DNA of 64,000 nt, taken from the NCBI GenBank assembly GCA_003134995.1, contig PLDC01000015.1, positions 248,001 to 312,000 of the forward strand, read 5' to 3'. A model generated the notes under the pieces. That model was not told where the DNA came from. It made no database searches and saw nothing but the letters and a program-made list of their open reading frames with translations. Shown piece after piece: positions 1 through 64,000 of the stretch. The first letter of the stretch is position 1, and every line of letters begins with the position of its first letter. Made by a program: the position numbers and the translations under genes. Source of the DNA: Acidobacteriaceae bacterium (GTDB taxonomy: Bacteria > Acidobacteriota > Terriglobia > Terriglobales > Acidobacteriaceae).

Positions 1-172
1 CAGTTCAGTCGCCGAGCTGGCCGGGGACGGCAGCGTTCCCGAAAGAAGCGCCTGCATGGAAGGAACTGAGATCCATCCTGTTCGCCAGCATCACGGTGTG
101 ATGTTCGTGGATAGCGATGTGCAGAAGCGACTAAAACTGGAGCTGACGCGACGGTTCAATGTGAGCGTGTGA
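1..172 (+). CDS. C-terminal fragment of an unidentified protein (cut by window start)
   Basis: An open frame enters from the left edge and stops at TGA 170-172, giving about 56 residues ending in RRFNVSV. It contains the plausible segment HHGVMFVDSDVQKRLKLELT. No family is recognised and the true start lies outside the window. It is convergent with the minus-strand genes that follow. The frame could be fortuitous, since only its tail is visible. Confidence 0.4.
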   Translation, partial: SSVAELAGDGSVPERSACMEGTEIHPVRQHHGVMFVDSDVQKRLKLELTRRFNVSV

Positions 173-186
173 CCTGTTTGCCACTT

Positions 187-525
187 CTAATGATCGATTC
201 GACATGTAGATTTCTTAGCCGCAATCGTGTGTCTCAATTTTTCCTCCTCTGTGTGCCAACCTGAATTCATCCAGCGGCCATTGTGGTAAACAAAGATCAT
301 CCATGACTCGGCTTCAACCGAACGATCGTCTCGCGTTACACTGCGCTCAAGACGGATGTTATCGAGATCAAGGCGGCAGGAGCCAGAACGAGATCGAATG
401 CCGCAGTCGGCACCCGGCGAGTTAGGTGACCTCGGTGGTATCGCGCCACCGTCCGGATGAGGCGGCGATTTGTCGCAGCACGCGCAACAGCACAAAATAA
501 AGAAACAGAATCGCCAGCGGACCAA
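187..525 (-). CDS. Hypothetical small protein overlapping the DUF2062 gene
   Basis: A 112-codon frame whose first 104 bases overlap the 3' end of the DUF2062 gene in another frame. The non-overlapping part reads like protein, with a central segment VEAESWMIFVYHNGRWMNSG. No in-frame start codon was found after the overlap. The N-terminal portion is low-complexity and cysteine-rich, which is typical of a shadow frame. It may be a decayed or 5'-truncated gene. No function is assigned. Confidence 0.25.
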   Translation of the reverse strand: MVRWRFCFFILCCCACCDKSPPHPDGGAIPPRSPNSPGADCGIRSRSGSCRLDLDNIRLERSVTRDDRSVEAESWMIFVYHNGRWMNSGWHTEEEKLRHTIAAKKSTCRIDH

Positions 526-928
526 TCAACAGCCAGGCTGACATGGCATGCACTGCCGCGAGCCACAAAGTAGCTAGCGCATGCCGCGAGTCGGCACGGA
601 CCATGGATAAAATTTGCGTCAGTGACAGCCGCAGCGGCGTCGCACGAAACAACATTTCGCCCAAGCGGATAAACGGCAATAAAAAAAACAGTTGCAAGGG
701 ATAAACCACATAGTTCACCAACTGGATCGCCGGGAGGTTCAGGCGGAAGACCACGGCAGCTGCGGCGCATAGCATCGTCGTGGAACCGGGCACAGGAAAG
801 ATGCCCAGCACAATCCCAAAAGCCAGGCTCAGAGCAATTTTCTCGGGTGTGATTCCCTGGGTCAGAAGGGCCATGCTGGGCCCAACTACACGGCGATCGA
901 AAAAACCACGGTTCATGTTGTAGATCAT
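422..928 (-). CDS. DUF2062 family membrane protein
   Basis: A 168-aa protein with the DUF2062 signature: a GITPEKIALSLAFGIVLGIFP-like stretch, the following PGSTT, and a long hydrophobic run with VNYVVYPLQL. At least three membrane segments are visible (roughly residues 28-60, 68-90 and 120-150). The family is small and of unknown biochemical role. In other bacteria it is often found near envelope-glycan and glycosyltransferase genes, which fits this locus. The start could be Met1 or Met5. It ends with TAA and is followed by nothing convincing on its strand. Confidence 0.85.
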   Translation of the reverse strand: MIYNMNRGFFDRRVVGPSMALLTQGITPEKIALSLAFGIVLGIFPVPGSTTMLCAAAAVVFRLNLPAIQLVNYVVYPLQLFFLLPFIRLGEMLFRATPLRLSLTQILSMVRADSRHALATLWLAAVHAMSAWLLIGPLAILFLYFVLLRVLRQIAASSGRWRDTTEVT

Positions 929-1144
929 AAGCGGTTGACGCCTACATGGAAACGATCTGCCGCAGTTTTACGCTGTGCCGAAGTCCTTTCCTGCGTACCG
1001 GAAAGGTCGCGCGTTAAACACAAGTATTTTCGTTACGGAAATGCGGAAAGCAACTTGATCGGCATCACTTGTGATTCATCTTCGCGGGCAATGAATCCTG
1101 GAAGTTGCTTGTTCCTGCTCTACATGGAGAGCGCGATCTCACAA

Positions 1145-2539
1145 TCAATATGCGTTCCGGCTGTTGAACATGCGGAGCAGGGTCATGGTGATGATTTGCA
1201 GATCGAAGGTGAGACTCCAGTTGCGGAGATAGTAGAGGTCGTATTCCACGCGCTTTGCAATGGAGGAATCCCCGCGCCATCCGTTGACCTGAGCCCACCC
1301 GGTGATTCCAGCCTTGAACATGTGGCGGGAGTTGTAGCGGTCGATTTTTTCGAGGAACCGTTCGACGAAGTAGGGACGCTCCGGACGCGGGCCGACAATG
1401 CTCATGTCGCCTCGAAGAACGTTTAGAAACTGCGGAAGTTCGTCGAGGTTGGTGCGGCGCAGGAAGGCGCCGAACACCGTGCGGCGCGGATCTTGGGCGC
1501 TGGTCCAACGCGTGTCTTCTTCCTCGCGACTTCCCACGTTCATGGTACGGAATTTGAGCATGGGAAAGACGCGTCCGTTTAATCCAACTCGATTCTGGAC
1601 AAAGAAAATTGGGCCGCGGCTACCCAGTTTTATGGCGAGAGCGATCATCAGTGCGACTGGCAGAGTGACCAAAAGGATAAGAAACGAGAAGCCTACATCG
1701 AAGATTCGTTTCTGGAATAGATACGATCCGGTTTCCGCCAGAGTCGGACGCAGATCGAGCATATGAAAACCACCGAGGTCGATGAGACGGTCGCGCAACT
1801 CAACGCCCTCCCCGAGATCGATTACGACTCGGGTAGGAACACACAGACTTTCCAGCAACGGCGCGATTCTCCGAACATCCTTTAAGCGCGCGGCAGGCAG
1901 CGCGATGATGACATCATGGATTGAATTTCCATTGGAAAATGTGGGGATCTGGTCCAGTTCGTAGACGGGACCATCCACTTCAACCTCTTGATCCGGAAGC
2001 CTAACGAAACCCACCACCCTGCAGGGCAGGACTTCGCCGTGCAATAGCGACGTGCTGACTCGTCGCGCAAAACTATCGGTTCCGACCATCAGAATCTTGA
2101 CTTCGTTCCTGCCGTCTTTGCGCAAAAATTCGAGGAAGACGCGGAAAAGCACACGCGTCAAACTGGCGAGAGCAAACAGAGCGACTGCGCTGATGCCAAC
2201 GACCAGGCGCGAATAACTCGCCTGGCGATAGAGAAAACCAGCCGCCATAACCACCGCATAGGTGAAGGCAAGAGCTTCGAGCAATCGGCGCGATTTCCCG
2301 CCCGGCGCGTACAACTGCTTCACATTCCAAAGACCCGACTCCTCTGCCGCTATGGCCCAGACGATCGTGGTGAGGAGCAGAACGCTCCAGTAAGAAGGCA
2401 GCCCTGCTGGAGGGGTTCGCGAGAACAAAAAATTGAACCCGAAGCGTACTCTTACGGCGATGAAATAGGCGCACGCCGGCAACAACAGCGTTAAGATTTT
2501 CAAATACAACCGCGCGAAACTGAGGCGAGTGCGAATCAT
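1145..2539 (-). CDS. Exopolysaccharide biosynthesis polyprenyl glycosylphosphotransferase (WcaJ/WbaP type)
   Basis: A 464-aa inner-membrane enzyme expected to transfer a sugar-1-phosphate from a nucleotide sugar to undecaprenyl phosphate, the first committed step of polysaccharide repeat-unit assembly. The N-terminal 135 residues hold four to five membrane segments. Residues about 145-265 form the nucleotide-binding-like domain (ILMVGT near 149). The C-terminal bacterial sugar transferase domain starts with KRIFD near 277 and contains KFRTMN (329-334), DELPQ (366-370) and GPRPE (383-387). Length and domain order are standard for the family. The sugar substrate cannot be read from sequence. 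It is the initiating enzyme of the locus extending to about 20.3 kb. Confidence 0.95.
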   Translation of the reverse strand: MIRTRLSFARLYLKILTLLLPACAYFIAVRVRFGFNFLFSRTPPAGLPSYWSVLLLTTIVWAIAAEESGLWNVKQLYAPGGKSRRLLEALAFTYAVVMAAGFLYRQASYSRLVVGISAVALFALASLTRVLFRVFLEFLRKDGRNEVKILMVGTDSFARRVSTSLLHGEVLPCRVVGFVRLPDQEVEVDGPVYELDQIPTFSNGNSIHDVIIALPAARLKDVRRIAPLLESLCVPTRVVIDLGEGVELRDRLIDLGGFHMLDLRPTLAETGSYLFQKRIFDVGFSFLILLVTLPVALMIALAIKLGSRGPIFFVQNRVGLNGRVFPMLKFRTMNVGSREEEDTRWTSAQDPRRTVFGAFLRRTNLDELPQFLNVLRGDMSIVGPRPERPYFVERFLEKIDRYNSRHMFKAGITGWAQVNGWRGDSSIAKRVEYDLYYLRNWSLTFDLQIITMTLLRMFNSRNAY

Positions 2540-2769
2540 ACTCTCTCTTTCGCCCCCTAAAGCACGCTTCAGCCTAGCACTGAACCGTGTAACCAGAATA
2601 TCTAATTCAGTTTTATTTCGCCACTATGCCATTCCCGTTGAATCTCAGATGTCACTCTGAGCTTCATTGGTTGCTAAGAACCCGAGAGCAAAAGAAATGT
2701 TGCGAGCCGCTTTAAGAAAAGATCGCTCTATGTTTATGGAACGTTATTTACTGAAGATTCTTGCCAGAA

Positions 2770-5292
2770 TTATTTTCCTACCCGGGATTGCGGGCAGAAT
2801 GCGAACTCGACGATGGATGTCCAGCTGGTCTGAGCATTTGTGACCAGGATAGGAGCGAGCCACTTTTCATATTGGACGGAGGCGGACAAGTTCAAGTCCC
2901 GATGAAACCACCAGTTCGCTTTCACTGAACCGTCGTTTATGGTTTCCCCGCCGGGAATAAAATCTTCGTCGACCTTCGCATGCCGGTAACCAATCTGCAC
3001 AGAACTCCGCGCGGTAAACCAATAATTGCTCCACGCCTGAAAACCCATGCCCTCTCGCCCGATCCAGTCACCGATCAAGTTGCCTTTGTTGGTGTAGAGG
3101 TCTTTGTAAAAGCCGTCCCAATAAACGTAATCGCCGCGAATGCTGCGTGCGGTCGGAGGGTCGGTGTACACGGATTCGACGCGGAAATCCACCTTTGGCA
3201 GACGCGGCAAACGTGGCATGTACAGGCCCGACCGAATCGCAGTGCGGGCCGGATCGTAAATGGGGTTGTGGCTGTTATCGAGATTGAAGGGATTGGCCGC
3301 CGGCAAGAGTCCATCAGCATAGATCGATAGCCAGTCGCGGAGATGCGGCACGCGGTAGGCGAAATCGAGTCCTATCGTTCGCTTGCCTGGATCGCGATTG
3401 GAGGGATACTCGAAAGAGGATTTGGTGGCGACGTAGCTTTCCCAGATCGCGCCCGCGGTCAAGGCACGGCCCACGCCGCCGAGTTCAGATGTGCGCTCGA
3501 GTCCAATTTCCCAGTTGGACGTTGGTTTAAAGCTAATTTTTTCGCCGTGAATCAGCGGCCTCGGAGGAAATTCGTTGCCGGATAATTTGCCAAAGAAAAA
3601 ATCCAGTTTGATCGGACCGAGCCAGCGGAAAATCCAAAAAGGATTCTCTATGGTTCGGCTCGCTCGGAACATGTAAATAGGTTCAGCATTGTCGCTGAAG
3701 ATCAGGGCGCCACCTTCCGCAGGGCCCCACCACAGGCTCTGTTTGCCGAATGAGAGATTCCATCGATCCGCGTTAGCCGCTGCGTACGTATCCAGAAGCG
3801 TGAACTGACTGGTTGTCGCGATCGGAGTATAGGGCAGGAGCGGATTTTCATCCGCCGTGGCGATCGCTTGCCGTGCAGCAAGCGGAAAGCCGGGCGCAGA
3901 GGGTGCGTGCTGATATTCACCTCGAACGTAAAGCGTGAAGGGTCCAGCCGCGCCGTAACCAGAAAATCCGTCGTAGGAGTTGAATCCTTTTTGATAGGGA
4001 CGGCCGAAGTTGTTAATAATCGTCTGGCCGAAATGGTAGCTGTCGTTCAGTGGCATGCCATTGATCGACATGTCCTGGGTATAGACCGATTCAACTTTCG
4101 CAGTCAGGTTTGATTCGCCGGCCAGCAGCTGCATTTCGTAGGCAAATTCCTGTTCGAGTTCGAGGTCAAGCGAGGTTGCTTCTTTGGGAGCGATTTCGTC
4201 CAGTTCCAGATTCTTTTTCGCCTCGTTCACGAGATTTGCGACTTCCATGCGAGTCCAGGGGCGCGATGCGAGAAACTTATTATTGATATATCCCATACTC
4301 GCCAACCTATCGAGCGCCGGATAGACCCAGTTATCGAGTGGCACGTAGGGTGAGCCTAAGTTTATCGTTTCGCGGGCGGCATCTTCGTCACCCTTGCTGA
4401 ACGTGCCCCATTTTGCGATCTCGGCCTGGCTGTAAGACGAGTGGGAGCGGAAAACCTGGCGGCCCATGTACCAGCCCAGAACGCTGCCGACGACGACGTC
4501 AGAGGCAAAATGTTTCTGACCGGCAAATCGCGCGGCGCTCACGCCTCCGGCCAGGCCGTAGGCAACTATCTCGGTGAGCGGCCCGGGATATTCGTGAGCG
4601 ATCACACTGGCGACGGCCCAACTAATGGCAGCGTGCTGTGAAGGGAAAGAATCGCCACCTTGAAAAAACCGGCCTTGGCCTCCGTTGGTGAAAGGGCGCT
4701 GCCGTCCAAACGCATAGGAGAAAATTTCCGTGTCCACGAAGGTATCGATCGCGGCTTCGCCGCTTAGCAGGCCAGTCTCGCGTTGTTGGTCGTTGTGGTC
4801 GAGATGTCCGAGAACGAAGAGTCCTCCACCGGCAGCGGTCATGGCTGCTAGACCAGCATTGGAGAATGTGACCGCGTGTGAAACTGTGCTCGGATTTGTC
4901 GGCGCGTGTTTCTCAATATTTACATCGCTGGCCACCAGCCCCAAGCCGGCAGCGACGACCGGGACCGACCACTCCCATTCGCTCGCGGTCATGTGAAATG
5001 GAGCCGTCCAAAAATTCTTTTGATCCTGAAACAGATTGCGCGGAAGCGACTGCAAGCTTGCCGGGCTTGGCCAAAATTCGGCGGGCTGCATGTATGGTTT
5101 CGAAGGCTGGGACTGCGGCTTTGCAGAAGGCGTGGGATTTTCCGGCGGATCTGAAACGGCCTGCGCATGAGCGACCCGTTGCAGATGTAAACATAAGCCG
5201 ACCAGCGCCACCGCCATCCACCAGGCTAGGCGGGCATTAGCGTAATGGCCCCTAGTTTCGGCCATTTTGATAAACCGGGGAGGTAGCTTCAT
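2770..5292 (-). CDS. PAP2 phosphatase fused to a Wzi-like capsule-assembly outer-membrane domain
   Basis: An 840-aa two-domain protein. A signal-like hydrophobic segment (about residues 22-43, ending AHAQA) is followed by a proline-rich linker. A PAP2 acid-phosphatase domain follows with RP at 199-200, PSQH at 217-220, R255, H261 and D265, which are the residues expected for the PAP2 active site. From about residue 300 the rest resembles Wzi/capsule-assembly beta-barrels: aromatic-rich alternating strands, GKQSLWWGP, and a C-terminal strand pattern. A role in dephosphorylating polyprenyl diphosphate and anchoring or assembling polysaccharide at the outer membrane is inferred. It lies divergently from the Wzz-like gene. 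Met10 is an alternative start. Confidence 0.93.
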   Translation of the reverse strand: MKLPPRFIKMAETRGHYANARLAWWMAVALVGLCLHLQRVAHAQAVSDPPENPTPSAKPQSQPSKPYMQPAEFWPSPASLQSLPRNLFQDQKNFWTAPFHMTASEWEWSVPVVAAGLGLVASDVNIEKHAPTNPSTVSHAVTFSNAGLAAMTAAGGGLFVLGHLDHNDQQRETGLLSGEAAIDTFVDTEIFSYAFGRQRPFTNGGQGRFFQGGDSFPSQHAAISWAVASVIAHEYPGPLTEIVAYGLAGGVSAARFAGQKHFASDVVVGSVLGWYMGRQVFRSHSSYSQAEIAKWGTFSKGDEDAARETINLGSPYVPLDNWVYPALDRLASMGYINNKFLASRPWTRMEVANLVNEAKKNLELDEIAPKEATSLDLELEQEFAYEMQLLAGESNLTAKVESVYTQDMSINGMPLNDSYHFGQTIINNFGRPYQKGFNSYDGFSGYGAAGPFTLYVRGEYQHAPSAPGFPLAARQAIATADENPLLPYTPIATTSQFTLLDTYAAANADRWNLSFGKQSLWWGPAEGGALIFSDNAEPIYMFRASRTIENPFWIFRWLGPIKLDFFFGKLSGNEFPPRPLIHGEKISFKPTSNWEIGLERTSELGGVGRALTAGAIWESYVATKSSFEYPSNRDPGKRTIGLDFAYRVPHLRDWLSIYADGLLPAANPFNLDNSHNPIYDPARTAIRSGLYMPRLPRLPKVDFRVESVYTDPPTARSIRGDYVYWDGFYKDLYTNKGNLIGDWIGREGMGFQAWSNYWFTARSSVQIGYRHAKVDEDFIPGGETINDGSVKANWWFHRDLNLSASVQYEKWLAPILVTNAQTSWTSIVEFAFCPQSRVGK

Positions 5293-5558
5293 TTTGCGGG
5301 TTGATATCCAGCGGACACAGAACTACCCTTCTTTTCACATAAATACAGCATCATTTTCACATGACTGATCATCCTAGCAGCCGTATTTGGCACCTTACCA
5401 TAGCAGTCAAAAGCCGGCTCGAAATAGAATAGGTAAGCTTTCGACGGTACGGCTGGACGTGTCGTAATCGATTTCCGGCTACCTTAGATGCAGGTTCACG
5501 CGATGCGGCTGATTGAAATACAATTTGCGGAATGGCGTGAAAGGCAAAGTTGCGAGTC

Positions 5559-6821
5559 ATGAATCCGACCATTCAGACCGACACACCGCTCGAACCGATG
5601 ATCGACGAGAGAGACGACGCAAACGCCGAAACCGAGAGTTCTGCACTTGATCTGCTGATTCTCGTTCTCGAGCGCAAGCGCTTCATTGCGCGTTTTGTGA
5701 TGGGGGCGGCTGTGGTGGCGACCGTGGTCGCATTCTTGCTGCCCGTTCGATACGAGGCCAAAGTTGTGCTGCTTCCTCCGGCACAAAATTCGTCGATCAG
5801 TTCGATGATGGGACAACTGGGCGGCCTCGGAGCATTGGGATCGCTGGCCTCGCTCGCTGGTGGAGGCCTCGGTATCAAAAATCCCGCCGACATGTATGTG
5901 TCTTTCCTGACCAGCCGAACGGTCGAAGATGCAATGATCCAGCGTTTCGACCTGATGAAGGAATACAAGGAAAAGCGCATGGTGGACACGCGAAAGGAAT
6001 TCGAAAAGCGCACGACGGTGGTCGCGGGCGCAAAGGATGGGCTGATCCGCATTACGCTCGAAGATGGCGATCGGAAGCGGGCTGCCGAAATGGCGAATGC
6101 CTACGTGGATGAATTCTGCAAGCTCTCGGCGTCGCTGGCGATCACGGAGGCAGCGCGGCGGCGGCTGTTCTTTGAGCAGCAAGTGCAGCAGGCGAAAGAC
6201 AAACTGACTGAGGCCGAAGAGGCCATGACAAAGACCGAACAATCCACCGGCGTTTTGCAGATTGACAGTCAGGCGCGATCGCTGGTGGAATCAGCCGCCA
6301 TCTTGCGGGCGCAGGTGGTAGCCAAGCAAGTGCAGATTGAAGGCATGCGATCGTTCGCGACCGAAGACAATCCCAATCTCTTGCTCGCGAAGCAGGAACT
6401 CGCTGCGCTGCAATCGCAACTGCAGCATGTGGCCGGATCGGAGAGCGATACCGGATCCGATATCAACCTGTCGAAGGGCAGAGTGACGCAATCCGGAATG
6501 GAATACCTTCGCCGATTTCGCGACCTCAAGTACCAGGAAACCGTTTTCGAGTTATTAGCGAAGGAATTTGAAATCGCCAAACTTGACGAGGCACGCGAGG
6601 GGTCGATTGTTCAGGTAGTAGATGCTGCCGTGGCTCCGGATAAAAAATCGTCGCCGCACCGCACGCTGATCGTGATAGCAAGTACGGTTCTTGCGTTCTT
6701 CACGGCCGTGTTCTGGGTCTGGCTGCGGAAAAGGTTGGACGCCAGCTTCGATGTGCCCGAGAATCGGCGGCGCCTGCGAGCAATCAAGCATTTCTGGAAG
6801 ATAAAGCCCGATACTGCATAG
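5559..6821 (+). CDS. Wzz/GumC-like polysaccharide chain-length determinant (co-polymerase)
   Basis: A protein of about 420 aa with the polysaccharide co-polymerase layout. It has a short cytoplasmic N-terminus, a first membrane segment (about residues 48-68), a Wzz-type periplasmic beginning (YEAKVVLLPPAQ), a long helical/coiled-coil middle (about 190-300) and a C-terminal membrane segment near 375-395. It is expected to control chain length of the Wzy polymer. ATG 5559 is preferred to the in-frame TTG at 5550. No tyrosine-kinase domain is fused to it and no separate BY-kinase was seen in the window, so phosphoregulation would have to come from elsewhere. It begins a plus-strand run with the radical SAM and GT2 genes. 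Confidence 0.93.
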   Translation: MNPTIQTDTPLEPMIDERDDANAETESSALDLLILVLERKRFIARFVMGAAVVATVVAFLLPVRYEAKVVLLPPAQNSSISSMMGQLGGLGALGSLASLAGGGLGIKNPADMYVSFLTSRTVEDAMIQRFDLMKEYKEKRMVDTRKEFEKRTTVVAGAKDGLIRITLEDGDRKRAAEMANAYVDEFCKLSASLAITEAARRRLFFEQQVQQAKDKLTEAEEAMTKTEQSTGVLQIDSQARSLVESAAILRAQVVAKQVQIEGMRSFATEDNPNLLLAKQELAALQSQLQHVAGSESDTGSDINLSKGRVTQSGMEYLRRFRDLKYQETVFELLAKEFEIAKLDEAREGSIVQVVDAAVAPDKKSSPHRTLIVIASTVLAFFTAVFWVWLRKRLDASFDVPENRRRLRAIKHFWKIKPDTA

Positions 6822-6903
6822 GTGCGGGGGATTCGGGAACGTGTTGACTGTGTCGATGTTCCGTATTCGCCATGGTTGCGTAGCGGGACAGTATGCAATA
6901 ATT

Positions 6904-6913
6904 GGTTTAAACC
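6904..6913. repeat. 10-bp perfect palindrome ahead of the radical SAM gene
   Basis: GGTTTAAACC is a perfect palindrome about 53 bases before the radical SAM start. It lies just after an AT-rich TGCAATAAT that could act as an extended -10. It could be an operator half or chance. Confidence 0.25.
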
Positions 6914-6965
6914 TAAACCGTTTCGGTAGCATCCCATAAGGGTCCGATAAACCCAGACGTATAGA

Positions 6966-8525
6966 ATGCGTGTTTTGTTTTTAAACCCGCCCTTCCATCC
7001 CCGTTTCTCTCGGGAGCAGCGTAGCCCTGCGGTCACTAAGAGTGGAACGCTCTATTACCCCAAGTGGCTGGCGCATGCCGCCGGGGTTGCAATTAAGCAA
7101 GGGCACGATGTGGACTTGGTTGATGCTCCCGCAGCCGGATACTCCGTGCAGGCTGTGATCGACCGTATCAATGCCAAGAACATTGAAGCCGTTGTGTGCG
7201 ACACTTCCACGCCCAGCATTCTCAACGACGTCAGTGTCATCAATTCGCTGGTGGCCGCGAAGCCATCTTTGCATGTGGTGATGGTGGGCCGGCACGTGTC
7301 GTCGCTTCCGAAAGAAACACTGGCTATGTCGGCGTCACTCGAAGCGGTTGCGATTCGCGAGTATGAATACACAGTGCGCGACTGGTTGGAAGCGAAAGCC
7401 TGTGGTGCAGATCTTTCTGGCGTCGATGGCTTGGTGTGGAAGCGCACTGGGTCAGGAGAGATAGTCAGCAACAAGCCACGCGAAGCCATCAAGAATCTTG
7501 ATGAATTACCTTTTGTCTCCGAAGTGTATCGGCGATTCCTGCATACGCCGGATTACTTCTATGGGCACTCCCTCTGGCCGCTTGTAGTTTTCGACACCAG
7601 CCGCGGATGCCCGTATCACTGCTCGTTCTGCGTTTATCCGCAGACTTTCAGTGGGCACACCATGCGCTACCGCTCGGTGGCGAATGTGGCTGACGAGTTC
7701 GACTTTGTCGCGCGCGAAATGCCCGAGATCAAAACCGTCATGCTTGAGGACGACACCTTCATCATAAGCAAGCCGCGCACACTCGAGCTGGCGAATGAAC
7801 TGATCCGCCGCGGCAACAAGCTGCCATTCGATGCCAATTGCCGTGCCGACATTGGAGCTGAAGGAGATTTGCTTTCCCGGTTGCACCAAGCCGGGGCGCG
7901 TTTATTCTGCGTTGGATTCGAGAGTGGCGACGTGGAGGTCATCAATGGAATGAAAAAAAATAACGATGACCGCCGCGACGTCAAATATCACGCCGAGGCT
8001 CATCGATTTGTTAAACGCTGCCGCGAGGCGGGCATCATGGTGCATGGCTGCTTCATGGTCGGCAATCTGAACGAAACGCCCGCCAGTATGGAAAAGACGC
8101 TGCAGTTTGCCAAGAAGCTGGGACCCGATACCGCGCAATTCTTTCCGATCATGGTGTATCCGGGAACAACTGCATACGAAGAAGCGAAGAGGCGCGACTA
8201 CATTCAGATCGAAGACTGGGGCGCGTGGTTGACGAAAGACGGCCTTCACAACAGTGTCGTCACCCTGCCCAACATCACGCACGAACAATTGGTAACTTTC
8301 TGCGACCGGGCGCGGCGAAGTTTTTATCTCAGCCCTTCTTATCTTTTCTACAAGCTTAAACAGTCGCTGAAAGATCGGCGCGAATTGCAGCGCAATGTGA
8401 AGGGATTTATCACGCTGTCGAAGTACTTGTTGCGCGGGAGCCAGCACGATAAAACCGAGACGCCGAAGCACACGCCAAGCAACGACGGCGTCGCGCCGCT
8501 CGCGAGCACTCCGGGCGGGAATTAG
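6966..8525 (+). CDS. B12-binding-domain radical SAM protein (HpnJ-like), substrate unknown
   Basis: A 519-aa protein with an N-terminal Rossmann-like cobalamin-binding-type domain (residues 1-160, starting MRVLFLNPPF) and a radical SAM barrel. The Cx3CxxC cluster motif is C215, C219 and C222 (GCPYHCSFC). It is followed by the SAM-binding segment MLEDDTF and a GFESG strand. The canonical DxHxxG cobalamin motif is not seen, so B12 binding is uncertain. The closest general resemblance is to the hopanoid-associated HpnJ group of class B radical SAM enzymes. Its place between Wzz and a GT2 gene, with a 20-base gap to the latter, suggests it modifies a sugar or lipid carrier of the polysaccharide. 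That role is inferred. Confidence 0.93.
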   Translation: MRVLFLNPPFHPRFSREQRSPAVTKSGTLYYPKWLAHAAGVAIKQGHDVDLVDAPAAGYSVQAVIDRINAKNIEAVVCDTSTPSILNDVSVINSLVAAKPSLHVVMVGRHVSSLPKETLAMSASLEAVAIREYEYTVRDWLEAKACGADLSGVDGLVWKRTGSGEIVSNKPREAIKNLDELPFVSEVYRRFLHTPDYFYGHSLWPLVVFDTSRGCPYHCSFCVYPQTFSGHTMRYRSVANVADEFDFVAREMPEIKTVMLEDDTFIISKPRTLELANELIRRGNKLPFDANCRADIGAEGDLLSRLHQAGARLFCVGFESGDVEVINGMKKNNDDRRDVKYHAEAHRFVKRCREAGIMVHGCFMVGNLNETPASMEKTLQFAKKLGPDTAQFFPIMVYPGTTAYEEAKRRDYIQIEDWGAWLTKDGLHNSVVTLPNITHEQLVTFCDRARRSFYLSPSYLFYKLKQSLKDRRELQRNVKGFITLSKYLLRGSQHDKTETPKHTPSNDGVAPLASTPGGN

Positions 8526-8545
8526 ACAGGTCTCGGCGTCAGCAA

Positions 8546-9562
8546 ATGGAGGGCGCCATCGAAGATAGATCAATATCGATCATCATCCCGACATTTAATG
8601 GCGCTTCGCGGATTGGCAATTGTCTTGATGCGCTACTGAAGCAGACGACCGGGCGGGACGTGGATATTCTGGTTGTGAACGACGGCTCGACCGACAACAC
8701 CGCAGAGGTGGTTAGAGGCAATCCGGGGGTTCGCCTCATCAGCCAAAGAAATGCCGGGCCAGCGGCGGCTCGCAATCGCGGCGCGTTGGAAGCGCGCGGC
8801 ACGCTGCTGCTGTTCACGGATGACGATTGCGTGCCGATGGCGGGATGGCTGAACGCAATGATTGAGCCCTTCGATGATCCGGAAGTGGTTGGAGCGAAAG
8901 GGATCTACCGAACACGCCAGAAGCGACTGGCGGCGCGCTTCGTCCAGATCGAGTACGAAGACCGTTACCGGCTGATGGCTCATCTTGATTGCATCGATTT
9001 TATCGACACCTACTCGGCGGCGTTTCGCCGCGACCGCTTCCTGGAGATGGCCGGATACGATACTTCTTTTCCGGTAGCCTGTGCTGAAGACGTTGAACTC
9101 TCCTACCGGATGTCGGCCGAGGGTTGGAAGATGAAGTTCGCGCCCGCGGCCATTGTCTATCACACGCACCCCGACACACTCATGCAATATCTCAAGAAGA
9201 AATACAAATTTGCTTACTGGCGCGTTCTTGCCGTGCGCAAAAACCCCAGCAAGGCAGTGAAAGACAGCCATACCCCGCAGCTGATGAAGCTCCAGCTTTT
9301 GTTCGCGCCTGCTTTGCTTGCGGCGGCGGCTTTCGATCTGGCGGCGCGCCCGGTGTTTCCTTTGTCATTGCTGGTGCTGGTTGCGTTTCTGCTGAGCACA
9401 CTGCCATTCGTACTGCGGGCAATCGGCAAAGACCCCATCGTGGGGTTACTTTCTCCCCTACTGCTGGCCGCGCGGTCCTGCGCGCAGCTTCTGGGCGTGA
9501 CTGCTGGCCTGATCTACGCCCGCCGTACCCCCGTCGAGTCCCCATCAAGATCGCCCGTATAA
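8546..9562 (+). CDS. Glycosyltransferase family 2
   Basis: A 338-aa GT-A fold transferase. It opens with SISIIIPTFNGASRIGN and carries VVNDGSTDNT for nucleotide-sugar binding, a metal-binding FTDDDC and a CAEDVELSYRM acceptor/catalytic segment. The C-terminal 100 residues hold two to three membrane segments. It adds a sugar to the lipid-linked repeat unit on the cytoplasmic side; donor and acceptor are unknown. It is 20 bases downstream of the radical SAM gene, probably in the same transcript. Confidence 0.93.
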   Translation: MEGAIEDRSISIIIPTFNGASRIGNCLDALLKQTTGRDVDILVVNDGSTDNTAEVVRGNPGVRLISQRNAGPAAARNRGALEARGTLLLFTDDDCVPMAGWLNAMIEPFDDPEVVGAKGIYRTRQKRLAARFVQIEYEDRYRLMAHLDCIDFIDTYSAAFRRDRFLEMAGYDTSFPVACAEDVELSYRMSAEGWKMKFAPAAIVYHTHPDTLMQYLKKKYKFAYWRVLAVRKNPSKAVKDSHTPQLMKLQLLFAPALLAAAAFDLAARPVFPLSLLVLVAFLLSTLPFVLRAIGKDPIVGLLSPLLLAARSCAQLLGVTAGLIYARRTPVESPSRSPV

Positions 9563-9563
9563 G

Positions 9564-9586
9564 TCTTGGCGAGTTAAGCGCCAAGA
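9564..9586. terminator. Terminator-like hairpin between convergent genes
   Basis: TCTTGGCG (9564-9571) and CGCCAAGA (9579-9586) form an 8-bp stem with a 7-base loop directly after the GT2 stop and before the opposing methyltransferase stop. The position suits a bidirectional terminator, but no T-run follows on either side, so intrinsic termination is unproven. Confidence 0.35.
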
Positions 9587-9629
9587 GCGAGACAATCCGA
9601 TGCATCGTGTCTTTGATTCTACCGGGATT

Positions 9630-10529
9630 CTACTGGACTTTCTTGAACAGCCGTTTGTTCTTCAGCGAAAATTGCCGAAGCTGGCGCTGACCCGTAAGCC
9701 AGTTGTCAAACCAGTGCACGATGGAGATTCCACGCAGCCAGACTCGAAACGACGAATACCTCGGCAGATTCCTGATCCATTTCGGCATTCTTGGAGTTGG
9801 GGATTCTCCGTTCGAAAGCCAGGCGGCGGCGTAGTCGCTCTGCATCGGAGATCTGACAAAAAGAGGTGATTCCGTTTTTTTGCGCGCATCGAAAAACAAC
9901 ATGATTGGACGCTTTGTCATGAGTCCTACTCGGCACTGAGCAGTGGCGGGATCTGAGACCTCGAAAGCATCGGATATTGGACTCAGTTCTATGCCGGGAT
10001 AACGGGCTTCGAGGGCCAAAACTCTTCCCAGTTCAAAACCATTTTCCACCGTAAAGACCCGAAATATGAGTTCCGGGCTAAATTGATAGAATCCATGGCC
10101 GCATAGGTTATTCGAGACGGTGGAAGCGAAGATTGTTCCACCCACCTTGGTCATTTGCATCAGATTGGCAATGGCGATTGGAAAGTTGAAGATATGTTCA
10201 AGCGACCCAGCTTCGACGACCACATCGAATCGCCCTTTTAGCTCGGCTGGAATCGGCTGGTTGAGATCGTATAAAAGATCCGCTCCTTCGTAGGCCGAGT
10301 AGTCTAATGTGTTCACTGTGGAAACGCCGAGACATTCTCTGAAGAAACGGTCTGCGTACTCGCCCCATTTGTAATCGGCCAGGGATCCGGCACAGATCTT
10401 TCGAATTCCCCGCAGCTCTGAGGGATGAAGCAGCAGCGATTGGCGTCCGATCATCAAAAGACGATCCATCGTGACCCCCGCGCAATGAGCGTCGAGGAGC
10501 ATCTTTGCCTGCCAATAGATAATTCCCAA
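9630..10529 (-). CDS. Class I SAM-dependent methyltransferase-like protein
   Basis: A 299-aa protein with a methyltransferase-like core: LDYSAYEGADLLYDLNQP, then FDVVVEAGSLEHIFN (the post-strand acidic motif) and VGGTIFAST. The first glycine loop is weak, so the family call rests on the central motifs. The proposed TTG start has AAGGAG four bases upstream; ATG at 10502 is an alternative. It likely methylates a sugar or a cap of the polysaccharide. It is the last gene of a minus-strand run with the epimerase, WsaF-like and flippase genes. Confidence 0.85.
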   Translation of the reverse strand: MGIIYWQAKMLLDAHCAGVTMDRLLMIGRQSLLLHPSELRGIRKICAGSLADYKWGEYADRFFRECLGVSTVNTLDYSAYEGADLLYDLNQPIPAELKGRFDVVVEAGSLEHIFNFPIAIANLMQMTKVGGTIFASTVSNNLCGHGFYQFSPELIFRVFTVENGFELGRVLALEARYPGIELSPISDAFEVSDPATAQCRVGLMTKRPIMLFFDARKKTESPLFVRSPMQSDYAAAWLSNGESPTPRMPKWIRNLPRYSSFRVWLRGISIVHWFDNWLTGQRQLRQFSLKNKRLFKKVQ

Positions 10530-10557
10530 GGAACTCCTTATCTTGCTCGCGAAAGGA

Positions 10558-11502
10558 CTAGGTGCTCAGCGACGTGGACCTGGCAGATACAATTAGACGA
10601 TCCAACCCGACCTCAAGGCTGATAGAGGGCCTCCAGTCCAACTCCGTCGCGGCTCGCCCAATGTCCAAAACATTTTCTTGAACGTCGAAGCTGCGAGGTG
10701 ACAAATACTTCACCACAATCTGAGTATCAACCCGCCGCCTGATGAGGTCGAGCAATTGGTTCAGCGAGACTGATCGGCCACTGCCGATGTTGAACAAATG
10801 TTCGGACCCCTGGTACGGAATCGATTTGAGAAGTGCGCTTACTACGTCATCAACATGAACATAATCGCGACGGACCGATCCGTCTCCCCAAATTTCGATC
10901 GGTTGCCCGTTCACTGCACGATGTGTGAAGTGAGATACAGCACCTAAAGGCCTCTCCAGATTCTGACAGTCGCCGTACATATTGGAAACTCGCAGGACAA
11001 GAGAGTCCAGATCCTTGAGCGCGCGGAAGAGATACAAATACTTCTCGATCGCGAGCTTGTGGATCCCGTACGAGCAAATGGGCTCAGTCGGGTGATTTTC
11101 TGGAATTGGATTTTGTCTGGGCAGCCCATAAACTGTGCCGCCGGAAGAAATGAAGATCAAGCGCCGGACGCGGCACTTAACGGCGGTCTGGATCATGCGA
11201 ACGCTGCCGACCAGGTTCGATTCAAGATCGAAGGCTGCATCCAAATTCGAGGTGGACGGATAGGTTGAACAAGCTAGATGAAATACAAGGTCGGTGCCAG
11301 CGATTGCGGGAGTGGCAGTGTCAGTTCCTACGTCCGCACTAATCCAGTCCACATCGGGCCACCACGGCTGAGCCACACCCTTCGGGCGGCCCGTCCGCGA
11401 GACGGATCTTACGTTATGGCCGGCCGCCAAGAGCTGCATGCACAGGCGCTGTCCTAGAAAGCCGCTTCCACCGAAGACCACGCAACCAGATGTGCTAGAC
11501 AT
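10558..11502 (-). CDS. NAD-dependent epimerase/dehydratase (extended SDR, GalE-like)
   Basis: A 314-aa extended short-chain dehydrogenase. It has the nucleotide-binding GGSGFLGQR loop at the N-terminus, HLACSTYPS and SSGGTVYG, and the catalytic Tyr-Lys pair in YGIHK. RRDYVHVDDV and NIGSG are typical of UDP-sugar 4-epimerases and 4,6-dehydratases. It probably makes an activated sugar for the repeat unit; the exact reaction is not readable. The start overlaps the end of the WsaF-like gene by 8 bases, implying translational coupling. Confidence 0.92.
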   Translation of the reverse strand: MSSTSGCVVFGGSGFLGQRLCMQLLAAGHNVRSVSRTGRPKGVAQPWWPDVDWISADVGTDTATPAIAGTDLVFHLACSTYPSTSNLDAAFDLESNLVGSVRMIQTAVKCRVRRLIFISSGGTVYGLPRQNPIPENHPTEPICSYGIHKLAIEKYLYLFRALKDLDSLVLRVSNMYGDCQNLERPLGAVSHFTHRAVNGQPIEIWGDGSVRRDYVHVDDVVSALLKSIPYQGSEHLFNIGSGRSVSLNQLLDLIRRRVDTQIVVKYLSPRSFDVQENVLDIGRAATELDWRPSISLEVGLDRLIVSARSTSLST

Positions 11503-12730
11503 GTGGCAGCTTAAGTTTACTTTCTTTGGTCGTAAGAAGCGCAGATTCTATCGCTCTGATTTCTCTCGGCCAATCGGTCGATTCGACGAACGCAAACCCG
11601 GCCTCGATCTTCTTAATCCGCAATTCGTCTGTTTCAAGAAGTTCGAGGATGGCCTCCGCCAGCGATTTAGGATCCGCTTTAGCCAATTGCGCCGTTTGGT
11701 CGCTGAGTAGCCATTCGTTATTTGGACCCTTATTGGACACTACAGCGCACCCGCAAGCCATCAACTCCAAAGGCAAAAGAGATACGTTCGTGTGAGATAG
11801 GACCAATCCAACATCGCAACTACGATAGAGGGCTCCTAACTCAGAAAGGGCAAGAACTCCAGGAAAAATGGCAGGAAACGGCAGGTTGAGGGATTGGCAT
11901 GGGAATCCGACCAACACGAACTCCACATCCGGCATCTTCTGAGCTACCAGCGATAGCGCGAGAACGCCTAATTCAAATCCTCTCCGCTCGGTTTCTGGAC
12001 GGGCATAAAATAAGACGCGTTTTTTCCCTGAAGGTAGCAACCGGTTACCAGCGCTGGCATAAACCTCGCGGTCATAAGAGAAGCCAAAAACCGAGCAGTC
12101 CATATTGAAGTCCTGGCGCAGCACGCTTGCAATCCAGTCTCCGGCTGCGATCCCTCGAAAGCCAAACTGATAGGTATGCCGAGCGAACTCGTGCAAACTG
12201 CCCGGTGCATGGAACATGAATTCCAAGTCCTGAACAAAATAAAACTTCTGTGCCGTATTGCCTACACCACGGGCTGCATACGCGGTAGGCCACGAAGTCG
12301 CGATCAGAGCATCAGAGTCCTTAATGTTTTCCGACAGTACTTCCACCTCGGCGTTGACGGGAAAATACCAATTTCGGATGTGCTCTTTGGCTGGGATTGA
12401 GCCTCGCGGCAGGCTGTTCAAAACATAGACGCGATTTTCGTGACCCCAAGCCTCCAGTTGCTGAATGGTTCGAAATATATTCACTAGACCACCATTCGCT
12501 GGGGCTATGCCCGGCAGAATCCAGTTGAGCCGGAGCGGACCGGAATACGTCGCTGACAGGCAAGCTGGACGCTCTTTCTTTAACACCATTTCAAAATCTG
12601 GGAAAATCTCGGGAGGAATGCGAAAATACCGTCTCGTAAGGAACGTAGCAACCGTGTTTATGCCGTAGCGGAGTCCTTTGCTGCGGGAGATTTTCAACAG
12701 CTCCACGAGTCGCGAATCGTTGAAATTCAT
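11495..12730 (-). CDS. WsaF-like GT-B glycosyltransferase
   Basis: A 411-aa protein. The N-terminal LNWILPGIAPANGG followed by a FRTIQQLEAWGHE helix resembles the rhamnosyltransferase WsaF and similar GT-B enzymes. The C-terminal half has the GT1/GT4-like donor region (FYARPETERRGFELG, then LELMACGCAVVS). It would add a sugar, possibly a deoxyhexose, to the lipid-linked intermediate. The sugar is inferred from family resemblance only. It sits between the flippase and the epimerase in the minus-strand operon. Confidence 0.9.
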   Translation of the reverse strand: MNFNDSRLVELLKISRSKGLRYGINTVATFLTRRYFRIPPEIFPDFEMVLKKERPACLSATYSGPLRLNWILPGIAPANGGLVNIFRTIQQLEAWGHENRVYVLNSLPRGSIPAKEHIRNWYFPVNAEVEVLSENIKDSDALIATSWPTAYAARGVGNTAQKFYFVQDLEFMFHAPGSLHEFARHTYQFGFRGIAAGDWIASVLRQDFNMDCSVFGFSYDREVYASAGNRLLPSGKKRVLFYARPETERRGFELGVLALSLVAQKMPDVEFVLVGFPCQSLNLPFPAIFPGVLALSELGALYRSCDVGLVLSHTNVSLLPLELMACGCAVVSNKGPNNEWLLSDQTAQLAKADPKSLAEAILELLETDELRIKKIEAGFAFVESTDWPREIRAIESALLTTKESKLKLPHV

Positions 12731-12769
12731 TGATTTTTCTTGCGGTACTCCCGTTCCTTGCCAATCGCA

Positions 12770-14185
12770 CTAGCCGTTCCATTCATAAGCATGCCATAAC
12801 CTCCGGTATTTGTTAAATATCAGCGTGCCGCCTCCTATGCCCAGGATAACCATAATGACCAGATAGCCTGCGACCATGCCTAGGGCACCGGAGATCCTGG
12901 CGAAGAAGTAGTTCGAGATAAGAACAGCGACAGCTATGGATAAAGAGAGCTGGAAGAGCTTCTCCTGTTTATGTGCCCTCAGATAAATGGCCATCGACGC
13001 AAAAACGTGGTTGAGGAGCGCCGCGATGAGCAGAAGCGCAAACGGTACTGGACTCAGCAGTTTCTCCGCGTAGCGGTTGTGAGCGGAATAAAGGTAAGTG
13101 GCAGCGGACCAGATAACGATGATTCCCAGTCCCGCCACGAAAACGGAGTGCCGAAGAGCTCTGAAAAACAGCGCATCCAGCTGCAGGTATCGCTTTTGCG
13201 CGATGAGCGTTCCGAACGGTGCATTTTTGGTCGACACCCAAGCCATCGCTATCACCATGACAGCATTAGCGAAGCTGAGCGACATACCCATCTTGCCGGC
13301 AGCTACGGGCCCTCTATAAGCAAACAGGAATGGATTGAATGTTTGGTAAACGAAATACCCCGAAATCCAGCTAATCGCGATTCTCCATTGGAAAGGCCAG
13401 ATCTCATTCTGCCAGGATATGTGCCGTTTTCCTGTCTTGTGCGCCAGCAGATCGAACAGCAAACCGCGCCTGAGAAAGAGCCATGTGGCCCCGACCACGA
13501 CTTGGCCCGTTATTACCGCTGCGGGGGCGTAGAGTCCGTGGTGGGTGATCAGTGTTGTCCACGCCAGCAGGCTTCCGACGATTGCCTGCATCCAGCGCAT
13601 GTGGGCGATGTTGGAGACGAACCCGCAGCCCTCAAAAAAAGAATACAAGGGATCTAACTGAAAAGCGAAGACCGTTGCGCTCGCAGCCGCAATCCAGGGA
13701 CCGCGCCATGGAACGATGTCTCCCAAATGCTGATGGGAAGAAAAGAAATAAAGTCCAGCTGGGATAAGAGCCAAGCCAAGAAGCAACGCGCCGGCTCCAT
13801 ACCAGCGCACGGATAGTTGCAATACGGAAGCCAATCTGGCGTGGGCTGTTTCGTCTCCGGTCACGGCTCCGTTGACATCGACGGAAAGGTGGGCTCGCTC
13901 GTGACTGGCGTGTTGCATCACGACCTGCGAGAAGCCGAGCTCGAAGACCATTTGTAAAGCGATCAGGCTTGTGTACGTATAGTAATATCCCTGTTCAGCA
14001 GGCGAGAGAAAGCGTGCGATCAGGAAAACCGTGATCAACCCGGACCCGCTGGCCCATGCTCGGGCGAGTACAGTGAATACGACTGCCCGATCCAGCCCGA
14101 GGTTATGTCTTGCCAAACTCAGCCACTGCGCCATTGTGGAAGGGGGGGAGGAACGCTCGCTGATCTCTTTTACATCCATGGACAA
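12770..14185 (-). CDS. Wzx-like polysaccharide flippase (MOP superfamily)
   Basis: A 471-aa integral membrane protein with about twelve hydrophobic segments across its length. The MOP-type N-terminus (LARAWASGSGLITVFLIARF followed by LSPAEQGYYYT) matches oligosaccharide flippases. It is predicted to move the undecaprenyl-linked repeat unit from the cytoplasmic to the periplasmic face for Wzy polymerisation. It lies 39 bases upstream of the WsaF-like gene on the same strand and is the only flippase seen in the locus. Confidence 0.92.
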   Translation of the reverse strand: MSMDVKEISERSSPPSTMAQWLSLARHNLGLDRAVVFTVLARAWASGSGLITVFLIARFLSPAEQGYYYTYTSLIALQMVFELGFSQVVMQHASHERAHLSVDVNGAVTGDETAHARLASVLQLSVRWYGAGALLLGLALIPAGLYFFSSHQHLGDIVPWRGPWIAAASATVFAFQLDPLYSFFEGCGFVSNIAHMRWMQAIVGSLLAWTTLITHHGLYAPAAVITGQVVVGATWLFLRRGLLFDLLAHKTGKRHISWQNEIWPFQWRIAISWISGYFVYQTFNPFLFAYRGPVAAGKMGMSLSFANAVMVIAMAWVSTKNAPFGTLIAQKRYLQLDALFFRALRHSVFVAGLGIIVIWSAATYLYSAHNRYAEKLLSPVPFALLLIAALLNHVFASMAIYLRAHKQEKLFQLSLSIAVAVLISNYFFARISGALGMVAGYLVIMVILGIGGGTLIFNKYRRLWHAYEWNG

Positions 14186-14323
14186 TGCCTGTATCTCCAG
14201 CGTGGCCGTCGTTTGTCTTTGTCAAACCTTGATTGATTCTATTTGATCGTGCCCCTCAATTTTTGCAGACTTCCTCAGCCTGTGCCTTTCGCTGTTCCCC
14301 ATGGCTCCGGATCCCTGGATGCA

Positions 14324-15298
14324 TCAGCGAATTACCAGATCTTTCGCGATACTGTTCCACCCTGCCGAGTAACGCCAATAAGCGCCATTGAGCGCTTCGC
14401 GGAGAATCATGGGGATCCGGGCAATTCTGGTGCGCGGCAATCGGGCGCGGTGTTCAAGATGCGGGATTTTTCGCTTAATCTCATTCAGTGTGTATTCTGC
14501 ATATGGGAAATTCGACCGGCATTCTTCCAGCCGGTCGCGGAATTCACAGAAGCGTTCGAGTTCGTAGAGGTAGGAATCCGCCGTCATGAGCCTTGCGCGC
14601 TGCATTCGGTCCTGCAGAGTCCGCGCCCCTGGTCCCACCTGCTGCCCCCGGTGTTGGCGATACTGCATCAGTGGATCAGTAATTACTTCAAACTTTCCCC
14701 TCGCGGCTAGCAAGAACGATATCCACCTGTCGTGTATTTGTTTCTCCGGGATCGGTGTCAGGAGATCGAAGCACTCCCTGCGGAATGCCATGGTCGCGCC
14801 GGTTACGATGGGGTGTTTCAGAAGAACGTTCGGGGCCTGACCGTTCGCGAACTGAAATTGTTCGGCGCGGTTAAAGTAAAAGGTATCCCAAAGCCGCGTA
14901 CCCAGTAACCGTGAATCGTCGTCGATTACGTCAGCATCACTAAAAGCCGAAATCACTTCGTTTGAGCGCAAGAAAGCTTGCTCGATCCGTCTGAGTTTGT
15001 GCCGGTACCAGATGTCGTCTTGATCTGCAAGGGCGACAATTGCACCCTGACAGAGAGAGATCGCCTTTTCAAAGTTCTTGGTCGAGCCCAGCTTTTTGTC
15101 GTTAACCACCAACCGGGTTGAAAATGGTGAGCGCCGAGCAAAGTCCCTTACTAGTTCGATGCACCCGTCCGATGAACCGTCATCACAGATTATGAGTTCG
15201 TCTGGAGACCTATCCTGGGCGGCGATGCTTGCCAGTTGCGCGCCGAGAAAACGCACTCCGTTAAAGGTGCACATCGCCACTGAAAAGCTAAACGCCAA
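14324..15298 (-). CDS. Glycosyltransferase family 2 (rhamnosyltransferase-like)
   Basis: A 324-aa GT2 enzyme. It starts FSVAMCTFNGVRFLGAQLAS and has ELIICDDGSSDG, ALADQDDIWY (metal-binding DQDD) and a later HDRWIS-type segment. ADQDDIW is common in GT2 enzymes near rhamnose-containing polysaccharides, so rhamnosyl transfer is a reasonable but unproven guess. There is no membrane tail. It is the first gene of the minus-strand run, opposite the next GT2 gene. Confidence 0.92.
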   Translation of the reverse strand: MAFSFSVAMCTFNGVRFLGAQLASIAAQDRSPDELIICDDGSSDGCIELVRDFARRSPFSTRLVVNDKKLGSTKNFEKAISLCQGAIVALADQDDIWYRHKLRRIEQAFLRSNEVISAFSDADVIDDDSRLLGTRLWDTFYFNRAEQFQFANGQAPNVLLKHPIVTGATMAFRRECFDLLTPIPEKQIHDRWISFLLAARGKFEVITDPLMQYRQHRGQQVGPGARTLQDRMQRARLMTADSYLYELERFCEFRDRLEECRSNFPYAEYTLNEIKRKIPHLEHRARLPRTRIARIPMILREALNGAYWRYSAGWNSIAKDLVIR

Positions 15299-15610
15299 TT
15301 TATCTGCCTCCCAGACATCTGGCGGGTGAACTAGATCGCCACACCCCGCTTTCGCATTTTAGCCATCGCCCCCTGGTTGTTCAATTTGCAGCAGAGCCAT
15401 TGCGCTCTGCAGGGATAACTAAATATCATCATTCTTCTGGATCGCTCTTTGCGGATGGAGCTTTCCGAAGGTTGGCAGCCAGTTTATGCCGCGCAATCGC
15501 CTGCCGCTTGTGGTTCACCGAATGGTTCAAAATCCTCTTGGATCGAACACGGCAAATGCAAGAATGTATTGTGCGTCTTGCCTCCGTGCACCGCGTGTCT
15601 CGCGCGAAGA
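15299..15610. other. Divergent intergenic region between two GT2 genes, with a hairpin
   Basis: About 310 bases without a convincing gene. GCAGAGC (15391-15397) and GCTCTGC (15404-15410) form a 7-bp stem with a 6-base loop. The upstream extension of the plus-strand GT2 frame in this stretch translates to cysteine-rich, non-protein-like sequence. The region probably holds the promoters for both flanking genes; no clear -35/-10 pair was identified. Confidence 0.4.
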
Positions 15611-16384
15611 GTGGATAAACAGTTGGGATTAAGGCCAAAGATCTCGGTATGCATGGCGACCTATCAAGGCGAGAAGTATATCAATCTCCAATTGCGCTCA
15701 ATTCTCGGCCAGTTGTCGGATGACGACGAGGTCATCGTGGTCGATGATTGCTCGACCGACCGCACATGCGACGAGATCTACACCCTGAATGATACTCGTC
15801 TGGTCTTAGTGCGGAATAACGAAAACCAAGGCGTCCTTCGCGCCTTCGAGACGGCGCTTTCCCGTTGCTCCGGAGAGATTGTGTTTCTGAGCGACCAGGA
15901 CGATCTTTGGCTGCCGAAAAAAGTAGAGAAGGTGCTCGATGCGTTTGCGCATGACCCCGCTCTGATGTTGGTAGTAAGCGATGCGACCCTCATTGATGAA
16001 AATGGAAACACGATTGGAGATTCTTTTTATGCCCAGCGCGGCAACTTTCGGGCCGGACTATGGTCGAATCTCTTGATCGGAAAGTTTCACGGTTGCACCA
16101 TGGCTTTTCGCTCCACCCTGCTGCGAAGCGCTCTGCCTTTTCCTCCTGGAAGATTGGTGCATCATGACACTTGGATCGGATGTATGAATGCGCTGATTGG
16201 TGGTAAGACAAGCTATATCGCTGAACCCCTGGTCGCATATCGGCGGCATTCGACAAATGTAACCGGGCGGGTAAAATTGGGTAATTATACGAGATTAAGA
16301 ATGAGGTCTCAGATGCTCCTGGGCTTCCTAGCATTTTGGTGGGGAGCCATCGCAACGAGGCAACGTAAACGATTGCTTTTCTAG
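15611..16384 (+). CDS. Glycosyltransferase family 2
   Basis: A GT2 transferase of about 257 aa. Motifs are ISVCMATYQGEKYIN, VIVVDDCSTDRT, FLSDQDDLW (metal site) and HHDTWIG. GTG 15611 is chosen because GT2 homology begins about ten residues after it. The open frame extends upstream to 15449, but that part does not read as protein. It is close to the ADQDDIW-type GT2 gene on the other strand, suggesting an old duplication followed by divergence. The polymerase-like gene follows three bases after its stop. Confidence 0.85.
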   Translation: MDKQLGLRPKISVCMATYQGEKYINLQLRSILGQLSDDDEVIVVDDCSTDRTCDEIYTLNDTRLVLVRNNENQGVLRAFETALSRCSGEIVFLSDQDDLWLPKKVEKVLDAFAHDPALMLVVSDATLIDENGNTIGDSFYAQRGNFRAGLWSNLLIGKFHGCTMAFRSTLLRSALPFPPGRLVHHDTWIGCMNALIGGKTSYIAEPLVAYRRHSTNVTGRVKLGNYTRLRMRSQMLLGFLAFWWGAIATRQRKRLLF

Positions 16385-16387
16385 CGC

Positions 16388-17677
16388 ATGCTAAGAAAAC
16401 TACAATACGTCTGCTTGATTGGGAGCATCGGTTTAATCGGTGCAGATCGCATCGATCTATTTGCAGGACGCGGCCCGTTCACGCTCACTCCGTTTCTAGT
16501 TCTTGCTCCGCTGGTTCTGTTAATTTGTGTTCTTCGCATCTCGCCCGGCGGGATGTTTCGCTTAACAATCACACCACCTATCCGGCGCCAGGAGCCCTTC
16601 CTTATTGCATCCGGCTTATTTCTGGCTTTTTCGTTTGCTTCCGTCCCAATCGGCCTTGACCCGGAACGCAGCCTTGTGGCTTTTGTCGATTTGTTCCTGG
16701 TGGCGGTCTTGGGATATTTCATCTCACTGCAGATATTGAAAGAGCCCGATCAGGAAAAACTGATTGTAGCGTCCATCGCATTCGGCTTGGTTGTTTACTC
16801 AATCTTTTGCGTCGCAGAGTTCATTGCGTGGAGTCATGGAGTAGTCATGACTGCGCAGCGAGAGGGCTCATGGCTGGAATCGACATTTGGACCGGGCACG
16901 TTAGGACTTTGGGCGCCAACCCTGTCTGGAACGAACTACGACTCCAACCGTTCCGGCTTCGTGTTAACGATGTACTTGGCGCTACTCGATAGGTTCGCGC
17001 CGAAATCGCGCTATGCACCCCTGCTTCGCGTTGCGATCCCATTGCTTATCGGCCTGAGCTTGTCGAGGTCCGGCACGCTATGTTGGTTGGCGTACTACCT
17101 ATCGTCGCGCTCCTTCTGGAGGCGGCTTGCGTCACGGCGGGTGTTAATACGAATAGCCGCGATCCTCATTGTTGGCTCGCTGGTGTTCGCGGTGTACCAA
17201 GAGCAAATTAGTGAACTGGCGCAAGCGCGGGAAATCGCGGATGCCGTTTCTGCCAAGATGTCAATGGACCCGGGCAGCTCAGGAGAAAGTCACATCCTTT
17301 TGATCGAGCGAGGTCTTAAAACTTGGTTAACCTCAACCAAGACCGTCATAACAGGGATCGGATACGCGGCTGCGCCCAAAGTGCTGGAAGATTTCTTCGG
17401 AAACGATAAGCGTGGAAATTTTCACAATCTATACGTCACCACTCTCGCTGAAATGGGATTACCCGCTTTTCTCGCCTTACTGTTTCTCCTCATTTATCCG
17501 ATCTTTGGAAGGAACGGCGTTGTACCGTGCATTGCCGCCATCATTGTTTTCAATGTCAGTTATCAAACCGAAACGGAGCCTATGTTGTGGCTGATGCTTG
17601 CGCTTCTGTGGTCGTACGATCGGCGGAAATCCCGAAGGCCTCAAAGTGTTGCCCTCGTCCAGCAGCCAGCCGGCTGA
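16388..17677 (+). CDS. O-antigen polymerase/ligase-like membrane protein (Wzy candidate)
   Basis: A 429-aa polytopic membrane protein with about ten hydrophobic segments. A large loop after the middle segments contains AQREGSWLESTFGPGTLG and the GTNYDSNRSGF motif, the arrangement seen in the O-antigen ligase/Wzy superfamily. Residues SLSRSGTL and a late GIGYAAAPK also fit. In this locus it is the best candidate for the periplasmic repeat-unit polymerase. It is translated directly after the GT2 gene (3-base gap). Confidence 0.88.
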   Translation: MLRKLQYVCLIGSIGLIGADRIDLFAGRGPFTLTPFLVLAPLVLLICVLRISPGGMFRLTITPPIRRQEPFLIASGLFLAFSFASVPIGLDPERSLVAFVDLFLVAVLGYFISLQILKEPDQEKLIVASIAFGLVVYSIFCVAEFIAWSHGVVMTAQREGSWLESTFGPGTLGLWAPTLSGTNYDSNRSGFVLTMYLALLDRFAPKSRYAPLLRVAIPLLIGLSLSRSGTLCWLAYYLSSRSFWRRLASRRVLIRIAAILIVGSLVFAVYQEQISELAQAREIADAVSAKMSMDPGSSGESHILLIERGLKTWLTSTKTVITGIGYAAAPKVLEDFFGNDKRGNFHNLYVTTLAEMGLPAFLALLFLLIYPIFGRNGVVPCIAAIIVFNVSYQTETEPMLWLMLALLWSYDRRKSRRPQSVALVQQPAG

Positions 17678-17723
17678 AGCAGCACTGGCTCTACCGAAGT
17701 CGGCCTCTGCCATGGAAGCTTAG

Positions 17724-20321
17724 CTACTGCAATATCGCCAGTGCCGCGGCAGTCAAAGCCAGCTGCGAAGAAATTTGTGTCCAGTCGCGCAGGCCGCGAA
17801 CGAAGGCTCCTGTTGGCAGCTTGTAGGGAACAATAATTTGATCGCCGGGGTACATTCGGAGGCGGTCGAATTTTGTTCCCACGAAAACGCCGTTGACGTT
17901 GTTGGCGGCGACCACGATGCCGTTCGCGCGCAGCACAAAAGCATGGTGAAGGTCGGACTGAGGTTTGCCCTTGCCGGCTATCTCAAGATAGGTCCCGGCC
18001 GTATTGCGAGGCTCGAAAATAAATGAACCGGGATTGTAGACATCTCCCACTACCGCGACGGTCGACGGAGTATGCGGAATCATCAGCCGGTCGTTGTCTT
18101 CCATGATCATGTCAGGATAATCGGTGAGTCTGTTATCTTTCGGCCTGACGGGCAGCGCGACGCGGCCGCTGGCACGGGTGCTGCGAAGCTGCGCGATGAT
18201 CGCTTCCTGCGCCTGCATCATTTGCGGCAAATCCCCCGGCTGGGCGGAAGCTGCCACCGACACGGCCGACTGCCGGATTTGCACCTCCATGGTGCGCGCT
18301 AGTTCGTCGAGGCTTTTCTGCTGGTCGATTCGTGCCGATTCGCGCGTGAGTTGCGACCCGTAAATATAAGCGTCAGGAGTCAGTCCTCCCGCGCGCTCCA
18401 GGACTGAGCGGAGGGTTTCGTTGGTTTCGAGTTTATAAACCCCCGGCCGCACGACTTCTCCTTCGACGATCACGTACTGAGAGCGGTCCGCCTGCGGGAC
18501 GCTGATATCGCGCTGCGAGAAGATGGTTACGATATCGCCCGGCTGCAATTCGAGGTTGCTCGCCTCGTCTTGCTCGATGATCGCTTTTCGCGGGCTCATC
18601 CAGATCAGCCTTGAAGTAAGGTCGACGGGGTTGACCCGCTGAATAATAGCGTAGTCCCAGTTAATCTCGGGAGCGTACCGGCGCACATCCTCGGCAATAT
18701 CCCTGACTGCGCTCGAGCTGGCATTATTCCCGCCGGTCTGCGAAGACTGCCGGGCGGCGGACGTACTATCGCCAGTCTTCGACGATTCATTGTTCGAGGT
18801 ATTCAGCGCATCTTCGGCGTAAAGAGTATCCGCTGCGGCATTCGAAGAGTTCGTCACGGGAACATCGTCACCGGTCTTGGCGTTCTCAGCGGATCGCGTG
18901 GCTGCCGTGCCATTCCCGTTCGAGCCATTCGCCTCCGATTGAGCAACGCCGGAGGTGCTGCTCTTCGAAGGTGCCGCGGCAACCGGATACTCGGTTGCGC
19001 GTCCGTTGATGATCGCGGTGCGACTGCGCCAGTAACGGCGAGTGAGCAGGGCTTGCGCATCGGGGATCAGGTCGCGCACGCGCATGCCCGGCTTCCAGGG
19101 ATAACGGCCGGGGTTGGCAACGTTACCCCGCAACGTCACAGTGTCTTCAAAACGCGGAACGATGGAAAACACGCGAACGATGTCGCCATCTTTGACCAGT
19201 TGCGCGCGGGCCTGCTCGTCATAGGGAAACTCCAGAGCCTTGCGCGCCTGGTGATCGACAAGGCGATCGATCGTGATTTTGCTCGTGTCCGCAACTGTGC
19301 TCATGTCGCCGGCAGTTTCGATAAGCTCGTTCAGAGTGGAGCTGTCCTTCATCTCGTAGATAGCTGGTGTGTTCACCGATCCAGAGATCGAAACCAGAGG
19401 ACCAACGTGCGGAATGTAGATAACATCGCCGGGCAAAAGCCGGACATCTTTGGACTTGTCACCCTTGATCAGCAGGTCGTAAAAATCGAAATCGGTAATG
19501 GTTGCCCCATCCCGACGCACCTGGATATGCCGCAATGATCCCTGCGGAGTGGGGCCGCCCGAAACGAAAATGGCATTGACGAGCGTGCTGAGAGAACTGA
19601 TGGTATAGGTGCCGGGATAGCGGGCATTGCCCACCACAACCACCTGAATAGATCTCAGGCGGCCTATGCTGGCGGACACATTGAAGTTCTTGAATATTTT
19701 TGAAATCTCGCTCTTCAAATGCGATTCCAGATCTCCCCAGTGCAGGCCGGCAACCGATATTTCGCCAACCTGTGGGATGTAAATCTGGCCGGCGCGGTCG
19801 ACGATGACACGCAGATTGGCCTCCACCTGGCCCCAGACTTTGATCTGCAACTCGTCCCCGGGCCCGATGATGTAGTCACTCGGTACCTGCGTCCAATCCA
19901 CCGGAGAAAAAGTACTTGGACTTTGCCGGAATAACGACTGCCCAAACAACGGCAGTGCCCGGCCAACCGAGTCGGCGACCATTTGTTCAAACTCAGTTTC
20001 CGGCCGCACGGCGGTTTCGGTGCGCGGGAGCTGCGACGGATTGAGTGGAGGTTTGCTCGGAGTGTATTGATCTGAGCTCGAACCTAAAGGGTTGGTGAGG
20101 ACGGGAGTGCGTACGGGAAGAGAGGAATTATCGCGTCCCTGGACGGTGTTAGCTCTTTGCGTACCATTGCACTGTGCGGAAGACGCCATGGATGGATCAG
20201 AGCAATCCGCCGCCGAACTTTGAGATTGTGTCCCTTGGGACAAAGAGTCACTGAGGGATTGTGAAACACACATGCCGCTTGATAGAACGACGAACAACGT
20301 GAACCGCAGCAACTTTCGCAT
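17724..20321 (-). CDS. SLBB/polysaccharide export protein (Wza-like)
   Basis: An 865-aa exported protein. A signal peptide (MRKLLRFTLFVVLSSGMC) precedes a low-complexity Ser/Thr/Gln stretch. The polysaccharide-export domain begins YIIGPGDELQIKVWG, followed by several SLBB domains (for example near VVVGNARYPGTYTIS, VTLRGNVANPGRYP, VIVEGEVVRPGVYKL and VAVVGDVYNPGSFIF). A Ser/Asn-rich insert sits near residues 455-540. The C-terminus carries a short hydrophobic segment. It is predicted to form the outer-membrane conduit for the polymer made by the genes to its left. Longer than E. coli Wza, as is common outside Proteobacteria. Confidence 0.93.
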   Translation of the reverse strand: MRKLLRFTLFVVLSSGMCVSQSLSDSLSQGTQSQSSAADCSDPSMASSAQCNGTQRANTVQGRDNSSLPVRTPVLTNPLGSSSDQYTPSKPPLNPSQLPRTETAVRPETEFEQMVADSVGRALPLFGQSLFRQSPSTFSPVDWTQVPSDYIIGPGDELQIKVWGQVEANLRVIVDRAGQIYIPQVGEISVAGLHWGDLESHLKSEISKIFKNFNVSASIGRLRSIQVVVVGNARYPGTYTISSLSTLVNAIFVSGGPTPQGSLRHIQVRRDGATITDFDFYDLLIKGDKSKDVRLLPGDVIYIPHVGPLVSISGSVNTPAIYEMKDSSTLNELIETAGDMSTVADTSKITIDRLVDHQARKALEFPYDEQARAQLVKDGDIVRVFSIVPRFEDTVTLRGNVANPGRYPWKPGMRVRDLIPDAQALLTRRYWRSRTAIINGRATEYPVAAAPSKSSTSGVAQSEANGSNGNGTAATRSAENAKTGDDVPVTNSSNAAADTLYAEDALNTSNNESSKTGDSTSAARQSSQTGGNNASSSAVRDIAEDVRRYAPEINWDYAIIQRVNPVDLTSRLIWMSPRKAIIEQDEASNLELQPGDIVTIFSQRDISVPQADRSQYVIVEGEVVRPGVYKLETNETLRSVLERAGGLTPDAYIYGSQLTRESARIDQQKSLDELARTMEVQIRQSAVSVAASAQPGDLPQMMQAQEAIIAQLRSTRASGRVALPVRPKDNRLTDYPDMIMEDNDRLMIPHTPSTVAVVGDVYNPGSFIFEPRNTAGTYLEIAGKGKPQSDLHHAFVLRANGIVVAANNVNGVFVGTKFDRLRMYPGDQIIVPYKLPTGAFVRGLRDWTQISSQLALTAAALAILQ

Positions 20322-20579
20322 GAAGGATTCAAAATCCTGTTAGTTCGGGGAACTGTCGTCTACCCACGTTTGCTATCTTACCTAACTGGGAAATGCAATC
20401 GTGCCGACTCCAGCCCTTAAGTCTCATCGCCAAGCCTACACAGCAGAATACAGGGAAAACGGTACGGCGGGGCCCGAATTACCCTAGCGCCGATCGTCAT
20501 CCGAATCGTAGCAAAGACTCCTTTTGCGCGTGCTTTCTGCGCGGGACGCAATTGCAGTCTTCTTCAGGGCCAGAAACGT

Positions 20580-23500
20580 TTATTGTGACATCAGAAACTG
20601 TACTTCCTGTTCGATTTCGGAGATCGCGATCGGACCAAGATTACCATCCGACAATTTCCGGTTAAGCGCAGGAAGTCTGTTTGTTTTGAAGTCGCTCCAT
20701 TCTGCGATGGCGGCTCTTACGCGCTGCTTGGACTCGTTGTAAACGGCCACGGCCTGCGAGGGCACGGCGCGATCTCCACTCTCTACGACGTGCAGCGCCG
20801 ACACCATATTGACGAAGGCGTCCTGCAGTCCTGCGCTCTGTTCGGGAGTGGTACCCTGCTTCCCCGTAATCTTTGAAATCTCGCTTTGGGCATCCGCGAG
20901 CGCGGACTTAATGGCCGAATCTTTTTCGCCGACCCCTTGCTCCAAAGCAGCAAGTTTCTTGCGGACCGAATCGATTTCGGCGGTCGTTCGTCGAGCTTCC
21001 ATGGCATCGCCAAATATTTGCAGGCCGAGTTGCAACTGCTGCTCCAGCGTCTCGGAAGTGGCAGAAGAGCGCGGATCCATGACAACGGTCAGAGGTTGAG
21101 TCTGCGGCTTCCCGTCCACGGTGAGTTTGACTGTATACGTCCCCGGCACAACCTTAGGACCGCTCGGTGTGCGGTATTCGGATTCTTCATCTACACCGGA
21201 TCCTTCAGAACTGCTCCAGGTTAGATTCCAGACAAAGCGATGCATGCCAGGATTAGTTTGGAGAGCTTCGGGCTTGGGGAACCAACGCTCGGCAATGGGA
21301 AGCGGTGGATGCTTTTCCGGACGCTTATCGTCTGAAGAGAATCGGTGCACGACTTTCTGGTGAGCATCGATAATCTCCAGCGAGACCGCGCTAGCGGGAG
21401 ACTTGAGAAAATAATCAATGACGGCGCCCGTCGGAGGGTTCTCGGCGGTGGGTTCCTCTGGAGGAATTGGAGTGCCTGCGAACGAATCGTTGTCGATGCG
21501 AACGGCTCGCGCAGGATGGTAAAGCCAGAATGTATTTGCCTTCGCGGCATCTGCAGCCTGCCGCAGCGGAGTGATGTTGTCGAGAATCCAGAAAGAGCGT
21601 CCGTGCGTGGCAACGATCAGATCTTCGCCGTGAATCGCGAGATCGCGAACCGATGTGACCGGAAGATTCAGTTGCAGCGGTTGCCAGTGGTCGCCGTCAT
21701 CGAAGGAAATGTAAACTCCGAACTCGGTTCCGGCAAAGAGCAACCCCTTCTTCTCAGTATCTTCGCGAACGGCGCGCGCGAACGAGTCAGGGGCAATGCC
21801 ATTGCTAATTGGTAGCCAGGTCGCACCAAAGTCGCGAGTTCGATAGAGGTAAGGTGCTTGATCATCGAGCCGGCTGCGGTCCACCGCCGCATAAGCAACG
21901 GCGGGATCAAAATGCGAAGCCTCGATAAAAGAAATCTTGCTCCATGCGCTCAGGCCCGGGGGCGTCACATCTTTCCAGGTTTTTCCGCCATCTCGAGTGA
22001 GATGAATCAATCCCGTGTCGCTTCCTGCCCAGATCGTATCGCGATTTAAAGCTGATGGCGCGATCGTAAAAACTACGCCGTAGCCTCGTTGTTTCGCGTT
22101 CTGAATCGTGGGCGATCCTTCCGTTTTTTCTCCCGGCTGTTGCGTCGATCCGGTGAGATCGGGACTGATGGTCTGCCAGTGCAATCCGCCATCAACAGTT
22201 TTCATCACATACTGCGTTCCGAGATAGAGCGTTGTGGAATCTGCGGGAGAGAAAACGAGAACTGGAGTCCACGGGTCTCTGTATTTACGTTGATTGATTT
22301 CAGAACCAAATGCTGGAACCGGCCACGGGGTAACGTCTTGGCTGAAGCCGGTTCGCCGATTGTAACGGTCAACCGAGCCGTAGGTTCCGCTCAGATAAAT
22401 GACGTTCGGATCCTTTGGATCGGGAGCCATGTATCCGCTTTCACTGCCGCCCGCGGGGGACCAATCGCGAGGAGTGATTTGGCCGTGATCGGTGCGGCTG
22501 AGAATCGCTGCGCTGCCGCTGTCTTGCTGTGCACCATAAACGACGTAAGGGAATTCGTTGTCGGTAATTACGTGATAGAGCTGCGCGGTGGGCTGGTTGT
22601 ACCATGTGCTCCAGGTCTTGCCGCGGTCGAGGCTGACGGTTGTGCCCTGGTCAGTTCCGAGAACCATGCTGGCGGGGTTCTTGGGATCGATCCAAATCTG
22701 GTGGTAATCGTCGCCCCCCGGCGCGCCCCGCACAATCGAAATCGTTTTTCCTCCATCTTCAGATCGGTACAGAGCAACATTCGGGATATAGATTACGTCG
22801 CGATCGTGCCGGTCGATGGTGATGCTGTCGAAATACCAGGCGCGCCCAGTGAGACGCGAATCGGAGTTTTCGAGAGTCCACGTATCGCCTCCGTCATCGG
22901 AGCGATACAGCCCAGCTTTTTTCGCTTGAATCAGCGCGTAGACGCGCTTTCCATCGGCCGCGACATCAACTCCAATGCGTCCCCAATCGCCGTCGGGCAA
23001 TCCGTTGCCGCTGAGTCGAGACCAGGTCTTGCCTGCATCTTGAGAGCGGTAGAGACCACCGCCCGGCCCATCGATGGGAGCGTAAGTGCTCCACGGGGGT
23101 CGATGCGTATTCCATGCTCCGGCAAACAAAAGTTGCGGGTTGCCTGAAGAGATCGCCAGGTCCGAAATGCCAATTTCTGAACCCTGATCCAGGATTTTGC
23201 TCCAGTGCATCCCGCCATCGATGGATTTGTATACGCCACGGTGTTCATTGGCTCCATAAGCGTGACCGAGCGCGCCGACGTAGAGCACATTCGCGTCTCG
23301 CGGATCGATTACGATGCGGCTGATTTGACGCGTGTCTTCCAGCCCAATGTGCGTCCAGGTGACTCCGGCATCGGTGGATTTGTAGACGCCTTTGCCGGAA
23401 GACAAATCGGATCGAATGTCCGACTCGCCGGTTCCGACGTAGATTGTGTCGCTGTCGGAAGGCGCCACGGCAATAGCGCCGATCGAACCTACAGGCTGGC

Positions 23501-23762
23501 CGTCGAAAATCGGAGTCCAGACAGTTCCCGCGTCTGATGTCTTCCAGATGCCGCCGTTAACCGCTCCAAAGTAAAAAGTGGTCGAGTCGCCCGGCACGCC
23601 TGCAACGGCAACCGCCCGACCGCCGCGGAATGGACCGATGAGGCGCCATTTCAGCCCATTCATCAGTTCCGTAGGAACAGACTGGGCAATTGTGGCACTC
23701 GTGAGTAAGAGAAAAAAAAGCGCAGTAAGAGTCTCTCGGAAGTAAGACTTAGGTTTCTGCAA
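20580..23762 (-). CDS. Sortilin/VPS10-like BNR-repeat exported protein
   Basis: A 1060-aa secreted protein with a clear signal peptide (ALFFLLLTSATIAQS). From residue 35 to about 720 it carries repeated Asp-box/BNR units, such as KTSDAGTVWTP, KSTDAGVTWTH, RSQDAGKTWSR, RSDDGGDTWTL, LTRDGGKTWKD and SFDDGDHWQP, which predict two beta-propellers as in sortilin-like domains. The C-terminal third contains GTYTVKLTVDGKPQTQPL (an Ig-like fold) and a helical tail. Such proteins are abundant in Acidobacteriota and are often annotated as glycosyl hydrolases. No catalytic residues can be assigned, and a binding or scaffolding role is equally likely. Confidence 0.92.
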   Translation of the reverse strand: MQKPKSYFRETLTALFFLLLTSATIAQSVPTELMNGLKWRLIGPFRGGRAVAVAGVPGDSTTFYFGAVNGGIWKTSDAGTVWTPIFDGQPVGSIGAIAVAPSDSDTIYVGTGESDIRSDLSSGKGVYKSTDAGVTWTHIGLEDTRQISRIVIDPRDANVLYVGALGHAYGANEHRGVYKSIDGGMHWSKILDQGSEIGISDLAISSGNPQLLFAGAWNTHRPPWSTYAPIDGPGGGLYRSQDAGKTWSRLSGNGLPDGDWGRIGVDVAADGKRVYALIQAKKAGLYRSDDGGDTWTLENSDSRLTGRAWYFDSITIDRHDRDVIYIPNVALYRSEDGGKTISIVRGAPGGDDYHQIWIDPKNPASMVLGTDQGTTVSLDRGKTWSTWYNQPTAQLYHVITDNEFPYVVYGAQQDSGSAAILSRTDHGQITPRDWSPAGGSESGYMAPDPKDPNVIYLSGTYGSVDRYNRRTGFSQDVTPWPVPAFGSEINQRKYRDPWTPVLVFSPADSTTLYLGTQYVMKTVDGGLHWQTISPDLTGSTQQPGEKTEGSPTIQNAKQRGYGVVFTIAPSALNRDTIWAGSDTGLIHLTRDGGKTWKDVTPPGLSAWSKISFIEASHFDPAVAYAAVDRSRLDDQAPYLYRTRDFGATWLPISNGIAPDSFARAVREDTEKKGLLFAGTEFGVYISFDDGDHWQPLQLNLPVTSVRDLAIHGEDLIVATHGRSFWILDNITPLRQAADAAKANTFWLYHPARAVRIDNDSFAGTPIPPEEPTAENPPTGAVIDYFLKSPASAVSLEIIDAHQKVVHRFSSDDKRPEKHPPLPIAERWFPKPEALQTNPGMHRFVWNLTWSSSEGSGVDEESEYRTPSGPKVVPGTYTVKLTVDGKPQTQPLTVVMDPRSSATSETLEQQLQLGLQIFGDAMEARRTTAEIDSVRKKLAALEQGVGEKDSAIKSALADAQSEISKITGKQGTTPEQSAGLQDAFVNMVSALHVVESGDRAVPSQAVAVYNESKQRVRAAIAEWSDFKTNRLPALNRKLSDGNLGPIAISEIEQEVQFLMSQ

Positions 23763-23884
23763 ATGGCCATCCCTCGCTGGATAGCCAGTCTACTGGAAAA
23801 CGGGATGCCATTGAACGGCTGGGGTCTGTAAATTATGCAGTGCGGCGATCTGAGAACCTCGTGTTGTTCGGGATCACGAGCAGG

Positions 23885-24043
23885 CTAGTCCGGCGTCAGC
23901 CCGAGGTATTCTTCGCGTCCTTCAAACACCTCGTGCGCCAGTTTTTTTAGCCGCTGTTTCGGAGTGAGAGGCATGGAACCTTCAGCCGATTTCTCCTCCG
24001 TTTCGACCTTGAGTTCAAAGTTGACATTTGCATTCGCGGCCAT
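23885..24043 (-). CDS. 52-aa charged protein downstream of the TPR-CHAT gene
   Basis: A 52-codon frame (ATG at 24043, TAG at 23885) with AGAGGTGA a few bases before the ATG. The product begins MAANANVNFELKVETEEKSA and continues with a basic helix (PLTPKQRLKKLAHEVFEG) and a C-terminal EEYLGLTPD. It has no membrane segment or signal. It lies 156 bases downstream of the TPR-CHAT stop on the same strand. The ordered, non-repetitive composition and strong ribosome site make it a likely real gene. It might be a partner, substrate or regulator of the CHAT protease. The function is unknown. Confidence 0.7.
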   Translation of the reverse strand: MAANANVNFELKVETEEKSAEGSMPLTPKQRLKKLAHEVFEGREEYLGLTPD

Positions 24044-24199
24044 ACGTTCACCTCTTACTTACGAAACAGCGCGCGCACGGCTACGCCTGGATTCGCCATT
24101 TGCGGGCTTACTTCTTCATAGTGTGAGATCGCGAAGAAACGTTTCAGAGGGTTATTGGCGGTGGGGTGCCGTGCACAGCGGCGGAGGAGAAGGTAGCTC

Positions 24200-26752
24200 T
24201 CACCCTAACCGCGCGTAGAGTTGAAAAGGTGCCCAGTAGTGGGGATTGTAGAACGCGCTGTTGTGAAGCAGGGACAATTTGGCGTTGCGCAAAGCGGCAT
24301 CCGGGGCCTTGCCCTTTTGCAGTTCGTCGTAGAACTTATCCATGAGCTGCTCGGTGGAATTATCCGTCGCCTCCCATAGCGCAGCAATTACGTTGTGGGC
24401 GCCGGCGCGGAGGAATGCCCACGACAGCCCGACCAAGCCCTCGCCCGAGTACGCACGCTCGCCAGAGCTGTAGCAGGCCGAGATCGTGACCAGTTCCGCC
24501 CGTATCGGATGGCCAATGATGTCGCGAGCGTAGAGTTTGAAAGAGTCATCTTCCGCGCTGCTTTTCGAGAGCACAATCGCAGAATCGAGCGGACTCAGGC
24601 GGCTTGCCATTCCATGCGCGACAAAATGGATATAAGAAAATCGCTCGGGATTGCTGGCTAGGTAGGCTGGCGGCGTGGCGGCTTGTTGGGTAAGGATTTT
24701 CTCCTCCGCTGCCGGAAAACGGCGTGCAACACTATTCATTTGATCTTCGGCGCGTGGGAGCTGGGGATATTTGTCGTTTGGCGCGACACTGTTACCGACG
24801 AGTAGTAGATTGCGTCCTCGCTTTTCCTTATCGCGATGCGCCGCGGCGAGCACGCGCAACGAGCTGGCGTTCGCGATGGTCACGTCTTCGATCCAGTAGT
24901 GCAGCTTCGGGTCGGACGGCTTTGCTCCCGAGACGAGAAGAGTTTCGAAATTAAGATTATTCAGGCTGCCGTCGGGAATGATGAAGACCTTCGCGGTTTT
25001 TTTCAACAAGGCTTGCGCCGGCGCAACCAACGTGCGATATAGAGACTGGCCGTCTCTATCGGCCGAGGCGAGCACATCCTGCGGACCTGCGAGAGACTCG
25101 CGATAGCGCGCGACCGCCGCATCGATTTCCGCGCCCGGAGGAAGTGAAAACAAGCTCGCCTTCTGCGGCGTGATCCCCCACAGATACGATTGCTTCTCGC
25201 CCAGCCAATAGAAGAGGATGACACCGCCCGCCCGCCGCGCAACTGCTGGCGCATCGAGAGCGGCGGGCTTGAATGAAGTTTCATTTTTCTGCAGCAAGCC
25301 CAAGCCCTCGTTCAGGGTGCGTCCGCGGCTGTAGTCGGCCACCCGCAAGGCTTCGATCGATTTACCTTGAATAACGAGAAAATGGACGTAGTCGTCGTAA
25401 ATGCGCGAAGCATTGCTAAGAAACGGCAACCGTGAATCTTCGTGCTTAAGTTCGGAGCGCGCGGTTTCGAACGTGTTGAGCGCAGCACGATATTCGCTTT
25501 CGGCAGAGGCGCGCTGATTTTCGTCTTCATAGAGCCGAGCCAAGGAACGCTCGGCCTCCCACTTCAGAAAGACAGGGCAATCCGGAGATTGCGCGACTTC
25601 CAGAAATGTTTTCTCGGCGGTCGCATTATCATGCAGACGTACGGCAATTCTTCCCTGAACGAGTCGACCATAAACCTGGTCCCGCCCGTTATCGTCCTCT
25701 CGCGCTCTGGCCAGCACTTCGTCGGCGTAGCGCTTGGCATCGTTCAGCTTATCGGTTTGCTCCGAGACGGAAGCCAGGGCTATTAGAGAGTTGATTGTGA
25801 CCTCTCTGCCGTTAAGCGTTCTCGCCAAGGCAAGGGAATCGACGAAGGACTTCTCAGCGGCCTTGAAATCGTGGGTGTCCATTTCGACGTAGCCTGCATT
25901 TGTAAGCCACTTGATCCGGTCGGCGTTGCCACCGAGAGTCTCCGCTTGATTCCCGGCTTCCAAGAATAATGCCTTGGCTTTTTCTGGCTCGCCGAGCCTG
26001 TAGTACGCCCAGCCAAGACTTCCTGAAACGGCCTCTTCGATAAAGCGAAATCCCAGGGCAGTGGAAATTTGGAGTGCTGAACCGCATAAGTCGATCACGT
26101 TGTCGAAGCGTGCTTGCTCGTCAGCCGACCAGCAAAGATTCATTAAGGCACTTGCTTCAAGAAAGCGATCACCCCTGGCCCGGGCCGAGACGAGCACCTG
26201 CTCAAACAGTCTCTGCGCCTGCACGAAGCGGCCGCGATCCATCTCTTGTCCACCTCGTGCGCTAACGACAAGGGCACACGAAGAATATTCCGATCCTCGA
26301 CATAGCCTCTCCGCCTCGCTCAGGCTTTGTTCCCCGTCGCTAAACCTGTTAGAGGAGTTGAACGCCAGGCCTTCCAACCTCAATCGCTGCACGGCTAGAT
26401 CCCCAGAGGCAGGCGGCGACGGCTCGGAGATCAGGACGTTCAAGGCACGGTCACCTTTGCCTTCCCAAAGCAAAGCATTAGCCTCGAGGATTGTAAAACT
26501 CCACGCCCAATCTGAGCCGAGCCTGCTGTAGTCTTCATGACCCTTTTCTGCTTCTGTTTGCGCGCGGACCAAATCGCCTTGCTGAAAAGTGCGCGTCGCT
26601 CTTTCCAGTGCAGCTTGCGGATTCTGATGAACCGTACACCCAAGCCAGAAGATGGCTACGGCAAAGAGCCCGCTCCACATAATCAAGGTTAAGTGCCAGG
26701 GTGTGCGGCCTGGCTCTAGAACGGATTTTCGGATACCAGCAGTGCAGGGCAT
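24200..26752 (-). CDS. TPR-CHAT caspase-like protease, membrane or lipoprotein anchored
   Basis: An 850-aa protein. A hydrophobic segment (about residues 21-38) ends in WLGC with Cys39, an imperfect lipobox, so it is either a lipoprotein or has a single membrane anchor. Residues about 45-470 are tetratricopeptide-type helical repeats (for example LGWAYYRLGEPEKAKALFLE). The CHAT domain occupies about 560-850, with catalytic His713 in FVAHGM and Cys760 in TISACYSSG. GEGLVGLSWAFLRAG downstream of the Cys is typical of CHAT. CHAT domains are clan CD cysteine peptidases related to separase and caspases. The neighbouring sigma and anti-sigma-like genes suggest a signalling role. The substrate is unknown. 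Confidence 0.92.
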   Translation of the reverse strand: MPCTAGIRKSVLEPGRTPWHLTLIMWSGLFAVAIFWLGCTVHQNPQAALERATRTFQQGDLVRAQTEAEKGHEDYSRLGSDWAWSFTILEANALLWEGKGDRALNVLISEPSPPASGDLAVQRLRLEGLAFNSSNRFSDGEQSLSEAERLCRGSEYSSCALVVSARGGQEMDRGRFVQAQRLFEQVLVSARARGDRFLEASALMNLCWSADEQARFDNVIDLCGSALQISTALGFRFIEEAVSGSLGWAYYRLGEPEKAKALFLEAGNQAETLGGNADRIKWLTNAGYVEMDTHDFKAAEKSFVDSLALARTLNGREVTINSLIALASVSEQTDKLNDAKRYADEVLARAREDDNGRDQVYGRLVQGRIAVRLHDNATAEKTFLEVAQSPDCPVFLKWEAERSLARLYEDENQRASAESEYRAALNTFETARSELKHEDSRLPFLSNASRIYDDYVHFLVIQGKSIEALRVADYSRGRTLNEGLGLLQKNETSFKPAALDAPAVARRAGGVILFYWLGEKQSYLWGITPQKASLFSLPPGAEIDAAVARYRESLAGPQDVLASADRDGQSLYRTLVAPAQALLKKTAKVFIIPDGSLNNLNFETLLVSGAKPSDPKLHYWIEDVTIANASSLRVLAAAHRDKEKRGRNLLLVGNSVAPNDKYPQLPRAEDQMNSVARRFPAAEEKILTQQAATPPAYLASNPERFSYIHFVAHGMASRLSPLDSAIVLSKSSAEDDSFKLYARDIIGHPIRAELVTISACYSSGERAYSGEGLVGLSWAFLRAGAHNVIAALWEATDNSTEQLMDKFYDELQKGKAPDAALRNAKLSLLHNSAFYNPHYWAPFQLYARLG

Positions 26753-26869
26753 GACATGCGCACCTGCCGACAGAGTTTAGCTGGAAAGACGAACAATGGG
26801 AACGGAAACTGGAGGGTCGAAAATGTAGTCGCTTGCGACGCAATCCTGAGGGAGAAGGTCGCGGATGTG

Positions 26870-26902
26870 CGAGGTTCCACCTGCGAAGCAGATGGAACCC
26901 CG
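26870..26902 (-). promoter_or_regulatory. Intercistronic RNA hairpin between the 307-aa gene and TPR-CHAT
   Basis: A 15-bp stem with a 3-base loop, arms 26870-26884 and 26888-26902. The two non-Watson-Crick positions are A-C mismatches on the plus strand. In minus-strand RNA they become G-U pairs, so the stem is fully paired only in the transcript of the sigma/CHAT operon. There is no T-run, so attenuation, processing or transcript stabilisation is as likely as termination. Confidence 0.55.
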
Positions 26903-26922
26903 AAACGCGACAATTCAGATTC

Positions 26923-27846
26923 TCAGGCCTTCGATCCTGACTTCCGCTCATCAGGGGGAGGTGGAGGCCACGGATGCCCAGTGCCGTTCGGGTCTGTGTA
27001 CAGGCAACGGATGGTCCCCCGCGCTCCGCCGCCGTGCAACTCCGCGCGGATCATCTTCAGCGTGAACCTGTATTTGTACTGCTCGGCCGTCGCGGGTTCA
27101 AGCCTCGGTCCCGGGTTCACCGGGGTGCGATTTACCGTCAATTCGGAGAGGAAGATTTTGCCGAAGAATGGGATGTCGATTACGTGGCCGTACGATTTGC
27201 CCGGAGCTCCGGACACGCCGTTGACGAGGGAGCAATTCATCTCGTTCTGGCTCTGGGCCTCAGCAGGATCCCAGTTGAACTGATCGCTGGCCCACTGCGG
27301 AAGTCCGGTCATGCGCTTGATGTTGGCGTATTGGTGAGCGATGCGGCTGAAGACGCCGCCATCGTTGAAGTAGGATTCGTCGCCCTTCGGCTTGGGACCA
27401 AGAATGTCGAGCTGCGGATCGATCTCAATTTTCTGGCCGGCGATGCGAAGATTTTCGAAGCGTGTGCCGAGAAAACTTACCGAAGGCACGCTGGCGCCAA
27501 CGGCATGCTCACTCGTAATCTGCGCCACAACGCGGTCGGCAGTGAGAACGTCAAGAATGTTCACGCCTTCCAACACGGAAGTAGCCAGCGTGATTGCGCC
27601 GAGACCGTCGGAACCCTGAAAGCCCGCGACCTGGGTGTAGCCGCCCTCGTGCGAAACAATTCCCTCCAAACGAAAAGGCTCCGCCCGCTCGTATCGGTGT
27701 CCGCCCTTACGGGGCAAGTCGACGAACGCTTGCTCGCCGACCGTCCGCTGAATCGGCTGTTGAAGTTCGGCGCTGAAAACATAGGCAGTCGCGTCGTAGA
27801 CGTGACCCGTATCGAGCATGGGTAATTCATTTGCCAGAGCTGCCAT
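26923..27846 (-). CDS. 307-aa protein of unknown function in the sigma/CHAT operon
   Basis: No signal peptide or membrane segment is seen. The body is beta-rich: FRLEGIVSHEGGYTQVAGFQ, then LEGVNILDVLTADRVVAQIT and SFLGTRFENLRIAGQKIEID. The last two segments recall the repeating beta units of some surface-protein families (choice-of-anchor P type), but this is a pattern impression only. A helix-forming central part and a proline-rich tail (HPWPPPPPDE) follow. It starts 17 bases after the anti-sigma-like gene, so the two are probably co-transcribed. Possible roles are substrate or adaptor of the CHAT protease, or the sensor input. No function is assigned. Confidence 0.85.
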   Translation of the reverse strand: MAALANELPMLDTGHVYDATAYVFSAELQQPIQRTVGEQAFVDLPRKGGHRYERAEPFRLEGIVSHEGGYTQVAGFQGSDGLGAITLATSVLEGVNILDVLTADRVVAQITSEHAVGASVPSVSFLGTRFENLRIAGQKIEIDPQLDILGPKPKGDESYFNDGGVFSRIAHQYANIKRMTGLPQWASDQFNWDPAEAQSQNEMNCSLVNGVSGAPGKSYGHVIDIPFFGKIFLSELTVNRTPVNPGPRLEPATAEQYKYRFTLKMIRAELHGGGARGTIRCLYTDPNGTGHPWPPPPPDERKSGSKA

Positions 27847-27864
27847 AAAGTCTCCTTCTGCTGC

Positions 27865-28542
27865 TCAATGAATTTTTTGAAGTTCAAACGAGGGCCGACC
27901 AACTTCCTTACTTTCTCCCGCGGCGGTGATGCCGCGTACAGCCAGAATGTAGTTTCCTGCTTCTCGCGCAGCCGGGGGCACCTCCACCGGATAGTGGTCC
28001 TGCGTGGTTGACGCGGGAATCGGGAGCGTCCATTCCAGCTTTCCGGCGGGATTATACAACTCCGCTATGTATTTGGAGTAACTGGCATCCGGCTCAATTC
28101 TCGCAAAAAGCAGAAAGCCCTCGCCCGCACGAATTGAAATTACTTTTTCAGCCGATCCCCAGGCGCCGACATTTACCACAGCAAAAGGTAAAACTCGAGG
28201 ACTATTCAACGCATGCTGCAAACGCGGATACATAACCAGATTCTGATATCCGGTCACTACCAGCAACAAGGCCATCACCGGTGCCGCAAAAGCCGGACGA
28301 AACCACGCAAACCATCCAGGTTTCGCCGCAGTTGTCGCGGGTGGGGAAGCGGGAACCGGCTGAGGCGGTTCCGCTAATACCACCTTGGTCTGCTCTACGA
28401 ATAAAGCTCCAGCGCGGACGTCAACGGCGCAATCCGGGCAATCGAAATAGTGTTCCTCAAATTCCTGACGGGTCTGGTCGTCGAGTTCGCCCAGCAGATA
28501 ACGCTCCGTCAGTTTTTGACGAACCACCCCTTCGTGGTCCAT
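27865..28542 (-). CDS. Membrane zinc-finger anti-sigma-factor-like protein
   Basis: A protein of about 225 aa. The N-terminal cytoplasmic helix bundle carries the ZAS/zf-HC2 zinc motif HxxxCxxC (HYFDCPDC). After a proline/alanine linker there is one membrane segment (about PVMALLLVVTGYQNLV). The C-terminal 110 residues are extracytoplasmic and beta-rich (RAGEGFLLFARIEPD, LYNPAGKLEWTLP), resembling an Ig-like sandwich. ATG 28542 has AGGGGG about 11 bases upstream and gives a family-like N-terminus; an in-frame ATG lies at 28584. The gene follows the sigma factor directly, the standard arrangement for an ECF sigma and its inhibitor. Confidence 0.88.
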   Translation of the reverse strand: MDHEGVVRQKLTERYLLGELDDQTRQEFEEHYFDCPDCAVDVRAGALFVEQTKVVLAEPPQPVPASPPATTAAKPGWFAWFRPAFAAPVMALLLVVTGYQNLVMYPRLQHALNSPRVLPFAVVNVGAWGSAEKVISIRAGEGFLLFARIEPDASYSKYIAELYNPAGKLEWTLPIPASTTQDHYPVEVPPAAREAGNYILAVRGITAAGESKEVGRPSFELQKIH

Positions 28543-28599
28543 TGATTGAATGCCCCCTAAAAGTATAGTGACGCGCGACCCCAAAGCGTTTCACCGGCC

Positions 28600-29187
28600 T
28601 CAGGCCGAAGTAAACTCCGGCTTATCATTTCCCATATCTTTTAAATACACGGACTTAAACGCTTGCTTGGCGCGGTGCAGCAGTACGCGCAAATAATCGC
28701 GATCCACGCCAAATTCACGGCATACTTCGTCCTTGTCCCGCTCCTCCAGGAAAACCTCGCGCAGCAATCGGCGGTCCCGTTCTGAAAGCCGTTCCAATAT
28801 CTCGCGGACTTTCTTTTCCATTTCTTTCGCGGCGAGGATGGTGAGAAGGTCAGTCCCTTTAGCCGGAAACTCCCTCGGCTTCTCCTCGTCATCAAGCGAA
28901 TCGAGGCGCGATCCGGCCCGGTAATGCTCCAGCAAGACGTTGTTGCAGATGGAGTTTACGTACGAGCCCAGGCTCTCTGGTTGCAACACTCGTCCGTCGC
29001 GCAGAGCCACAAAGAATCGGGTGAAAGTTTCCTGCCGGACATCCTCAATCGCCTCGGGAGACTTCAAGCGGGAACGCAGCTTAATCTGGATCAGAGCTCC
29101 AAAATACGCGCCGAAATGCTCTTGAGCGCGGAAGTCGCCGGCTCGGAGACGCTCGAGATAGGACTGGTCGAAGGATTGAAATTGCAA
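28600..29187 (-). CDS. ECF-like RNA polymerase sigma-70 family factor
   Basis: About 195 aa from a proposed TTG start at 29187 with GGGGCAGG just upstream. Region 2 is visible in HFGAYFGALIQIKLRSRL, then EDVRQETFTRFF and the -10-recognition helix YVNSICNNVLLEHYRAGSR. Region 4 is ILERLSERDRRLLREVFLEE, then EVCREFGVDRDYLRVLLHRA. The frame stays open upstream to 29475, but the extra 96 residues do not resemble sigma factors and are probably untranslated. The length fits ECF factors. It heads an operon with the anti-sigma-like, 307-aa and probably TPR-CHAT genes. Its target promoters may include its own and the divergent protease gene. Confidence 0.9.
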   Translation of the reverse strand: MQFQSFDQSYLERLRAGDFRAQEHFGAYFGALIQIKLRSRLKSPEAIEDVRQETFTRFFVALRDGRVLQPESLGSYVNSICNNVLLEHYRAGSRLDSLDDEEKPREFPAKGTDLLTILAAKEMEKKVREILERLSERDRRLLREVFLEERDKDEVCREFGVDRDYLRVLLHRAKQAFKSVYLKDMGNDKPEFTSA

Positions 29188-29765
29188 AGACCTGCCCCGC
29201 AGACCCAGGATTGGGGAACAGTGTAGCACCGGAGCCAAACTGCGGCCATTTTCCGGGCTGAGTGCAGGCAGGAATGCGCGCTTGGAGGTAGTGCATCGGC
29301 TATGCACGTGGCCGGCAGGCGGGTTCGAGCGAGGAGTACCTACGGGAATAGCGGAGCCCATTAAAAACCTCGAACAGGAAAGACCAGACGTTGATGAGAA
29401 AGCTGCGAAAAGTGCCGGAGCCGCTTCCCCTGTCGACTCCGGCGCTCTAACGGAATCCAGCCCGGAGGTTGCCAAGCTGTAATCCTAAGTGTGCGCAATC
29501 GCCGCCATTCGGCACGATCTTTCCCACCTGTTTGGAATAGTGTCGGAAGCGCGCGAATCGTTTCACAGCACTACGACCCGAATCGAATTTTGTAACGATC
29601 GGACTGGGGCGGTCACTATCCCAGTATTGAGAAATTCGCCAGGGGTGACCATCGCAGACCAGAAGTCGGATGGCACTTTTGCCGGAGCCGCCTCGGTCTC
29701 ACTAAGGTTTCATCCCTGCGCTGAAATCTGAAGACCCGCAAAATCTGAGAAGTAGGGAGGCACAC
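29188..29765. other. Divergent regulatory region between the sigma operon and the papain gene
   Basis: Nearly 580 bases if the TTG start of the sigma gene is right. It contains the doubtful upstream extension of the sigma frame and about 290 bases with no gene. TTTGTAACGA followed 12 bases later by CGGTCA (around 29590-29620) is a loose ECF-like candidate pointing at the papain gene. GGGAGG lies five bases before the papain ATG. An 80-codon plus-strand frame here has no protein-like features. Confidence 0.4.
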
Positions 29766-31721
29766 ATGCCGAGCACTCTGAAAGCAGGCGATCTTCGCCA
29801 ATTGCTGGCGAAGGCAAACGCGAAATGGACCATCGATGAGAAGCTGAAAGACACCGATACTGTCCCAACTCATCCAACCGGGGGAGACCTCACCAAGTTC
29901 GTCAAAGTGAGCGCCGTGCCTCGCGTTGACGTTACGCCGTTCTTCAAGACCGTCACGTCCAACCCATATTTATTGCAACGCCGCATCGATCAGGGCTTTC
30001 TCAACTTGAAAGATCTGCCGATCGAATTGCAAAATCCCATCGTGCTCAAAGAGCCAGGGCCGACACCGCTAAAGAGCAACCTGCAGCCCATCGGTGGCGG
30101 CGGTGGCGGCTCGGCGGTGGACTGGAGAAATCGTTTCGGCTGGCCGTGGCTCACAAAAATCAAAGACCAGGGCGGGTGCGAATCCTGCTGGGTCTTCAGC
30201 GCAGTGGGCGTAGTTGAAGCCATGGTTCGGATCGAACATACAATCTGGAGCCTGCGCTCGGAAGGCGACGTTCACGACGGTCTGGGAGTGGGCTGTGCCC
30301 AAACCGGTGGCCCCCCGACGGCCTTCAACTGGATGCAAGCAAATGGAGTCGCGGACCCAGGCTGCTGGCCCTATGAGCAATCGAATCTGCCTTACAAGCC
30401 CACCGCCGATCGCGATGGCAGAACCGTAAAGTTGAGTGGCTACACAACCCTAAGCAACATCGACGACCAAAAGGCATGGATCGACAATGTCGGCCCACTC
30501 TCGGCCTGCTTTACTGTGTACAACGACTTTTTCTGGTACAGCTCTGGCGTGTACACGGCGAATCCTTCCACGGGAGTTGCGGGCGGTCACTGCATCGTAA
30601 TTGTGGGTTATGACGACAGCCTGCAAGCATGGCTGGTACGGAACTCCTGGAACACGGGCTGGGGCATGGCCGGCTACTGCTGGTTTGGCCATGGCCAGGC
30701 CGATATCGACAACAATGCGAAGTACGGAGTTCCGGGGGCGAACGTGAATCCGGATCCGTGGACGAAGAGGCGTGCGCACAACGGCAGCCTTTATGAGAGC
30801 GGAGACGGGCAGCTGAATCGCAACTTCGAGCTGTGGACACTCGCGCCTGGAAATGCCATCCGGCACTACTGGCGGGACGGCGTCTCATTGCAATGGAGCG
30901 TGGCTGAAACGCAGGGCAACGATTGCTATGCCAGTCCTTGCGTGACTGGCACGACTTACAACCGCAACTTCGAATACGTGTACGAGACGACGAGTCAGGG
31001 AGCGACCGGCTGCCGGTTGCACCATCGCTACTTCGACCAAGCCTCGGGAACGTGGGGCGATGGCGGGCTTTTCGGTCCGCAGGAACCGGACGATGTTGAG
31101 GGCCTGGCAGGATTTATTCAAGGCAACTACAACGCTCCCGGCAACTTCGAGGTTGTGGTTCGAACCGGCAACGGAACCCTTAAACACTGGTGGCGCGCCA
31201 ACGGACCCGGCGGCCCGATGACGTGGTCGCAGTCCGCACAGTTCGGCTCCGATATCCAACTGAGTGCAGCTTCTCTGGTGCAGCGTTTCGACGACGGCCT
31301 CGACGTAATCTGTGTCACCGCGGCTGGGGCCATGCAACGCTACTTCCGGCCATCCGCGGGCGCGGCGTGGCAGGCGTGTGAAACCTTCGCCCGCGGGGTG
31401 AGCAGCCCTCCGGTTATGATTGCAGGGCAATACGGCGCCACCGATGAAACCGTGATGGGCAACTATGAACTGTGCGTTGCCGTGGACGGCGTCATCCAGC
31501 ACTGGTGGAAGGGCAGTCCGGAAAATCTGGCATCGATCTGGACCATGAGCACAACGTTCGGTGAAAACGTGAAGCAGGTTCTGGGGCTGATCCAATCCAG
31601 CTTCGGTTTCGATCTGGAAGTGATTGCGTTGCTGAATGACGGCACGCTGCAGCACTACTGGCGCTATTCTTCGGACTTGAGCTGGCATGCTGGTCCGATT
31701 TTTGGCTCCACCGTGAGCTAG
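29766..31721 (+). CDS. Papain-family (C1A) cysteine protease with C-terminal lectin-like repeats
   Basis: A 651-aa protein. An N-terminal pro-region-like stretch (1-115) ends in a glycine run. The peptidase domain begins AVDWRNRFGWPW and has the full C1A set: Gln135 and Cys141 (DQGGCESCWVFSA), His275 (GGHCIVIVGYDD) and Asn293 (RNSWNTGWG). Residues about 353-651 contain six repeats of about 50 residues with the pattern N(F/Y)E..., then HYWR or HWWK, then W...FG, resembling PLL-type lectin propellers. No signal peptide is seen, so a cytosolic enzyme or non-classical export is possible. The inhibitor gene follows after 16 bases. Confidence 0.95.
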   Translation: MPSTLKAGDLRQLLAKANAKWTIDEKLKDTDTVPTHPTGGDLTKFVKVSAVPRVDVTPFFKTVTSNPYLLQRRIDQGFLNLKDLPIELQNPIVLKEPGPTPLKSNLQPIGGGGGGSAVDWRNRFGWPWLTKIKDQGGCESCWVFSAVGVVEAMVRIEHTIWSLRSEGDVHDGLGVGCAQTGGPPTAFNWMQANGVADPGCWPYEQSNLPYKPTADRDGRTVKLSGYTTLSNIDDQKAWIDNVGPLSACFTVYNDFFWYSSGVYTANPSTGVAGGHCIVIVGYDDSLQAWLVRNSWNTGWGMAGYCWFGHGQADIDNNAKYGVPGANVNPDPWTKRRAHNGSLYESGDGQLNRNFELWTLAPGNAIRHYWRDGVSLQWSVAETQGNDCYASPCVTGTTYNRNFEYVYETTSQGATGCRLHHRYFDQASGTWGDGGLFGPQEPDDVEGLAGFIQGNYNAPGNFEVVVRTGNGTLKHWWRANGPGGPMTWSQSAQFGSDIQLSAASLVQRFDDGLDVICVTAAGAMQRYFRPSAGAAWQACETFARGVSSPPVMIAGQYGATDETVMGNYELCVAVDGVIQHWWKGSPENLASIWTMSTTFGENVKQVLGLIQSSFGFDLEVIALLNDGTLQHYWRYSSDLSWHAGPIFGSTVS

Positions 31722-31737
31722 TCAAACGCCAACGAGT

Positions 31738-32031
31738 ATGGAAACGATAACTCTGAAACCAGGCCAGGAACATCGCATCACCCTTCCTGGCCTGGGATCC
31801 GCAGGGTATCGCTGGATGGCGGAGCCTTACGATCAGAACGTCGTGATGGTTGAAGAGATTCTGCACTCGAGAAAAGCTACGGTGCCGATCGCGGGAAGCC
31901 TGCAACAAGTATTCAGGCTGACCGCGGTAGCTCCCGGCCACACCTCCGTAAGCTTTAATCAACGAAGACGGTTCGAGCCGGAGAAGGAACCTCATGCCTC
32001 ATATGCGATCAGCGTGGCCGTGACCGCCTGA
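31738..32031 (+). CDS. Chagasin-family (I42) inhibitor of papain-like cysteine proteases
   Basis: A 97-aa beta-rich protein. The first inhibitory loop matches the family pattern in GLGSAGYRW (about residues 18-26), and the third loop, usually RPW/F, appears as RRRFEPE (about 78-84). The middle GxGG loop is degenerate (IAGSLQQ). Chagasin-type inhibitors insert these loops into the active-site cleft of C1A peptidases. There is no signal peptide, matching the neighbouring protease. The 16-base gap implies co-expression, so the inhibitor probably protects the cell from, or tunes, the adjacent enzyme. Confidence 0.9.
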   Translation: METITLKPGQEHRITLPGLGSAGYRWMAEPYDQNVVMVEEILHSRKATVPIAGSLQQVFRLTAVAPGHTSVSFNQRRRFEPEKEPHASYAISVAVTA

Positions 32032-32047
32032 TTGGCGAATTAGGGAT

Positions 32048-33388
32048 TCAACTCACGCCGATCCGCGCGGGTACAAGCCTGGGGCTCAGAAGATGGATGA
32101 ACAACAATGCGACCATGTAGGCCGATGCCGCGATAAAGAATGGGATCATGTAGCTTCCCGTCCATTGCAGCACGTGGCCCACGATTTCGGCGATCAGCAT
32201 TCCGCCAACCGCCCCAGACATACCTCCAATGCCGACGACGGACGCCACTGCCCGCGATGGAAAAAGGTCTGAGGAGAGCGTGAGTAAATTTGCAGAAAAG
32301 CCTTGATGACCGGCGGCGGCAAGCCCAATTAGAATCGTAGCAGGCCACAATCCGGAAATGCGGTAAACCCATGCAATCGGCAAGACGCATAGGGCGCAGA
32401 GAAACATCGCCCACTTTCTCGCAGCGTTTACTGAGAACCCTCTCCGAATCAACGTAGATGAAACCCAGCCGCCGCCGATGCTACCGAGATCGGATATGAC
32501 GTAAATCACCAGAATCGGCAGGCCAATCTGCGTGAGATGCAAACCATGCGCTCTCTGCAAATAGTCCGGAATCCAGAAGAGAATGAAATACCAGATGGGA
32601 TCAATCATGAATTTTCCGGCAGCAAAGGCCCAGGTCTGCCTGTGAGGCAGAAGCTCGCCCCATTTGATTTTTCCAGCAGGGGCGACGGGATCGCTTTGAA
32701 TGTAGGCTCGCTCAGCGTCGGTGCAGTAAGGATGTTGCTCGGGACTTCGATAGAGCCATAGCCAGAAACTAAGCCAGACGAAACCAATAGCGCCGGTAAG
32801 TAAGAAAGCCCAGCGCCAGCCTAGATGGACTGCAATCCACGGCACGACGAGCGGCGTAACGATTGCGCCAATGTTAGTGCCGGCATTAAAAATTCCGGTG
32901 GCGAGGGCCCGCTCTTTTTTCGGAAACCATTCCGCAACGCACTTGATGCTCGCCGGGAATACTCCGCCCTCACCGAAGCCCAATGCAGTGCGCGCTACAA
33001 CAAAACTGGGAAACGAAAACGCGATCGCGTGGCCCATCGACGCGAGGCTCCAAAAAACCATGGCCACTGCATAACCAATGCGAGTGCCGAGGCGGTCGAT
33101 CAGGCGGCCGACAAGAATCATCCCCAGCGCATACGCTGCCTGAAAGGCGAATACGATGTTCCCGTAGTCGATCTCATTCCAGCCAAACTCGTGCTGCAGC
33201 GTGCCTTTGAGCACACCGAGCACCTGACGGTCCATGTAATTCTTGGTTACGCCGAAAAATAAGAGCGCGCAGATGACCCAGCGAAAGTTTCCCGCGAAGA
33301 CGCTGCGGATACGCGACTCAAATGAAGATGCAGAAGGATGACCGTGTCCGCCGGGCTCCGCTTCGACGATCAAGTTCTGATCCGCCAT
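32048..33388 (-). CDS. MFS transporter, anion:cation symporter (ExuT/hexuronate-like) family
   Basis: A 446-aa permease with twelve predicted membrane segments. Family signs are the first-loop ITKNYMDRQVLGV-like sequence (here VTKNYMDRQVLGV), GRLIDRLGTR (MFS motif A), the segment ARTALGFGEGGVFPASIK, and WFPKKERALATGIFNAGTN, all typical of the ACS group that takes up hexuronates and related sugar acids. It is 34 bases downstream of a KduI/IolB-type isomerase on the same strand, so uptake of a uronate or inositol-derived acid is plausible. Confidence 0.92.
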   Translation of the reverse strand: MADQNLIVEAEPGGHGHPSASSFESRIRSVFAGNFRWVICALLFFGVTKNYMDRQVLGVLKGTLQHEFGWNEIDYGNIVFAFQAAYALGMILVGRLIDRLGTRIGYAVAMVFWSLASMGHAIAFSFPSFVVARTALGFGEGGVFPASIKCVAEWFPKKERALATGIFNAGTNIGAIVTPLVVPWIAVHLGWRWAFLLTGAIGFVWLSFWLWLYRSPEQHPYCTDAERAYIQSDPVAPAGKIKWGELLPHRQTWAFAAGKFMIDPIWYFILFWIPDYLQRAHGLHLTQIGLPILVIYVISDLGSIGGGWVSSTLIRRGFSVNAARKWAMFLCALCVLPIAWVYRISGLWPATILIGLAAAGHQGFSANLLTLSSDLFPSRAVASVVGIGGMSGAVGGMLIAEIVGHVLQWTGSYMIPFFIAASAYMVALLFIHLLSPRLVPARIGVS

Positions 33389-33422
33389 TGCCTGTTAGTT
33401 TTTCTTTACGTCGCCAAGCCGT

Positions 33423-34247
33423 TTATTTCCGAGCCGCCTCAAGGCCTGTGCCGTCATGTTGAAACCCCGGCTGAACGTTGACAACACCATAACGCCGGTC
33501 TTCGACTTCACGGTGAGCCGCCATTGCCCATAGAAAAGCGATTCGGTGCCCCGGCACGGAAACATTCGGATGATAACCGCTGGGGATCAGAACGGCATCG
33601 CCGTCGCGGACCGCGGTCACCAATTCCGGAGAGTGGGTGTCGTTATAAACCAGCTGCAAGCCGTAGGCAGGTTCCGGCATGTCAAAGTACACATAGATCT
33701 CTTCCAGCATTTTCCCGTGTTCGTGCGGAGGCCAACTGGTCCAGTTTCCGGGGTCGGAAGAGGTGAAACCTGCGATCAGACGTCCCGCTTTCACATTGCT
33801 GGCAATCAGCAGGTTCACTTCGCGCTTCGACGTGGGGCTGCCCGTGACAAATTTCAAGCCCGCGTCCTTGGCCACGTCGGCATAGCGAATTACTTGCAGA
33901 GGATACTTCCCTTCGACGGGAGATGAAATCTCAGAGAAATCCACGGCGGTCTTCGTCGAAACTTCAATCTCGGAACCGCGAGGGATGTAGATTGCATCGA
34001 ACCGGTCCAGATTGTGTTCGTGCCCCGCGCTCTTCACCGCGCCGTTTCCGGCCAGGCATATCAGTCCAGTTTCCTGCTGTTCATTGGAAAAGGACACGGA
34101 TGGTCGAGCAGGGTTCAGAATGATGCGGCCGTAAGAGAGATGCCGCATCGAACTATTTGCCGGCGTTACCGCAATACGGCGGCCAGAATGAGCATTGGTT
34201 TTGCGAAACACCGTTTTTTCGATTGGATCCGCAGATGGTGTACTCAT
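33423..34247 (-). CDS. KduI/IolB-family isomerase (double-cupin)
   Basis: A 274-aa cupin protein. The C-terminal half has the metal-site pattern PPHEHGKMLEEIYVYF followed by GDAVLIPSGYHPNVSVPGH and FLWAMAA, as in IolB (5-deoxy-glucuronate isomerase) and the related KduI (5-keto-4-deoxyuronate isomerase). The N-terminal half is a second cupin. With a hexuronate-type transporter next to it and no other inositol gene in the window, a role in uronate catabolism seems at least as likely as inositol catabolism. Confidence 0.88.
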   Translation of the reverse strand: MSTPSADPIEKTVFRKTNAHSGRRIAVTPANSSMRHLSYGRIILNPARPSVSFSNEQQETGLICLAGNGAVKSAGHEHNLDRFDAIYIPRGSEIEVSTKTAVDFSEISSPVEGKYPLQVIRYADVAKDAGLKFVTGSPTSKREVNLLIASNVKAGRLIAGFTSSDPGNWTSWPPHEHGKMLEEIYVYFDMPEPAYGLQLVYNDTHSPELVTAVRDGDAVLIPSGYHPNVSVPGHRIAFLWAMAAHREVEDRRYGVVNVQPGFQHDGTGLEAARK

Positions 34248-34501
34248 GGAAGCTCCGAAAACCTCTTATTGGTTGCATCTTTATCATAGACAACGGCGGA
34301 GCCTAGTCTAAACTCGCGCCTGCTTTCTACCTCACTCACAAGACGATACCGCAGGGCTTCAAAAACGTGAACCTTAATTCGTGCTCGCCGGAAAGCGGAC
34401 CGCCCGAGCGCCCGCAATTCAATAGAATTCGGCAAGTGCTAGAATCTGGTGCGGTAATTCCGGGATCGGAGGTTCAAACCTCTCTCCGACAATGAAGGTT
34501 C

Positions 34502-34528
34502 GCCATGTTGCGTCTTGCCATGTTGCGT
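34502..34528 (+). repeat. Duplicated start-codon segment of the GH3 gene
   Basis: GCCATGTTGCGT occurs at 34502-34513 and again at 34517-34528 with a 15-base period, so the GH3 frame has two in-frame ATG starts. Either can precede the signal peptide. Confidence 0.5.
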
Positions 34529-37015
34529 AAGGTCAAAACGATTTGCCTGCTCCTTGTTTTGTTCGTGCTGCCTGCCGTGTGCCAGACTGCGCCGGTTTCG
34601 CAGGCAGCGACCGATGCCCGAGTTGATTCTCTTCTCAAACAACTGACATTGGAAGAGAAGATCGACATCATCGGCGGCGTGGACGATTTTTATATCCGCG
34701 CCATTCCGCGGATCGGCTTGCCGCGCCTGAAGATGGCCGACGGGCCAGTCGGCGTGCGGAACTACGGTCCTTCAACGGTTTTTGGAGGCATCGGCCTCGC
34801 GGCCACATGGGATCCCGAACTCGCGCAACGGATCGGCACAGTGATTGGAGAGGATGCTCGCGCTCGCGGCGTGCACTTCATGCTGGGCCCAGGCGTGAAT
34901 ATTTATCGAGCTCCATTGTGCGGCAGAAACTTTGAGTACTTTGGAGAAGATCCTTTTCTCTCGGCGCGCACCGCCGTCGCCTACATCAAGGGCATGCAAA
35001 GCCAGGGCGTGAGCGCGACCGTGAAGCACTTCATGGGCAACAACCAGGAATACGACCGGCACAACATCGATTCGATAATCGATGAGCGCACCATGCGCGA
35101 AATCTATCTGCCGGTGTTCGAAGCAGCAGTGAAAGAAGCACACGTCGGCGCGATCATGGATTCTTACAATCTCACCAATGGCGTGCACATGACGCAAAAC
35201 GGATATCTCAACAGCGATGTGGCCAAGAAAGATTGGGGCTTCACGGGAGTTCTGATGTCTGACTGGACTTCCGTTTACGACGGCGTCGCGGCGGCGAACG
35301 GCGGCCTGGACTTGGAGATGCCCTCAGGAAAATTCATGAATCGTGCGACGTTGTTGCCGGCAATTCGCGCGGGCAAAATAAGCGAGGCGACGATCGACGA
35401 TAAAGTGCGGCGCATTCTCCGCACCGCAATTCAGTTTGGATGGCTCGATCGCGAGCAAACGGACTTATCGATTCCCCGACAGAACCCTGAAGGCAAACAG
35501 GTAACGCTGGAAGCAGCGCGTGCAGGCATGGTTCTGCTCAAAAATGACGGCAACGTTCTGCCGCTGGATAAAGGCAAGCTGCGCACGATTGCAGTCATCG
35601 GCCCGGATGCCTATCCGGCAGTGCCTGCGGGCGGTGGCAGCGCCGATGCGAAACCTTTCACTCCGGTAAGTTATCTCGAAGGATTAGCGAATTATCCAGG
35701 CAGTAGTGCAAAGGTTTATTACGAGCGCGGACTCCCGACTCTCGACGAAATCGCCAAGCATACTGAATTCACTACCGAGGCAACAGGCGGCCGGCAAGGT
35801 CTAAAGACTGAGTTCTTCACCAACGCCGACCTAAGCGGCACGCCAGCCGTGAATCGCACCGACAAGCACGTTAACTATGAGCCGGCGCGCGGCGGGGGTG
35901 GCGCCGACACCGATATGTCAATCCGCTGGACGGGTTACTTCACCCCGCCAACTCCGGGCGAATATCTTGTGTTCGTTCAAGGCCCGGGAGAAAACGGCGG
36001 CTACAGGCTCTACGTAGATAAGAAGCTCGTGTTCGATAACTGGAAGACCTGGTACGCATTCGTCGGCGAGAAGACGATAGCGCTGACTGCTGGCCCGCAC
36101 CAGGTTGAACTGGATTACTATGCGCACGGCGGCTGGGGCAAGACGATGGCGAATCTCGGCATCGTGCGTCCTGAGACTTTGGTCAGCGCCGAAGCGAAGT
36201 CATTGGCCTCGCACGCCGATGCGGTAGTGCTCGCCGTGGGCTTTGATCCCGCGAGCGAAGGCGAGAGTGGTGACCGCACATTTCAACTACCTCCTGGGCA
36301 GAATGAGCTGATACATCAGATCGCCGCCGTAAACAAGAACACAGTTGTGGTCATGACATCAGGCGGCGGCGTGGATATGGCCGGTTGGGTAGATCAGGTT
36401 CCAGCGCTCTTGCAAGCGTGGTATCCCGGCCAGGAAGGCGGCACTGCGCTCGCGCAACTGCTCTTTGGCGAGTTCAATCCTTCTGGAAGATTGCCGATCT
36501 CGATCGAGAAGCGCTGGGAAGACAATGCTGTCCACGATAGCTATTACCCAAAGAATGGCGGGAAGAAAGTTGAATACACGGAAGGCGTCTTCGTGGGCTA
36601 TCGTCATTTCGACAAATCTGGAATCAAGCCGCTGTTCCCGTTCGGCTACGGACTCTCCTACACTACATTTGCTTTCAAGAATCTGACGATGTCGCCAGCC
36701 TCTGGCGAGCAACTCGTGACCGTCGCCTTCGATGTGAGCAATACCGGTGCTCGCTCCGGGGCGGAGGTCGCGCAAGTTTACGTCGGCGACAAACATGCGA
36801 AGGTTCCGCGCCCAGTGAAAGAGCTGAAGGGATTCGCAAGAGTCGAACTCAATCCCGGTGAGACCAAACACGTTCAGGTCACGTTGGATCGGCGAGCCTT
36901 TTCCTATTACGACGTAAAGAGTCACAGCTGGACTGTGGCTCCGGGCGATTTCGATATTTATGTCGCTCGATCGTCGGCGGAAATCGAACTCACCGGGAAG
37001 GCAACACTTCCATAG
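34505..37015 (+). CDS. GH3 beta-glucosidase with PA14 insertion, exported
   Basis: An 836-aa secreted glycoside hydrolase. The signal peptide is KTICLLLVLFVLPAVCQTA. The (beta/alpha)8 domain has LKMADGPVGVRN, KHFMGNNQEYDRHNID and the nucleophile Asp253 in VLMSDWTSVYDG. The alpha/beta sandwich domain follows from about 340, interrupted by a PA14 domain (about 430-570, LKTEFFTNADLSG to WGKTMANLG). The protein ends with a fibronectin III-like domain (FDVSNTGARSGAEVAQVYV). It is expected to release glucose or xylose from beta-linked oligosaccharides; PA14 may bind glycans. The aldose 1-epimerase gene follows 66 bases downstream. Confidence 0.95.
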   Translation: MLRLAMLRKVKTICLLLVLFVLPAVCQTAPVSQAATDARVDSLLKQLTLEEKIDIIGGVDDFYIRAIPRIGLPRLKMADGPVGVRNYGPSTVFGGIGLAATWDPELAQRIGTVIGEDARARGVHFMLGPGVNIYRAPLCGRNFEYFGEDPFLSARTAVAYIKGMQSQGVSATVKHFMGNNQEYDRHNIDSIIDERTMREIYLPVFEAAVKEAHVGAIMDSYNLTNGVHMTQNGYLNSDVAKKDWGFTGVLMSDWTSVYDGVAAANGGLDLEMPSGKFMNRATLLPAIRAGKISEATIDDKVRRILRTAIQFGWLDREQTDLSIPRQNPEGKQVTLEAARAGMVLLKNDGNVLPLDKGKLRTIAVIGPDAYPAVPAGGGSADAKPFTPVSYLEGLANYPGSSAKVYYERGLPTLDEIAKHTEFTTEATGGRQGLKTEFFTNADLSGTPAVNRTDKHVNYEPARGGGGADTDMSIRWTGYFTPPTPGEYLVFVQGPGENGGYRLYVDKKLVFDNWKTWYAFVGEKTIALTAGPHQVELDYYAHGGWGKTMANLGIVRPETLVSAEAKSLASHADAVVLAVGFDPASEGESGDRTFQLPPGQNELIHQIAAVNKNTVVVMTSGGGVDMAGWVDQVPALLQAWYPGQEGGTALAQLLFGEFNPSGRLPISIEKRWEDNAVHDSYYPKNGGKKVEYTEGVFVGYRHFDKSGIKPLFPFGYGLSYTTFAFKNLTMSPASGEQLVTVAFDVSNTGARSGAEVAQVYVGDKHAKVPRPVKELKGFARVELNPGETKHVQVTLDRRAFSYYDVKSHSWTVAPGDFDIYVARSSAEIELTGKATLP

Positions 37016-37081
37016 GAAATCGGAAATCCGGCGCGGGTCTGCATAACGGGTTTGCATAAGAAGAGAAGAGGAAAAAGAATT

Positions 37082-38206
37082 ATGCTTTCAAACAAAGCGA
37101 ATCGCTGGCTTGCAGTTTCGGCAACTCTGTTTATGCTTACGGCCACTCTGACGGCGAAGACGATCGTGCACAAGCGGCCGTTCGGGCGCACTCCGGAAGG
37201 GACTCCCGTCGAAGTTTATTCGTTGGCCGACGATAAGATCGAAGTCCGCGTCATCACCTACGGAGGGATCGTCGTTTCCCTGCGCGCTCCCGATCGAAAA
37301 GGAAAGCTCGACGATGTGGTGCTGGGTGTTGACTCGGTCGAAAAATATGTGACGCAGACCGCGCATTTCGGAGGCCTCATCGGGCGCTACGCGAATCGTA
37401 TCGCGCATGGCACCTTCGAACTCGATGGCCACACCTATCACATTCCAAAGAATGACGGCGACAACGCGCTTCACGGAGGCACACGCGGCTTCGACAAAGT
37501 GGTGTGGGCGGCGAAACAGATTCCCGATGGAATCGAACTCACGTATGTGAGCAAAGATGGGGAGCAGGGCTTTCCGGGCACGCTCGCTACCACTGTTCGC
37601 TACACCTTAACTGGCGAAGCGTTACGCATTGAGTATTCGGCGATCACGGATAAAGATACGGTGCTGAATCTCACCAATCATTCCTATTTCAATTTGAAGG
37701 GCCAGGGGAACGGCGACGTCCTCGGGCATGTTTTGAAGATCGATGCTTCGCGCTTTACTCCGGTCGATGCGAACCTGATTCCCACTGGAGAATTGAAGTC
37801 AGTGGAGGGCACGCCACTCGACTTTCGAACGCCCCACGCCCTTGGAGAACGGATTGATGCGGACGATCCCCAGCTTCGTCTTGGCCACGGCTACGACCAC
37901 AACTTTGTGGTCGATCATGAGCCTAACCAGTTGGCTGAGGCAGCCGAGATGTATGAGCCGACCACAGGGCGAATCCTGCGCGTGCTGACCACGGAACCGG
38001 GAGTGCAGCTCTATACAGGAAATTTTCTCGACGGTACGATCACGGGAAAAGAAGGCCGTGTCTATAACCGGCGATATGCTTTTTGCCTGGAGACGCAGCA
38101 TTTCCCGGACTCGCCGAACCATCCCAGTTTTCCCACGACCGAGCTAAAGCCGGGGCAGGAGTTTCACAGTGTGACGGTCTTCCAGTTCAGCGCGGGCACG
38201 CGGTAG
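37082..38206 (+). CDS. galM: Aldose 1-epimerase (mutarotase)
   Basis: A protein of about 374 aa that interconverts alpha and beta anomers of free aldoses. A signal-like N-terminus (WLAVSATLFMLTATLTAK) suggests export. Family motifs are FGGLIGRYANRI, the catalytic-His region NLTNHSYFNLKG, and the catalytic-Glu region FCLETQHFPDSPNHPSFP. ATG 37082 is preferred over the TTG at 37052 because a purine-rich GAAGAGAAGAGGAAAAAG precedes it. It follows the GH3 gene and would process the sugars that enzyme releases. Confidence 0.95.
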   Translation: MLSNKANRWLAVSATLFMLTATLTAKTIVHKRPFGRTPEGTPVEVYSLADDKIEVRVITYGGIVVSLRAPDRKGKLDDVVLGVDSVEKYVTQTAHFGGLIGRYANRIAHGTFELDGHTYHIPKNDGDNALHGGTRGFDKVVWAAKQIPDGIELTYVSKDGEQGFPGTLATTVRYTLTGEALRIEYSAITDKDTVLNLTNHSYFNLKGQGNGDVLGHVLKIDASRFTPVDANLIPTGELKSVEGTPLDFRTPHALGERIDADDPQLRLGHGYDHNFVVDHEPNQLAEAAEMYEPTTGRILRVLTTEPGVQLYTGNFLDGTITGKEGRVYNRRYAFCLETQHFPDSPNHPSFPTTELKPGQEFHSVTVFQFSAGTR

Positions 38207-38226
38207 TAGAACTGAAGGTGTTCGGG

Positions 38227-38910
38227 CTAGATGTTAAGGCCTTCGTTGCGGCAAACCTCGACAATCGAAAGCCGGTCCTGTGCTCCCACCTTGCGGAGCA
38301 TTCGGTGCACGTGATTTTTCACGGTTTGTTCAGAGAGGTTCAGCCGGTTGGCCATTTCCTTGTTGGTGAGACCCTGCCGAATCAGCCCCACAAGTTCTTG
38401 CTCCCTGCGGCTGAGGCCGAGCCGGTTCTTGAGGTGCAAGCTCGGAATGGCAGGCTGGTGGCGCTCTACCCACCGGAATAGCCCGGTCGATAGCACGGCC
38501 GGACACACCGCCTCCCCTGCGGCCACCGCTCGGATGGTCCGCGCTAACTCCACGGCTGAAGCGTCTTTGAGCACGTAACCGACCACGCCAGCTTGTACCA
38601 CGCGAAGAAAGATGGCTTCGTCAGCTTCCATGCCGACCAACACGACTCTTATCGCAGGGTTTATTTGATGTAGCTCCCGCACTACGCCGTGCTCCGCCAA
38701 TACCGGAGCGACCGAATCGAGCACCACAACGTTAGCTCCGGTAGAAACAATTTGCTCGAAGATCGCGGGACTGTACGATCCCGCTCCGGCCACGCTGATG
38801 TCGTCCTTCTTCGACAAAATGCGCAACAAAGCCTCGCGCAGCAGCCGGTTTTCAGCCAGCAGGAAAACTGCGGCGACCGGTCCCGAAAATCCTGAAGCTA
38901 CAGTTCCCAT
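38227..38910 (-). CDS. NarL/LuxR-family response regulator with atypical receiver
   Basis: A 227-aa regulator. The N-terminal receiver has phospho-acceptor Asp65 (VVVLDSVAP) and conserved Lys115 (GYVLKDAS), but the usual acidic pair near residue 20 reads AEN, so metal-dependent phosphorylation may be altered. The C-terminal LuxR-type HTH is LSRREQELVGLIRQGLTNKE followed by NLSEQTVKNHVHRMLRKVG. No histidine kinase gene is adjacent. It is transcribed away from the FG-GAP giant gene, sharing a 277-base promoter region with it. Confidence 0.92.
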   Translation of the reverse strand: MGTVASGFSGPVAAVFLLAENRLLREALLRILSKKDDISVAGAGSYSPAIFEQIVSTGANVVVLDSVAPVLAEHGVVRELHQINPAIRVVLVGMEADEAIFLRVVQAGVVGYVLKDASAVELARTIRAVAAGEAVCPAVLSTGLFRWVERHQPAIPSLHLKNRLGLSRREQELVGLIRQGLTNKEMANRLNLSEQTVKNHVHRMLRKVGAQDRLSIVEVCRNEGLNI

Positions 38911-39138
38911 CGGCTAATCAATCTCGCTTCGTCGCCTTCGCTTCATCCGCGCGCTGGCTTCTGTGTTCATTGCTCTCACCTTCAGAAGCTAACTGCCTCG
39001 CAAAGTGAGGTCAAGGGAAAAGCCTCCTCTGAAGCATTTGCACTTCCCCGTGCGGGAAAGCTCTCGCCGGATTCCCGAAAGTGAAATTCACAACGTCAAA
39101 AGCGAACTAAAAGCCCGCTGATCGAGTGCCGCACAACC

Positions 39139-39167
39139 TTGACGGCTTCCAACGCGGCTGTTAGATT
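39139..39167 (+). promoter_or_regulatory. Sigma-70-type promoter for the FG-GAP/ASPIC/TPR gene
   Basis: TTGACG (39139-39144), a 17-base spacer and TAGATT (39162-39167). The predicted transcription start (about 39174) is only some 14 bases before the first possible start codon, so the leader is short. Confidence 0.55.
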
Positions 39168-39187
39168 CCGGTCCTACACGTGAGTAT

Positions 39188-42100
39188 TTGGAGGGCAAAG
39201 CTCTGAGTCGGGAAGGAAAGACGCGTCACCTGGCCGATTTTCATCCGTCAAGTCCGAGCCGCCGCGACTTTCTCGTCCGTTTTTGCCAAGGAGCCTCGGC
39301 TGCCTTGGTTCCGGCCGGCCTTCGCGGTTTCGCCTTCGCATCTCTTTCGGCTTTCGATTCTCAGCCCGCGATTCCCAACGGCGAGTTCCATCTGCGTCCG
39401 CACTATCGAGCTCAGCGGCCGCTCGATGCTCTGCTCCTCAAGACGCAGGCTGGCTCGGACGATTTCATCACCGAAAAATATCATGACCAGATTGCGGTGA
39501 TCCTGGCAGAGTGGAGTTCCAGCCTGCTCAAGTCTTCGCAGGATCTGCACGCGGTCGAAAGAGTTCTCGCGCCGGCTTTTTCTGGATCATCTCTGCGTCC
39601 GATTGACTCGCGACTCGTGCGTCCCGCATCGACACTCGAGGTTCGCCAGAACCAGTTCAGCTCCGAGGCCAGTCTACGACGCGATGCTTTTCTGCAGGAG
39701 TTGCGACCGGCCCTGAGTGTGCTTTCGAAAATCGTAACCGCGGAGTTCCAGGTAACGAGAATTGAAGCGAGTTCAACTTCTTCTCCGCAACTTCCCGACC
39801 GGCTACAGACTCGCGTGCGCTACGACCTGGTGGGCGCAGGCGATGGGTTCTACCGCGAGCAGCGCGTCGGATACTGGGATCTCGAATGGATTCCCTCCTC
39901 CACCGCGCCCGGTGAATTCCATCTGCAGAATTGGCGGGCGCTTGAGGAGACACGCAGCCGTTCCGCCTCACCGGTTTTTGCCGACATCACTTCCTTTGCC
40001 CTTGGTCGTAACGCTTCTTTCTCTACTCAACTCAACCGGGGCGTTGACCACTGGAGGACCGTCCTAGACGGCGCCTGCGGCATCGATATTTACGGGCACA
40101 ATGGAGTTTCAGTCGCCGACATCGACGATGATGGTTTCGATGACCTCTACATTTGCCAGCCAGCGGGCCTGCCGAACTGCCTCTATCGAAACCGGCGCGA
40201 TGGGACATTCGAAGACATCACGGAAGCATCTGGCTTGGGCATCCTCGATAATACGGCGTGCGCGCTCTTTGCCGACTTCAACAATGGCGGTCGCCAGGAT
40301 GTAGTCGTCGTGCGCGCCGGCGGTCCGCTTCTGTTCTTGAATGAAGGCAACGGAAAGTTTCGACAGAAGCCCGGCGCGTTCCAGTTCGCCAATTCCCCTC
40401 AGGGGACTTTCACCGGCGCCGCCGTTGCCGACTACGACCGCGATGGCTGGCTGGATATTTATTTTTGTCTCTACACCTATTACCAGGGAACAGACCAGTA
40501 CAAATATCCGCTTCCCTATCACGATGCCGAAAATGGCCCGCCCAACTTCATGATGAGGAACCAGCGTGATGGAACCTTCCGCGACATAACCGCGGAATCG
40601 GGCTTGAACCAGCACAACACGCGCTACAGTTTCTGCTGCGGGTGGGGCGACTACAACGGCGACGGCTGGCCTGATCTCTACGTAGTGAACGACTTCGGCC
40701 GCAAGAATCTCTACCGCAACAACCGCGACGGAACCTTCACTGACGTTGCTTCGCACGCGGGTGTTGAAGACATCGGCGCCGGCATGAGCATTTGCTGGCT
40801 CGATTACGACAACGATGGAGCAGAAGATCTTTACGTCGCGGACATGTGGACCGCTGCGGGCGAACGCATTTCAGGCCGGAACGTTTTCAAAAAAGACTCG
40901 CCCAAAGAAGTGCGGACTCTTTATCAGAAACATGCCATGGGCAATTCACTTTTTCGAAACAGCGGGTCTCGCGATAGCGAAAGTGTTTTTCAGGACAAAA
41001 CGGCATCCGCAGGAGCCGGAATGGGCCGCTGGTCGTGGTCGAGCGACGCATTTGATTTCGACCACGACGGTTTTCCCGATCTTTACATCGCGAATGGAAT
41101 GATTTCCGGCACGTCGCGCGAAGATCTGAATAGTTTTTTCTGGCGGCAGGTGGTTGCCAAGTCGCCCGATCAGGCCACACCTTCGCCTGAATACGAACAG
41201 GGATGGAGCGCGATCAACGAGCTCATTCGTGCCGACGGTACCTGGAGTGGATTCGAGCGAAATGTGTTCTATGCGAACAATCGCGATGGAACGTTTTCCG
41301 ATGTTTCCGGCGCAGTAGGAATGGACTTCCTCGAAGACGGTCGGGCATTTGCTCTCGCCGATTTCGACGATGACGGGCGGCAGGAGCTGTTCCTGAAGAA
41401 TCGCAATGGGCCGCAGTTGCGCATCCTGAAGAACGTGATGGAACATCTGCCACCGTCGATTATTTTCCGCCTTCGCGGCGCCAAGAGTAATCGTGACGCA
41501 ATCGGCGCCGCGGTTACCGTTGAAACCGAGACGGGCCGTCAGACTCGCATGCTTCAAGCCGGATCAGGATTTCTTTCTCAGCACAGCAAGGAAATATTCT
41601 TCGGGCTCGGAGACGCCAAAAATCCCGTGCGCGCTTATATCCGCTGGCCAAGCGGCCTAACGCAGGAGTTTCACGATGTTCCGCTCAATCACAAGGTCTG
41701 GGTAGAAGAAGGAAACGAAACGCTTCGGATCGAGGCATTCAGAACGCCAGGATCATTGCCCCACATGGCCGCTACGCCAGCGCAAGAAACAGAATCCCTT
41801 CCTACGACTTTCGGAACCTGGCTGCTGGCGCCTGTAGCGGCACCGGATTTTTCTCTTCCCGACATGAGCGGTCAGGTGCAGACTCTAACCGCTCTACGCG
41901 GCAAACCGGTGCTGCTAAATTTCTGGGTCGCGCAATCGGCAAGTTGTCAGGAAGACTGGAAGATGCTTAACCGCGTCTATGGGCGATGGACGGCTCAAGG
42001 CCTTCAATTGCTCACCGTAAACGTTGACAACCTTGCCGACTCCGAAACTTTAAAAACGCTGGTGCGCGAGCGCCGCCTTTCATTCCCCATTCTTCGTGGA

Positions 42101-43102
42101 ACCGATGATGTAGCCGGCATCTACAACATCTTGTACCGATATCTATTCGACCGGCATCGCGATCTCATCCTGCCAACATCTTTCTTGATCGATGACAAAG
42201 GGCAGATCGTTAAGGTCTATCAGGGAAAGGTAAACCCTGAGCAGATCGAACAAGATTTCCGGCACATTCCGCAAAACGACACTGAACGGTTGGCGCGGGC
42301 GCTGCCATTTCCAGGCGTCGCCCAAACGTTTGAGTTTGGCCGCAACTATCTCTCGTACGGATCGGTCTTCTTTCAGCGTGGTTATTTCGATCAGGCCGCC
42401 GCATCGTTCGCGCGTGCGCTTCGCGACGATCCATCGAGCGCCGAAGCTTGTTACGGCCTCGGAAGCGCCTATCTGAATCTGCAGAAAACCGCTGAAGCGA
42501 GAGAGAGCTTTGAACGCGCAATAAAACTTCGTGCCAGCTATCCCGACACGCTGGCAAATGCCTGGAACAACCTCGGCATTCTCGCCATGCGAGAAAACCG
42601 TGCGGAAGAAGCGCTCCGCTGCTTTCAGGAAGCTTTGCGCCTGAATCCCAACAATTTGATTGCCCTCAACAATCTCGGCAATGCCCATCGCCAGCAGAAA
42701 AACTGGGATGCGGCTCGTAAAACTTTTGAGCGTGCCCTCGCAGTAAGTCCCAACGATCCCGATGCGAATTACGGCCTGGGGATGGTCTACGCGCAAGCCG
42801 ACGACGCCACTCACGCCTACGAGTATTTGCAACGAGCATTGAAGTCTCGTCCCGCCTACCCGGAAGCTTTGAACAATCTTGGAATACTTTATTTGCGCAC
42901 CCAACGGCGAGATGAAGCGGTTGCGAGTTTCGAAGAGTGCATCCGCGTTGCGCCGGAGTTCGATCAGTCTTATCTCAACCTTGCCCGGGTTTATCTCGTT
43001 GAAGGCGCGCCGGAAAAAGCCCGGACAATCCTGCTCGAATTACTCAAGCAGCATCCAGACCACGCGCAGGCGAAAGACATGCTCTCCCAACTTCCGCGAT
43101 AG
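39188..43102 (+). CDS. FG-GAP/VCBS - ASPIC/UnbV - redoxin - TPR giant, Tat exported
   Basis: A 1304-aa protein. A twin-arginine signal (SRRDFLVRF, then GASAALVPAG) precedes an uncharacterised domain (about 46-270). Seven calcium-binding FG-GAP/VCBS loops follow (such as DIDDDGFDDLYI, DYDRDGWLDIYF, DYNGDGWPDLYV and DFDHDGFPDLYI), then an ASPIC/UnbV domain (about 750-850). A thioredoxin-like redoxin domain (about 875-1035) has its CxxC changed to SASC with only Cys920 kept. TPR repeats run from about 1055 to the end. TTG 39188 is the first start; CTG 39203 has GGAGGG seven bases upstream. Probably a periplasmic binding/assembly protein; function inferred. Confidence 0.92.
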   Translation: MEGKALSREGKTRHLADFHPSSPSRRDFLVRFCQGASAALVPAGLRGFAFASLSAFDSQPAIPNGEFHLRPHYRAQRPLDALLLKTQAGSDDFITEKYHDQIAVILAEWSSSLLKSSQDLHAVERVLAPAFSGSSLRPIDSRLVRPASTLEVRQNQFSSEASLRRDAFLQELRPALSVLSKIVTAEFQVTRIEASSTSSPQLPDRLQTRVRYDLVGAGDGFYREQRVGYWDLEWIPSSTAPGEFHLQNWRALEETRSRSASPVFADITSFALGRNASFSTQLNRGVDHWRTVLDGACGIDIYGHNGVSVADIDDDGFDDLYICQPAGLPNCLYRNRRDGTFEDITEASGLGILDNTACALFADFNNGGRQDVVVVRAGGPLLFLNEGNGKFRQKPGAFQFANSPQGTFTGAAVADYDRDGWLDIYFCLYTYYQGTDQYKYPLPYHDAENGPPNFMMRNQRDGTFRDITAESGLNQHNTRYSFCCGWGDYNGDGWPDLYVVNDFGRKNLYRNNRDGTFTDVASHAGVEDIGAGMSICWLDYDNDGAEDLYVADMWTAAGERISGRNVFKKDSPKEVRTLYQKHAMGNSLFRNSGSRDSESVFQDKTASAGAGMGRWSWSSDAFDFDHDGFPDLYIANGMISGTSREDLNSFFWRQVVAKSPDQATPSPEYEQGWSAINELIRADGTWSGFERNVFYANNRDGTFSDVSGAVGMDFLEDGRAFALADFDDDGRQELFLKNRNGPQLRILKNVMEHLPPSIIFRLRGAKSNRDAIGAAVTVETETGRQTRMLQAGSGFLSQHSKEIFFGLGDAKNPVRAYIRWPSGLTQEFHDVPLNHKVWVEEGNETLRIEAFRTPGSLPHMAATPAQETESLPTTFGTWLLAPVAAPDFSLPDMSGQVQTLTALRGKPVLLNFWVAQSASCQEDWKMLNRVYGRWTAQGLQLLTVNVDNLADSETLKTLVRERRLSFPILRGTDDVAGIYNILYRYLFDRHRDLILPTSFLIDDKGQIVKVYQGKVNPEQIEQDFRHIPQNDTERLARALPFPGVAQTFEFGRNYLSYGSVFFQRGYFDQAAASFARALRDDPSSAEACYGLGSAYLNLQKTAEARESFERAIKLRASYPDTLANAWNNLGILAMRENRAEEALRCFQEALRLNPNNLIALNNLGNAHRQQKNWDAARKTFERALAVSPNDPDANYGLGMVYAQADDATHAYEYLQRALKSRPAYPEALNNLGILYLRTQRRDEAVASFEECIRVAPEFDQSYLNLARVYLVEGAPEKARTILLELLKQHPDHAQAKDMLSQLPR

Positions 43103-43123
43103 GCCGCAGTGTCGACCCTCGCG

Positions 43124-44203
43124 CTAATTCTTGGGCGTCGGAGCCGTCAGCAAATCCACGAAAGTCTTGTAGAACTTTTCAAGATCGAGATCATCCTGCA
43201 CTTCGACCGGATGCATCTCCATCTTAGGTTTATTCTGCTCTGTCCAACTCAGAGTATTTCCGTAGCCGGCGCCGCGGTCCAGATCAATATCCATATACAG
43301 CATTTCTTTCTTCGTAATCAGGCTCGGATCGAGCCACGCCGCCGCCGCAAGTTCGTCCCACAAATAATTAAAGTTTCCACGCAGGCGCCCATATTTCCCA
43401 ACGTAGCGCGCCGCCGGAGAATCGCCCGCCTTGATGCGATTGATCAGATCAGAAGTCAATCTGGTTTTCACCGAGATATCCACGGAGGTGCAAACAATTT
43501 TCTTCCACGGAGCGCGAAGCACAATATGCGCCGCTTCCGGATCGAACCAGAGGTTGAACTCGTGAGTCGGAGTGTTGGCGAACTCAGGATCGTCTGTCCG
43601 CGGATTGAAACTGCCTCCCATGAACACCAACTCTTTTGCCAGCCCGGCGAATTCCGGATCAATCGAAATCGCAAGCGCAAGGTTGGTCATGGGACCGCCC
43701 TCGTAAATCGTCACCTGATGCGGAAACTTGTGCACCATGCGCAACAGAAAGTGAGCAGCATCCTCGTCGGCGGCCTTGGTAGTAGGCTTGCCCTCCGGCA
43801 TCTCCCCCAACTGATCCGGCGGATGATAGTACTTGGGAGTCCATGCGCCCAGCCACGCCACCGAACCATGCTGCTGCTCCCATTGCTCCGCATCTTGTTT
43901 TCGCCACACCAGCGGATACTCCGCTCCAGGCACGACCGGAATGTCGGTGCGTCCAATGAGTTCGAGCATGCGCAGCGTATGCGCCACCTCCTCATGCAGC
44001 CACTGATCACCGGTCACGACGGTGATGCCCAGAACCTCCGTCCGTGGCGACTGGATCAGCAGCAGCATCGACTGCTGGTCCGTTCCAGCAGGTCCGGCTG
44101 CATCCTGATCGATAATAATTTTTTGTCTTTCCTGCGCCCAGCAGGTGAAACAGGAAATTAGCAGAACTATTGCCGCCAAGCGCCAACCCTGATCTGCTCT
44201 CAT
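43124..44203 (-). CDS. Nucleoside hydrolase-like exported protein with altered metal motif
   Basis: A 359-aa protein with a signal peptide (AAIVLLISCFTCWA) and the inosine-uridine hydrolase fold: TEVLGITVVTGDQWLHEE, YEGGPMTNLALAI and the strand FMGGSF. The usual calcium motif DTDPGxDD is replaced by DQDAAGPAGTDQ (Asp32, Asp34, Asp42, Gln43), with an insertion and loss of the last Asp. It may have changed substrate or reduced activity. A canonical relative lies at 57736-58788. It is convergent with the FG-GAP gene. Confidence 0.9.
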   Translation of the reverse strand: MRADQGWRLAAIVLLISCFTCWAQERQKIIIDQDAAGPAGTDQQSMLLLIQSPRTEVLGITVVTGDQWLHEEVAHTLRMLELIGRTDIPVVPGAEYPLVWRKQDAEQWEQQHGSVAWLGAWTPKYYHPPDQLGEMPEGKPTTKAADEDAAHFLLRMVHKFPHQVTIYEGGPMTNLALAISIDPEFAGLAKELVFMGGSFNPRTDDPEFANTPTHEFNLWFDPEAAHIVLRAPWKKIVCTSVDISVKTRLTSDLINRIKAGDSPAARYVGKYGRLRGNFNYLWDELAAAAWLDPSLITKKEMLYMDIDLDRGAGYGNTLSWTEQNKPKMEMHPVEVQDDLDLEKFYKTFVDLLTAPTPKN

Positions 44204-44404
44204 GAAACGCCTTTCTATCTTGAATCGGTCACTAAGCTAACGCAGAGATCGCGAAGTCTTCAAGTCCATTCGAAAACAAGCCGGGCAATTTTCCCGAACC
44301 AAAATCGAAGTCGGGCGGATTGCGAATTCACTTTCCGACCGACTAGAATGCCAAACTAACGCGCGAGCTTGACTCCGATTGATTCTGCGACTTGCGCCTG
44401 ACTT

Positions 44405-46087
44405 ATGGGCCGCTTCCTCTTTACTGCAAGCCACTTTCGCCGTGCAACCAGCATCCTGGCTTCATCCATGTTGCTTAGTGCAGTGACGCTCCGGGGACAA
44501 TCGATTACTCCGCCAGAGCGCCCAGGCACGGCAACATTGCAAGGATTCGTCAGAGATTCGAGCGGACGCCCAGTCGCAAACGCCACCGTCTGCCTGCAGG
44601 TCCCGAGCACGCAGGCTAAAAACGCGCAACCAGTAATCGTACGCACCGATTCAGCAGGAGCTTATCGCTTCTCCGCAATCCGCTCAGATACCTATAACCT
44701 TAGCGCGGAGATGACTGGATATGCGACTGCAACTTCTGACTCGATTACTCTAAAAGAAAACGAATCTAAAACGATTGACCTCACTCTCGAGTTAACCAAA
44801 ACCGCCGACCGCCAAAGTTTGACAGCCCTGCCGCAGTTCTTCGATGAACCGCACTTTACCGTAGCCGGCGTCACCGATACCACGACTCTGGGCGGCCACG
44901 GTTCCGACGCGATCGTGCGGAATCGAGAAGCTTTAGTTCAGGCAACCGTTTCGCTGGGCGAACTGTCCCCCCGCAATTCTCCGCCGGTTTCAAACAATCC
45001 CGCAGCAGAAAGATCTCTGCGTGAGTCAGTTGAGCACGACCCGAAAAGTTTTGGTCCCAACTACCAACTCGGAGCCTTGCTTGTCGCCGAAGGAAAAGCG
45101 CGCGAAGCGCTGCCATATCTGGAACGCGCGTCGGGCGTGAATCCCCACGACTACGACAGCGCCTACGAACTCGCGCTGGCACGCGCCGATAGCGGTGACT
45201 ACCAGCACGCGAGGCAGGATCTTCATGCGCTGCTCGCCGAGCAATCCAAATCTGGCCAAGAAAAAGCTGAACCGCATCACTTGCTCGGCGAAGTCGACGA
45301 GAAAATCGGAAATCCTCTCGACGCTGTCAAAGAGTTTCAGCGCGCGGCGGAATTGAACCCGAGCGAGAGCAATCTCTTTGATTGGGCTTCTGAACTGCTG
45401 GAGCATCGCGCCGTAGAGCCCGCCTTCGAAGTCTTCGCAAAAGGCAATCGTCTATTCCCACGTTCCGTGCGGATGCTGGCTGGCCTGGGTGCATCCTGGT
45501 ACGCTCGCGGTTCCTACGAGAACGCGGCGCTGCGTCTGTGCGAGGCCTCTGACCTCGACCCGAACGATCCGTACCCCTACCTGTTGATGGGAAAAATGCA
45601 AGCCGCCGAGACCACGCAATCCGAAGCGATTGTGGAACGGCTTGGCCGATTTGTCAGGCTTCAACCGCAGAACGCCCTGGCGAACTATTACTACGCGGTC
45701 AGTCTTTGGAAGACTCGCCTGTCTCAGGATGACGGCTCAGACCTGCCTAAGATAAAACTTTTGCTGCAGAAAGCCGTGCAGCTCGATCCCAAGCTCGGCC
45801 CCGGCTATCTCCAACTCGGAATTCTTTACGCAGAACAGCGCGACACGTCACGCGCAATTGCCGCCTACCGGCAAGCGATAGCAGCCACGCCCCAACTCGA
45901 AGAGGCCCACTATCGCCTGGCGCAGCTCTACCGCCAAACCGGAGAAACCGCGAACGCCCAAGCCGAACTGCAACTCTACACGCAAATCTCAAAAGAGCAA
46001 GCAGTGGAAGCCGAGCGCCAGCGGCATCAAGTGCAGCAGTTTGTATTTCAGCTAGGCGACCAAACATCGACGCCGAAGCCGCAATAG
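44405..46087 (+). CDS. Carboxypeptidase-regulatory-like plus TPR protein
   Basis: A 560-aa exported protein. A signal-like N-terminus (TSILASSMLLSAVTLRG) is followed by one carboxypeptidase-regulatory-like beta-sandwich (GFVRDSSGRPVANATVCLQV, then AGAYRFSAIRSDTYNLS). TPR repeats make up residues about 190-540 (for example HLLGEVDEKIGNPLDAVKEF and LAQLYRQTGETANAQAEL). A periplasmic protein-interaction role is inferred. It is convergent with the TonB receptor gene, whose N-terminus carries the same type of sandwich, and could serve the same outer-membrane system. Confidence 0.88.
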   Translation: MGRFLFTASHFRRATSILASSMLLSAVTLRGQSITPPERPGTATLQGFVRDSSGRPVANATVCLQVPSTQAKNAQPVIVRTDSAGAYRFSAIRSDTYNLSAEMTGYATATSDSITLKENESKTIDLTLELTKTADRQSLTALPQFFDEPHFTVAGVTDTTTLGGHGSDAIVRNREALVQATVSLGELSPRNSPPVSNNPAAERSLRESVEHDPKSFGPNYQLGALLVAEGKAREALPYLERASGVNPHDYDSAYELALARADSGDYQHARQDLHALLAEQSKSGQEKAEPHHLLGEVDEKIGNPLDAVKEFQRAAELNPSESNLFDWASELLEHRAVEPAFEVFAKGNRLFPRSVRMLAGLGASWYARGSYENAALRLCEASDLDPNDPYPYLLMGKMQAAETTQSEAIVERLGRFVRLQPQNALANYYYAVSLWKTRLSQDDGSDLPKIKLLLQKAVQLDPKLGPGYLQLGILYAEQRDTSRAIAAYRQAIAATPQLEEAHYRLAQLYRQTGETANAQAELQLYTQISKEQAVEAERQRHQVQQFVFQLGDQTSTPKPQ

Positions 46088-46102
46088 AGCGCACCCGCTC
46101 CG

Positions 46103-49100
46103 CTAAAAATTCAGCCTCAAAGCGAACTGAATCAAACGCGGGTTATTGACCGTGTTATTGACCACCCCAAAACTGGAGGAAGTATTGATGTCCTGCTCTC
46201 CAGTGTCGGCGTAGCCGTTCAAGTAGAACTGGGCGTGGTTGAAGAGATTAAAGAACTCAGCCCGGAATTGCAGATTCATAGCCTCGCGGAACGCCAGAGG
46301 GAAGTCCTTGATCAGGGAGAAATCCGTGTTGACGAAACGTGGGCCATAAACCGGAGCGCGAGGCGCCGTCCCGAGTTCGCCAGTCGGGGCCTGCACGAAC
46401 GCGCAGGGATTGAACCAGTTCTGCAGCGTGTGTATGGCTGACGGCGCAACGCAAGTCGGGTTGGCCGCGACCGGACCAGCTTTGTTAGGATCGCCCACTT
46501 CGTCCGGACGCTGGAAAGTGTTTCCGTTATAGGAGAAGTAGACTCCTGACTCATCGGCGCTATCGACCACAAACAGAGGGAACCCCGAAGTGGCCCGTTC
46601 AATCAGAGTGACTTGCCAATTTCCAAGGATGGCGTTGGTGGCCCCACTCCAATTGCTGCCGTAGGTTTTGCCCTTGCCAAACGGTAAATTGTAAAGAATA
46701 CTCGCAGTGAAGCTGTTGTTCAGGTTCAGCTGCGACAAACCCCAGTCCAGCTTCGCGGTTCCCGGCAGCGGGTAGTACAACGCGCCAGGATTCGTGCCCA
46801 AGCCATCGGTCAGGCCGGTGTCGAAATTGCGTGAGTAGGTGTAGCCGATCAGAGCATACAATCCATGCCGCGCGCTCTTGGTCTCAGCCTTCACCTGAAG
46901 CGAATCGTAACGGGCCGCGCCGACGCTGTTATTGGTGTCGACGGCTTGGTAGAATCCTCCGCCAGGCTGGTTCACCGCGTACGGGAAGTTCCCAAGGCCG
47001 CAGCCCAGTGTGTAACCGGGAACAGCATTCGATTGGCCGGGGCACGCGCTCGGCTCATTGAGGTTTTCGTTGAGCTGGCCCACCAGAATGTGCGCGCTGC
47101 GCGAGCCGCCATAGCCGACCGTTAGCACAACATTCCCAGGTAACTGCCGCTCAACGTTCAGATTGAACTGCTGAATGATCCCCTGCTTGAAGTTCGGGTT
47201 CTCAGATTGAATTGTGCCGGTATAAACCTGAGGGTTCACTGGAGCGTCGTAAACTGCCCCAGCGCCGCCATCGACCGTCACCGTGGAGGCTGTACCGACT
47301 GATAAAAGGAACCCAGAGGAGAGAGCGCCTGTACCGCAATAGGTATTGCAGGGGTCCACTTCGGCGTAGTACGGCGGATTTTGCCACAGACCTTGCCCAC
47401 CCTGGTTCCACGCGGAGTCATGCACGATCCCATAGCCGCCACGAATAGCCGTTTTCTCGCTCCCCATGGGCTTCCACGCGAATCCGATTCGCGGCTCCAG
47501 CGCGGTCTTATCAAATTGGATACCCACCCTTCCATTGGTAGGAATGCAGATCGTGCAGCCGCTCAAGCCCGGGCTGCCGGAGGGGACGTACCACATAAGG
47601 TTCTGAATGTCGTAGTTTGCTTGCCGGTTGGCCTCTTCGGTTTCAGGTGTCGCGAGGGCCCAGGCAAATCCCAGATTCAAAGTAAGATTCGGAGTAACCC
47701 GCCAATTGTCCTGCACGAAAGGACGGAAGAGTTTCCAACGCCGGCCCGTGGTGGCGCCCAAGAAGGTCTGATCATGGGCCGCAAACACGCCCATTCCACC
47801 CAGAAGCAAGTCGCCTATATCATCGCCGGTCAAGTCGCCGACCTCTACTACAAAACCATCCTGGAAGGCATTGTTCCTTACATTCATCTCCTCGGCGCGA
47901 AACGTCAGTCCCGCGCGGACTTCGTGTTTGCCGTGAATCCAGTCCAGCGTATCCGAAAGCGAATACACGTTGGTGCCGCCCTGGTAGGGCGCATATCCGC
48001 GATCGCCAACAGAAAAGTATGCGGACATATCGAACGAAGTCATGCCGCAACTTTCGCATTCTTGCGGCGCCTGGTTCAGGCCCGCGGGATATCCGGTGAA
48101 GGGATCGCAGGAACTCGCCAGGTCGGCGCCGAGAATGCCGAGCTGCGCAGCCTCGCATGTGCCCGTGCCATACGAGAGAATGTGGTTGAAAATTCGGTTG
48201 TAGCCGGCGGTGAACTGGTTGATCAAAGTCGGGGAAAAGACGTGGGTTTCAGTTACTACCACATTGCGCCCGTGGTTTTCGATGTGCTGGTTGCTGCCAA
48301 ATGCGTTGGCTTCCGACCACGTCGGCGAGCCGCCCGGGACATAGTTCGTTGCCTGATCGTAGCTGAAGCGTGCGAACGCAGAATCCTTGCTGGAAAAATT
48401 GTGATCGAACCGAACGTCATAGGTTCCTTCGTTGAGCTTCCTTACCGGCTGGTTCTCGTAGTTGAAGGCAGAACCCGCCGGAAGACCGGGAGTGGGCGCA
48501 GGATAAAGCTGAGCGACCGCCAGGCCAATTGGATTAACCAGACTTCCCGGAATGATATTGCAGTTCTGAGTGACACCAGCTACAAACGGCTGGCTCCCAT
48601 TGACGGGCGTCTCGGGAACGTTGGTACCCACGTTGCACTGGAAGGGTACGGCGCTGGGCGTAGTGTTGCCAGGCAGAATCTGCTGAGGAGTAAAAGGGTT
48701 GATGAGTTGCGTGCCGAGTGGATCGGTCGTGAAATCGTAATTGCCAGCGCCGTTTGCAGTAGTCATCGCTGCCGTCGGAACAAACCCGGTAAAAGGCACG
48801 CCCTCGCGCTGCATCTTGGCCTGATAATCGAAAAAGAAAAACGTTTTGTCCTTCTGGATGGGCCCACCAACCGAACCGCCAAACTGATTCAAATTGAATT
48901 TCTGTTTGGACGTAAAGAAATAACGAGTCGCATCCAGGTCGGTATTGCGGAAGAACTCGAACAACGAACCGTGCCACCGGTTCGATCCCGATTTCGTCGT
49001 CACCAACACTGTCGGCCCCGCGCGTTCGCCGTACTCAGCGGAGTAGTTGTAGGTCAACACCTTGAATTCCTGGATGTCATCGATCGAGGAGAAAATCGCA

Positions 49101-49750
49101 ATACCGCCCTCATCCAACTGATTGTTGTCGTTGCCGTCAAGCAGCCAGTCGGTTTCCTGTTCGCGCGAACCACCGGACGAAAGCGAGAACGACCCGCGCG
49201 TCGCCGCCTCGCTGCTGGCAGCGCTGGTGAAGAAGCTGGTCGGGCTAGTAGAGGAGGTCGTGCCCGGCGTCAGCGTAGCCAATTGCGTGAAGTTGCGGCC
49301 ATTCAGCGGCAGATCCGCGACCTGCTCCGACGTGATGACCTGCCCGAGGGTCGGGTTCGCCGTCTCCACCGCGACTTCGGTGGCGCTTACCTCAACGTTC
49401 GATGAAACCGAAGCGGGCACAAGGCTGAAATCCACTTCGCGCTGCTCATCCACTTGCAGGCGAATGTCTTTCTGCTCCGAAGGCGCGAAACCTTGCGACT
49501 CCACGCGAATCGAGTAATGCGCGACCGGCAGCAGCGGAATCAGGTAATGCCCCGAATCGTCGGTCTTCGCCTCGCGCGTGAGGCCTGTGTCCTGCGATGT
49601 GGCCTTCACCATCGCGCCGGCGACTACAGCGCCCGCTTTATCCGAAACGGTGCCTGAAAAACTGCCATTCGCCTGCCCGTAAACCAGTGGAGTGATGGAG
49701 AAGGCAAGCAAAAAGACAACGACAACCAGCAGCGCTCTCTTATGCAGCAT
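46103..49750 (-). CDS. Oar-like TonB-dependent receptor with carboxypeptidase-regulatory-like domain
   Basis: A protein of about 1215 aa. ATG 49750 gives a signal peptide (LLVVVVFLLAFSITPLVYG) and has GAAAGG upstream; the frame is open to 49792. Residues about 25-110 are a carboxypeptidase-regulatory-like domain (GSFSGTVSDKAGAVVAGAMV). A plug domain follows (LPLNGRNFTQLATL, LLDGNDNN, YSAEYGERAGPTVLVTTKSG). The rest is a large outer-membrane barrel ending in an aromatic strand (LIQFALRLNF). This class is highly expanded in Acidobacteriota and thought to import oligosaccharides or siderophores; the ligand here is unknown. Confidence 0.93.
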   Translation of the reverse strand: MLHKRALLVVVVFLLAFSITPLVYGQANGSFSGTVSDKAGAVVAGAMVKATSQDTGLTREAKTDDSGHYLIPLLPVAHYSIRVESQGFAPSEQKDIRLQVDEQREVDFSLVPASVSSNVEVSATEVAVETANPTLGQVITSEQVADLPLNGRNFTQLATLTPGTTSSTSPTSFFTSAASSEAATRGSFSLSSGGSREQETDWLLDGNDNNQLDEGGIAIFSSIDDIQEFKVLTYNYSAEYGERAGPTVLVTTKSGSNRWHGSLFEFFRNTDLDATRYFFTSKQKFNLNQFGGSVGGPIQKDKTFFFFDYQAKMQREGVPFTGFVPTAAMTTANGAGNYDFTTDPLGTQLINPFTPQQILPGNTTPSAVPFQCNVGTNVPETPVNGSQPFVAGVTQNCNIIPGSLVNPIGLAVAQLYPAPTPGLPAGSAFNYENQPVRKLNEGTYDVRFDHNFSSKDSAFARFSYDQATNYVPGGSPTWSEANAFGSNQHIENHGRNVVVTETHVFSPTLINQFTAGYNRIFNHILSYGTGTCEAAQLGILGADLASSCDPFTGYPAGLNQAPQECESCGMTSFDMSAYFSVGDRGYAPYQGGTNVYSLSDTLDWIHGKHEVRAGLTFRAEEMNVRNNAFQDGFVVEVGDLTGDDIGDLLLGGMGVFAAHDQTFLGATTGRRWKLFRPFVQDNWRVTPNLTLNLGFAWALATPETEEANRQANYDIQNLMWYVPSGSPGLSGCTICIPTNGRVGIQFDKTALEPRIGFAWKPMGSEKTAIRGGYGIVHDSAWNQGGQGLWQNPPYYAEVDPCNTYCGTGALSSGFLLSVGTASTVTVDGGAGAVYDAPVNPQVYTGTIQSENPNFKQGIIQQFNLNVERQLPGNVVLTVGYGGSRSAHILVGQLNENLNEPSACPGQSNAVPGYTLGCGLGNFPYAVNQPGGGFYQAVDTNNSVGAARYDSLQVKAETKSARHGLYALIGYTYSRNFDTGLTDGLGTNPGALYYPLPGTAKLDWGLSQLNLNNSFTASILYNLPFGKGKTYGSNWSGATNAILGNWQVTLIERATSGFPLFVVDSADESGVYFSYNGNTFQRPDEVGDPNKAGPVAANPTCVAPSAIHTLQNWFNPCAFVQAPTGELGTAPRAPVYGPRFVNTDFSLIKDFPLAFREAMNLQFRAEFFNLFNHAQFYLNGYADTGEQDINTSSSFGVVNNTVNNPRLIQFALRLNF

Positions 49751-49826
49751 CGCAAACCTTTCGGCGGCCTCATCGAATGAAGCGCGCACCATGCCCGCAA
49801 AATTAACCTGAGGAAGTCTTTTACTG

Positions 49827-49865
49827 TAGGACGGCCTTATAAATCCCCGCTCCGTCCTAAGTCAA
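49827..49865 (-). promoter_or_regulatory. Sigma-70-type promoter with flanking inverted repeat for the TonB receptor
   Basis: Read on the minus strand: TTGACT (49865-49860), a 17-base spacer and TTATAA (49842-49837). An 8-bp inverted repeat, TAGGACGG (49859-49852) and CCGTCCTA (49834-49827), begins directly after the -35 and ends just after the -10. A protein bound there would block RNA polymerase, so this is a candidate operator. Confidence 0.55.
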
Positions 49866-49977
49866 GAGTTTTCGGTAGGATAGAAATATTGACTGCCGCA
49901 TTATTTCCCTCTTTTGCACAGCCCTTGAAGGCCATTGCAGACTCGTTAGAGAGCGACGGCGCGGACTCGGTCCAGCT

Positions 49978-50907
49978 TCACCCCCGAACCGCCCACTCCG
50001 CATCAAAGCGCGCGCGATCATAAAAAGATTTTTGCGTTCCAACGCCAGTAGTTGAAAGTCCAGCATAGAGATTGGCGCGTCGCACCGCTTCGAGTTCTGG
50101 CACTCCTTCCGCAAGAAATACGGCAAAGCTTCCAATGAACGCATCGCCCGCGCCCGAGCTATCAACACTCTTCACGGCAAACGGCTGCACGTGCTCGCTG
50201 AGCCCGCGGCCGGCCAGCAGAGATCCGTTTGCGCCTAATGTGATGATCACCCGGCGAATGCCGCCTGCCACCATCGTCTCCGCGCATTTCTTCGCGTCTT
50301 CGACATTCCGCACCGCCATCCCAGTGATGGTTTCGGCCTCGCTCTCATTCGGAATGAAGTAATCAAGTCCAGCCAGCGCGCTCATTTCGACAGCCTGCCC
50401 CGGCGCCGGATTCAGGATGCAACGAACTCCATGCTTCCGCGCAAATGCCACTGTGTAATAAACCGTTTCGAGCGGGATTTCGAACTGAAGAATGATGCAA
50501 TCGCTCGCCTTCAACACCTCAGTCGCGGCGTCAACATCGTCAGGCTTCAGCGCGTCATTCGCTCCTTTCACGACGAGAATGCGGTTCTGCCCATTCGGCT
50601 CGACGAAAATCGGCGCGACGCCACTCGATAATCCCTCAATCTGCTTCACATGCGTCGTGTCGATGCCAAGGTTCTTGAAGTTCTCAATCGTCGCCGGACC
50701 AAACAGATCGCTTCCAACTCGCGCCACCATGAACACATCCGCGCCGCAAAGCCGCGCAGCCGCCGCCTGATTCGCGCCCTTACCTCCGAATCCAAGATTG
50801 AATTTCTGTCCGAAGATCGTTTCCCCAGGTTTCGGAAACTGATCGGTAAATGTCGTCAGATCGATGTTGGCACTTCCAACCACTGCAATGCGAGGGCGCC
50901 GAGCCAT
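49978..50907 (-). CDS. rbsK: Ribokinase (PfkB family)
   Basis: A 309-aa sugar kinase producing ribose-5-phosphate from ribose and ATP. The N-terminal signature is AVVGSANIDLTTFTDQFPKP, then FGGKGANQAAAA. The PfkB C-terminal motif with the anion hole and catalytic Asp is DSSGAGDAFIGSFAVFL. ATG 50907 is chosen because upstream residues are not conserved. It would use ribose released by the nucleoside hydrolases encoded nearby and is divergent from the amidohydrolase gene. Confidence 0.95.
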   Translation of the reverse strand: MARRPRIAVVGSANIDLTTFTDQFPKPGETIFGQKFNLGFGGKGANQAAAARLCGADVFMVARVGSDLFGPATIENFKNLGIDTTHVKQIEGLSSGVAPIFVEPNGQNRILVVKGANDALKPDDVDAATEVLKASDCIILQFEIPLETVYYTVAFARKHGVRCILNPAPGQAVEMSALAGLDYFIPNESEAETITGMAVRNVEDAKKCAETMVAGGIRRVIITLGANGSLLAGRGLSEHVQPFAVKSVDSSGAGDAFIGSFAVFLAEGVPELEAVRRANLYAGLSTTGVGTQKSFYDRARFDAEWAVRG

Positions 50908-51162
50908 AAGGTTTTTTCTCAACAAGTGTAAAAGTAGGCCGAGTCTATTCGGCGCGTCCAATTGTGTCAACGCGATGTGTCAGAGCCAAGACCGATGGCG
51001 AGCAAAATCGCGCAGTTGCCCTTCTTCGCGAACTTCGCGGCATTTCTTCGCGCGCTTCGCGGTCAAAAGCTCTTCTCCTGCCTAGCGAAGAAATCAGGAA
51101 GGCACGCCGACTATTCCACCGAAACGTTTCTGCTATAGTTGCGTTCCTCGGAGGTTGCACCG

Positions 51163-52056
51163 ATGCCCCGAAACGTGCGCTGTGCCTTGATTCAAGCCAG
51201 CAATGCGCTCAGCACTGAACGTCCCCTCGCCCAAATCCGCAAGGCGATGATCGACAAGCACTTGAAGTTGATCGAGCAGGCAGCGAAAAAGAAAACGCAA
51301 ATCCTGTGCCTGCAGGAGCTTTTCTACGGACCTTATTTTTGCGCCGAACAAAATGCCCGCTGGTATGAACTGACCGAGCGCGTGCCCGACGGTCCCACCG
51401 TGCGCCTGATGCAAAAAATCGCCGCCAAACATCGCATGGTAATCGTGGTTCCGGTGTATGAAGAACAGATGCCCGGCGTCTACTTCAACACCGCCGCGGT
51501 GATCGACGCCGACGGCCGCTATCTGGGCAAATATCGCAAGCACCACATTCCGCACTGCCATCCTGGATTCTGGGAAAAGTTTTACTTCACGCCCGGCGAC
51601 GGCGGCTATCCCGTCTTCGAAACAAAATACGCGCGTATCGGCGTCTACATTTGCTACGACCGCCATTTCCCTGAAGGCGCGCGCATTCTGGGCTTGAACG
51701 GCGCGGAGATCGTCTTCAATCCTTCCGCCACAGTCGCAGGTCTCTCGGAATATCTATGGGAACTCGAGCAGCCCGCGCATGCCGTCGCCAACGGCTATTT
51801 CGTCGGTGCAATCAACCGCGTGGGCTTTGAAAAGCCGTGGAGCATCGGCGAGTTCTATGGCAAAAGCTATTTCTGCAATCCGCGCGGCAAGATAATCGCG
51901 CAGGCCAGCCGCGACAAAGATGAAGTGGTGGTCGCCGATCTCGATCTCGATATGATCGCGGAAGTCCGCAAAGTCTGGCAGTTCTTCCGCGACCGCCGTC
52001 CAGATAGCTACGGCCCGATCACCACTCAGAGCGCAAAGAGCGCAGCAGCAGACTGA
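51163..52056 (+). CDS. Carbon-nitrogen hydrolase, probable beta-ureidopropionase / N-carbamoyl amidase
   Basis: A 297-aa nitrilase-superfamily enzyme with the Glu-Lys-Cys triad: Glu in LCLQELFYGPYF, Lys in LGKYRKHHIP, Cys in GVYICYDRHFPEGAR. ATG 51163 with GGAGG nine bases upstream is preferred to the TTG at 51139. The close match to beta-ureidopropionase/N-carbamoylputrescine amidase types and the nearby dihydropyrimidinase gene suggest it hydrolyses N-carbamoyl-beta-alanine, the last step of reductive pyrimidine breakdown. N-carbamoylputrescine remains an alternative substrate. Confidence 0.93.
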   Translation: MPRNVRCALIQASNALSTERPLAQIRKAMIDKHLKLIEQAAKKKTQILCLQELFYGPYFCAEQNARWYELTERVPDGPTVRLMQKIAAKHRMVIVVPVYEEQMPGVYFNTAAVIDADGRYLGKYRKHHIPHCHPGFWEKFYFTPGDGGYPVFETKYARIGVYICYDRHFPEGARILGLNGAEIVFNPSATVAGLSEYLWELEQPAHAVANGYFVGAINRVGFEKPWSIGEFYGKSYFCNPRGKIIAQASRDKDEVVVADLDLDMIAEVRKVWQFFRDRRPDSYGPITTQSAKSAAAD

Positions 52057-52128
52057 GCGCTCTGATTGGTTGATCCATTTTTTCGGTACTGATCTAACGA
52101 TCTGGATAATGCGAGACTTGCTGACATT

Positions 52129-52266
52129 ATGAAATCTAAACCGGTGCCAGATTGGGTTAGTAGGGTCGCACTGACCCTGAATCCGCTCATCCCTGTACTT
52201 GTTGCCCTGTTTTTGTGGGTTCGAAAACTTGGAAGACGTGCATGGCGCTCAGCAAAACGAATTTAG
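52129..52266 (+). CDS. Possible 45-aa single-span membrane protein
   Basis: A short frame from ATG 52129 to TAG 52266. The product begins MKSKPVPDWVSRVALTLN, continues with a hydrophobic stretch (PLIPVLVALFLWV) and ends in a basic tail (RKLGRRAWRSAKRI), consistent with one membrane helix and an inside-positive C-terminus. The ribosome-binding site is weak. It lies 38 bases before the NCS1 permease start, so it might be a small partner of that transporter. It may also be fortuitous. Confidence 0.35.
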   Translation: MKSKPVPDWVSRVALTLNPLIPVLVALFLWVRKLGRRAWRSAKRI

Positions 52267-52303
52267 ATCAGTACTATTTTCCAATTTTTCTAAATCGAAG
52301 CTC

Positions 52304-53740
52304 ATGACAACGCCTGAACTCTCTCATTCCCGATCCCGCATCGAATCCAGCCCGCTCTATAACCCCGACCTCGCGCCCGCCGATGCCTCGCGCCGTCATT
52401 GGGGCACATACAACTTCGCAGCGCTGTGGATCTCGATGTCGGTCAACATTCTCACCTACATGCTCGCGGCCAGTTTGATTCAAGGCGGGATGAACTGGAA
52501 ACAGGCAGTAATGACAATTTTTATCGGCAACGTGATCGTGCTCGCGCCGATGCTGCTGAATTCTCATCCCGGAGCGAAGTACGGCGTCCCGTTTCCAGTG
52601 TTGGCGCGCGCTTCGTTTGGAGTGCTGGGCGCGAACGTGGCCGCGGTTTTGCGCGCGCTGGTGGCCTGCGGATGGTTCGGCATTCAGACCTGGATCGGCG
52701 GCGAAGCGATCAGCACTCTGCTCGCCACGCTCGCACCAGGATGGAAAAATTTCCCCTACGCCACCGCCGTCTGCTTCCTTCTGTTCTGGCTGATCAACCT
52801 CGCCGTAATTCTCATGGGCATCGAATACATCCGCATTCTGCAGGGGATCAGCGCACCCGTTCTCTTAGCCGTCGGCCTGCTGCTCCTGGCATGGGCGTAT
52901 CGCACCGCGGGAGGCTTCGGCCCCATGCTGGCCGCCCCGTCGCGCTTCACCAACTTCCCCGACTTCCTCAAGTTCTTGATTCCAGCTCTGAACGGCACAG
53001 TAGGATTCTGGGCCACAGTCTCTCTGAATATTCCCGACTTCACGCGATTCGCGCGTAACCAGCGAGAGCAAGTCCTCGGCCAGGCGCTGGCGTTGCCGAC
53101 GACAATGACTCTCTACGCTTTCATCGGCATCGCAGTAACGTCCGCAACAGTTTTGATTTACGGAACCGCAATCTCTGATCCGGTGCAACTGCTCAGCCGC
53201 TTTCATTCCCCAGCAGCAGTGGTGATCTCGCTCATCGCGATTCTGCTGGCGACGCTCAATGTCAACATCGGCGCGAACGTCGTGTCGCCGGCAAACGATT
53301 TCTCGAATCTGTGGCCGCGTCGGATCAGCTTTCGCACCGGCGGAGTAATCACCTGCTTCATGGGAATCGCGCTGATGCCCTGGAAGCTGCTCGCCGATTA
53401 CCAAACTTTTATTCTCGGATGGCTAGGCGGCTACGCCGCTTTCCTCGGGCCAGTCGCGGGCATTATGATCTGCGATTATTTCGTGGTGCGGCGATGTGTT
53501 CTGCAGGTAGATGATCTCTATCTTCGTGGAGGAATCTACGAATATTCCAAAGGATTCAACTGGCGTGCGGTGATCGCGCTGGCGTTGGGGGCAGGCACCG
53601 CGCTGATCGGTCTGGCGATTCCTTCTCTGCGCGTGCTTTACGATTATTCCTGGTTCGTCGGCTTCGCAGTTTCCTTCGCGGTCTATTACGCGATGATGAA
53701 GACCCAGCGCCCGCCTTCGCTTTCGCCGGCAACGCCGTAG
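52304..53740 (+). CDS. NCS1-family nucleobase/allantoin-type permease
   Basis: A 478-aa polytopic protein with twelve predicted membrane segments. NCS1 signs are the N-terminal LYNPDLAPADASRRHWGTYN, then GAKYGVPFPVLARASFGVLG and CGWFGIQTWIGGEAI. ATG 52304 is chosen because the frame upstream (to 52199) does not resemble the family. NCS1 members import uracil, allantoin, hydantoins or cytosine with a cation. Next to dihydropyrimidinase and ureidopropionase genes, uracil or a dihydropyrimidine is the likely cargo. It ends two bases from the convergent oxidoreductase gene. Confidence 0.93.
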   Translation: MTTPELSHSRSRIESSPLYNPDLAPADASRRHWGTYNFAALWISMSVNILTYMLAASLIQGGMNWKQAVMTIFIGNVIVLAPMLLNSHPGAKYGVPFPVLARASFGVLGANVAAVLRALVACGWFGIQTWIGGEAISTLLATLAPGWKNFPYATAVCFLLFWLINLAVILMGIEYIRILQGISAPVLLAVGLLLLAWAYRTAGGFGPMLAAPSRFTNFPDFLKFLIPALNGTVGFWATVSLNIPDFTRFARNQREQVLGQALALPTTMTLYAFIGIAVTSATVLIYGTAISDPVQLLSRFHSPAAVVISLIAILLATLNVNIGANVVSPANDFSNLWPRRISFRTGGVITCFMGIALMPWKLLADYQTFILGWLGGYAAFLGPVAGIMICDYFVVRRCVLQVDDLYLRGGIYEYSKGFNWRAVIALALGAGTALIGLAIPSLRVLYDYSWFVGFAVSFAVYYAMMKTQRPPSLSPATP

Positions 53741-53742
53741 CT

Positions 53743-54753
53743 TTAGCGTTTTGTTCCTGTCGTCCCGCGAAACGCCGGCAGAACCTCGCGCTGGTAGATA
53801 TCGAGCGACTCTTCCTCGTCCCCGCACATCAAGTACAGATTGAACTGCGTGACCCCCACACTCGCCAGCTTATGCAATTTTTCCAGCTGCGCCTCGACCG
53901 GACCGACTACACAGAACCGATCGACCACTTCGTCAGAAACAAAATTCGCGTTGCTGCTCTCAACTTCGCAGTGATGCTGGTAATCGTAGCTGCCGCGATC
54001 CTGCACGTAGGCCGTCAGCGCCGCAGGCAGATCCTGCGGCTTGTATTGCCGGATTAAATCCATCACGTGATTCGAAACCAGCGCCGGAAACCAGCGCACC
54101 CGCTCGCGCGCTGTCTTCAAATCATCGGAAACCCAGACCGGAGCGGCCGACATCACTTCGATCTGATTTGCATCGCGTCCCGCCGCGCTAGCGCCTTCCC
54201 TAACGAAACCCATACACCACGAGATCAGATCCGGATCGGCAAACTGCAGAATGATCCCATCGGCAACGCGACCAGCCATGTGCAGCACTTTCGGCCCGTA
54301 GCCCGCGATCCACACCCGCGGCGGAATTTTGGCCCACGTCAGCCGGGTCGGCTGGCCTTCGTATTCAATTTCGCGACTGGCCGTAAGATCGCGAAAAATC
54401 TTTACCGCCGTTTCCAACTGCGACCAACTCACAGGCTTCTTGCCGAGCACGCGTCGCGAGCTATCTCCGCGCCCAATGCCAAGTTCCATCCTGCCGCCTG
54501 AAATCAGATTCAAAGTTGCGAACAGGCTCGAAGTAACCGTGAGATCGCGAACCGCAGGGTTGGTGACGAGCGTGCCAAGCCGCATCCGCTCTGTGTTCGC
54601 GGCCATCAGCGTGAGCAAAGGGTACGGGTCCATCCACAAAACGTGGGAATCGAAGAGCCATCCGTACTCGAACCCGCCCGCTTCAGCTTGGCGCGTCAGT
54701 CCGACAATGCGCTCGACGGAAATGTCCGGCTTCAAGGTAATGCCAAAATGCAT
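53743..54753 (-). CDS. LLM-class flavin/F420-dependent oxidoreductase (TIGR03842-like)
   Basis: A 336-aa luciferase-like monooxygenase fold protein. Motifs are MHFGITLKPD at the start, LTRQAEAGGFEYGWLFDSH, MRLGTLVTNPAVRD and ELGIGRGDSSRRV. ATG 54753 has AAAGGGG nine bases upstream and gives a family-like N-terminus. Some members of this subgroup use F420 rather than flavin; the cofactor cannot be decided here. Lying back to back with dihydropyrimidinase, it may act on pyrimidine or hydantoin derivatives, which is inference from position. Confidence 0.9.
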   Translation of the reverse strand: MHFGITLKPDISVERIVGLTRQAEAGGFEYGWLFDSHVLWMDPYPLLTLMAANTERMRLGTLVTNPAVRDLTVTSSLFATLNLISGGRMELGIGRGDSSRRVLGKKPVSWSQLETAVKIFRDLTASREIEYEGQPTRLTWAKIPPRVWIAGYGPKVLHMAGRVADGIILQFADPDLISWCMGFVREGASAAGRDANQIEVMSAAPVWVSDDLKTARERVRWFPALVSNHVMDLIRQYKPQDLPAALTAYVQDRGSYDYQHHCEVESSNANFVSDEVVDRFCVVGPVEAQLEKLHKLASVGVTQFNLYLMCGDEEESLDIYQREVLPAFRGTTGTKR

Positions 54754-54881
54754 GATGCCAGCCCCTTTCCTCACCGCCGCAATTATCCGGAAGTGAAGTG
54801 CGGCAGTTTAGCATAGAATTCATTTTCATCTCAGCGTGCTTTATCGCAACATGTTCATCGTAGAAAGAAGCGGAGGCATCG

Positions 54882-56279
54882 ATGGGCTTCGATACGATCA
54901 TCGCCAACGGATCCGTGGTGACCGCAACCGATACGTACGTGGCAGACGTTGCCATCGCGGATGGCAAGGTCGCGGCCATCGGCAAAGACCTTCCGCGAGA
55001 AAATGCCACAAAAGTTCTGGACGCCGCTGGAAAATATGTTTTCCCCGGCGGCATCGATGTTCACACGCATCTCGACATGCCCTTCGGAGGCACCACCAGC
55101 GCCGACGATTTTGAAACCGGCACGCGCGCCGCCGCTTTCGGCGGCACGACTACGCTGATCGACTTCGCCATTCAATACAAAGGCCAGCCGTTGCGGCAGG
55201 CTTTCGACACGTGGATGGACAAAGCTTCGAAGAAAGCCGTCTGCGATTATGCTTTTCACTGCATCGTCACCGACATCAGCGGCGGCCAACTGCAGCAGGT
55301 GAATGCGCTGGTGGACGAAGGCGTGACCAGCTTCAAGCTGTTCATGGCTTATCCCGGCGTGTTCATGCTCGACGACGCGAGCATCTTCCGCGCGCTGCAG
55401 ACCACCGCGAAAAACGGTGGACTCATCTGCATGCACGCCGAAAACGGCAGCGCGATCGACGTCATCGTGCAGCAGGCGCTCGCGGAAGGAAAGAAAGCTC
55501 CGAAGTATCACGCGCTCACTCGGCCCACCACCGCCGAGGCCGAAGCCGTTTCCCGCGCGATCGCGCTGGCTGAGATGGCGGGCGCGCCGATCTACATCGT
55601 GCACTTGAGTTGCAACGAGGCTCTCGAAAAAGTTCGCGAGGCGCGCGACCGCGGCCTGCCCGTTTACGCTGAAACGTGCCCGCAGTATTTGTATCTGTCG
55701 ATTGAAAACTTTGACGTTCCGGATTTTGAAGGCGCGAAATATGTTTTCACGCCACCGCTGCGCGAAAAATGGCATCAGGAAAAACTTTGGAACGGACTCA
55801 AGCGCGATCATCTGCAGGTCGTCTCCACCGATCACTGCCCATTCTGTTTCAAGGAGCAGAAGGAACTTGGGCGAGACGACTTCACCAAAATTCCCAACGG
55901 CGGACCGGGGATTGAACACCGCATGAGCCTGATTTACTCGGGCGGTGTCGCAGCGGGACGTTTCAGCGTGAACCGGTTCGTAGAACTCGTCGCCACCACT
56001 CCGGCAAAGCTGTTCGGTTTGTATCCGCGCAAAGGAACGATCGCCGTCGGCGGCGACGCCGATCTCGTGATCTTCGATCCCAAACGCGAGCACACGATCA
56101 GCGCGAAGACTCACCACATGCGCGTGGATTATTCGATGTTCGAAGGCATTCAGGTCACAGGTATGCCCGACGTAGTTCTATCGCGAGGGCGCGTCGTCGT
56201 CGAAAATGATAAATTCTTTGGCCGTGCCGGCCAGGGAGAGTTTCTGCGCCGCTCCACATATTCGCAGGTGAACGGCTAG
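54882..56279 (+). CDS. hydA: Dihydropyrimidinase (D-hydantoinase)
   Basis: A 465-aa amidohydrolase that opens dihydrouracil and dihydrothymine rings. Binuclear metal ligands are visible: HTH in GGIDVHTHLDMP, the carbamylated Lys in VTSFKLFMAYPG, His in CMHAENG, His in IVHLSCNEAL, and Asp in VSTDHCPF. GGAGG precedes the ATG. Length is standard. It starts a plus-strand pair with the downstream permease (14-base gap) and provides the middle step between the missing dehydrogenase and the ureidopropionase at 51-52 kb. Confidence 0.95.
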   Translation: MGFDTIIANGSVVTATDTYVADVAIADGKVAAIGKDLPRENATKVLDAAGKYVFPGGIDVHTHLDMPFGGTTSADDFETGTRAAAFGGTTTLIDFAIQYKGQPLRQAFDTWMDKASKKAVCDYAFHCIVTDISGGQLQQVNALVDEGVTSFKLFMAYPGVFMLDDASIFRALQTTAKNGGLICMHAENGSAIDVIVQQALAEGKKAPKYHALTRPTTAEAEAVSRAIALAEMAGAPIYIVHLSCNEALEKVREARDRGLPVYAETCPQYLYLSIENFDVPDFEGAKYVFTPPLREKWHQEKLWNGLKRDHLQVVSTDHCPFCFKEQKELGRDDFTKIPNGGPGIEHRMSLIYSGGVAAGRFSVNRFVELVATTPAKLFGLYPRKGTIAVGGDADLVIFDPKREHTISAKTHHMRVDYSMFEGIQVTGMPDVVLSRGRVVVENDKFFGRAGQGEFLRRSTYSQVNG

Positions 56280-56293
56280 CCAAGGAGAAACGA

Positions 56294-57271
56294 TTGTTCA
56301 CACCATCGAGTCTAACCATTGCGCTGTTGATGATGATCACGAGCGCCGTTTGCTGGGGTTCATGGGCGAACACATACAAGGGCGTCAAGGGCTACAGGTT
56401 TGAACTTTTCTACTGGGACTATGCCGTTGGGATTTTTCTGGTCTCACTCGTGCTCGCCTTCACCATGGGCAGCACGGGGAACGATTCGTCGAGTTTTCTG
56501 AATAACGTGCACGCGGCCGACACTTCAAACATTGTGAACGCGATGATTGGAGGAGCGTTATTCAATCTCGCCAATCTCCTGCTGGTCGCGGCGATCGACA
56601 TGGCTGGTCTCGCTGTAGCGTTTCCCATTTCAATCGGAATCGCACTCGTGGTCGGAACTGTGCTCAGCTATGCACTTCAGCCGCGAGGGAATGCCGTGCT
56701 GCTTGCTCTGGGCGTTGGCTGCGCTTTCGTGGCTGTTCTGCTGGATGGCAAGGCCTACGGCAGTCTCGCTGCTGCAGGGCGCTCGGTTTCAAAGAAAAGT
56801 CTGATCACGTGCGTGGTCTCAGGAGTTCTGATGGGCTTGTGGGCTCCGTTCATGACGCATGCGATGACGCGCGGTAATCCTCTCGGGCCTTACAGCGCTG
56901 CTGTGTTCCTCACGTTGGGAGCATTGCTCTCCTGCTTCATATGGAATATTTATTTCATGAAACACCCGCTCGTTGGAGAACCGGTAAGCTTCAGCGGATT
57001 TTTCCGCGGGCCAGCCTCAGGACATCTGTTGGGATTATTCGGAGGATGCATCTGGGGCGTCGGGACAGTGTTCAACCTGGTGGCCGCAAGCTTCACCGGC
57101 GTCGCCATTTCTTACGCTATTGGACAATCCGCTCCGATGGTCGCCGCGCTGTGGGGAATTCTCGCGTGGAAAGAATTTGAGAACTCGGGGCCTCGCGCCA
57201 AAGCGTATCTCGGCTTGATGTTTGTTTTTTACGCGCTGGCAATTTTTCTGGTGGCGCGCGCGAACGGATAG
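56294..57271 (+). CDS. DMT/GRP-type sugar or nucleoside permease
   Basis: A 325-aa membrane protein with ten predicted segments. The opening TSAVCWGSWANTYKGVKGY is typical of the GRP/RhaT-like branch of the drug/metabolite transporter superfamily. The start is TTG with AAGGAG six bases upstream. It follows the dihydropyrimidinase gene by 14 bases. The ligand is not readable; a pentose, nucleoside or pyrimidine product fits the context. Confidence 0.88.
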   Translation: MFTPSSLTIALLMMITSAVCWGSWANTYKGVKGYRFELFYWDYAVGIFLVSLVLAFTMGSTGNDSSSFLNNVHAADTSNIVNAMIGGALFNLANLLLVAAIDMAGLAVAFPISIGIALVVGTVLSYALQPRGNAVLLALGVGCAFVAVLLDGKAYGSLAAAGRSVSKKSLITCVVSGVLMGLWAPFMTHAMTRGNPLGPYSAAVFLTLGALLSCFIWNIYFMKHPLVGEPVSFSGFFRGPASGHLLGLFGGCIWGVGTVFNLVAASFTGVAISYAIGQSAPMVAALWGILAWKEFENSGPRAKAYLGLMFVFYALAIFLVARANG

Positions 57272-57596
57272 GGCGAGCGGGCGCACTCGCTAGAAAATCG
57301 ACAGCCGCTTGCCTGTCGGATCTATAACTGTTTTGTTTTCAGCGCAGCCTATATTCGCAAAAATGCGAAAAGTCGACGATCTCTTTCCAGAGCAACGCGT
57401 TAGAGCGCGTCCGTCCCCTACGTTAGCTTTTAGCAACTTTCGCATTAGAGGCGATTTAAGCCTCTCGAAATCGCGCGGTGTCCTCCAGGTGCTCCAAAGG
57501 GTCAGGTCGTCGCTGTGAGTGCCTCCTAGGCCCGTTAACAGGCATTCTGTGCGATGATCGAACCGGGAATTCGCCCCTGCCGCTGAAAAGCGTCGG

Positions 57597-57640
57597 CGTT
57601 TGTAATCAATAACTTAGGGCTAACATGTTGATTACAAACG
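57597..57640. repeat. 13-bp perfect inverted repeat
   Basis: CGTTTGTAATCAA (57597-57609) and TTGATTACAAACG (57628-57640) with an 18-base spacer. The AT-rich arms and long spacer look more like a two-site protein operator or recombination-type site than a terminator stem. Confidence 0.6.
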
Positions 57641-57667
57641 ATCAAAGGGGTCCCGAAAATCGGCCAG

Positions 57668-57703
57668 TGGAATCAGCAGCTTACGGCCAAGTCATTGATT
57701 CCA
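57668..57703. repeat. 8-bp inverted repeat near the nucleoside hydrolase stop
   Basis: TGGAATCA (57668-57675) and TGATTCCA (57696-57703) with a 20-base spacer, 28 bases beyond the previous repeat. Both repeats share an ATCA...TGAT core, hinting at a common binding protein. Confidence 0.45.
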
Positions 57704-57735
57704 TTGTGCGGCTTTCTCGTCGTCGAGGCGCTCGC

Positions 57736-58788
57736 CTACTTGCCTCTGATTCGGCTGATGAACATATTTAAAAATCGATCCGCGTCTGACGCCGTGCACA
57801 CTCGCGCATTCGGCTTGAGTTCGATAACGCCTTCGATTTCGTAGTGGTCCCCATGGAGCACGTTGTTCTCATTCGATCCCATGCGATTCGCTACGGTTTC
57901 TCCGCGAGTGAACTCGCCCTTCGTCTCCACATCGACGTGCATCTCTTTCAGCGTGCCCAGAGTCGGGTCGAGCGCAATCCCCACCGCGAGGGGATCGTAC
58001 ATCGCGGCGCCGCTGTATCCACTCTTCTCGCTGCGGGTCAAATAAAAATCGGCGATCTTGGCGATGAAGTCGCTCTGCGGCCCGTGAGACGACTGAAGCT
58101 CCGCAAGATATTTCCGCGTGATAAGAGTTCTTTCGCCCACATCGGAGCCCACCATCGTCACCATCCAGCCGGCGTTGAATACTATCTGGGCCGCTTCGGG
58201 GTCGTTATAAATATTCGCTTCCGCCGCGCCGTTAACATTTCCGCCGCCGATCGAGCCGCCCATGATGACGATATCTTTAACCAAGCCAGCAATCGATGGA
58301 TCTTTCGAAACCGCGAGCGCAATGTTGGTCAGCGGCCCCACCGGGATCAGCGTGATCTCATGCGGGTATTTGTGAATCATCTCGATGATGAGATCGGGAC
58401 CGAACCGCGGATCAGCTTTGCACTTGGAAGCGGGCAACTCAACGTTGGCCAGGCCATTCTTGCCATGCCAGAACTGGGCGGTGATCAGCTTCTGATTCAG
58501 CGGATGCTGCGCGCCTCGCGCGACCGTAACGTCGCAGCGTCCCGCGAGCGAAACGATTTTCAGCGCATTCTCCAGTCCCTGCTGAGAGTCCACGTTGCCA
58601 GGCACCACAGTCAGCGCTTCGACTTTGAACTCGGGAGAATTCAGCGCGAGGATGATCGCCATCGCGTCGTCGGTACCTGGATCAGTGTCAATGATTACGC
58701 GCCTCGGTGAAGATTGCGCGAACGCATTTGCCAGAAAAATAAGAACGAAGAACGAAATGAGAATGGAGATTGCTCGAAGGTGCTTCAT
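57736..58788 (-). CDS. Exported inosine-uridine-type nucleoside hydrolase
   Basis: A 350-aa protein with a signal peptide (ILISFFVLIFLANAFA) and the canonical calcium motif DTDPGTDD (Asp34, Asp36, Asp40, Asp41). Other family elements are EALTVVPGNVDSQQG, LIPVGPLTNIALAV and the strand IVIMGGSIGGGNVNG, then EANIYNDPEAAQIVF. It splits the N-glycosidic bond of nucleosides to ribose and base, here probably in the periplasm. It is the last gene of the cdd-deoA-nupC operon, 29 bases after the transporter gene. Confidence 0.93.
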   Translation of the reverse strand: MKHLRAISILISFFVLIFLANAFAQSSPRRVIIDTDPGTDDAMAIILALNSPEFKVEALTVVPGNVDSQQGLENALKIVSLAGRCDVTVARGAQHPLNQKLITAQFWHGKNGLANVELPASKCKADPRFGPDLIIEMIHKYPHEITLIPVGPLTNIALAVSKDPSIAGLVKDIVIMGGSIGGGNVNGAAEANIYNDPEAAQIVFNAGWMVTMVGSDVGERTLITRKYLAELQSSHGPQSDFIAKIADFYLTRSEKSGYSGAAMYDPLAVGIALDPTLGTLKEMHVDVETKGEFTRGETVANRMGSNENNVLHGDHYEIEGVIELKPNARVCTASDADRFLNMFISRIRGK

Positions 58789-58817
58789 AGGAAAATCCTT
58801 TCTTGAATGCCGGCGAC

Positions 58818-60047
58818 TTAGAGCAACATGCCCGCGATGGACGCCGACATCAGGTTCGCCATGGTTCCGGCCAGCATCGCGCGAACTCCGAGTCGCGCCA
58901 GTTCGCTTTTCTTATTAGGCGCGAGCGCCCCGATGCCGCCAATCTGAATTCCGATGGAGCTGAGGTTCGCGAAGCCGCATAGAGCAAATGTGGCGATCGT
59001 GAAAGAGCGCGGATCGAGCGCCGCTTTCATCGGACCGAGCATGGAAAATGCGACGAGTTCATTCAGCACCATGCGCGTGCCAAGCAAAGTTCCAATCACG
59101 CCGCAGTCGCGCCAGGGAACTCCGATCACCCATGCCACCGGAGCGAACACCGCTCCAAAAATCTTTTCCAGGCTTTCCGGGAACCACGCCACCCAGTGGT
59201 GAATCCCGCCCATAATGCCGTCTGCCAACGCGATCAAAGCCAAAAACGCGATTAGCATGGCCGCGATGTTTAAAGCCATATGCAGGCCGTCGGTCGTCCC
59301 TCGCGCGATCGCGCCTAACAGATTTTCTTCTTTCTCAGCTTCCTCTTCGCCTTCAGGCATGACAACTCGTCCGGCAGTCTTTGGCTGTTCGGTTTCGGGT
59401 ACGAGCATCTTCGCCATCAAAAGCGTTCCCGGCGCGGTCATGATCACGGCGCTGAGCAGGTGTTTGGGTTCTATGCCGAATGCAATGTAGGCCGCCATGA
59501 TTCCGCCGGAAACGTGGGCCATGCCGCTGGTCATCACGGTCATGAGTTCAGAGTGCGTGAGGTCCGGAAGAAATGGCCGGATGGTTACCGGGGCTTCGGT
59601 TTGTCCCATGAAAATGCTGGCCGCGATGTTGAGCGATTCCGCGCCACTGGCGCCCATGACGCGGGTCATGACCCACGCGGCTAGCTTGATGATGAGCTGC
59701 ATCACGCCGAAGTGATAAAGCACGGCGAAAAATGCGCAGATGAAAATAATAGTGGGAAGAACTTGAAAAGCGAAATAGAAGCCGAGGGACGAACCTTGCT
59801 TGCCGAGGTCGCCGAAAACAAACTGCGAACCGACGTAAGAGTAGCTCAGCAAGCGGCTCACGACGTTGCCGGCCGCGGAAAAAGCGCGACGTCCGGCGTC
59901 GACCCGGAGCACTATAACTGCGAAGGCCAACTGCAAGCCCAAACCCCAGGCCACGGTTTTCAGCCGAATGGCGCGGCGATTGGTGGAGAACGCGTAGGCC
60001 GACGCCAACATGGTGAAGAGGCCGAGGATTCCAGTGAAGCGTCCCAT
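58818..60047 (-). CDS. nupC: Concentrative nucleoside transporter (NupC/CNT family)
   Basis: A 409-aa membrane protein with the CNT architecture: an N-terminal segment FSTNRRAIRLKTVAWGLGLQ, a core with FMGQTEAPVTIRPFL, the conserved MTSGMAHVSGGIMAAY and, near the C-terminus, GVPWRDCGVIGTLLGTRMVL followed by YALCGFANLSSIGIQ-like sequence (here FALCGFANLSSIGIQ). It imports nucleosides with protons or sodium. Its ATG directly abuts the TGA of the phosphorylase gene, indicating translational coupling. Confidence 0.93.
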   Translation of the reverse strand: MGRFTGILGLFTMLASAYAFSTNRRAIRLKTVAWGLGLQLAFAVIVLRVDAGRRAFSAAGNVVSRLLSYSYVGSQFVFGDLGKQGSSLGFYFAFQVLPTIIFICAFFAVLYHFGVMQLIIKLAAWVMTRVMGASGAESLNIAASIFMGQTEAPVTIRPFLPDLTHSELMTVMTSGMAHVSGGIMAAYIAFGIEPKHLLSAVIMTAPGTLLMAKMLVPETEQPKTAGRVVMPEGEEEAEKEENLLGAIARGTTDGLHMALNIAAMLIAFLALIALADGIMGGIHHWVAWFPESLEKIFGAVFAPVAWVIGVPWRDCGVIGTLLGTRMVLNELVAFSMLGPMKAALDPRSFTIATFALCGFANLSSIGIQIGGIGALAPNKKSELARLGVRAMLAGTMANLMSASIAGMLL

Positions 60048-61403
60048 TCAGTTTTTCTCTCCGGGTTTTCCAATTACGCGATGAATCAACGGACGTTTCT
60101 CGCGCGCCGGCGCATCGGCAATCCGATAACTCTCTTCAAGCAACTGCCTCGCACGAGCGGCACGCGCTTCCGCATTGTAGTAAATCGTAGCGAGCGGGTC
60201 GCCCGCGGACACAGCGTCTCCGACTTTCTTATGGAGTACGATTCCGACTGCAGGGTCGACCGAATCTTCTTTGCGTTCGCGGCCTCCGCCAAGAATGACA
60301 CAGGCAGTGCCGATCTGTTCACACTGCAGAGTCGTGACATATCCGCTCTTCGGACTGGAAAGTGTCATCGAATGCTCAGCATGCGGAAGTTTCTTCGGAT
60401 CATCGATCGTTCGCGGATCTCCGCCTTGCAATTCCACCATCTGGCGAAACTTGTCGAGTGCTGCGCCCGAAGCGATCAGTTTTTCGCTTTGCCTTTTTCC
60501 TTCCGCGACCGTATCGGACACTCCTCCCAGATGCAGCATCCATCCGGCGAGTTCGAGGCAAAGCTGTCGTAAATCTTCTGGCCCCTCGCCGCGTAAGACG
60601 TCCACCACCTCGACGACTTCGAGCGCATTGCCAATCATGTTGCCCAGAGGCTGATCCATATCTGTAATCAGCGCTACTACCTGTTTGCCCATGCGCTCAC
60701 CGGTCTCGACCATGAGTTCAGCGAGAAAAGCAGCGTCTTTTTCGTTCTTCATGAACGCACCGGAGCCGGTCTTTACGTCGAGCACGAGCGCGTCGATACC
60801 CTCGGCAAGTTTTTTGCTCATGATGGAAGCGCAGATCAGATATGGGCTTTCCACGGTTCCAGTCACATCGCGCAGCGCGTAGAGTTTGCGATCCGCGGGA
60901 GCGATTTCAGCGGTCTGCCCGATCATGCAGCAACCGCAGGTCTTGAGCACGCGGCGAAAGTCAGCGACCGGAAGATTTACGTTGAAGCCGGGGATCGCTT
61001 CGAGCTTGTCTAGTGTGCCTCCAGTGTGCCCCAGGCCGCGACCGCTGATCATAGGCACGACCACGCCCGCGGCGGCGGCAAGTGGCGCGAGCACAAGCGA
61101 AGTCTTATCGCCCACGCCGCCGGTCGAATGCTTGTCCACTTTCTTGCCGGGCAGCGAGGAGAGGTCGAGCACTTCACCCGAGCGCAGCATTGCGTCGGTC
61201 AGCGCGGCGGTCTCGGCGCGAGTCATGCCGCGCAACACAACGGCCATCAGCCAGGCTGAAACCTGATAGTCGGGAGTATCACCGCGGGTGTAAGCGTTCA
61301 CAAGAGATTCGATTTCGTTTTGCGATAACTCGCCTCCATCGCGCTTCTTGCGAATCACATCGATGGCGCGAAAGCTTTGCGTCGAAGGCGAAGTTGGATT
61401 CAC
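60048..61403 (-). CDS. deoA: Pyrimidine-nucleoside / thymidine phosphorylase
   Basis: A protein of about 451 aa that converts thymidine, deoxyuridine or uridine plus phosphate to the base and (deoxy)ribose-1-phosphate. The family signature SGRGLGHTGGTLDKLEAIPG and the phosphate-binding KHSTGGVGDKTS are intact. A GTG start at 61403 overlaps the cdd stop as GTGA. The frame extends to 61517, but that part overlaps cdd and is Arg/Ser-rich non-family sequence. Which pyrimidine nucleoside is preferred cannot be told. Confidence 0.93.
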   Translation of the reverse strand: MNPTSPSTQSFRAIDVIRKKRDGGELSQNEIESLVNAYTRGDTPDYQVSAWLMAVVLRGMTRAETAALTDAMLRSGEVLDLSSLPGKKVDKHSTGGVGDKTSLVLAPLAAAAGVVVPMISGRGLGHTGGTLDKLEAIPGFNVNLPVADFRRVLKTCGCCMIGQTAEIAPADRKLYALRDVTGTVESPYLICASIMSKKLAEGIDALVLDVKTGSGAFMKNEKDAAFLAELMVETGERMGKQVVALITDMDQPLGNMIGNALEVVEVVDVLRGEGPEDLRQLCLELAGWMLHLGGVSDTVAEGKRQSEKLIASGAALDKFRQMVELQGGDPRTIDDPKKLPHAEHSMTLSSPKSGYVTTLQCEQIGTACVILGGGRERKEDSVDPAVGIVLHKKVGDAVSAGDPLATIYYNAEARAARARQLLEESYRIADAPAREKRPLIHRVIGKPGEKN

Positions 61404-61810
61404 TGGAGGCGGAATCCTTCTGGAAGAAGTTCGGTGATGTGAGCTTGTTTTGGTCCGTCGGCGCTCTGAAAGAAGATTGTCGCGTCGGGACCGAATTCGT
61501 AAATCACCTGACGGCATGCGCCGCAGGGCGAGCAGGGCACTCCCTGGTCATTGACTACGGATACCGCGCGGATCTCGATCTTCGGGCCGAGAGCGGCCAC
61601 AGCAGTGAAAATCGCGGTGCGCTCGGCGCAGTTGGTCATTCCGTAGGAAGCGTTTTCTACATTGCAACCCGAAAAGATTTTGCCGTTCGAGAGCAGGATG
61701 GCTGCGCCTACGCGGAACTTTGAGTAAGGCGCGTGCGCGTTCTTCATGACCTTTTTCGCAGACCGCAGCAATTGTGCCGAAACGTTAGCGGGCAGCGTCT
61801 TCGTGCGCAT
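61400..61810 (-). CDS. cdd: Cytidine deaminase
   Basis: A homotetrameric-type deaminase of about 136 aa converting (deoxy)cytidine to (deoxy)uridine. Zinc and catalytic residues are clear: Cys and Glu in MTNCAERTAIF, and the CxxC in PCSPCGACRQV. The N-terminal YSKFRVGAAILL and GCNVENASYG complete the family pattern. ATG 61810 gives the usual length; the frame is open to 61852. It is the first gene of the minus-strand operon and feeds uridine to the phosphorylase. Confidence 0.93.
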   Translation of the reverse strand: MRTKTLPANVSAQLLRSAKKVMKNAHAPYSKFRVGAAILLSNGKIFSGCNVENASYGMTNCAERTAIFTAVAALGPKIEIRAVSVVNDQGVPCSPCGACRQVIYEFGPDATIFFQSADGPKQAHITELLPEGFRLQ

Positions 61811-61959
61811 ATAGGGAATGGTTCCGCGGCAATCCGGCGAAATCGAGGGCAATTGTAAACCCTGGCTGCACGAATCATCGGCTTTTCTTGGACTCGGTTG
61901 AAGGGAGCCGGGTTAACCGCGCACAGCAGCCTCGCGTTGCGGGATTTCCTGCCGTACAA

Positions 61960-61991
61960 TTACTGCGCACGGCGGTTACTGCGCAAGGCGG
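61960..61991. repeat. Two adjacent 16-bp direct repeats between cdd and deoC
   Basis: TTACTGCGCACGGCGG (61960-61975) is followed at once by TTACTGCGCAAGGCGG (61976-61991), one mismatch. It lies 30 bases before the deoC start, right after a TACAAT that could be a -10. It looks like a tandem repressor or activator site for the divergent nucleoside genes. Confidence 0.5.
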
Positions 61992-62020
61992 GCCCGGTCT
62001 CGGGCCTAGAGTGTGGCGAA

Positions 62021-63076
62021 ATGCCAATCGATCACAACCATCCCGGAGCAACTCGCGAAATTCGTGGACAGGCTGGTGGCATTGAGCCCCATGCTCGAAA
62101 CGCGATCGCCATTCTTGGCGGGCATCCGCTCTTACAAAACTCTGGAATTCCTCTCGACCTGGACTGGGTGCAGGAAGTTCGCGTGAACACCAGCGCCGTG
62201 GAGCGCCGCGCCCAGACGCAGATCGCGCGAAGAACCGTGAAGAAAGAATGGCAGGCCGCCTGGCTTCTGCGGGCAATCACTTGCATGGATCTGACTACGC
62301 TTTCCGGCGACGATACGGACGAGCGAGTGCGCCGCCTGTGCGCCAAAGCGCGGCATCCGGTGCAACAGGATCTCGTACAGAAGCTTGGGATCGAAGAACT
62401 CGAGGTGAAGGTCGCCGCGGTTTGCGTCTATCACGTGTTCGTCGAAACCGCGCTGCACGCTTTGGAAGGCAGTGGCATCCACGTCGCTGCCGTGTCAACA
62501 GGCTTCCCGGCGGGCCTGTCGCCGCTGGCCGAGCGGGTGGCGGAGATTCGGCGCTCGGTGGAGGCGGGCGCGCACGAGATCGATGTGGTGATCACGCGCG
62601 CGCATGTGTTTGGCGGACGCTGGCAGGCACTGTATGACGAGATTGCCGCTTTCAAGCAAGCCTGCGGTGGCGCGCACATGAAGGTGATTCTCGCAACCGG
62701 CGATCTTCTAACCTTGCGCAATGTGGCGCGCGCCAGCGTGGTGGCTATGATGGCGGGGGCCGACTTCATCAAGACCTCGACCGGCAAAGAGGCTACCAAC
62801 GCGACGCTGCCGGTGGGTTTAGTGATGACTCGCGCGATTCGCGAATATGGTGAGCGCACTGGAATGGCTGTCGGTTTCAAGGCTGCCGGCGGGATTCGCA
62901 CCGCGAAGCAGTCGACTGACTGGCTTGCCATGATGAAGGAAGAACTCGGGCAGTCGTGGATGCGCGCAGAATTATTTCGCTTCGGTGCAAGCGGGTTGTT
63001 GGGCGACATCGAGCGGCAATTGGAGCACCACGCGACCGGGCGCTATTCGGCGGAGTATCGGCATCCCATCGCGTAG
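62021..63076 (+). CDS. deoC: Deoxyribose-phosphate aldolase, long form
   Basis: A class I aldolase of about 351 aa that cleaves deoxyribose-5-phosphate to acetaldehyde and glyceraldehyde-3-phosphate. The Schiff-base Lys is in GADFIKTSTGK, the second Lys in VGFKAAGGIRT, and AAVCVYHVFVE and STGFPAG fit the barrel strands. It is about 100 residues longer than the short bacterial DeoC, with an N-terminal helical extension as in the animal-type long form. ATG 62021 is preferred to TTG 61898, whose extra residues are not family-like. It is divergent from cdd. Confidence 0.93.
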   Translation: MPIDHNHPGATREIRGQAGGIEPHARNAIAILGGHPLLQNSGIPLDLDWVQEVRVNTSAVERRAQTQIARRTVKKEWQAAWLLRAITCMDLTTLSGDDTDERVRRLCAKARHPVQQDLVQKLGIEELEVKVAAVCVYHVFVETALHALEGSGIHVAAVSTGFPAGLSPLAERVAEIRRSVEAGAHEIDVVITRAHVFGGRWQALYDEIAAFKQACGGAHMKVILATGDLLTLRNVARASVVAMMAGADFIKTSTGKEATNATLPVGLVMTRAIREYGERTGMAVGFKAAGGIRTAKQSTDWLAMMKEELGQSWMRAELFRFGASGLLGDIERQLEHHATGRYSAEYRHPIA

Positions 63077-63118
63077 TTGCCGATGTAGTTGCTGTCGGGA
63101 AGAATCGAGCCTATCGAC

Positions 63119-64000
63119 ATGAGCATTGCAGAAAAATTTGTGGCGATGGAGTACGGTCCCGCTCCGGAGGATCCGAAAGAAGCGCAAGCCTGGCTGGAGC
63201 GTCACGGCCATCGCTTCGGGCACTTCATTAACGGCGCGTGGCAAGCGCCAGCCGCGGGCGAATATTTCGATACGGTCGATCCTTCCAACGGAGAGAAGCT
63301 CGCTTCGGTTGCGCAAGGATCGTCCGCTGATGTCGATGCCGCGGTGCAGGCTGCGCGCGCGGCTTATCCGAAATGGCTTGCGCTTACGCCCCATGTGCGG
63401 GCGCGATATTTATATGCTCTGGCGCGGTTGGTGCAGAAGCATGCGCGCCTTCTCGCTGTTCTGGAAACGATGGACAATGGAAAGCCGATCCGCGAGAGCC
63501 GCGATATCGATATTCCGCTAGTGGCGCGGCATTTTTATTACCACGCGGGCTGGGCGCAACTTCTTGAGCAGGAATTTCCTGAGTACGAGCCTTGCGGCGT
63601 TGTAGGGCAAATTATCCCCTGGAATTTTCCGTTGCTCATGGCGGCGTGGAAAATTGCCCCGGCTCTGGCCACTGGAAATACAGTGGTGCTCAAGCCTGCA
63701 GAATTCACTCCGCTGACCGCGATCGCGTTTGCTGAGTTGTGCCAGGAAGCGGGGTTGCCTGCTGGAGTCGTCAACATTGTGACTGGAGACGGAGCGACCG
63801 GCGAGGCGTTGGTGAAACATCCTGACGTGGACAAGATTGCGTTCACTGGCTCGACCGAAGTCGGACGCGCGATTCGCAGTGCGACCGCTGCAACTCACAA
63901 GCGGCTGTCGCTTGAGCTTGGAGGGAAATCTCCGTTCATCATTTTCGACGATGCTGATTTGGATAGCGCGGTCGAGGGATTGGTCGACGGAATCTGGTTC
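63119..64000 (+). CDS. Aldehyde dehydrogenase (N-terminal part; cut by window end)
   Basis: An open frame of 294 codons from ATG 63119 to the last base. NAD-dependent aldehyde dehydrogenase motifs are present: VGQIIPWNFPLLMAAWK, KPAEFTPLTA, the cofactor loop FTGSTEVGRAI and the catalytic-Glu segment LELGGKSPF. The catalytic Cys lies beyond the window. Following deoC by 42 bases, it probably oxidises the acetaldehyde made by that enzyme. Confidence 0.95.
   Translation, partial: MSIAEKFVAMEYGPAPEDPKEAQAWLERHGHRFGHFINGAWQAPAAGEYFDTVDPSNGEKLASVAQGSSADVDAAVQAARAAYPKWLALTPHVRARYLYALARLVQKHARLLAVLETMDNGKPIRESRDIDIPLVARHFYYHAGWAQLLEQEFPEYEPCGVVGQIIPWNFPLLMAAWKIAPALATGNTVVLKPAEFTPLTAIAFAELCQEAGLPAGVVNIVTGDGATGEALVKHPDVDKIAFTGSTEVGRAIRSATAATHKRLSLELGGKSPFIIFDDADLDSAVEGLVDGIWF

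Follow-up and report, generated by a model that had tools for sequence, protein, structure and literature searches.

A conserved sigma, anti-sigma, p307 and TPR-CHAT gene block in soil Acidobacteria and its possible role as a sigma switch

The window, i.e. the whole stretch of 64,000 nucleotides analysed here, holds a sigma factor, a membrane anti-sigma, two different cysteine proteases and a protease inhibitor side by side. Which of these genes belong together, and what could a protease do to the sigma factor? The initial annotation had joined all of them, together with a 307-residue protein (p307) and a 52-residue frame, in one sigma-controlled proteolysis module. Its open frames are all in place, profile matches back the families named for the CHAT, zf-HC2, papain, chagasin and sigma proteins, and the catalytic residues of the CHAT (His713, Cys760) and papain (Gln135, Cys141, His275, Asn293) proteases were assigned correctly. 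The features are:

23885..24043, minus strand: 52-aa frame, outside the conserved unit, found in its own genome only (1 of 60)
24200..29187, minus strand: conserved unit of sigma, zf-HC2 anti-sigma, p307 and TPR-CHAT, these four minus-strand genes only
24200..26752, minus strand: candidate TPR-CHAT cysteine protease with an N-terminal export/anchor segment and catalytic His713 and Cys760 (PF12770, 6.9e-56)
26923..27846, minus strand: p307 (307 aa), a choice-of-anchor-P-like beta protein without signal peptide (NF040603)
27865..28584, minus strand: zf-HC2 membrane anti-sigma with zinc motif HxxxCxxC, one hydrophobic segment and an outer domain (PF13490, 2.6e-6)
28600..29187, minus strand: ECF-type sigma factor, 195 aa from a TTG start (TIGR02937, start-codon conservation)
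29220..29228, minus strand: extended -10 promoter-like element of the sigma gene, TGCTACACT, 32 nt before the start codon
29766..31721, plus strand: C1A papain-type protease (PF00112, 1.6e-36) with a C-terminal DUF346 match (PF03984, 5.6e-5)
31738..32031, plus strand: chagasin-family (I42) inhibitor (PF09394, 1.9e-13)

The four-gene unit and its neighbours

Using p307 to find related loci, we fetched 121, of which 16 were duplicates. All four genes are found, in order and on one strand, in 95 of the 105 unique p307 loci (window excluded), a count that is conditional on p307 because p307 was used to find the loci. Six of the remaining ten loci are cut by contig ends and four are real exceptions: L063, with sigma, anti-sigma and p307, lacks a module CHAT nearby; in L067 and L129 the p307 and CHAT genes stand without sigma or anti-sigma; and in L088 the anti-sigma lies behind the CHAT and there is no sigma. 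In every locus uncut on that side except L063, p307 is followed by the CHAT gene; the CHAT of L178, whose frames overlap, was overlooked by the automatic locus rule and was present on a second scan. Beyond its own family, seven loci come from six other families of the phylum; CHAT accompanies p307 in all seven, and four of them hold the full set of four genes. Starting from other relatives of the anti-sigma, CHAT adjoins the pair in two of seven loci and lies about 3 kb away in one, and it was not found in the other four, some of which are near contig ends.

At the level of gene order, these comparisons show the sigma factor, the zf-HC2 anti-sigma, p307 and TPR-CHAT to be one conserved unit. 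This block is carried by soil Acidobacteria and is smaller than the module first proposed, of which these four genes stand and the papain, the chagasin and the 52-aa frame fall away. Among its carriers are species with named strain records, all of them harmless soil bacteria: Terracidiphilus gabretensis (L174), Granulicella aggregans (L185), Edaphobacter lichenicola (L197), Silvibacterium bohemicum (L201) and Acidicapsa dinghuensis (L203). A literature search found no description of a sigma/anti-sigma/TPR-CHAT block of Acidobacteria.

None of these three neighbours was found in any of the 121 fetched loci. Relatives of the papain (E 1e-10) occur in 9 out of 150 genomes of the order, its own included, and in six of the eight other loci a chagasin frame lies within the same short stretch. 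Chagasin is therefore likely the partner of the papain gene. In the three other genomes that have both papain and p307 (G086, G116, G118) the two are separated by about 210 kb or sit on different contigs. Papain and chagasin look like a separate protease-inhibitor pair, neighbours unrelated to the block. The initial annotation had named such independent occurrence as one part of what would speak against the link between this pair and the sigma/CHAT genes, and as a matter of gene linkage the pair is not kept in the unit. The 52-aa frame, which has no Pfam match, was also rejected as a member of the unit; no relative was found in 59 other genomes of the order, and so short a protein can be missed.

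The four proteins

The sigma factor passes the cut-off of the TIGR02937 (sigma70-ECF) model (6.5e-13, 48.6 bits, cut-off 42.9), and the Pfam sigma regions match it weakly, below their cut-offs (7e-5 and 1.2e-4). Homologues have a common start codon five codons ahead of a conserved FD motif, which in 96 upstream regions is TTG in 83, GTG in 10, ATG in two and none in one. Its counterpart in the window is the TTG at 29187-29185, giving a protein of 195 aa; the listed frame of 291 aa, with its start at 29475, therefore probably includes an extra, untranslated part. Just in front of this start lies an extended -10 element: 81 of the 96 loci agree with its consensus at 6 or more of the 8 positions, where shuffles would give about 17.

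ECF sigma/anti-sigma pairs are usually autoregulated, and it is common, not universal, for an ECF sigma gene to have its own promoter with conserved -35 and -10 boxes. No conserved -35 box was found in the 96 upstream regions. The conserved promoter is a housekeeping-type extended -10 and not an ECF-type pair of boxes; it alone stands out in the aligned regions, where we see no sign of autoregulation.

The adjoining gene encodes the anti-sigma. In 39 aligned sequences (L073 left out) the His and both Cys of HxxxCxxC are invariant, and the hydrophobic maximum lies at residues 95-111, after the zinc-motif domain.

The third protein, p307, has no Pfam match and scores above the cut-off of the NCBIfam model for choice-of-anchor P (NF040603, 4.5e-8, 33.3 bits, cut-off 27). 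Within a 149-genome sample the p307 proteins of G028 and G260 also pass this cut-off, and those of G014, G016 and G026 have no match. The higher-scoring members of choice-of-anchor P among those found have signal peptides, whereas p307 proteins do not: none of the 105 has a hydrophobic N-terminus. The C-terminal tail carries NG in 95 of the 105. The AlphaFold2 model has a pLDDT of 89, and among the 50 matches listed per structure library the TM-score is at most 0.2, i.e. we found no PDB-like fold. A gasdermin-like fold was considered, and no gasdermin is among the 50 PDB matches listed. The block places p307, whose predicted model is confident and for which no solved relative was found, in a defined genetic context.

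The TPR-CHAT N-terminus is hydrophobic in 100 of 101 sequences (short rows L124 and L129 removed). It carries a lipobox-like motif in 47, another Cys in 22 and no Cys in 32; the 47 is an upper figure because some counted Cys sit inside the hydrophobic run (e.g. L066), and the chance rate for the motif was derived from less hydrophobic protein parts. In the 103 CHAT sequences left after removing 15 duplicates from 118, the catalytic His is present in 97 and the Cys in 98, the rest being gaps. Probably, the protein is a caspase-like enzyme exported outside the cytoplasm. Its AlphaFold2 model has a pLDDT of 86, falling below 50 in the loop of residues 762-772 that follows directly on the catalytic Cys, as might be expected of an enzyme that requires activation. 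For the CHAT alignments, 27 rows were used for folding and 18 for the PDB search, out of 40 available. As a side observation, p307 without a signal peptide travels with a CHAT protein that is apparently exported, which the mechanism proposed below leaves unexplained.

Searching the PDB with the TPR-CHAT model gave DdvA as the first match, over the whole length (E 2.6e-14, TM-score 0.53, partly reflecting the common TPR plus CHAT architecture), followed by Csx29 and separase. The DdvA structures (PDB 8rot, 8rw5, 8rlz) are tied to the Myxococcus xanthus protein by name, and a literature search found no paper on them. At the sequence level the CHAT profile picks up DdvA weakly (0.0036), and close to the C-terminus of DdvA the His and Cys line up with those of the profile.

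In another order of the phylum, all five long anti-sigma candidates consist of an anti-sigma, one transmembrane segment, TPR and CHAT, beside a sigma gene, and all five fusions retain the His and Cys motifs. There, 15 further loci out of 30 sigma loci have a CHAT match near sigma; ten of these matches directly precede sigma on its own strand.

In a CHAT tree (SH-aLRT 100) the 45 module CHATs are on one side of a branch and 33 others on the other side. With the fused and split forms added they are again apart, 45 against 37; L091, whose CHAT is spread over two frames, and L125, at a contig end, are left out of both trees. As far as sequences can tell, the module CHATs form their own group, and its His-Cys dyad is intact. 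Among the best 30 CHAT matches elsewhere in the genome's own order, with flanks of about 1.5 kb, no sigma or p307 adjoins and three loci have weak anti-sigma matches; these CHATs lie outside the module group. So do the CHATs of the other order, fused and split alike. A single lineage for fused, split and module forms was considered, and the tree separates them. Because these forms are separate groups, the association of anti-sigma and CHAT has arisen in at least two CHAT lineages. As to common descent of the block with DdvA or the fusions, the likeness is one of architecture and predicted fold.

A candidate sigma switch

We propose, with a probability of about 0.58, that the block is an envelope-sensing sigma switch in which a periplasmic TPR-CHAT protein controls the anti-sigma, probably by cutting it. 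In the resting cell sigma would be tethered to the inner membrane by the anti-sigma. On reading an envelope signal, the TPR array of the exported CHAT enzyme would activate the cysteine protease, which would cut the anti-sigma on its outer side, close to the membrane, and ordinary intramembrane and cytoplasmic proteolysis would then release sigma to its regulon. p307 may tune the switch, either at TPR-CHAT, as its ligand, substrate or inhibitor, or in the cytoplasm as a partner of sigma. Transcription of the sigma gene appears to start from an extended -10 promoter of housekeeping type, and its translation from a weak start codon, so that sigma would stay scarce relative to its inhibitor. A TPR-CHAT protein tied to a sigma/inhibitor pair, as the initial annotation suggested, has precedents in Craspase (the type III-E CRISPR system of Csx29, Csx30 and CASP sigma), as described in PMC10028731, and by structure in DdvA.

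It is also possible, with clearly less confidence, that TPR-CHAT is a sensor that does not cut, i.e. that in the periplasm it binds the outer domain of the anti-sigma and frees sigma by a change of shape or oligomer. This would suit the five fusions, where TPR-CHAT is within the anti-sigma itself, and a PDB entry title that calls DdvA "dimeric". However, a pure sensor would be expected to lose the His-Cys dyad in places, and in the covering rows it is never replaced (97 and 98 of 103) and is kept in the five fusions.

An unlikely alternative is that CHAT cuts p307 and that p307 is a sigma inhibitor like Csx30, which the TPR-CHAT protein of Craspase cuts according to PMC10028731. The CHAT gene comes after p307 in all uncut loci but L063. 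In exploratory distance correlations p307 and sigma give the highest value (0.42), p307 and the second half of the TPR give 0.36, and the partial correlation between p307 and the CHAT domain is negative (-0.24); here pairs are non-independent, block neighbours may correlate anyway and many pairs were examined. The negative value speaks against p307 as the substrate, as do its likeness to choice-of-anchor P and the zf-HC2 anti-sigma already in the block. Clipping of p307, which the initial annotation had also considered, is less likely because the predicted compartments differ, CHAT being exported and p307 having no signal peptide.

Quite improbable in our view is p307 as a periplasmic inhibitor of the separase-securin kind. 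It would cross the inner membrane without a classical signal and its conserved NG tail would dock on the TPR array of the CHAT lipoprotein, keeping the protease off until p307 is displaced or consumed in response to an envelope signal; the first cut in the anti-sigma would then be made by the released CHAT enzyme. Three hints, no more, point this way: the TPR correlation of 0.36, the conservation of the tail at the very C-terminus, and a tendency of two Cys columns to co-occur (76 both, 10 neither, 19 one, n=105).

We give still less credence to a phage-defence trigger, where the switch would sense infection like Craspase or drive defence genes like DdvS. PMC12288465 describes an antiphage island under the control of DdvS, and PMC10028731 the activation of Craspase by target RNA. 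Against this, PADLOC has no family for sigma, anti-sigma or p307 and matches CHAT with a generic TPR model (2.6e-4), p307 had no match at E 1e-5 in phage and plasmid records, and the block contains no CRISPR gene, as first noted. That sigma also drives papain and chagasin as one proteolysis module is hardly credible. The one point in its favour is the divergent arrangement in this window, where 578 bases separate the start codons; against it, the two sides are together in 0 of 121 loci, and elsewhere papain and chagasin form a pair by themselves.

Comparison with known systems

RsiW is, like RseA, a membrane anti-sigma that is cut outside first and then further. In RseA proteolysis is carried out by DegS, RseP and ClpXP (cited in PMC10028731), and the first cut is made by DegS, not by a CHAT enzyme. 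PMC11417357 describes CalpL, CalpT and CalpS, where a protease cuts an anti-sigma bound to an ECF sigma; unlike in the block, CalpL is there a SAVED-Lon protease activated by cyclic tetra-adenylate.

Craspase, as presented in PMC10028731, shares with the block a TPR-CHAT protease coupled to an ECF-like sigma and a sigma inhibitor. In contrast to Craspase, the four-gene block has no Cas7-11, the inhibitor is a membrane zf-HC2 protein and CHAT is predicted to be extracytoplasmic. The window CHAT reaches 16.9 bits against the Csx29 model NF041237, far below its cut-off of 300.

The closest comparison is with DdvS/DdvA of Myxococcus xanthus, where according to PMC4374960 an ECF sigma is held inactive by its anti-sigma; that source gives the signal that inactivates DdvA as unknown as of 2015. 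DdvA is called a "transmembrane anti-sigma" in its PDB title, has a C-terminal CHAT match and heads the whole-length fold matches to the window TPR-CHAT, and in the block, as in the DdvA type, the ECF sigma gene lies next to the anti-sigma gene and a membrane helix follows the anti-sigma domain. However, DdvA is one protein of 991 aa, whereas here anti-sigma and TPR-CHAT are separate genes and p307 is added, and the 90-aa DdvA chain matches the module anti-sigma insignificantly (0.95). The block may work like DdvA but split, and is not a member of the DdvA type in the strict sense. Anti-sigma, candidate protease and third partner are separate genes of one block, which occurs in strains with named records, and their roles can therefore be tested one by one.

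Composition and spread of the four-gene unit

The initial annotation had joined an ECF sigma factor, an anti-sigma factor, a protein of 307 amino acids (p307), a TPR-CHAT protease and three further genes into a single candidate module. All its frames are present in the window, family matches confirm the assignments (CHAT, zf-HC2, ECF sigma, papain and chagasin), and the catalytic residues agree with the window sequences on checking.

We fetched 121 module loci: the window's order supplied 40, other families of the phylum 7 and named genomes 74. Removal of 16 duplicates left 105. A fixed rule finds sigma, anti-sigma, p307 and CHAT in this order on a single strand in 94 of the 105 unique loci, and one it overlooked (L178) is the 95th complete locus. 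The proposed grouping of these four genes is upheld by this co-occurrence in 95 out of 105, and we put the probability that they form a unit at about 97%. Among the remaining ten loci six stop at a contig edge and four are real exceptions: L067 and L129 lack both sigma and anti-sigma, L088 lacks the sigma and has the anti-sigma behind CHAT, and L063 has sigma, anti-sigma and p307 intact and no module CHAT in the fetched stretch.

Within the order, 75 of the 200 genomes searched carry a relative of p307. A CHAT match anywhere in the genome is found in all 75 p307-bearing genomes versus 64 of the 125 p307-free ones, compared by hand. In other families of the phylum p307 is followed by CHAT in 7/7 loci (six genomes, six families); four of these have sigma and anti-sigma, and two of the other three meet a contig edge. 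Across a phylum sample of 297 genomes, p307 matches occur in 16, of which ten belong to the same family as the window. The titles of the 74 named loci all read Acidobacteria, Acidobacteriaceae, Terriglobales or a genus of this group, and on this ground the phylum is taken as Acidobacteriota. The window's genome (5.6 Mb) has one CHAT match; G125, G080, G168, G118 and G187 have 9 to 11 each.

The common sigma start codon in 96 unique upstream regions is TTG in 83, GTG in 10, ATG in 2 and none in 1. An extended -10 element like TGCTATACT lies at a nearly constant distance in 81 of the 96, and no conserved -35 was found in these regions. Judged from the upstream sequences and from the general properties of extended -10 promoters, the sigma promoter looks like one of housekeeping type, and the gene is thus probably not controlled by its own product. 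The sigma frame is open upstream of the likely promoter, in the window (29187-29475) as in many loci, and gene callers could place the start wrongly as a result.

Neighbouring genes.
Window 29766-31721, plus strand: papain-type protease
Window 31738-32031, plus strand: chagasin
Window 23885-24043, minus strand: 52-aa frame
Window 29766-32031 and L205-L209, L212: papain-type protease with nearby chagasin frame
Window 34505-37015: glycosidase-type protein
L092:7171-9060 and L095:11559-13442, module oriented forward: matching 627-629-aa glycosidase-type frame, convergent behind the module

The papain, chagasin and 52-aa genes had been counted as module parts, and this does not hold: none was found in the 121 module loci (E 0.01). 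Papain relatives (E 1e-10) occur in 9 of 150 order genomes, the window's own included, and at six of the eight other papain loci a chagasin frame lies in the same short locus (four same strand, two convergent). Because of this pairing and the absence from module loci, papain and chagasin look like a separate protease-inhibitor pair. A second related sigma gene also lies close by in L095.

The TPR-CHAT protein and p307

Forty-five module CHATs fall on one side of a branch (SH-aLRT 100) and 33 non-module CHATs of the phylum on the other. The catalytic dyad (His713/Cys760 in the window protein) is intact wherever alignment rows cover it, 97 and 98 of 103. A strong hydrophobic N-terminal stretch is present in 100 of 101 CHAT proteins. 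Up to 47 of them have a lipobox-like Cys, and a different Cys is found in 22 more; in the window protein a Cys ends the stretch without a textbook lipobox. The enzyme is thus predicted, with good confidence, to lie outside the cytoplasm.

In the AlphaFold model (pLDDT 86) a long array of helical repeats and a CHAT domain are seen; the loop directly after the catalytic Cys has low confidence. The model's first Foldseek match, over the whole length, is DdvA (8rw5, E 2.6e-14, TM 0.53), a transmembrane anti-sigma factor according to the entry title, followed by Csx29 and separase. The CHAT profile matches the DdvA sequence weakly (0.0036), with His and Cys in register. It is likely that CHAT acts on the anti-sigma in some manner, and cutting is the slightly favoured manner.

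The window p307 exceeds the NCBIfam choice-of-anchor-P cut-off; several of its relatives have no such match. Among seven higher-scoring members of that family from elsewhere in the phylum, inspected by eye with the correct L253 frame left out, N-terminal signal peptides are seen in L251, L252, L258, L259 and L261. A hydrophobic N-terminus is found in 0 of 105 p307 proteins. The C-terminus is conserved, with NG in 95 of 105 and exactly four residues after it in 60; the window protein's own tail is longer. Two Cys columns co-occur in the alignment, a faint hint of an oxidising compartment; kinship among the rows makes the p-value unreliable as it stands, and the window protein carries only the first of the two. 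A periplasmic location of p307 is about as likely as not. The p307 model (pLDDT 89) resembles no solved or viral structure among the matches listed, and the profile finds nothing below E 1 in PDB sequences. L063 is a natural test case of p307 without its protease.

Split and fused anti-sigma/CHAT forms

At a cut-off of 1e-8, the anti-sigma alignment finds matches in 32 of 199 genomes, many of them partial. Seven loci with matches and no p307 were fetched. In L244 and L245 the order is clostripain-type C11 protease, TPR-CHAT, sigma, anti-sigma, i.e. two cysteine proteases within one sigma block; L249 has CHAT about 3 kb away, and no CHAT was seen in the other four.

In another order of the phylum, that of genome G268, we examined 30 sigma loci, one per genome. 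An anti-sigma match is present in 29, and a CHAT match within about 1.5 kb in 15, ten on the same strand directly before sigma and the remainder mostly on the opposite strand. Five further loci, all the cases whose long anti-sigma frame (478-503 aa) overran the short locus, each encode one protein of 1175-1236 aa that joins an anti-sigma region to a single TM helix, TPR and CHAT. These proteins adjoin sigma, and the architecture is DdvA-like. A sixth stretch from a different genome (L297) is not a fusion, and no p307 was found at the fused loci of this order.

Split and fused forms.
L244:8713-15048, L245:8626-15118: C11, TPR-CHAT, sigma and anti-sigma block
L292:3616-7170, L293:3958-7548, L294:2500-6147, L295:4188-7898, L296:7143-10670: anti-sigma/TM/TPR/CHAT fusions

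The fusion puts CHAT behind a membrane helix. Anti-sigma and CHAT in one polypeptide speak for a working partnership and do not establish descent of the module from a fusion; module, fused and split CHATs form three separate groups in the tree of all forms.

Comparison with known systems

The module would work like DdvS-DdvA, the ECF sigma/anti-sigma pair of Myxococcus xanthus. Its likeness to Craspase and CalpL/T/S is looser; in both of these a protease relieves an ECF sigma factor of its inhibitor (PMC10028731, PMC11417357). The window TPR-CHAT fails the Csx29 model, hence the module is no Craspase by that model. DdvA has anti-sigma and TPR-CHAT on one protein; here two genes encode them and p307 comes in addition, so the module is not a strict DdvA.
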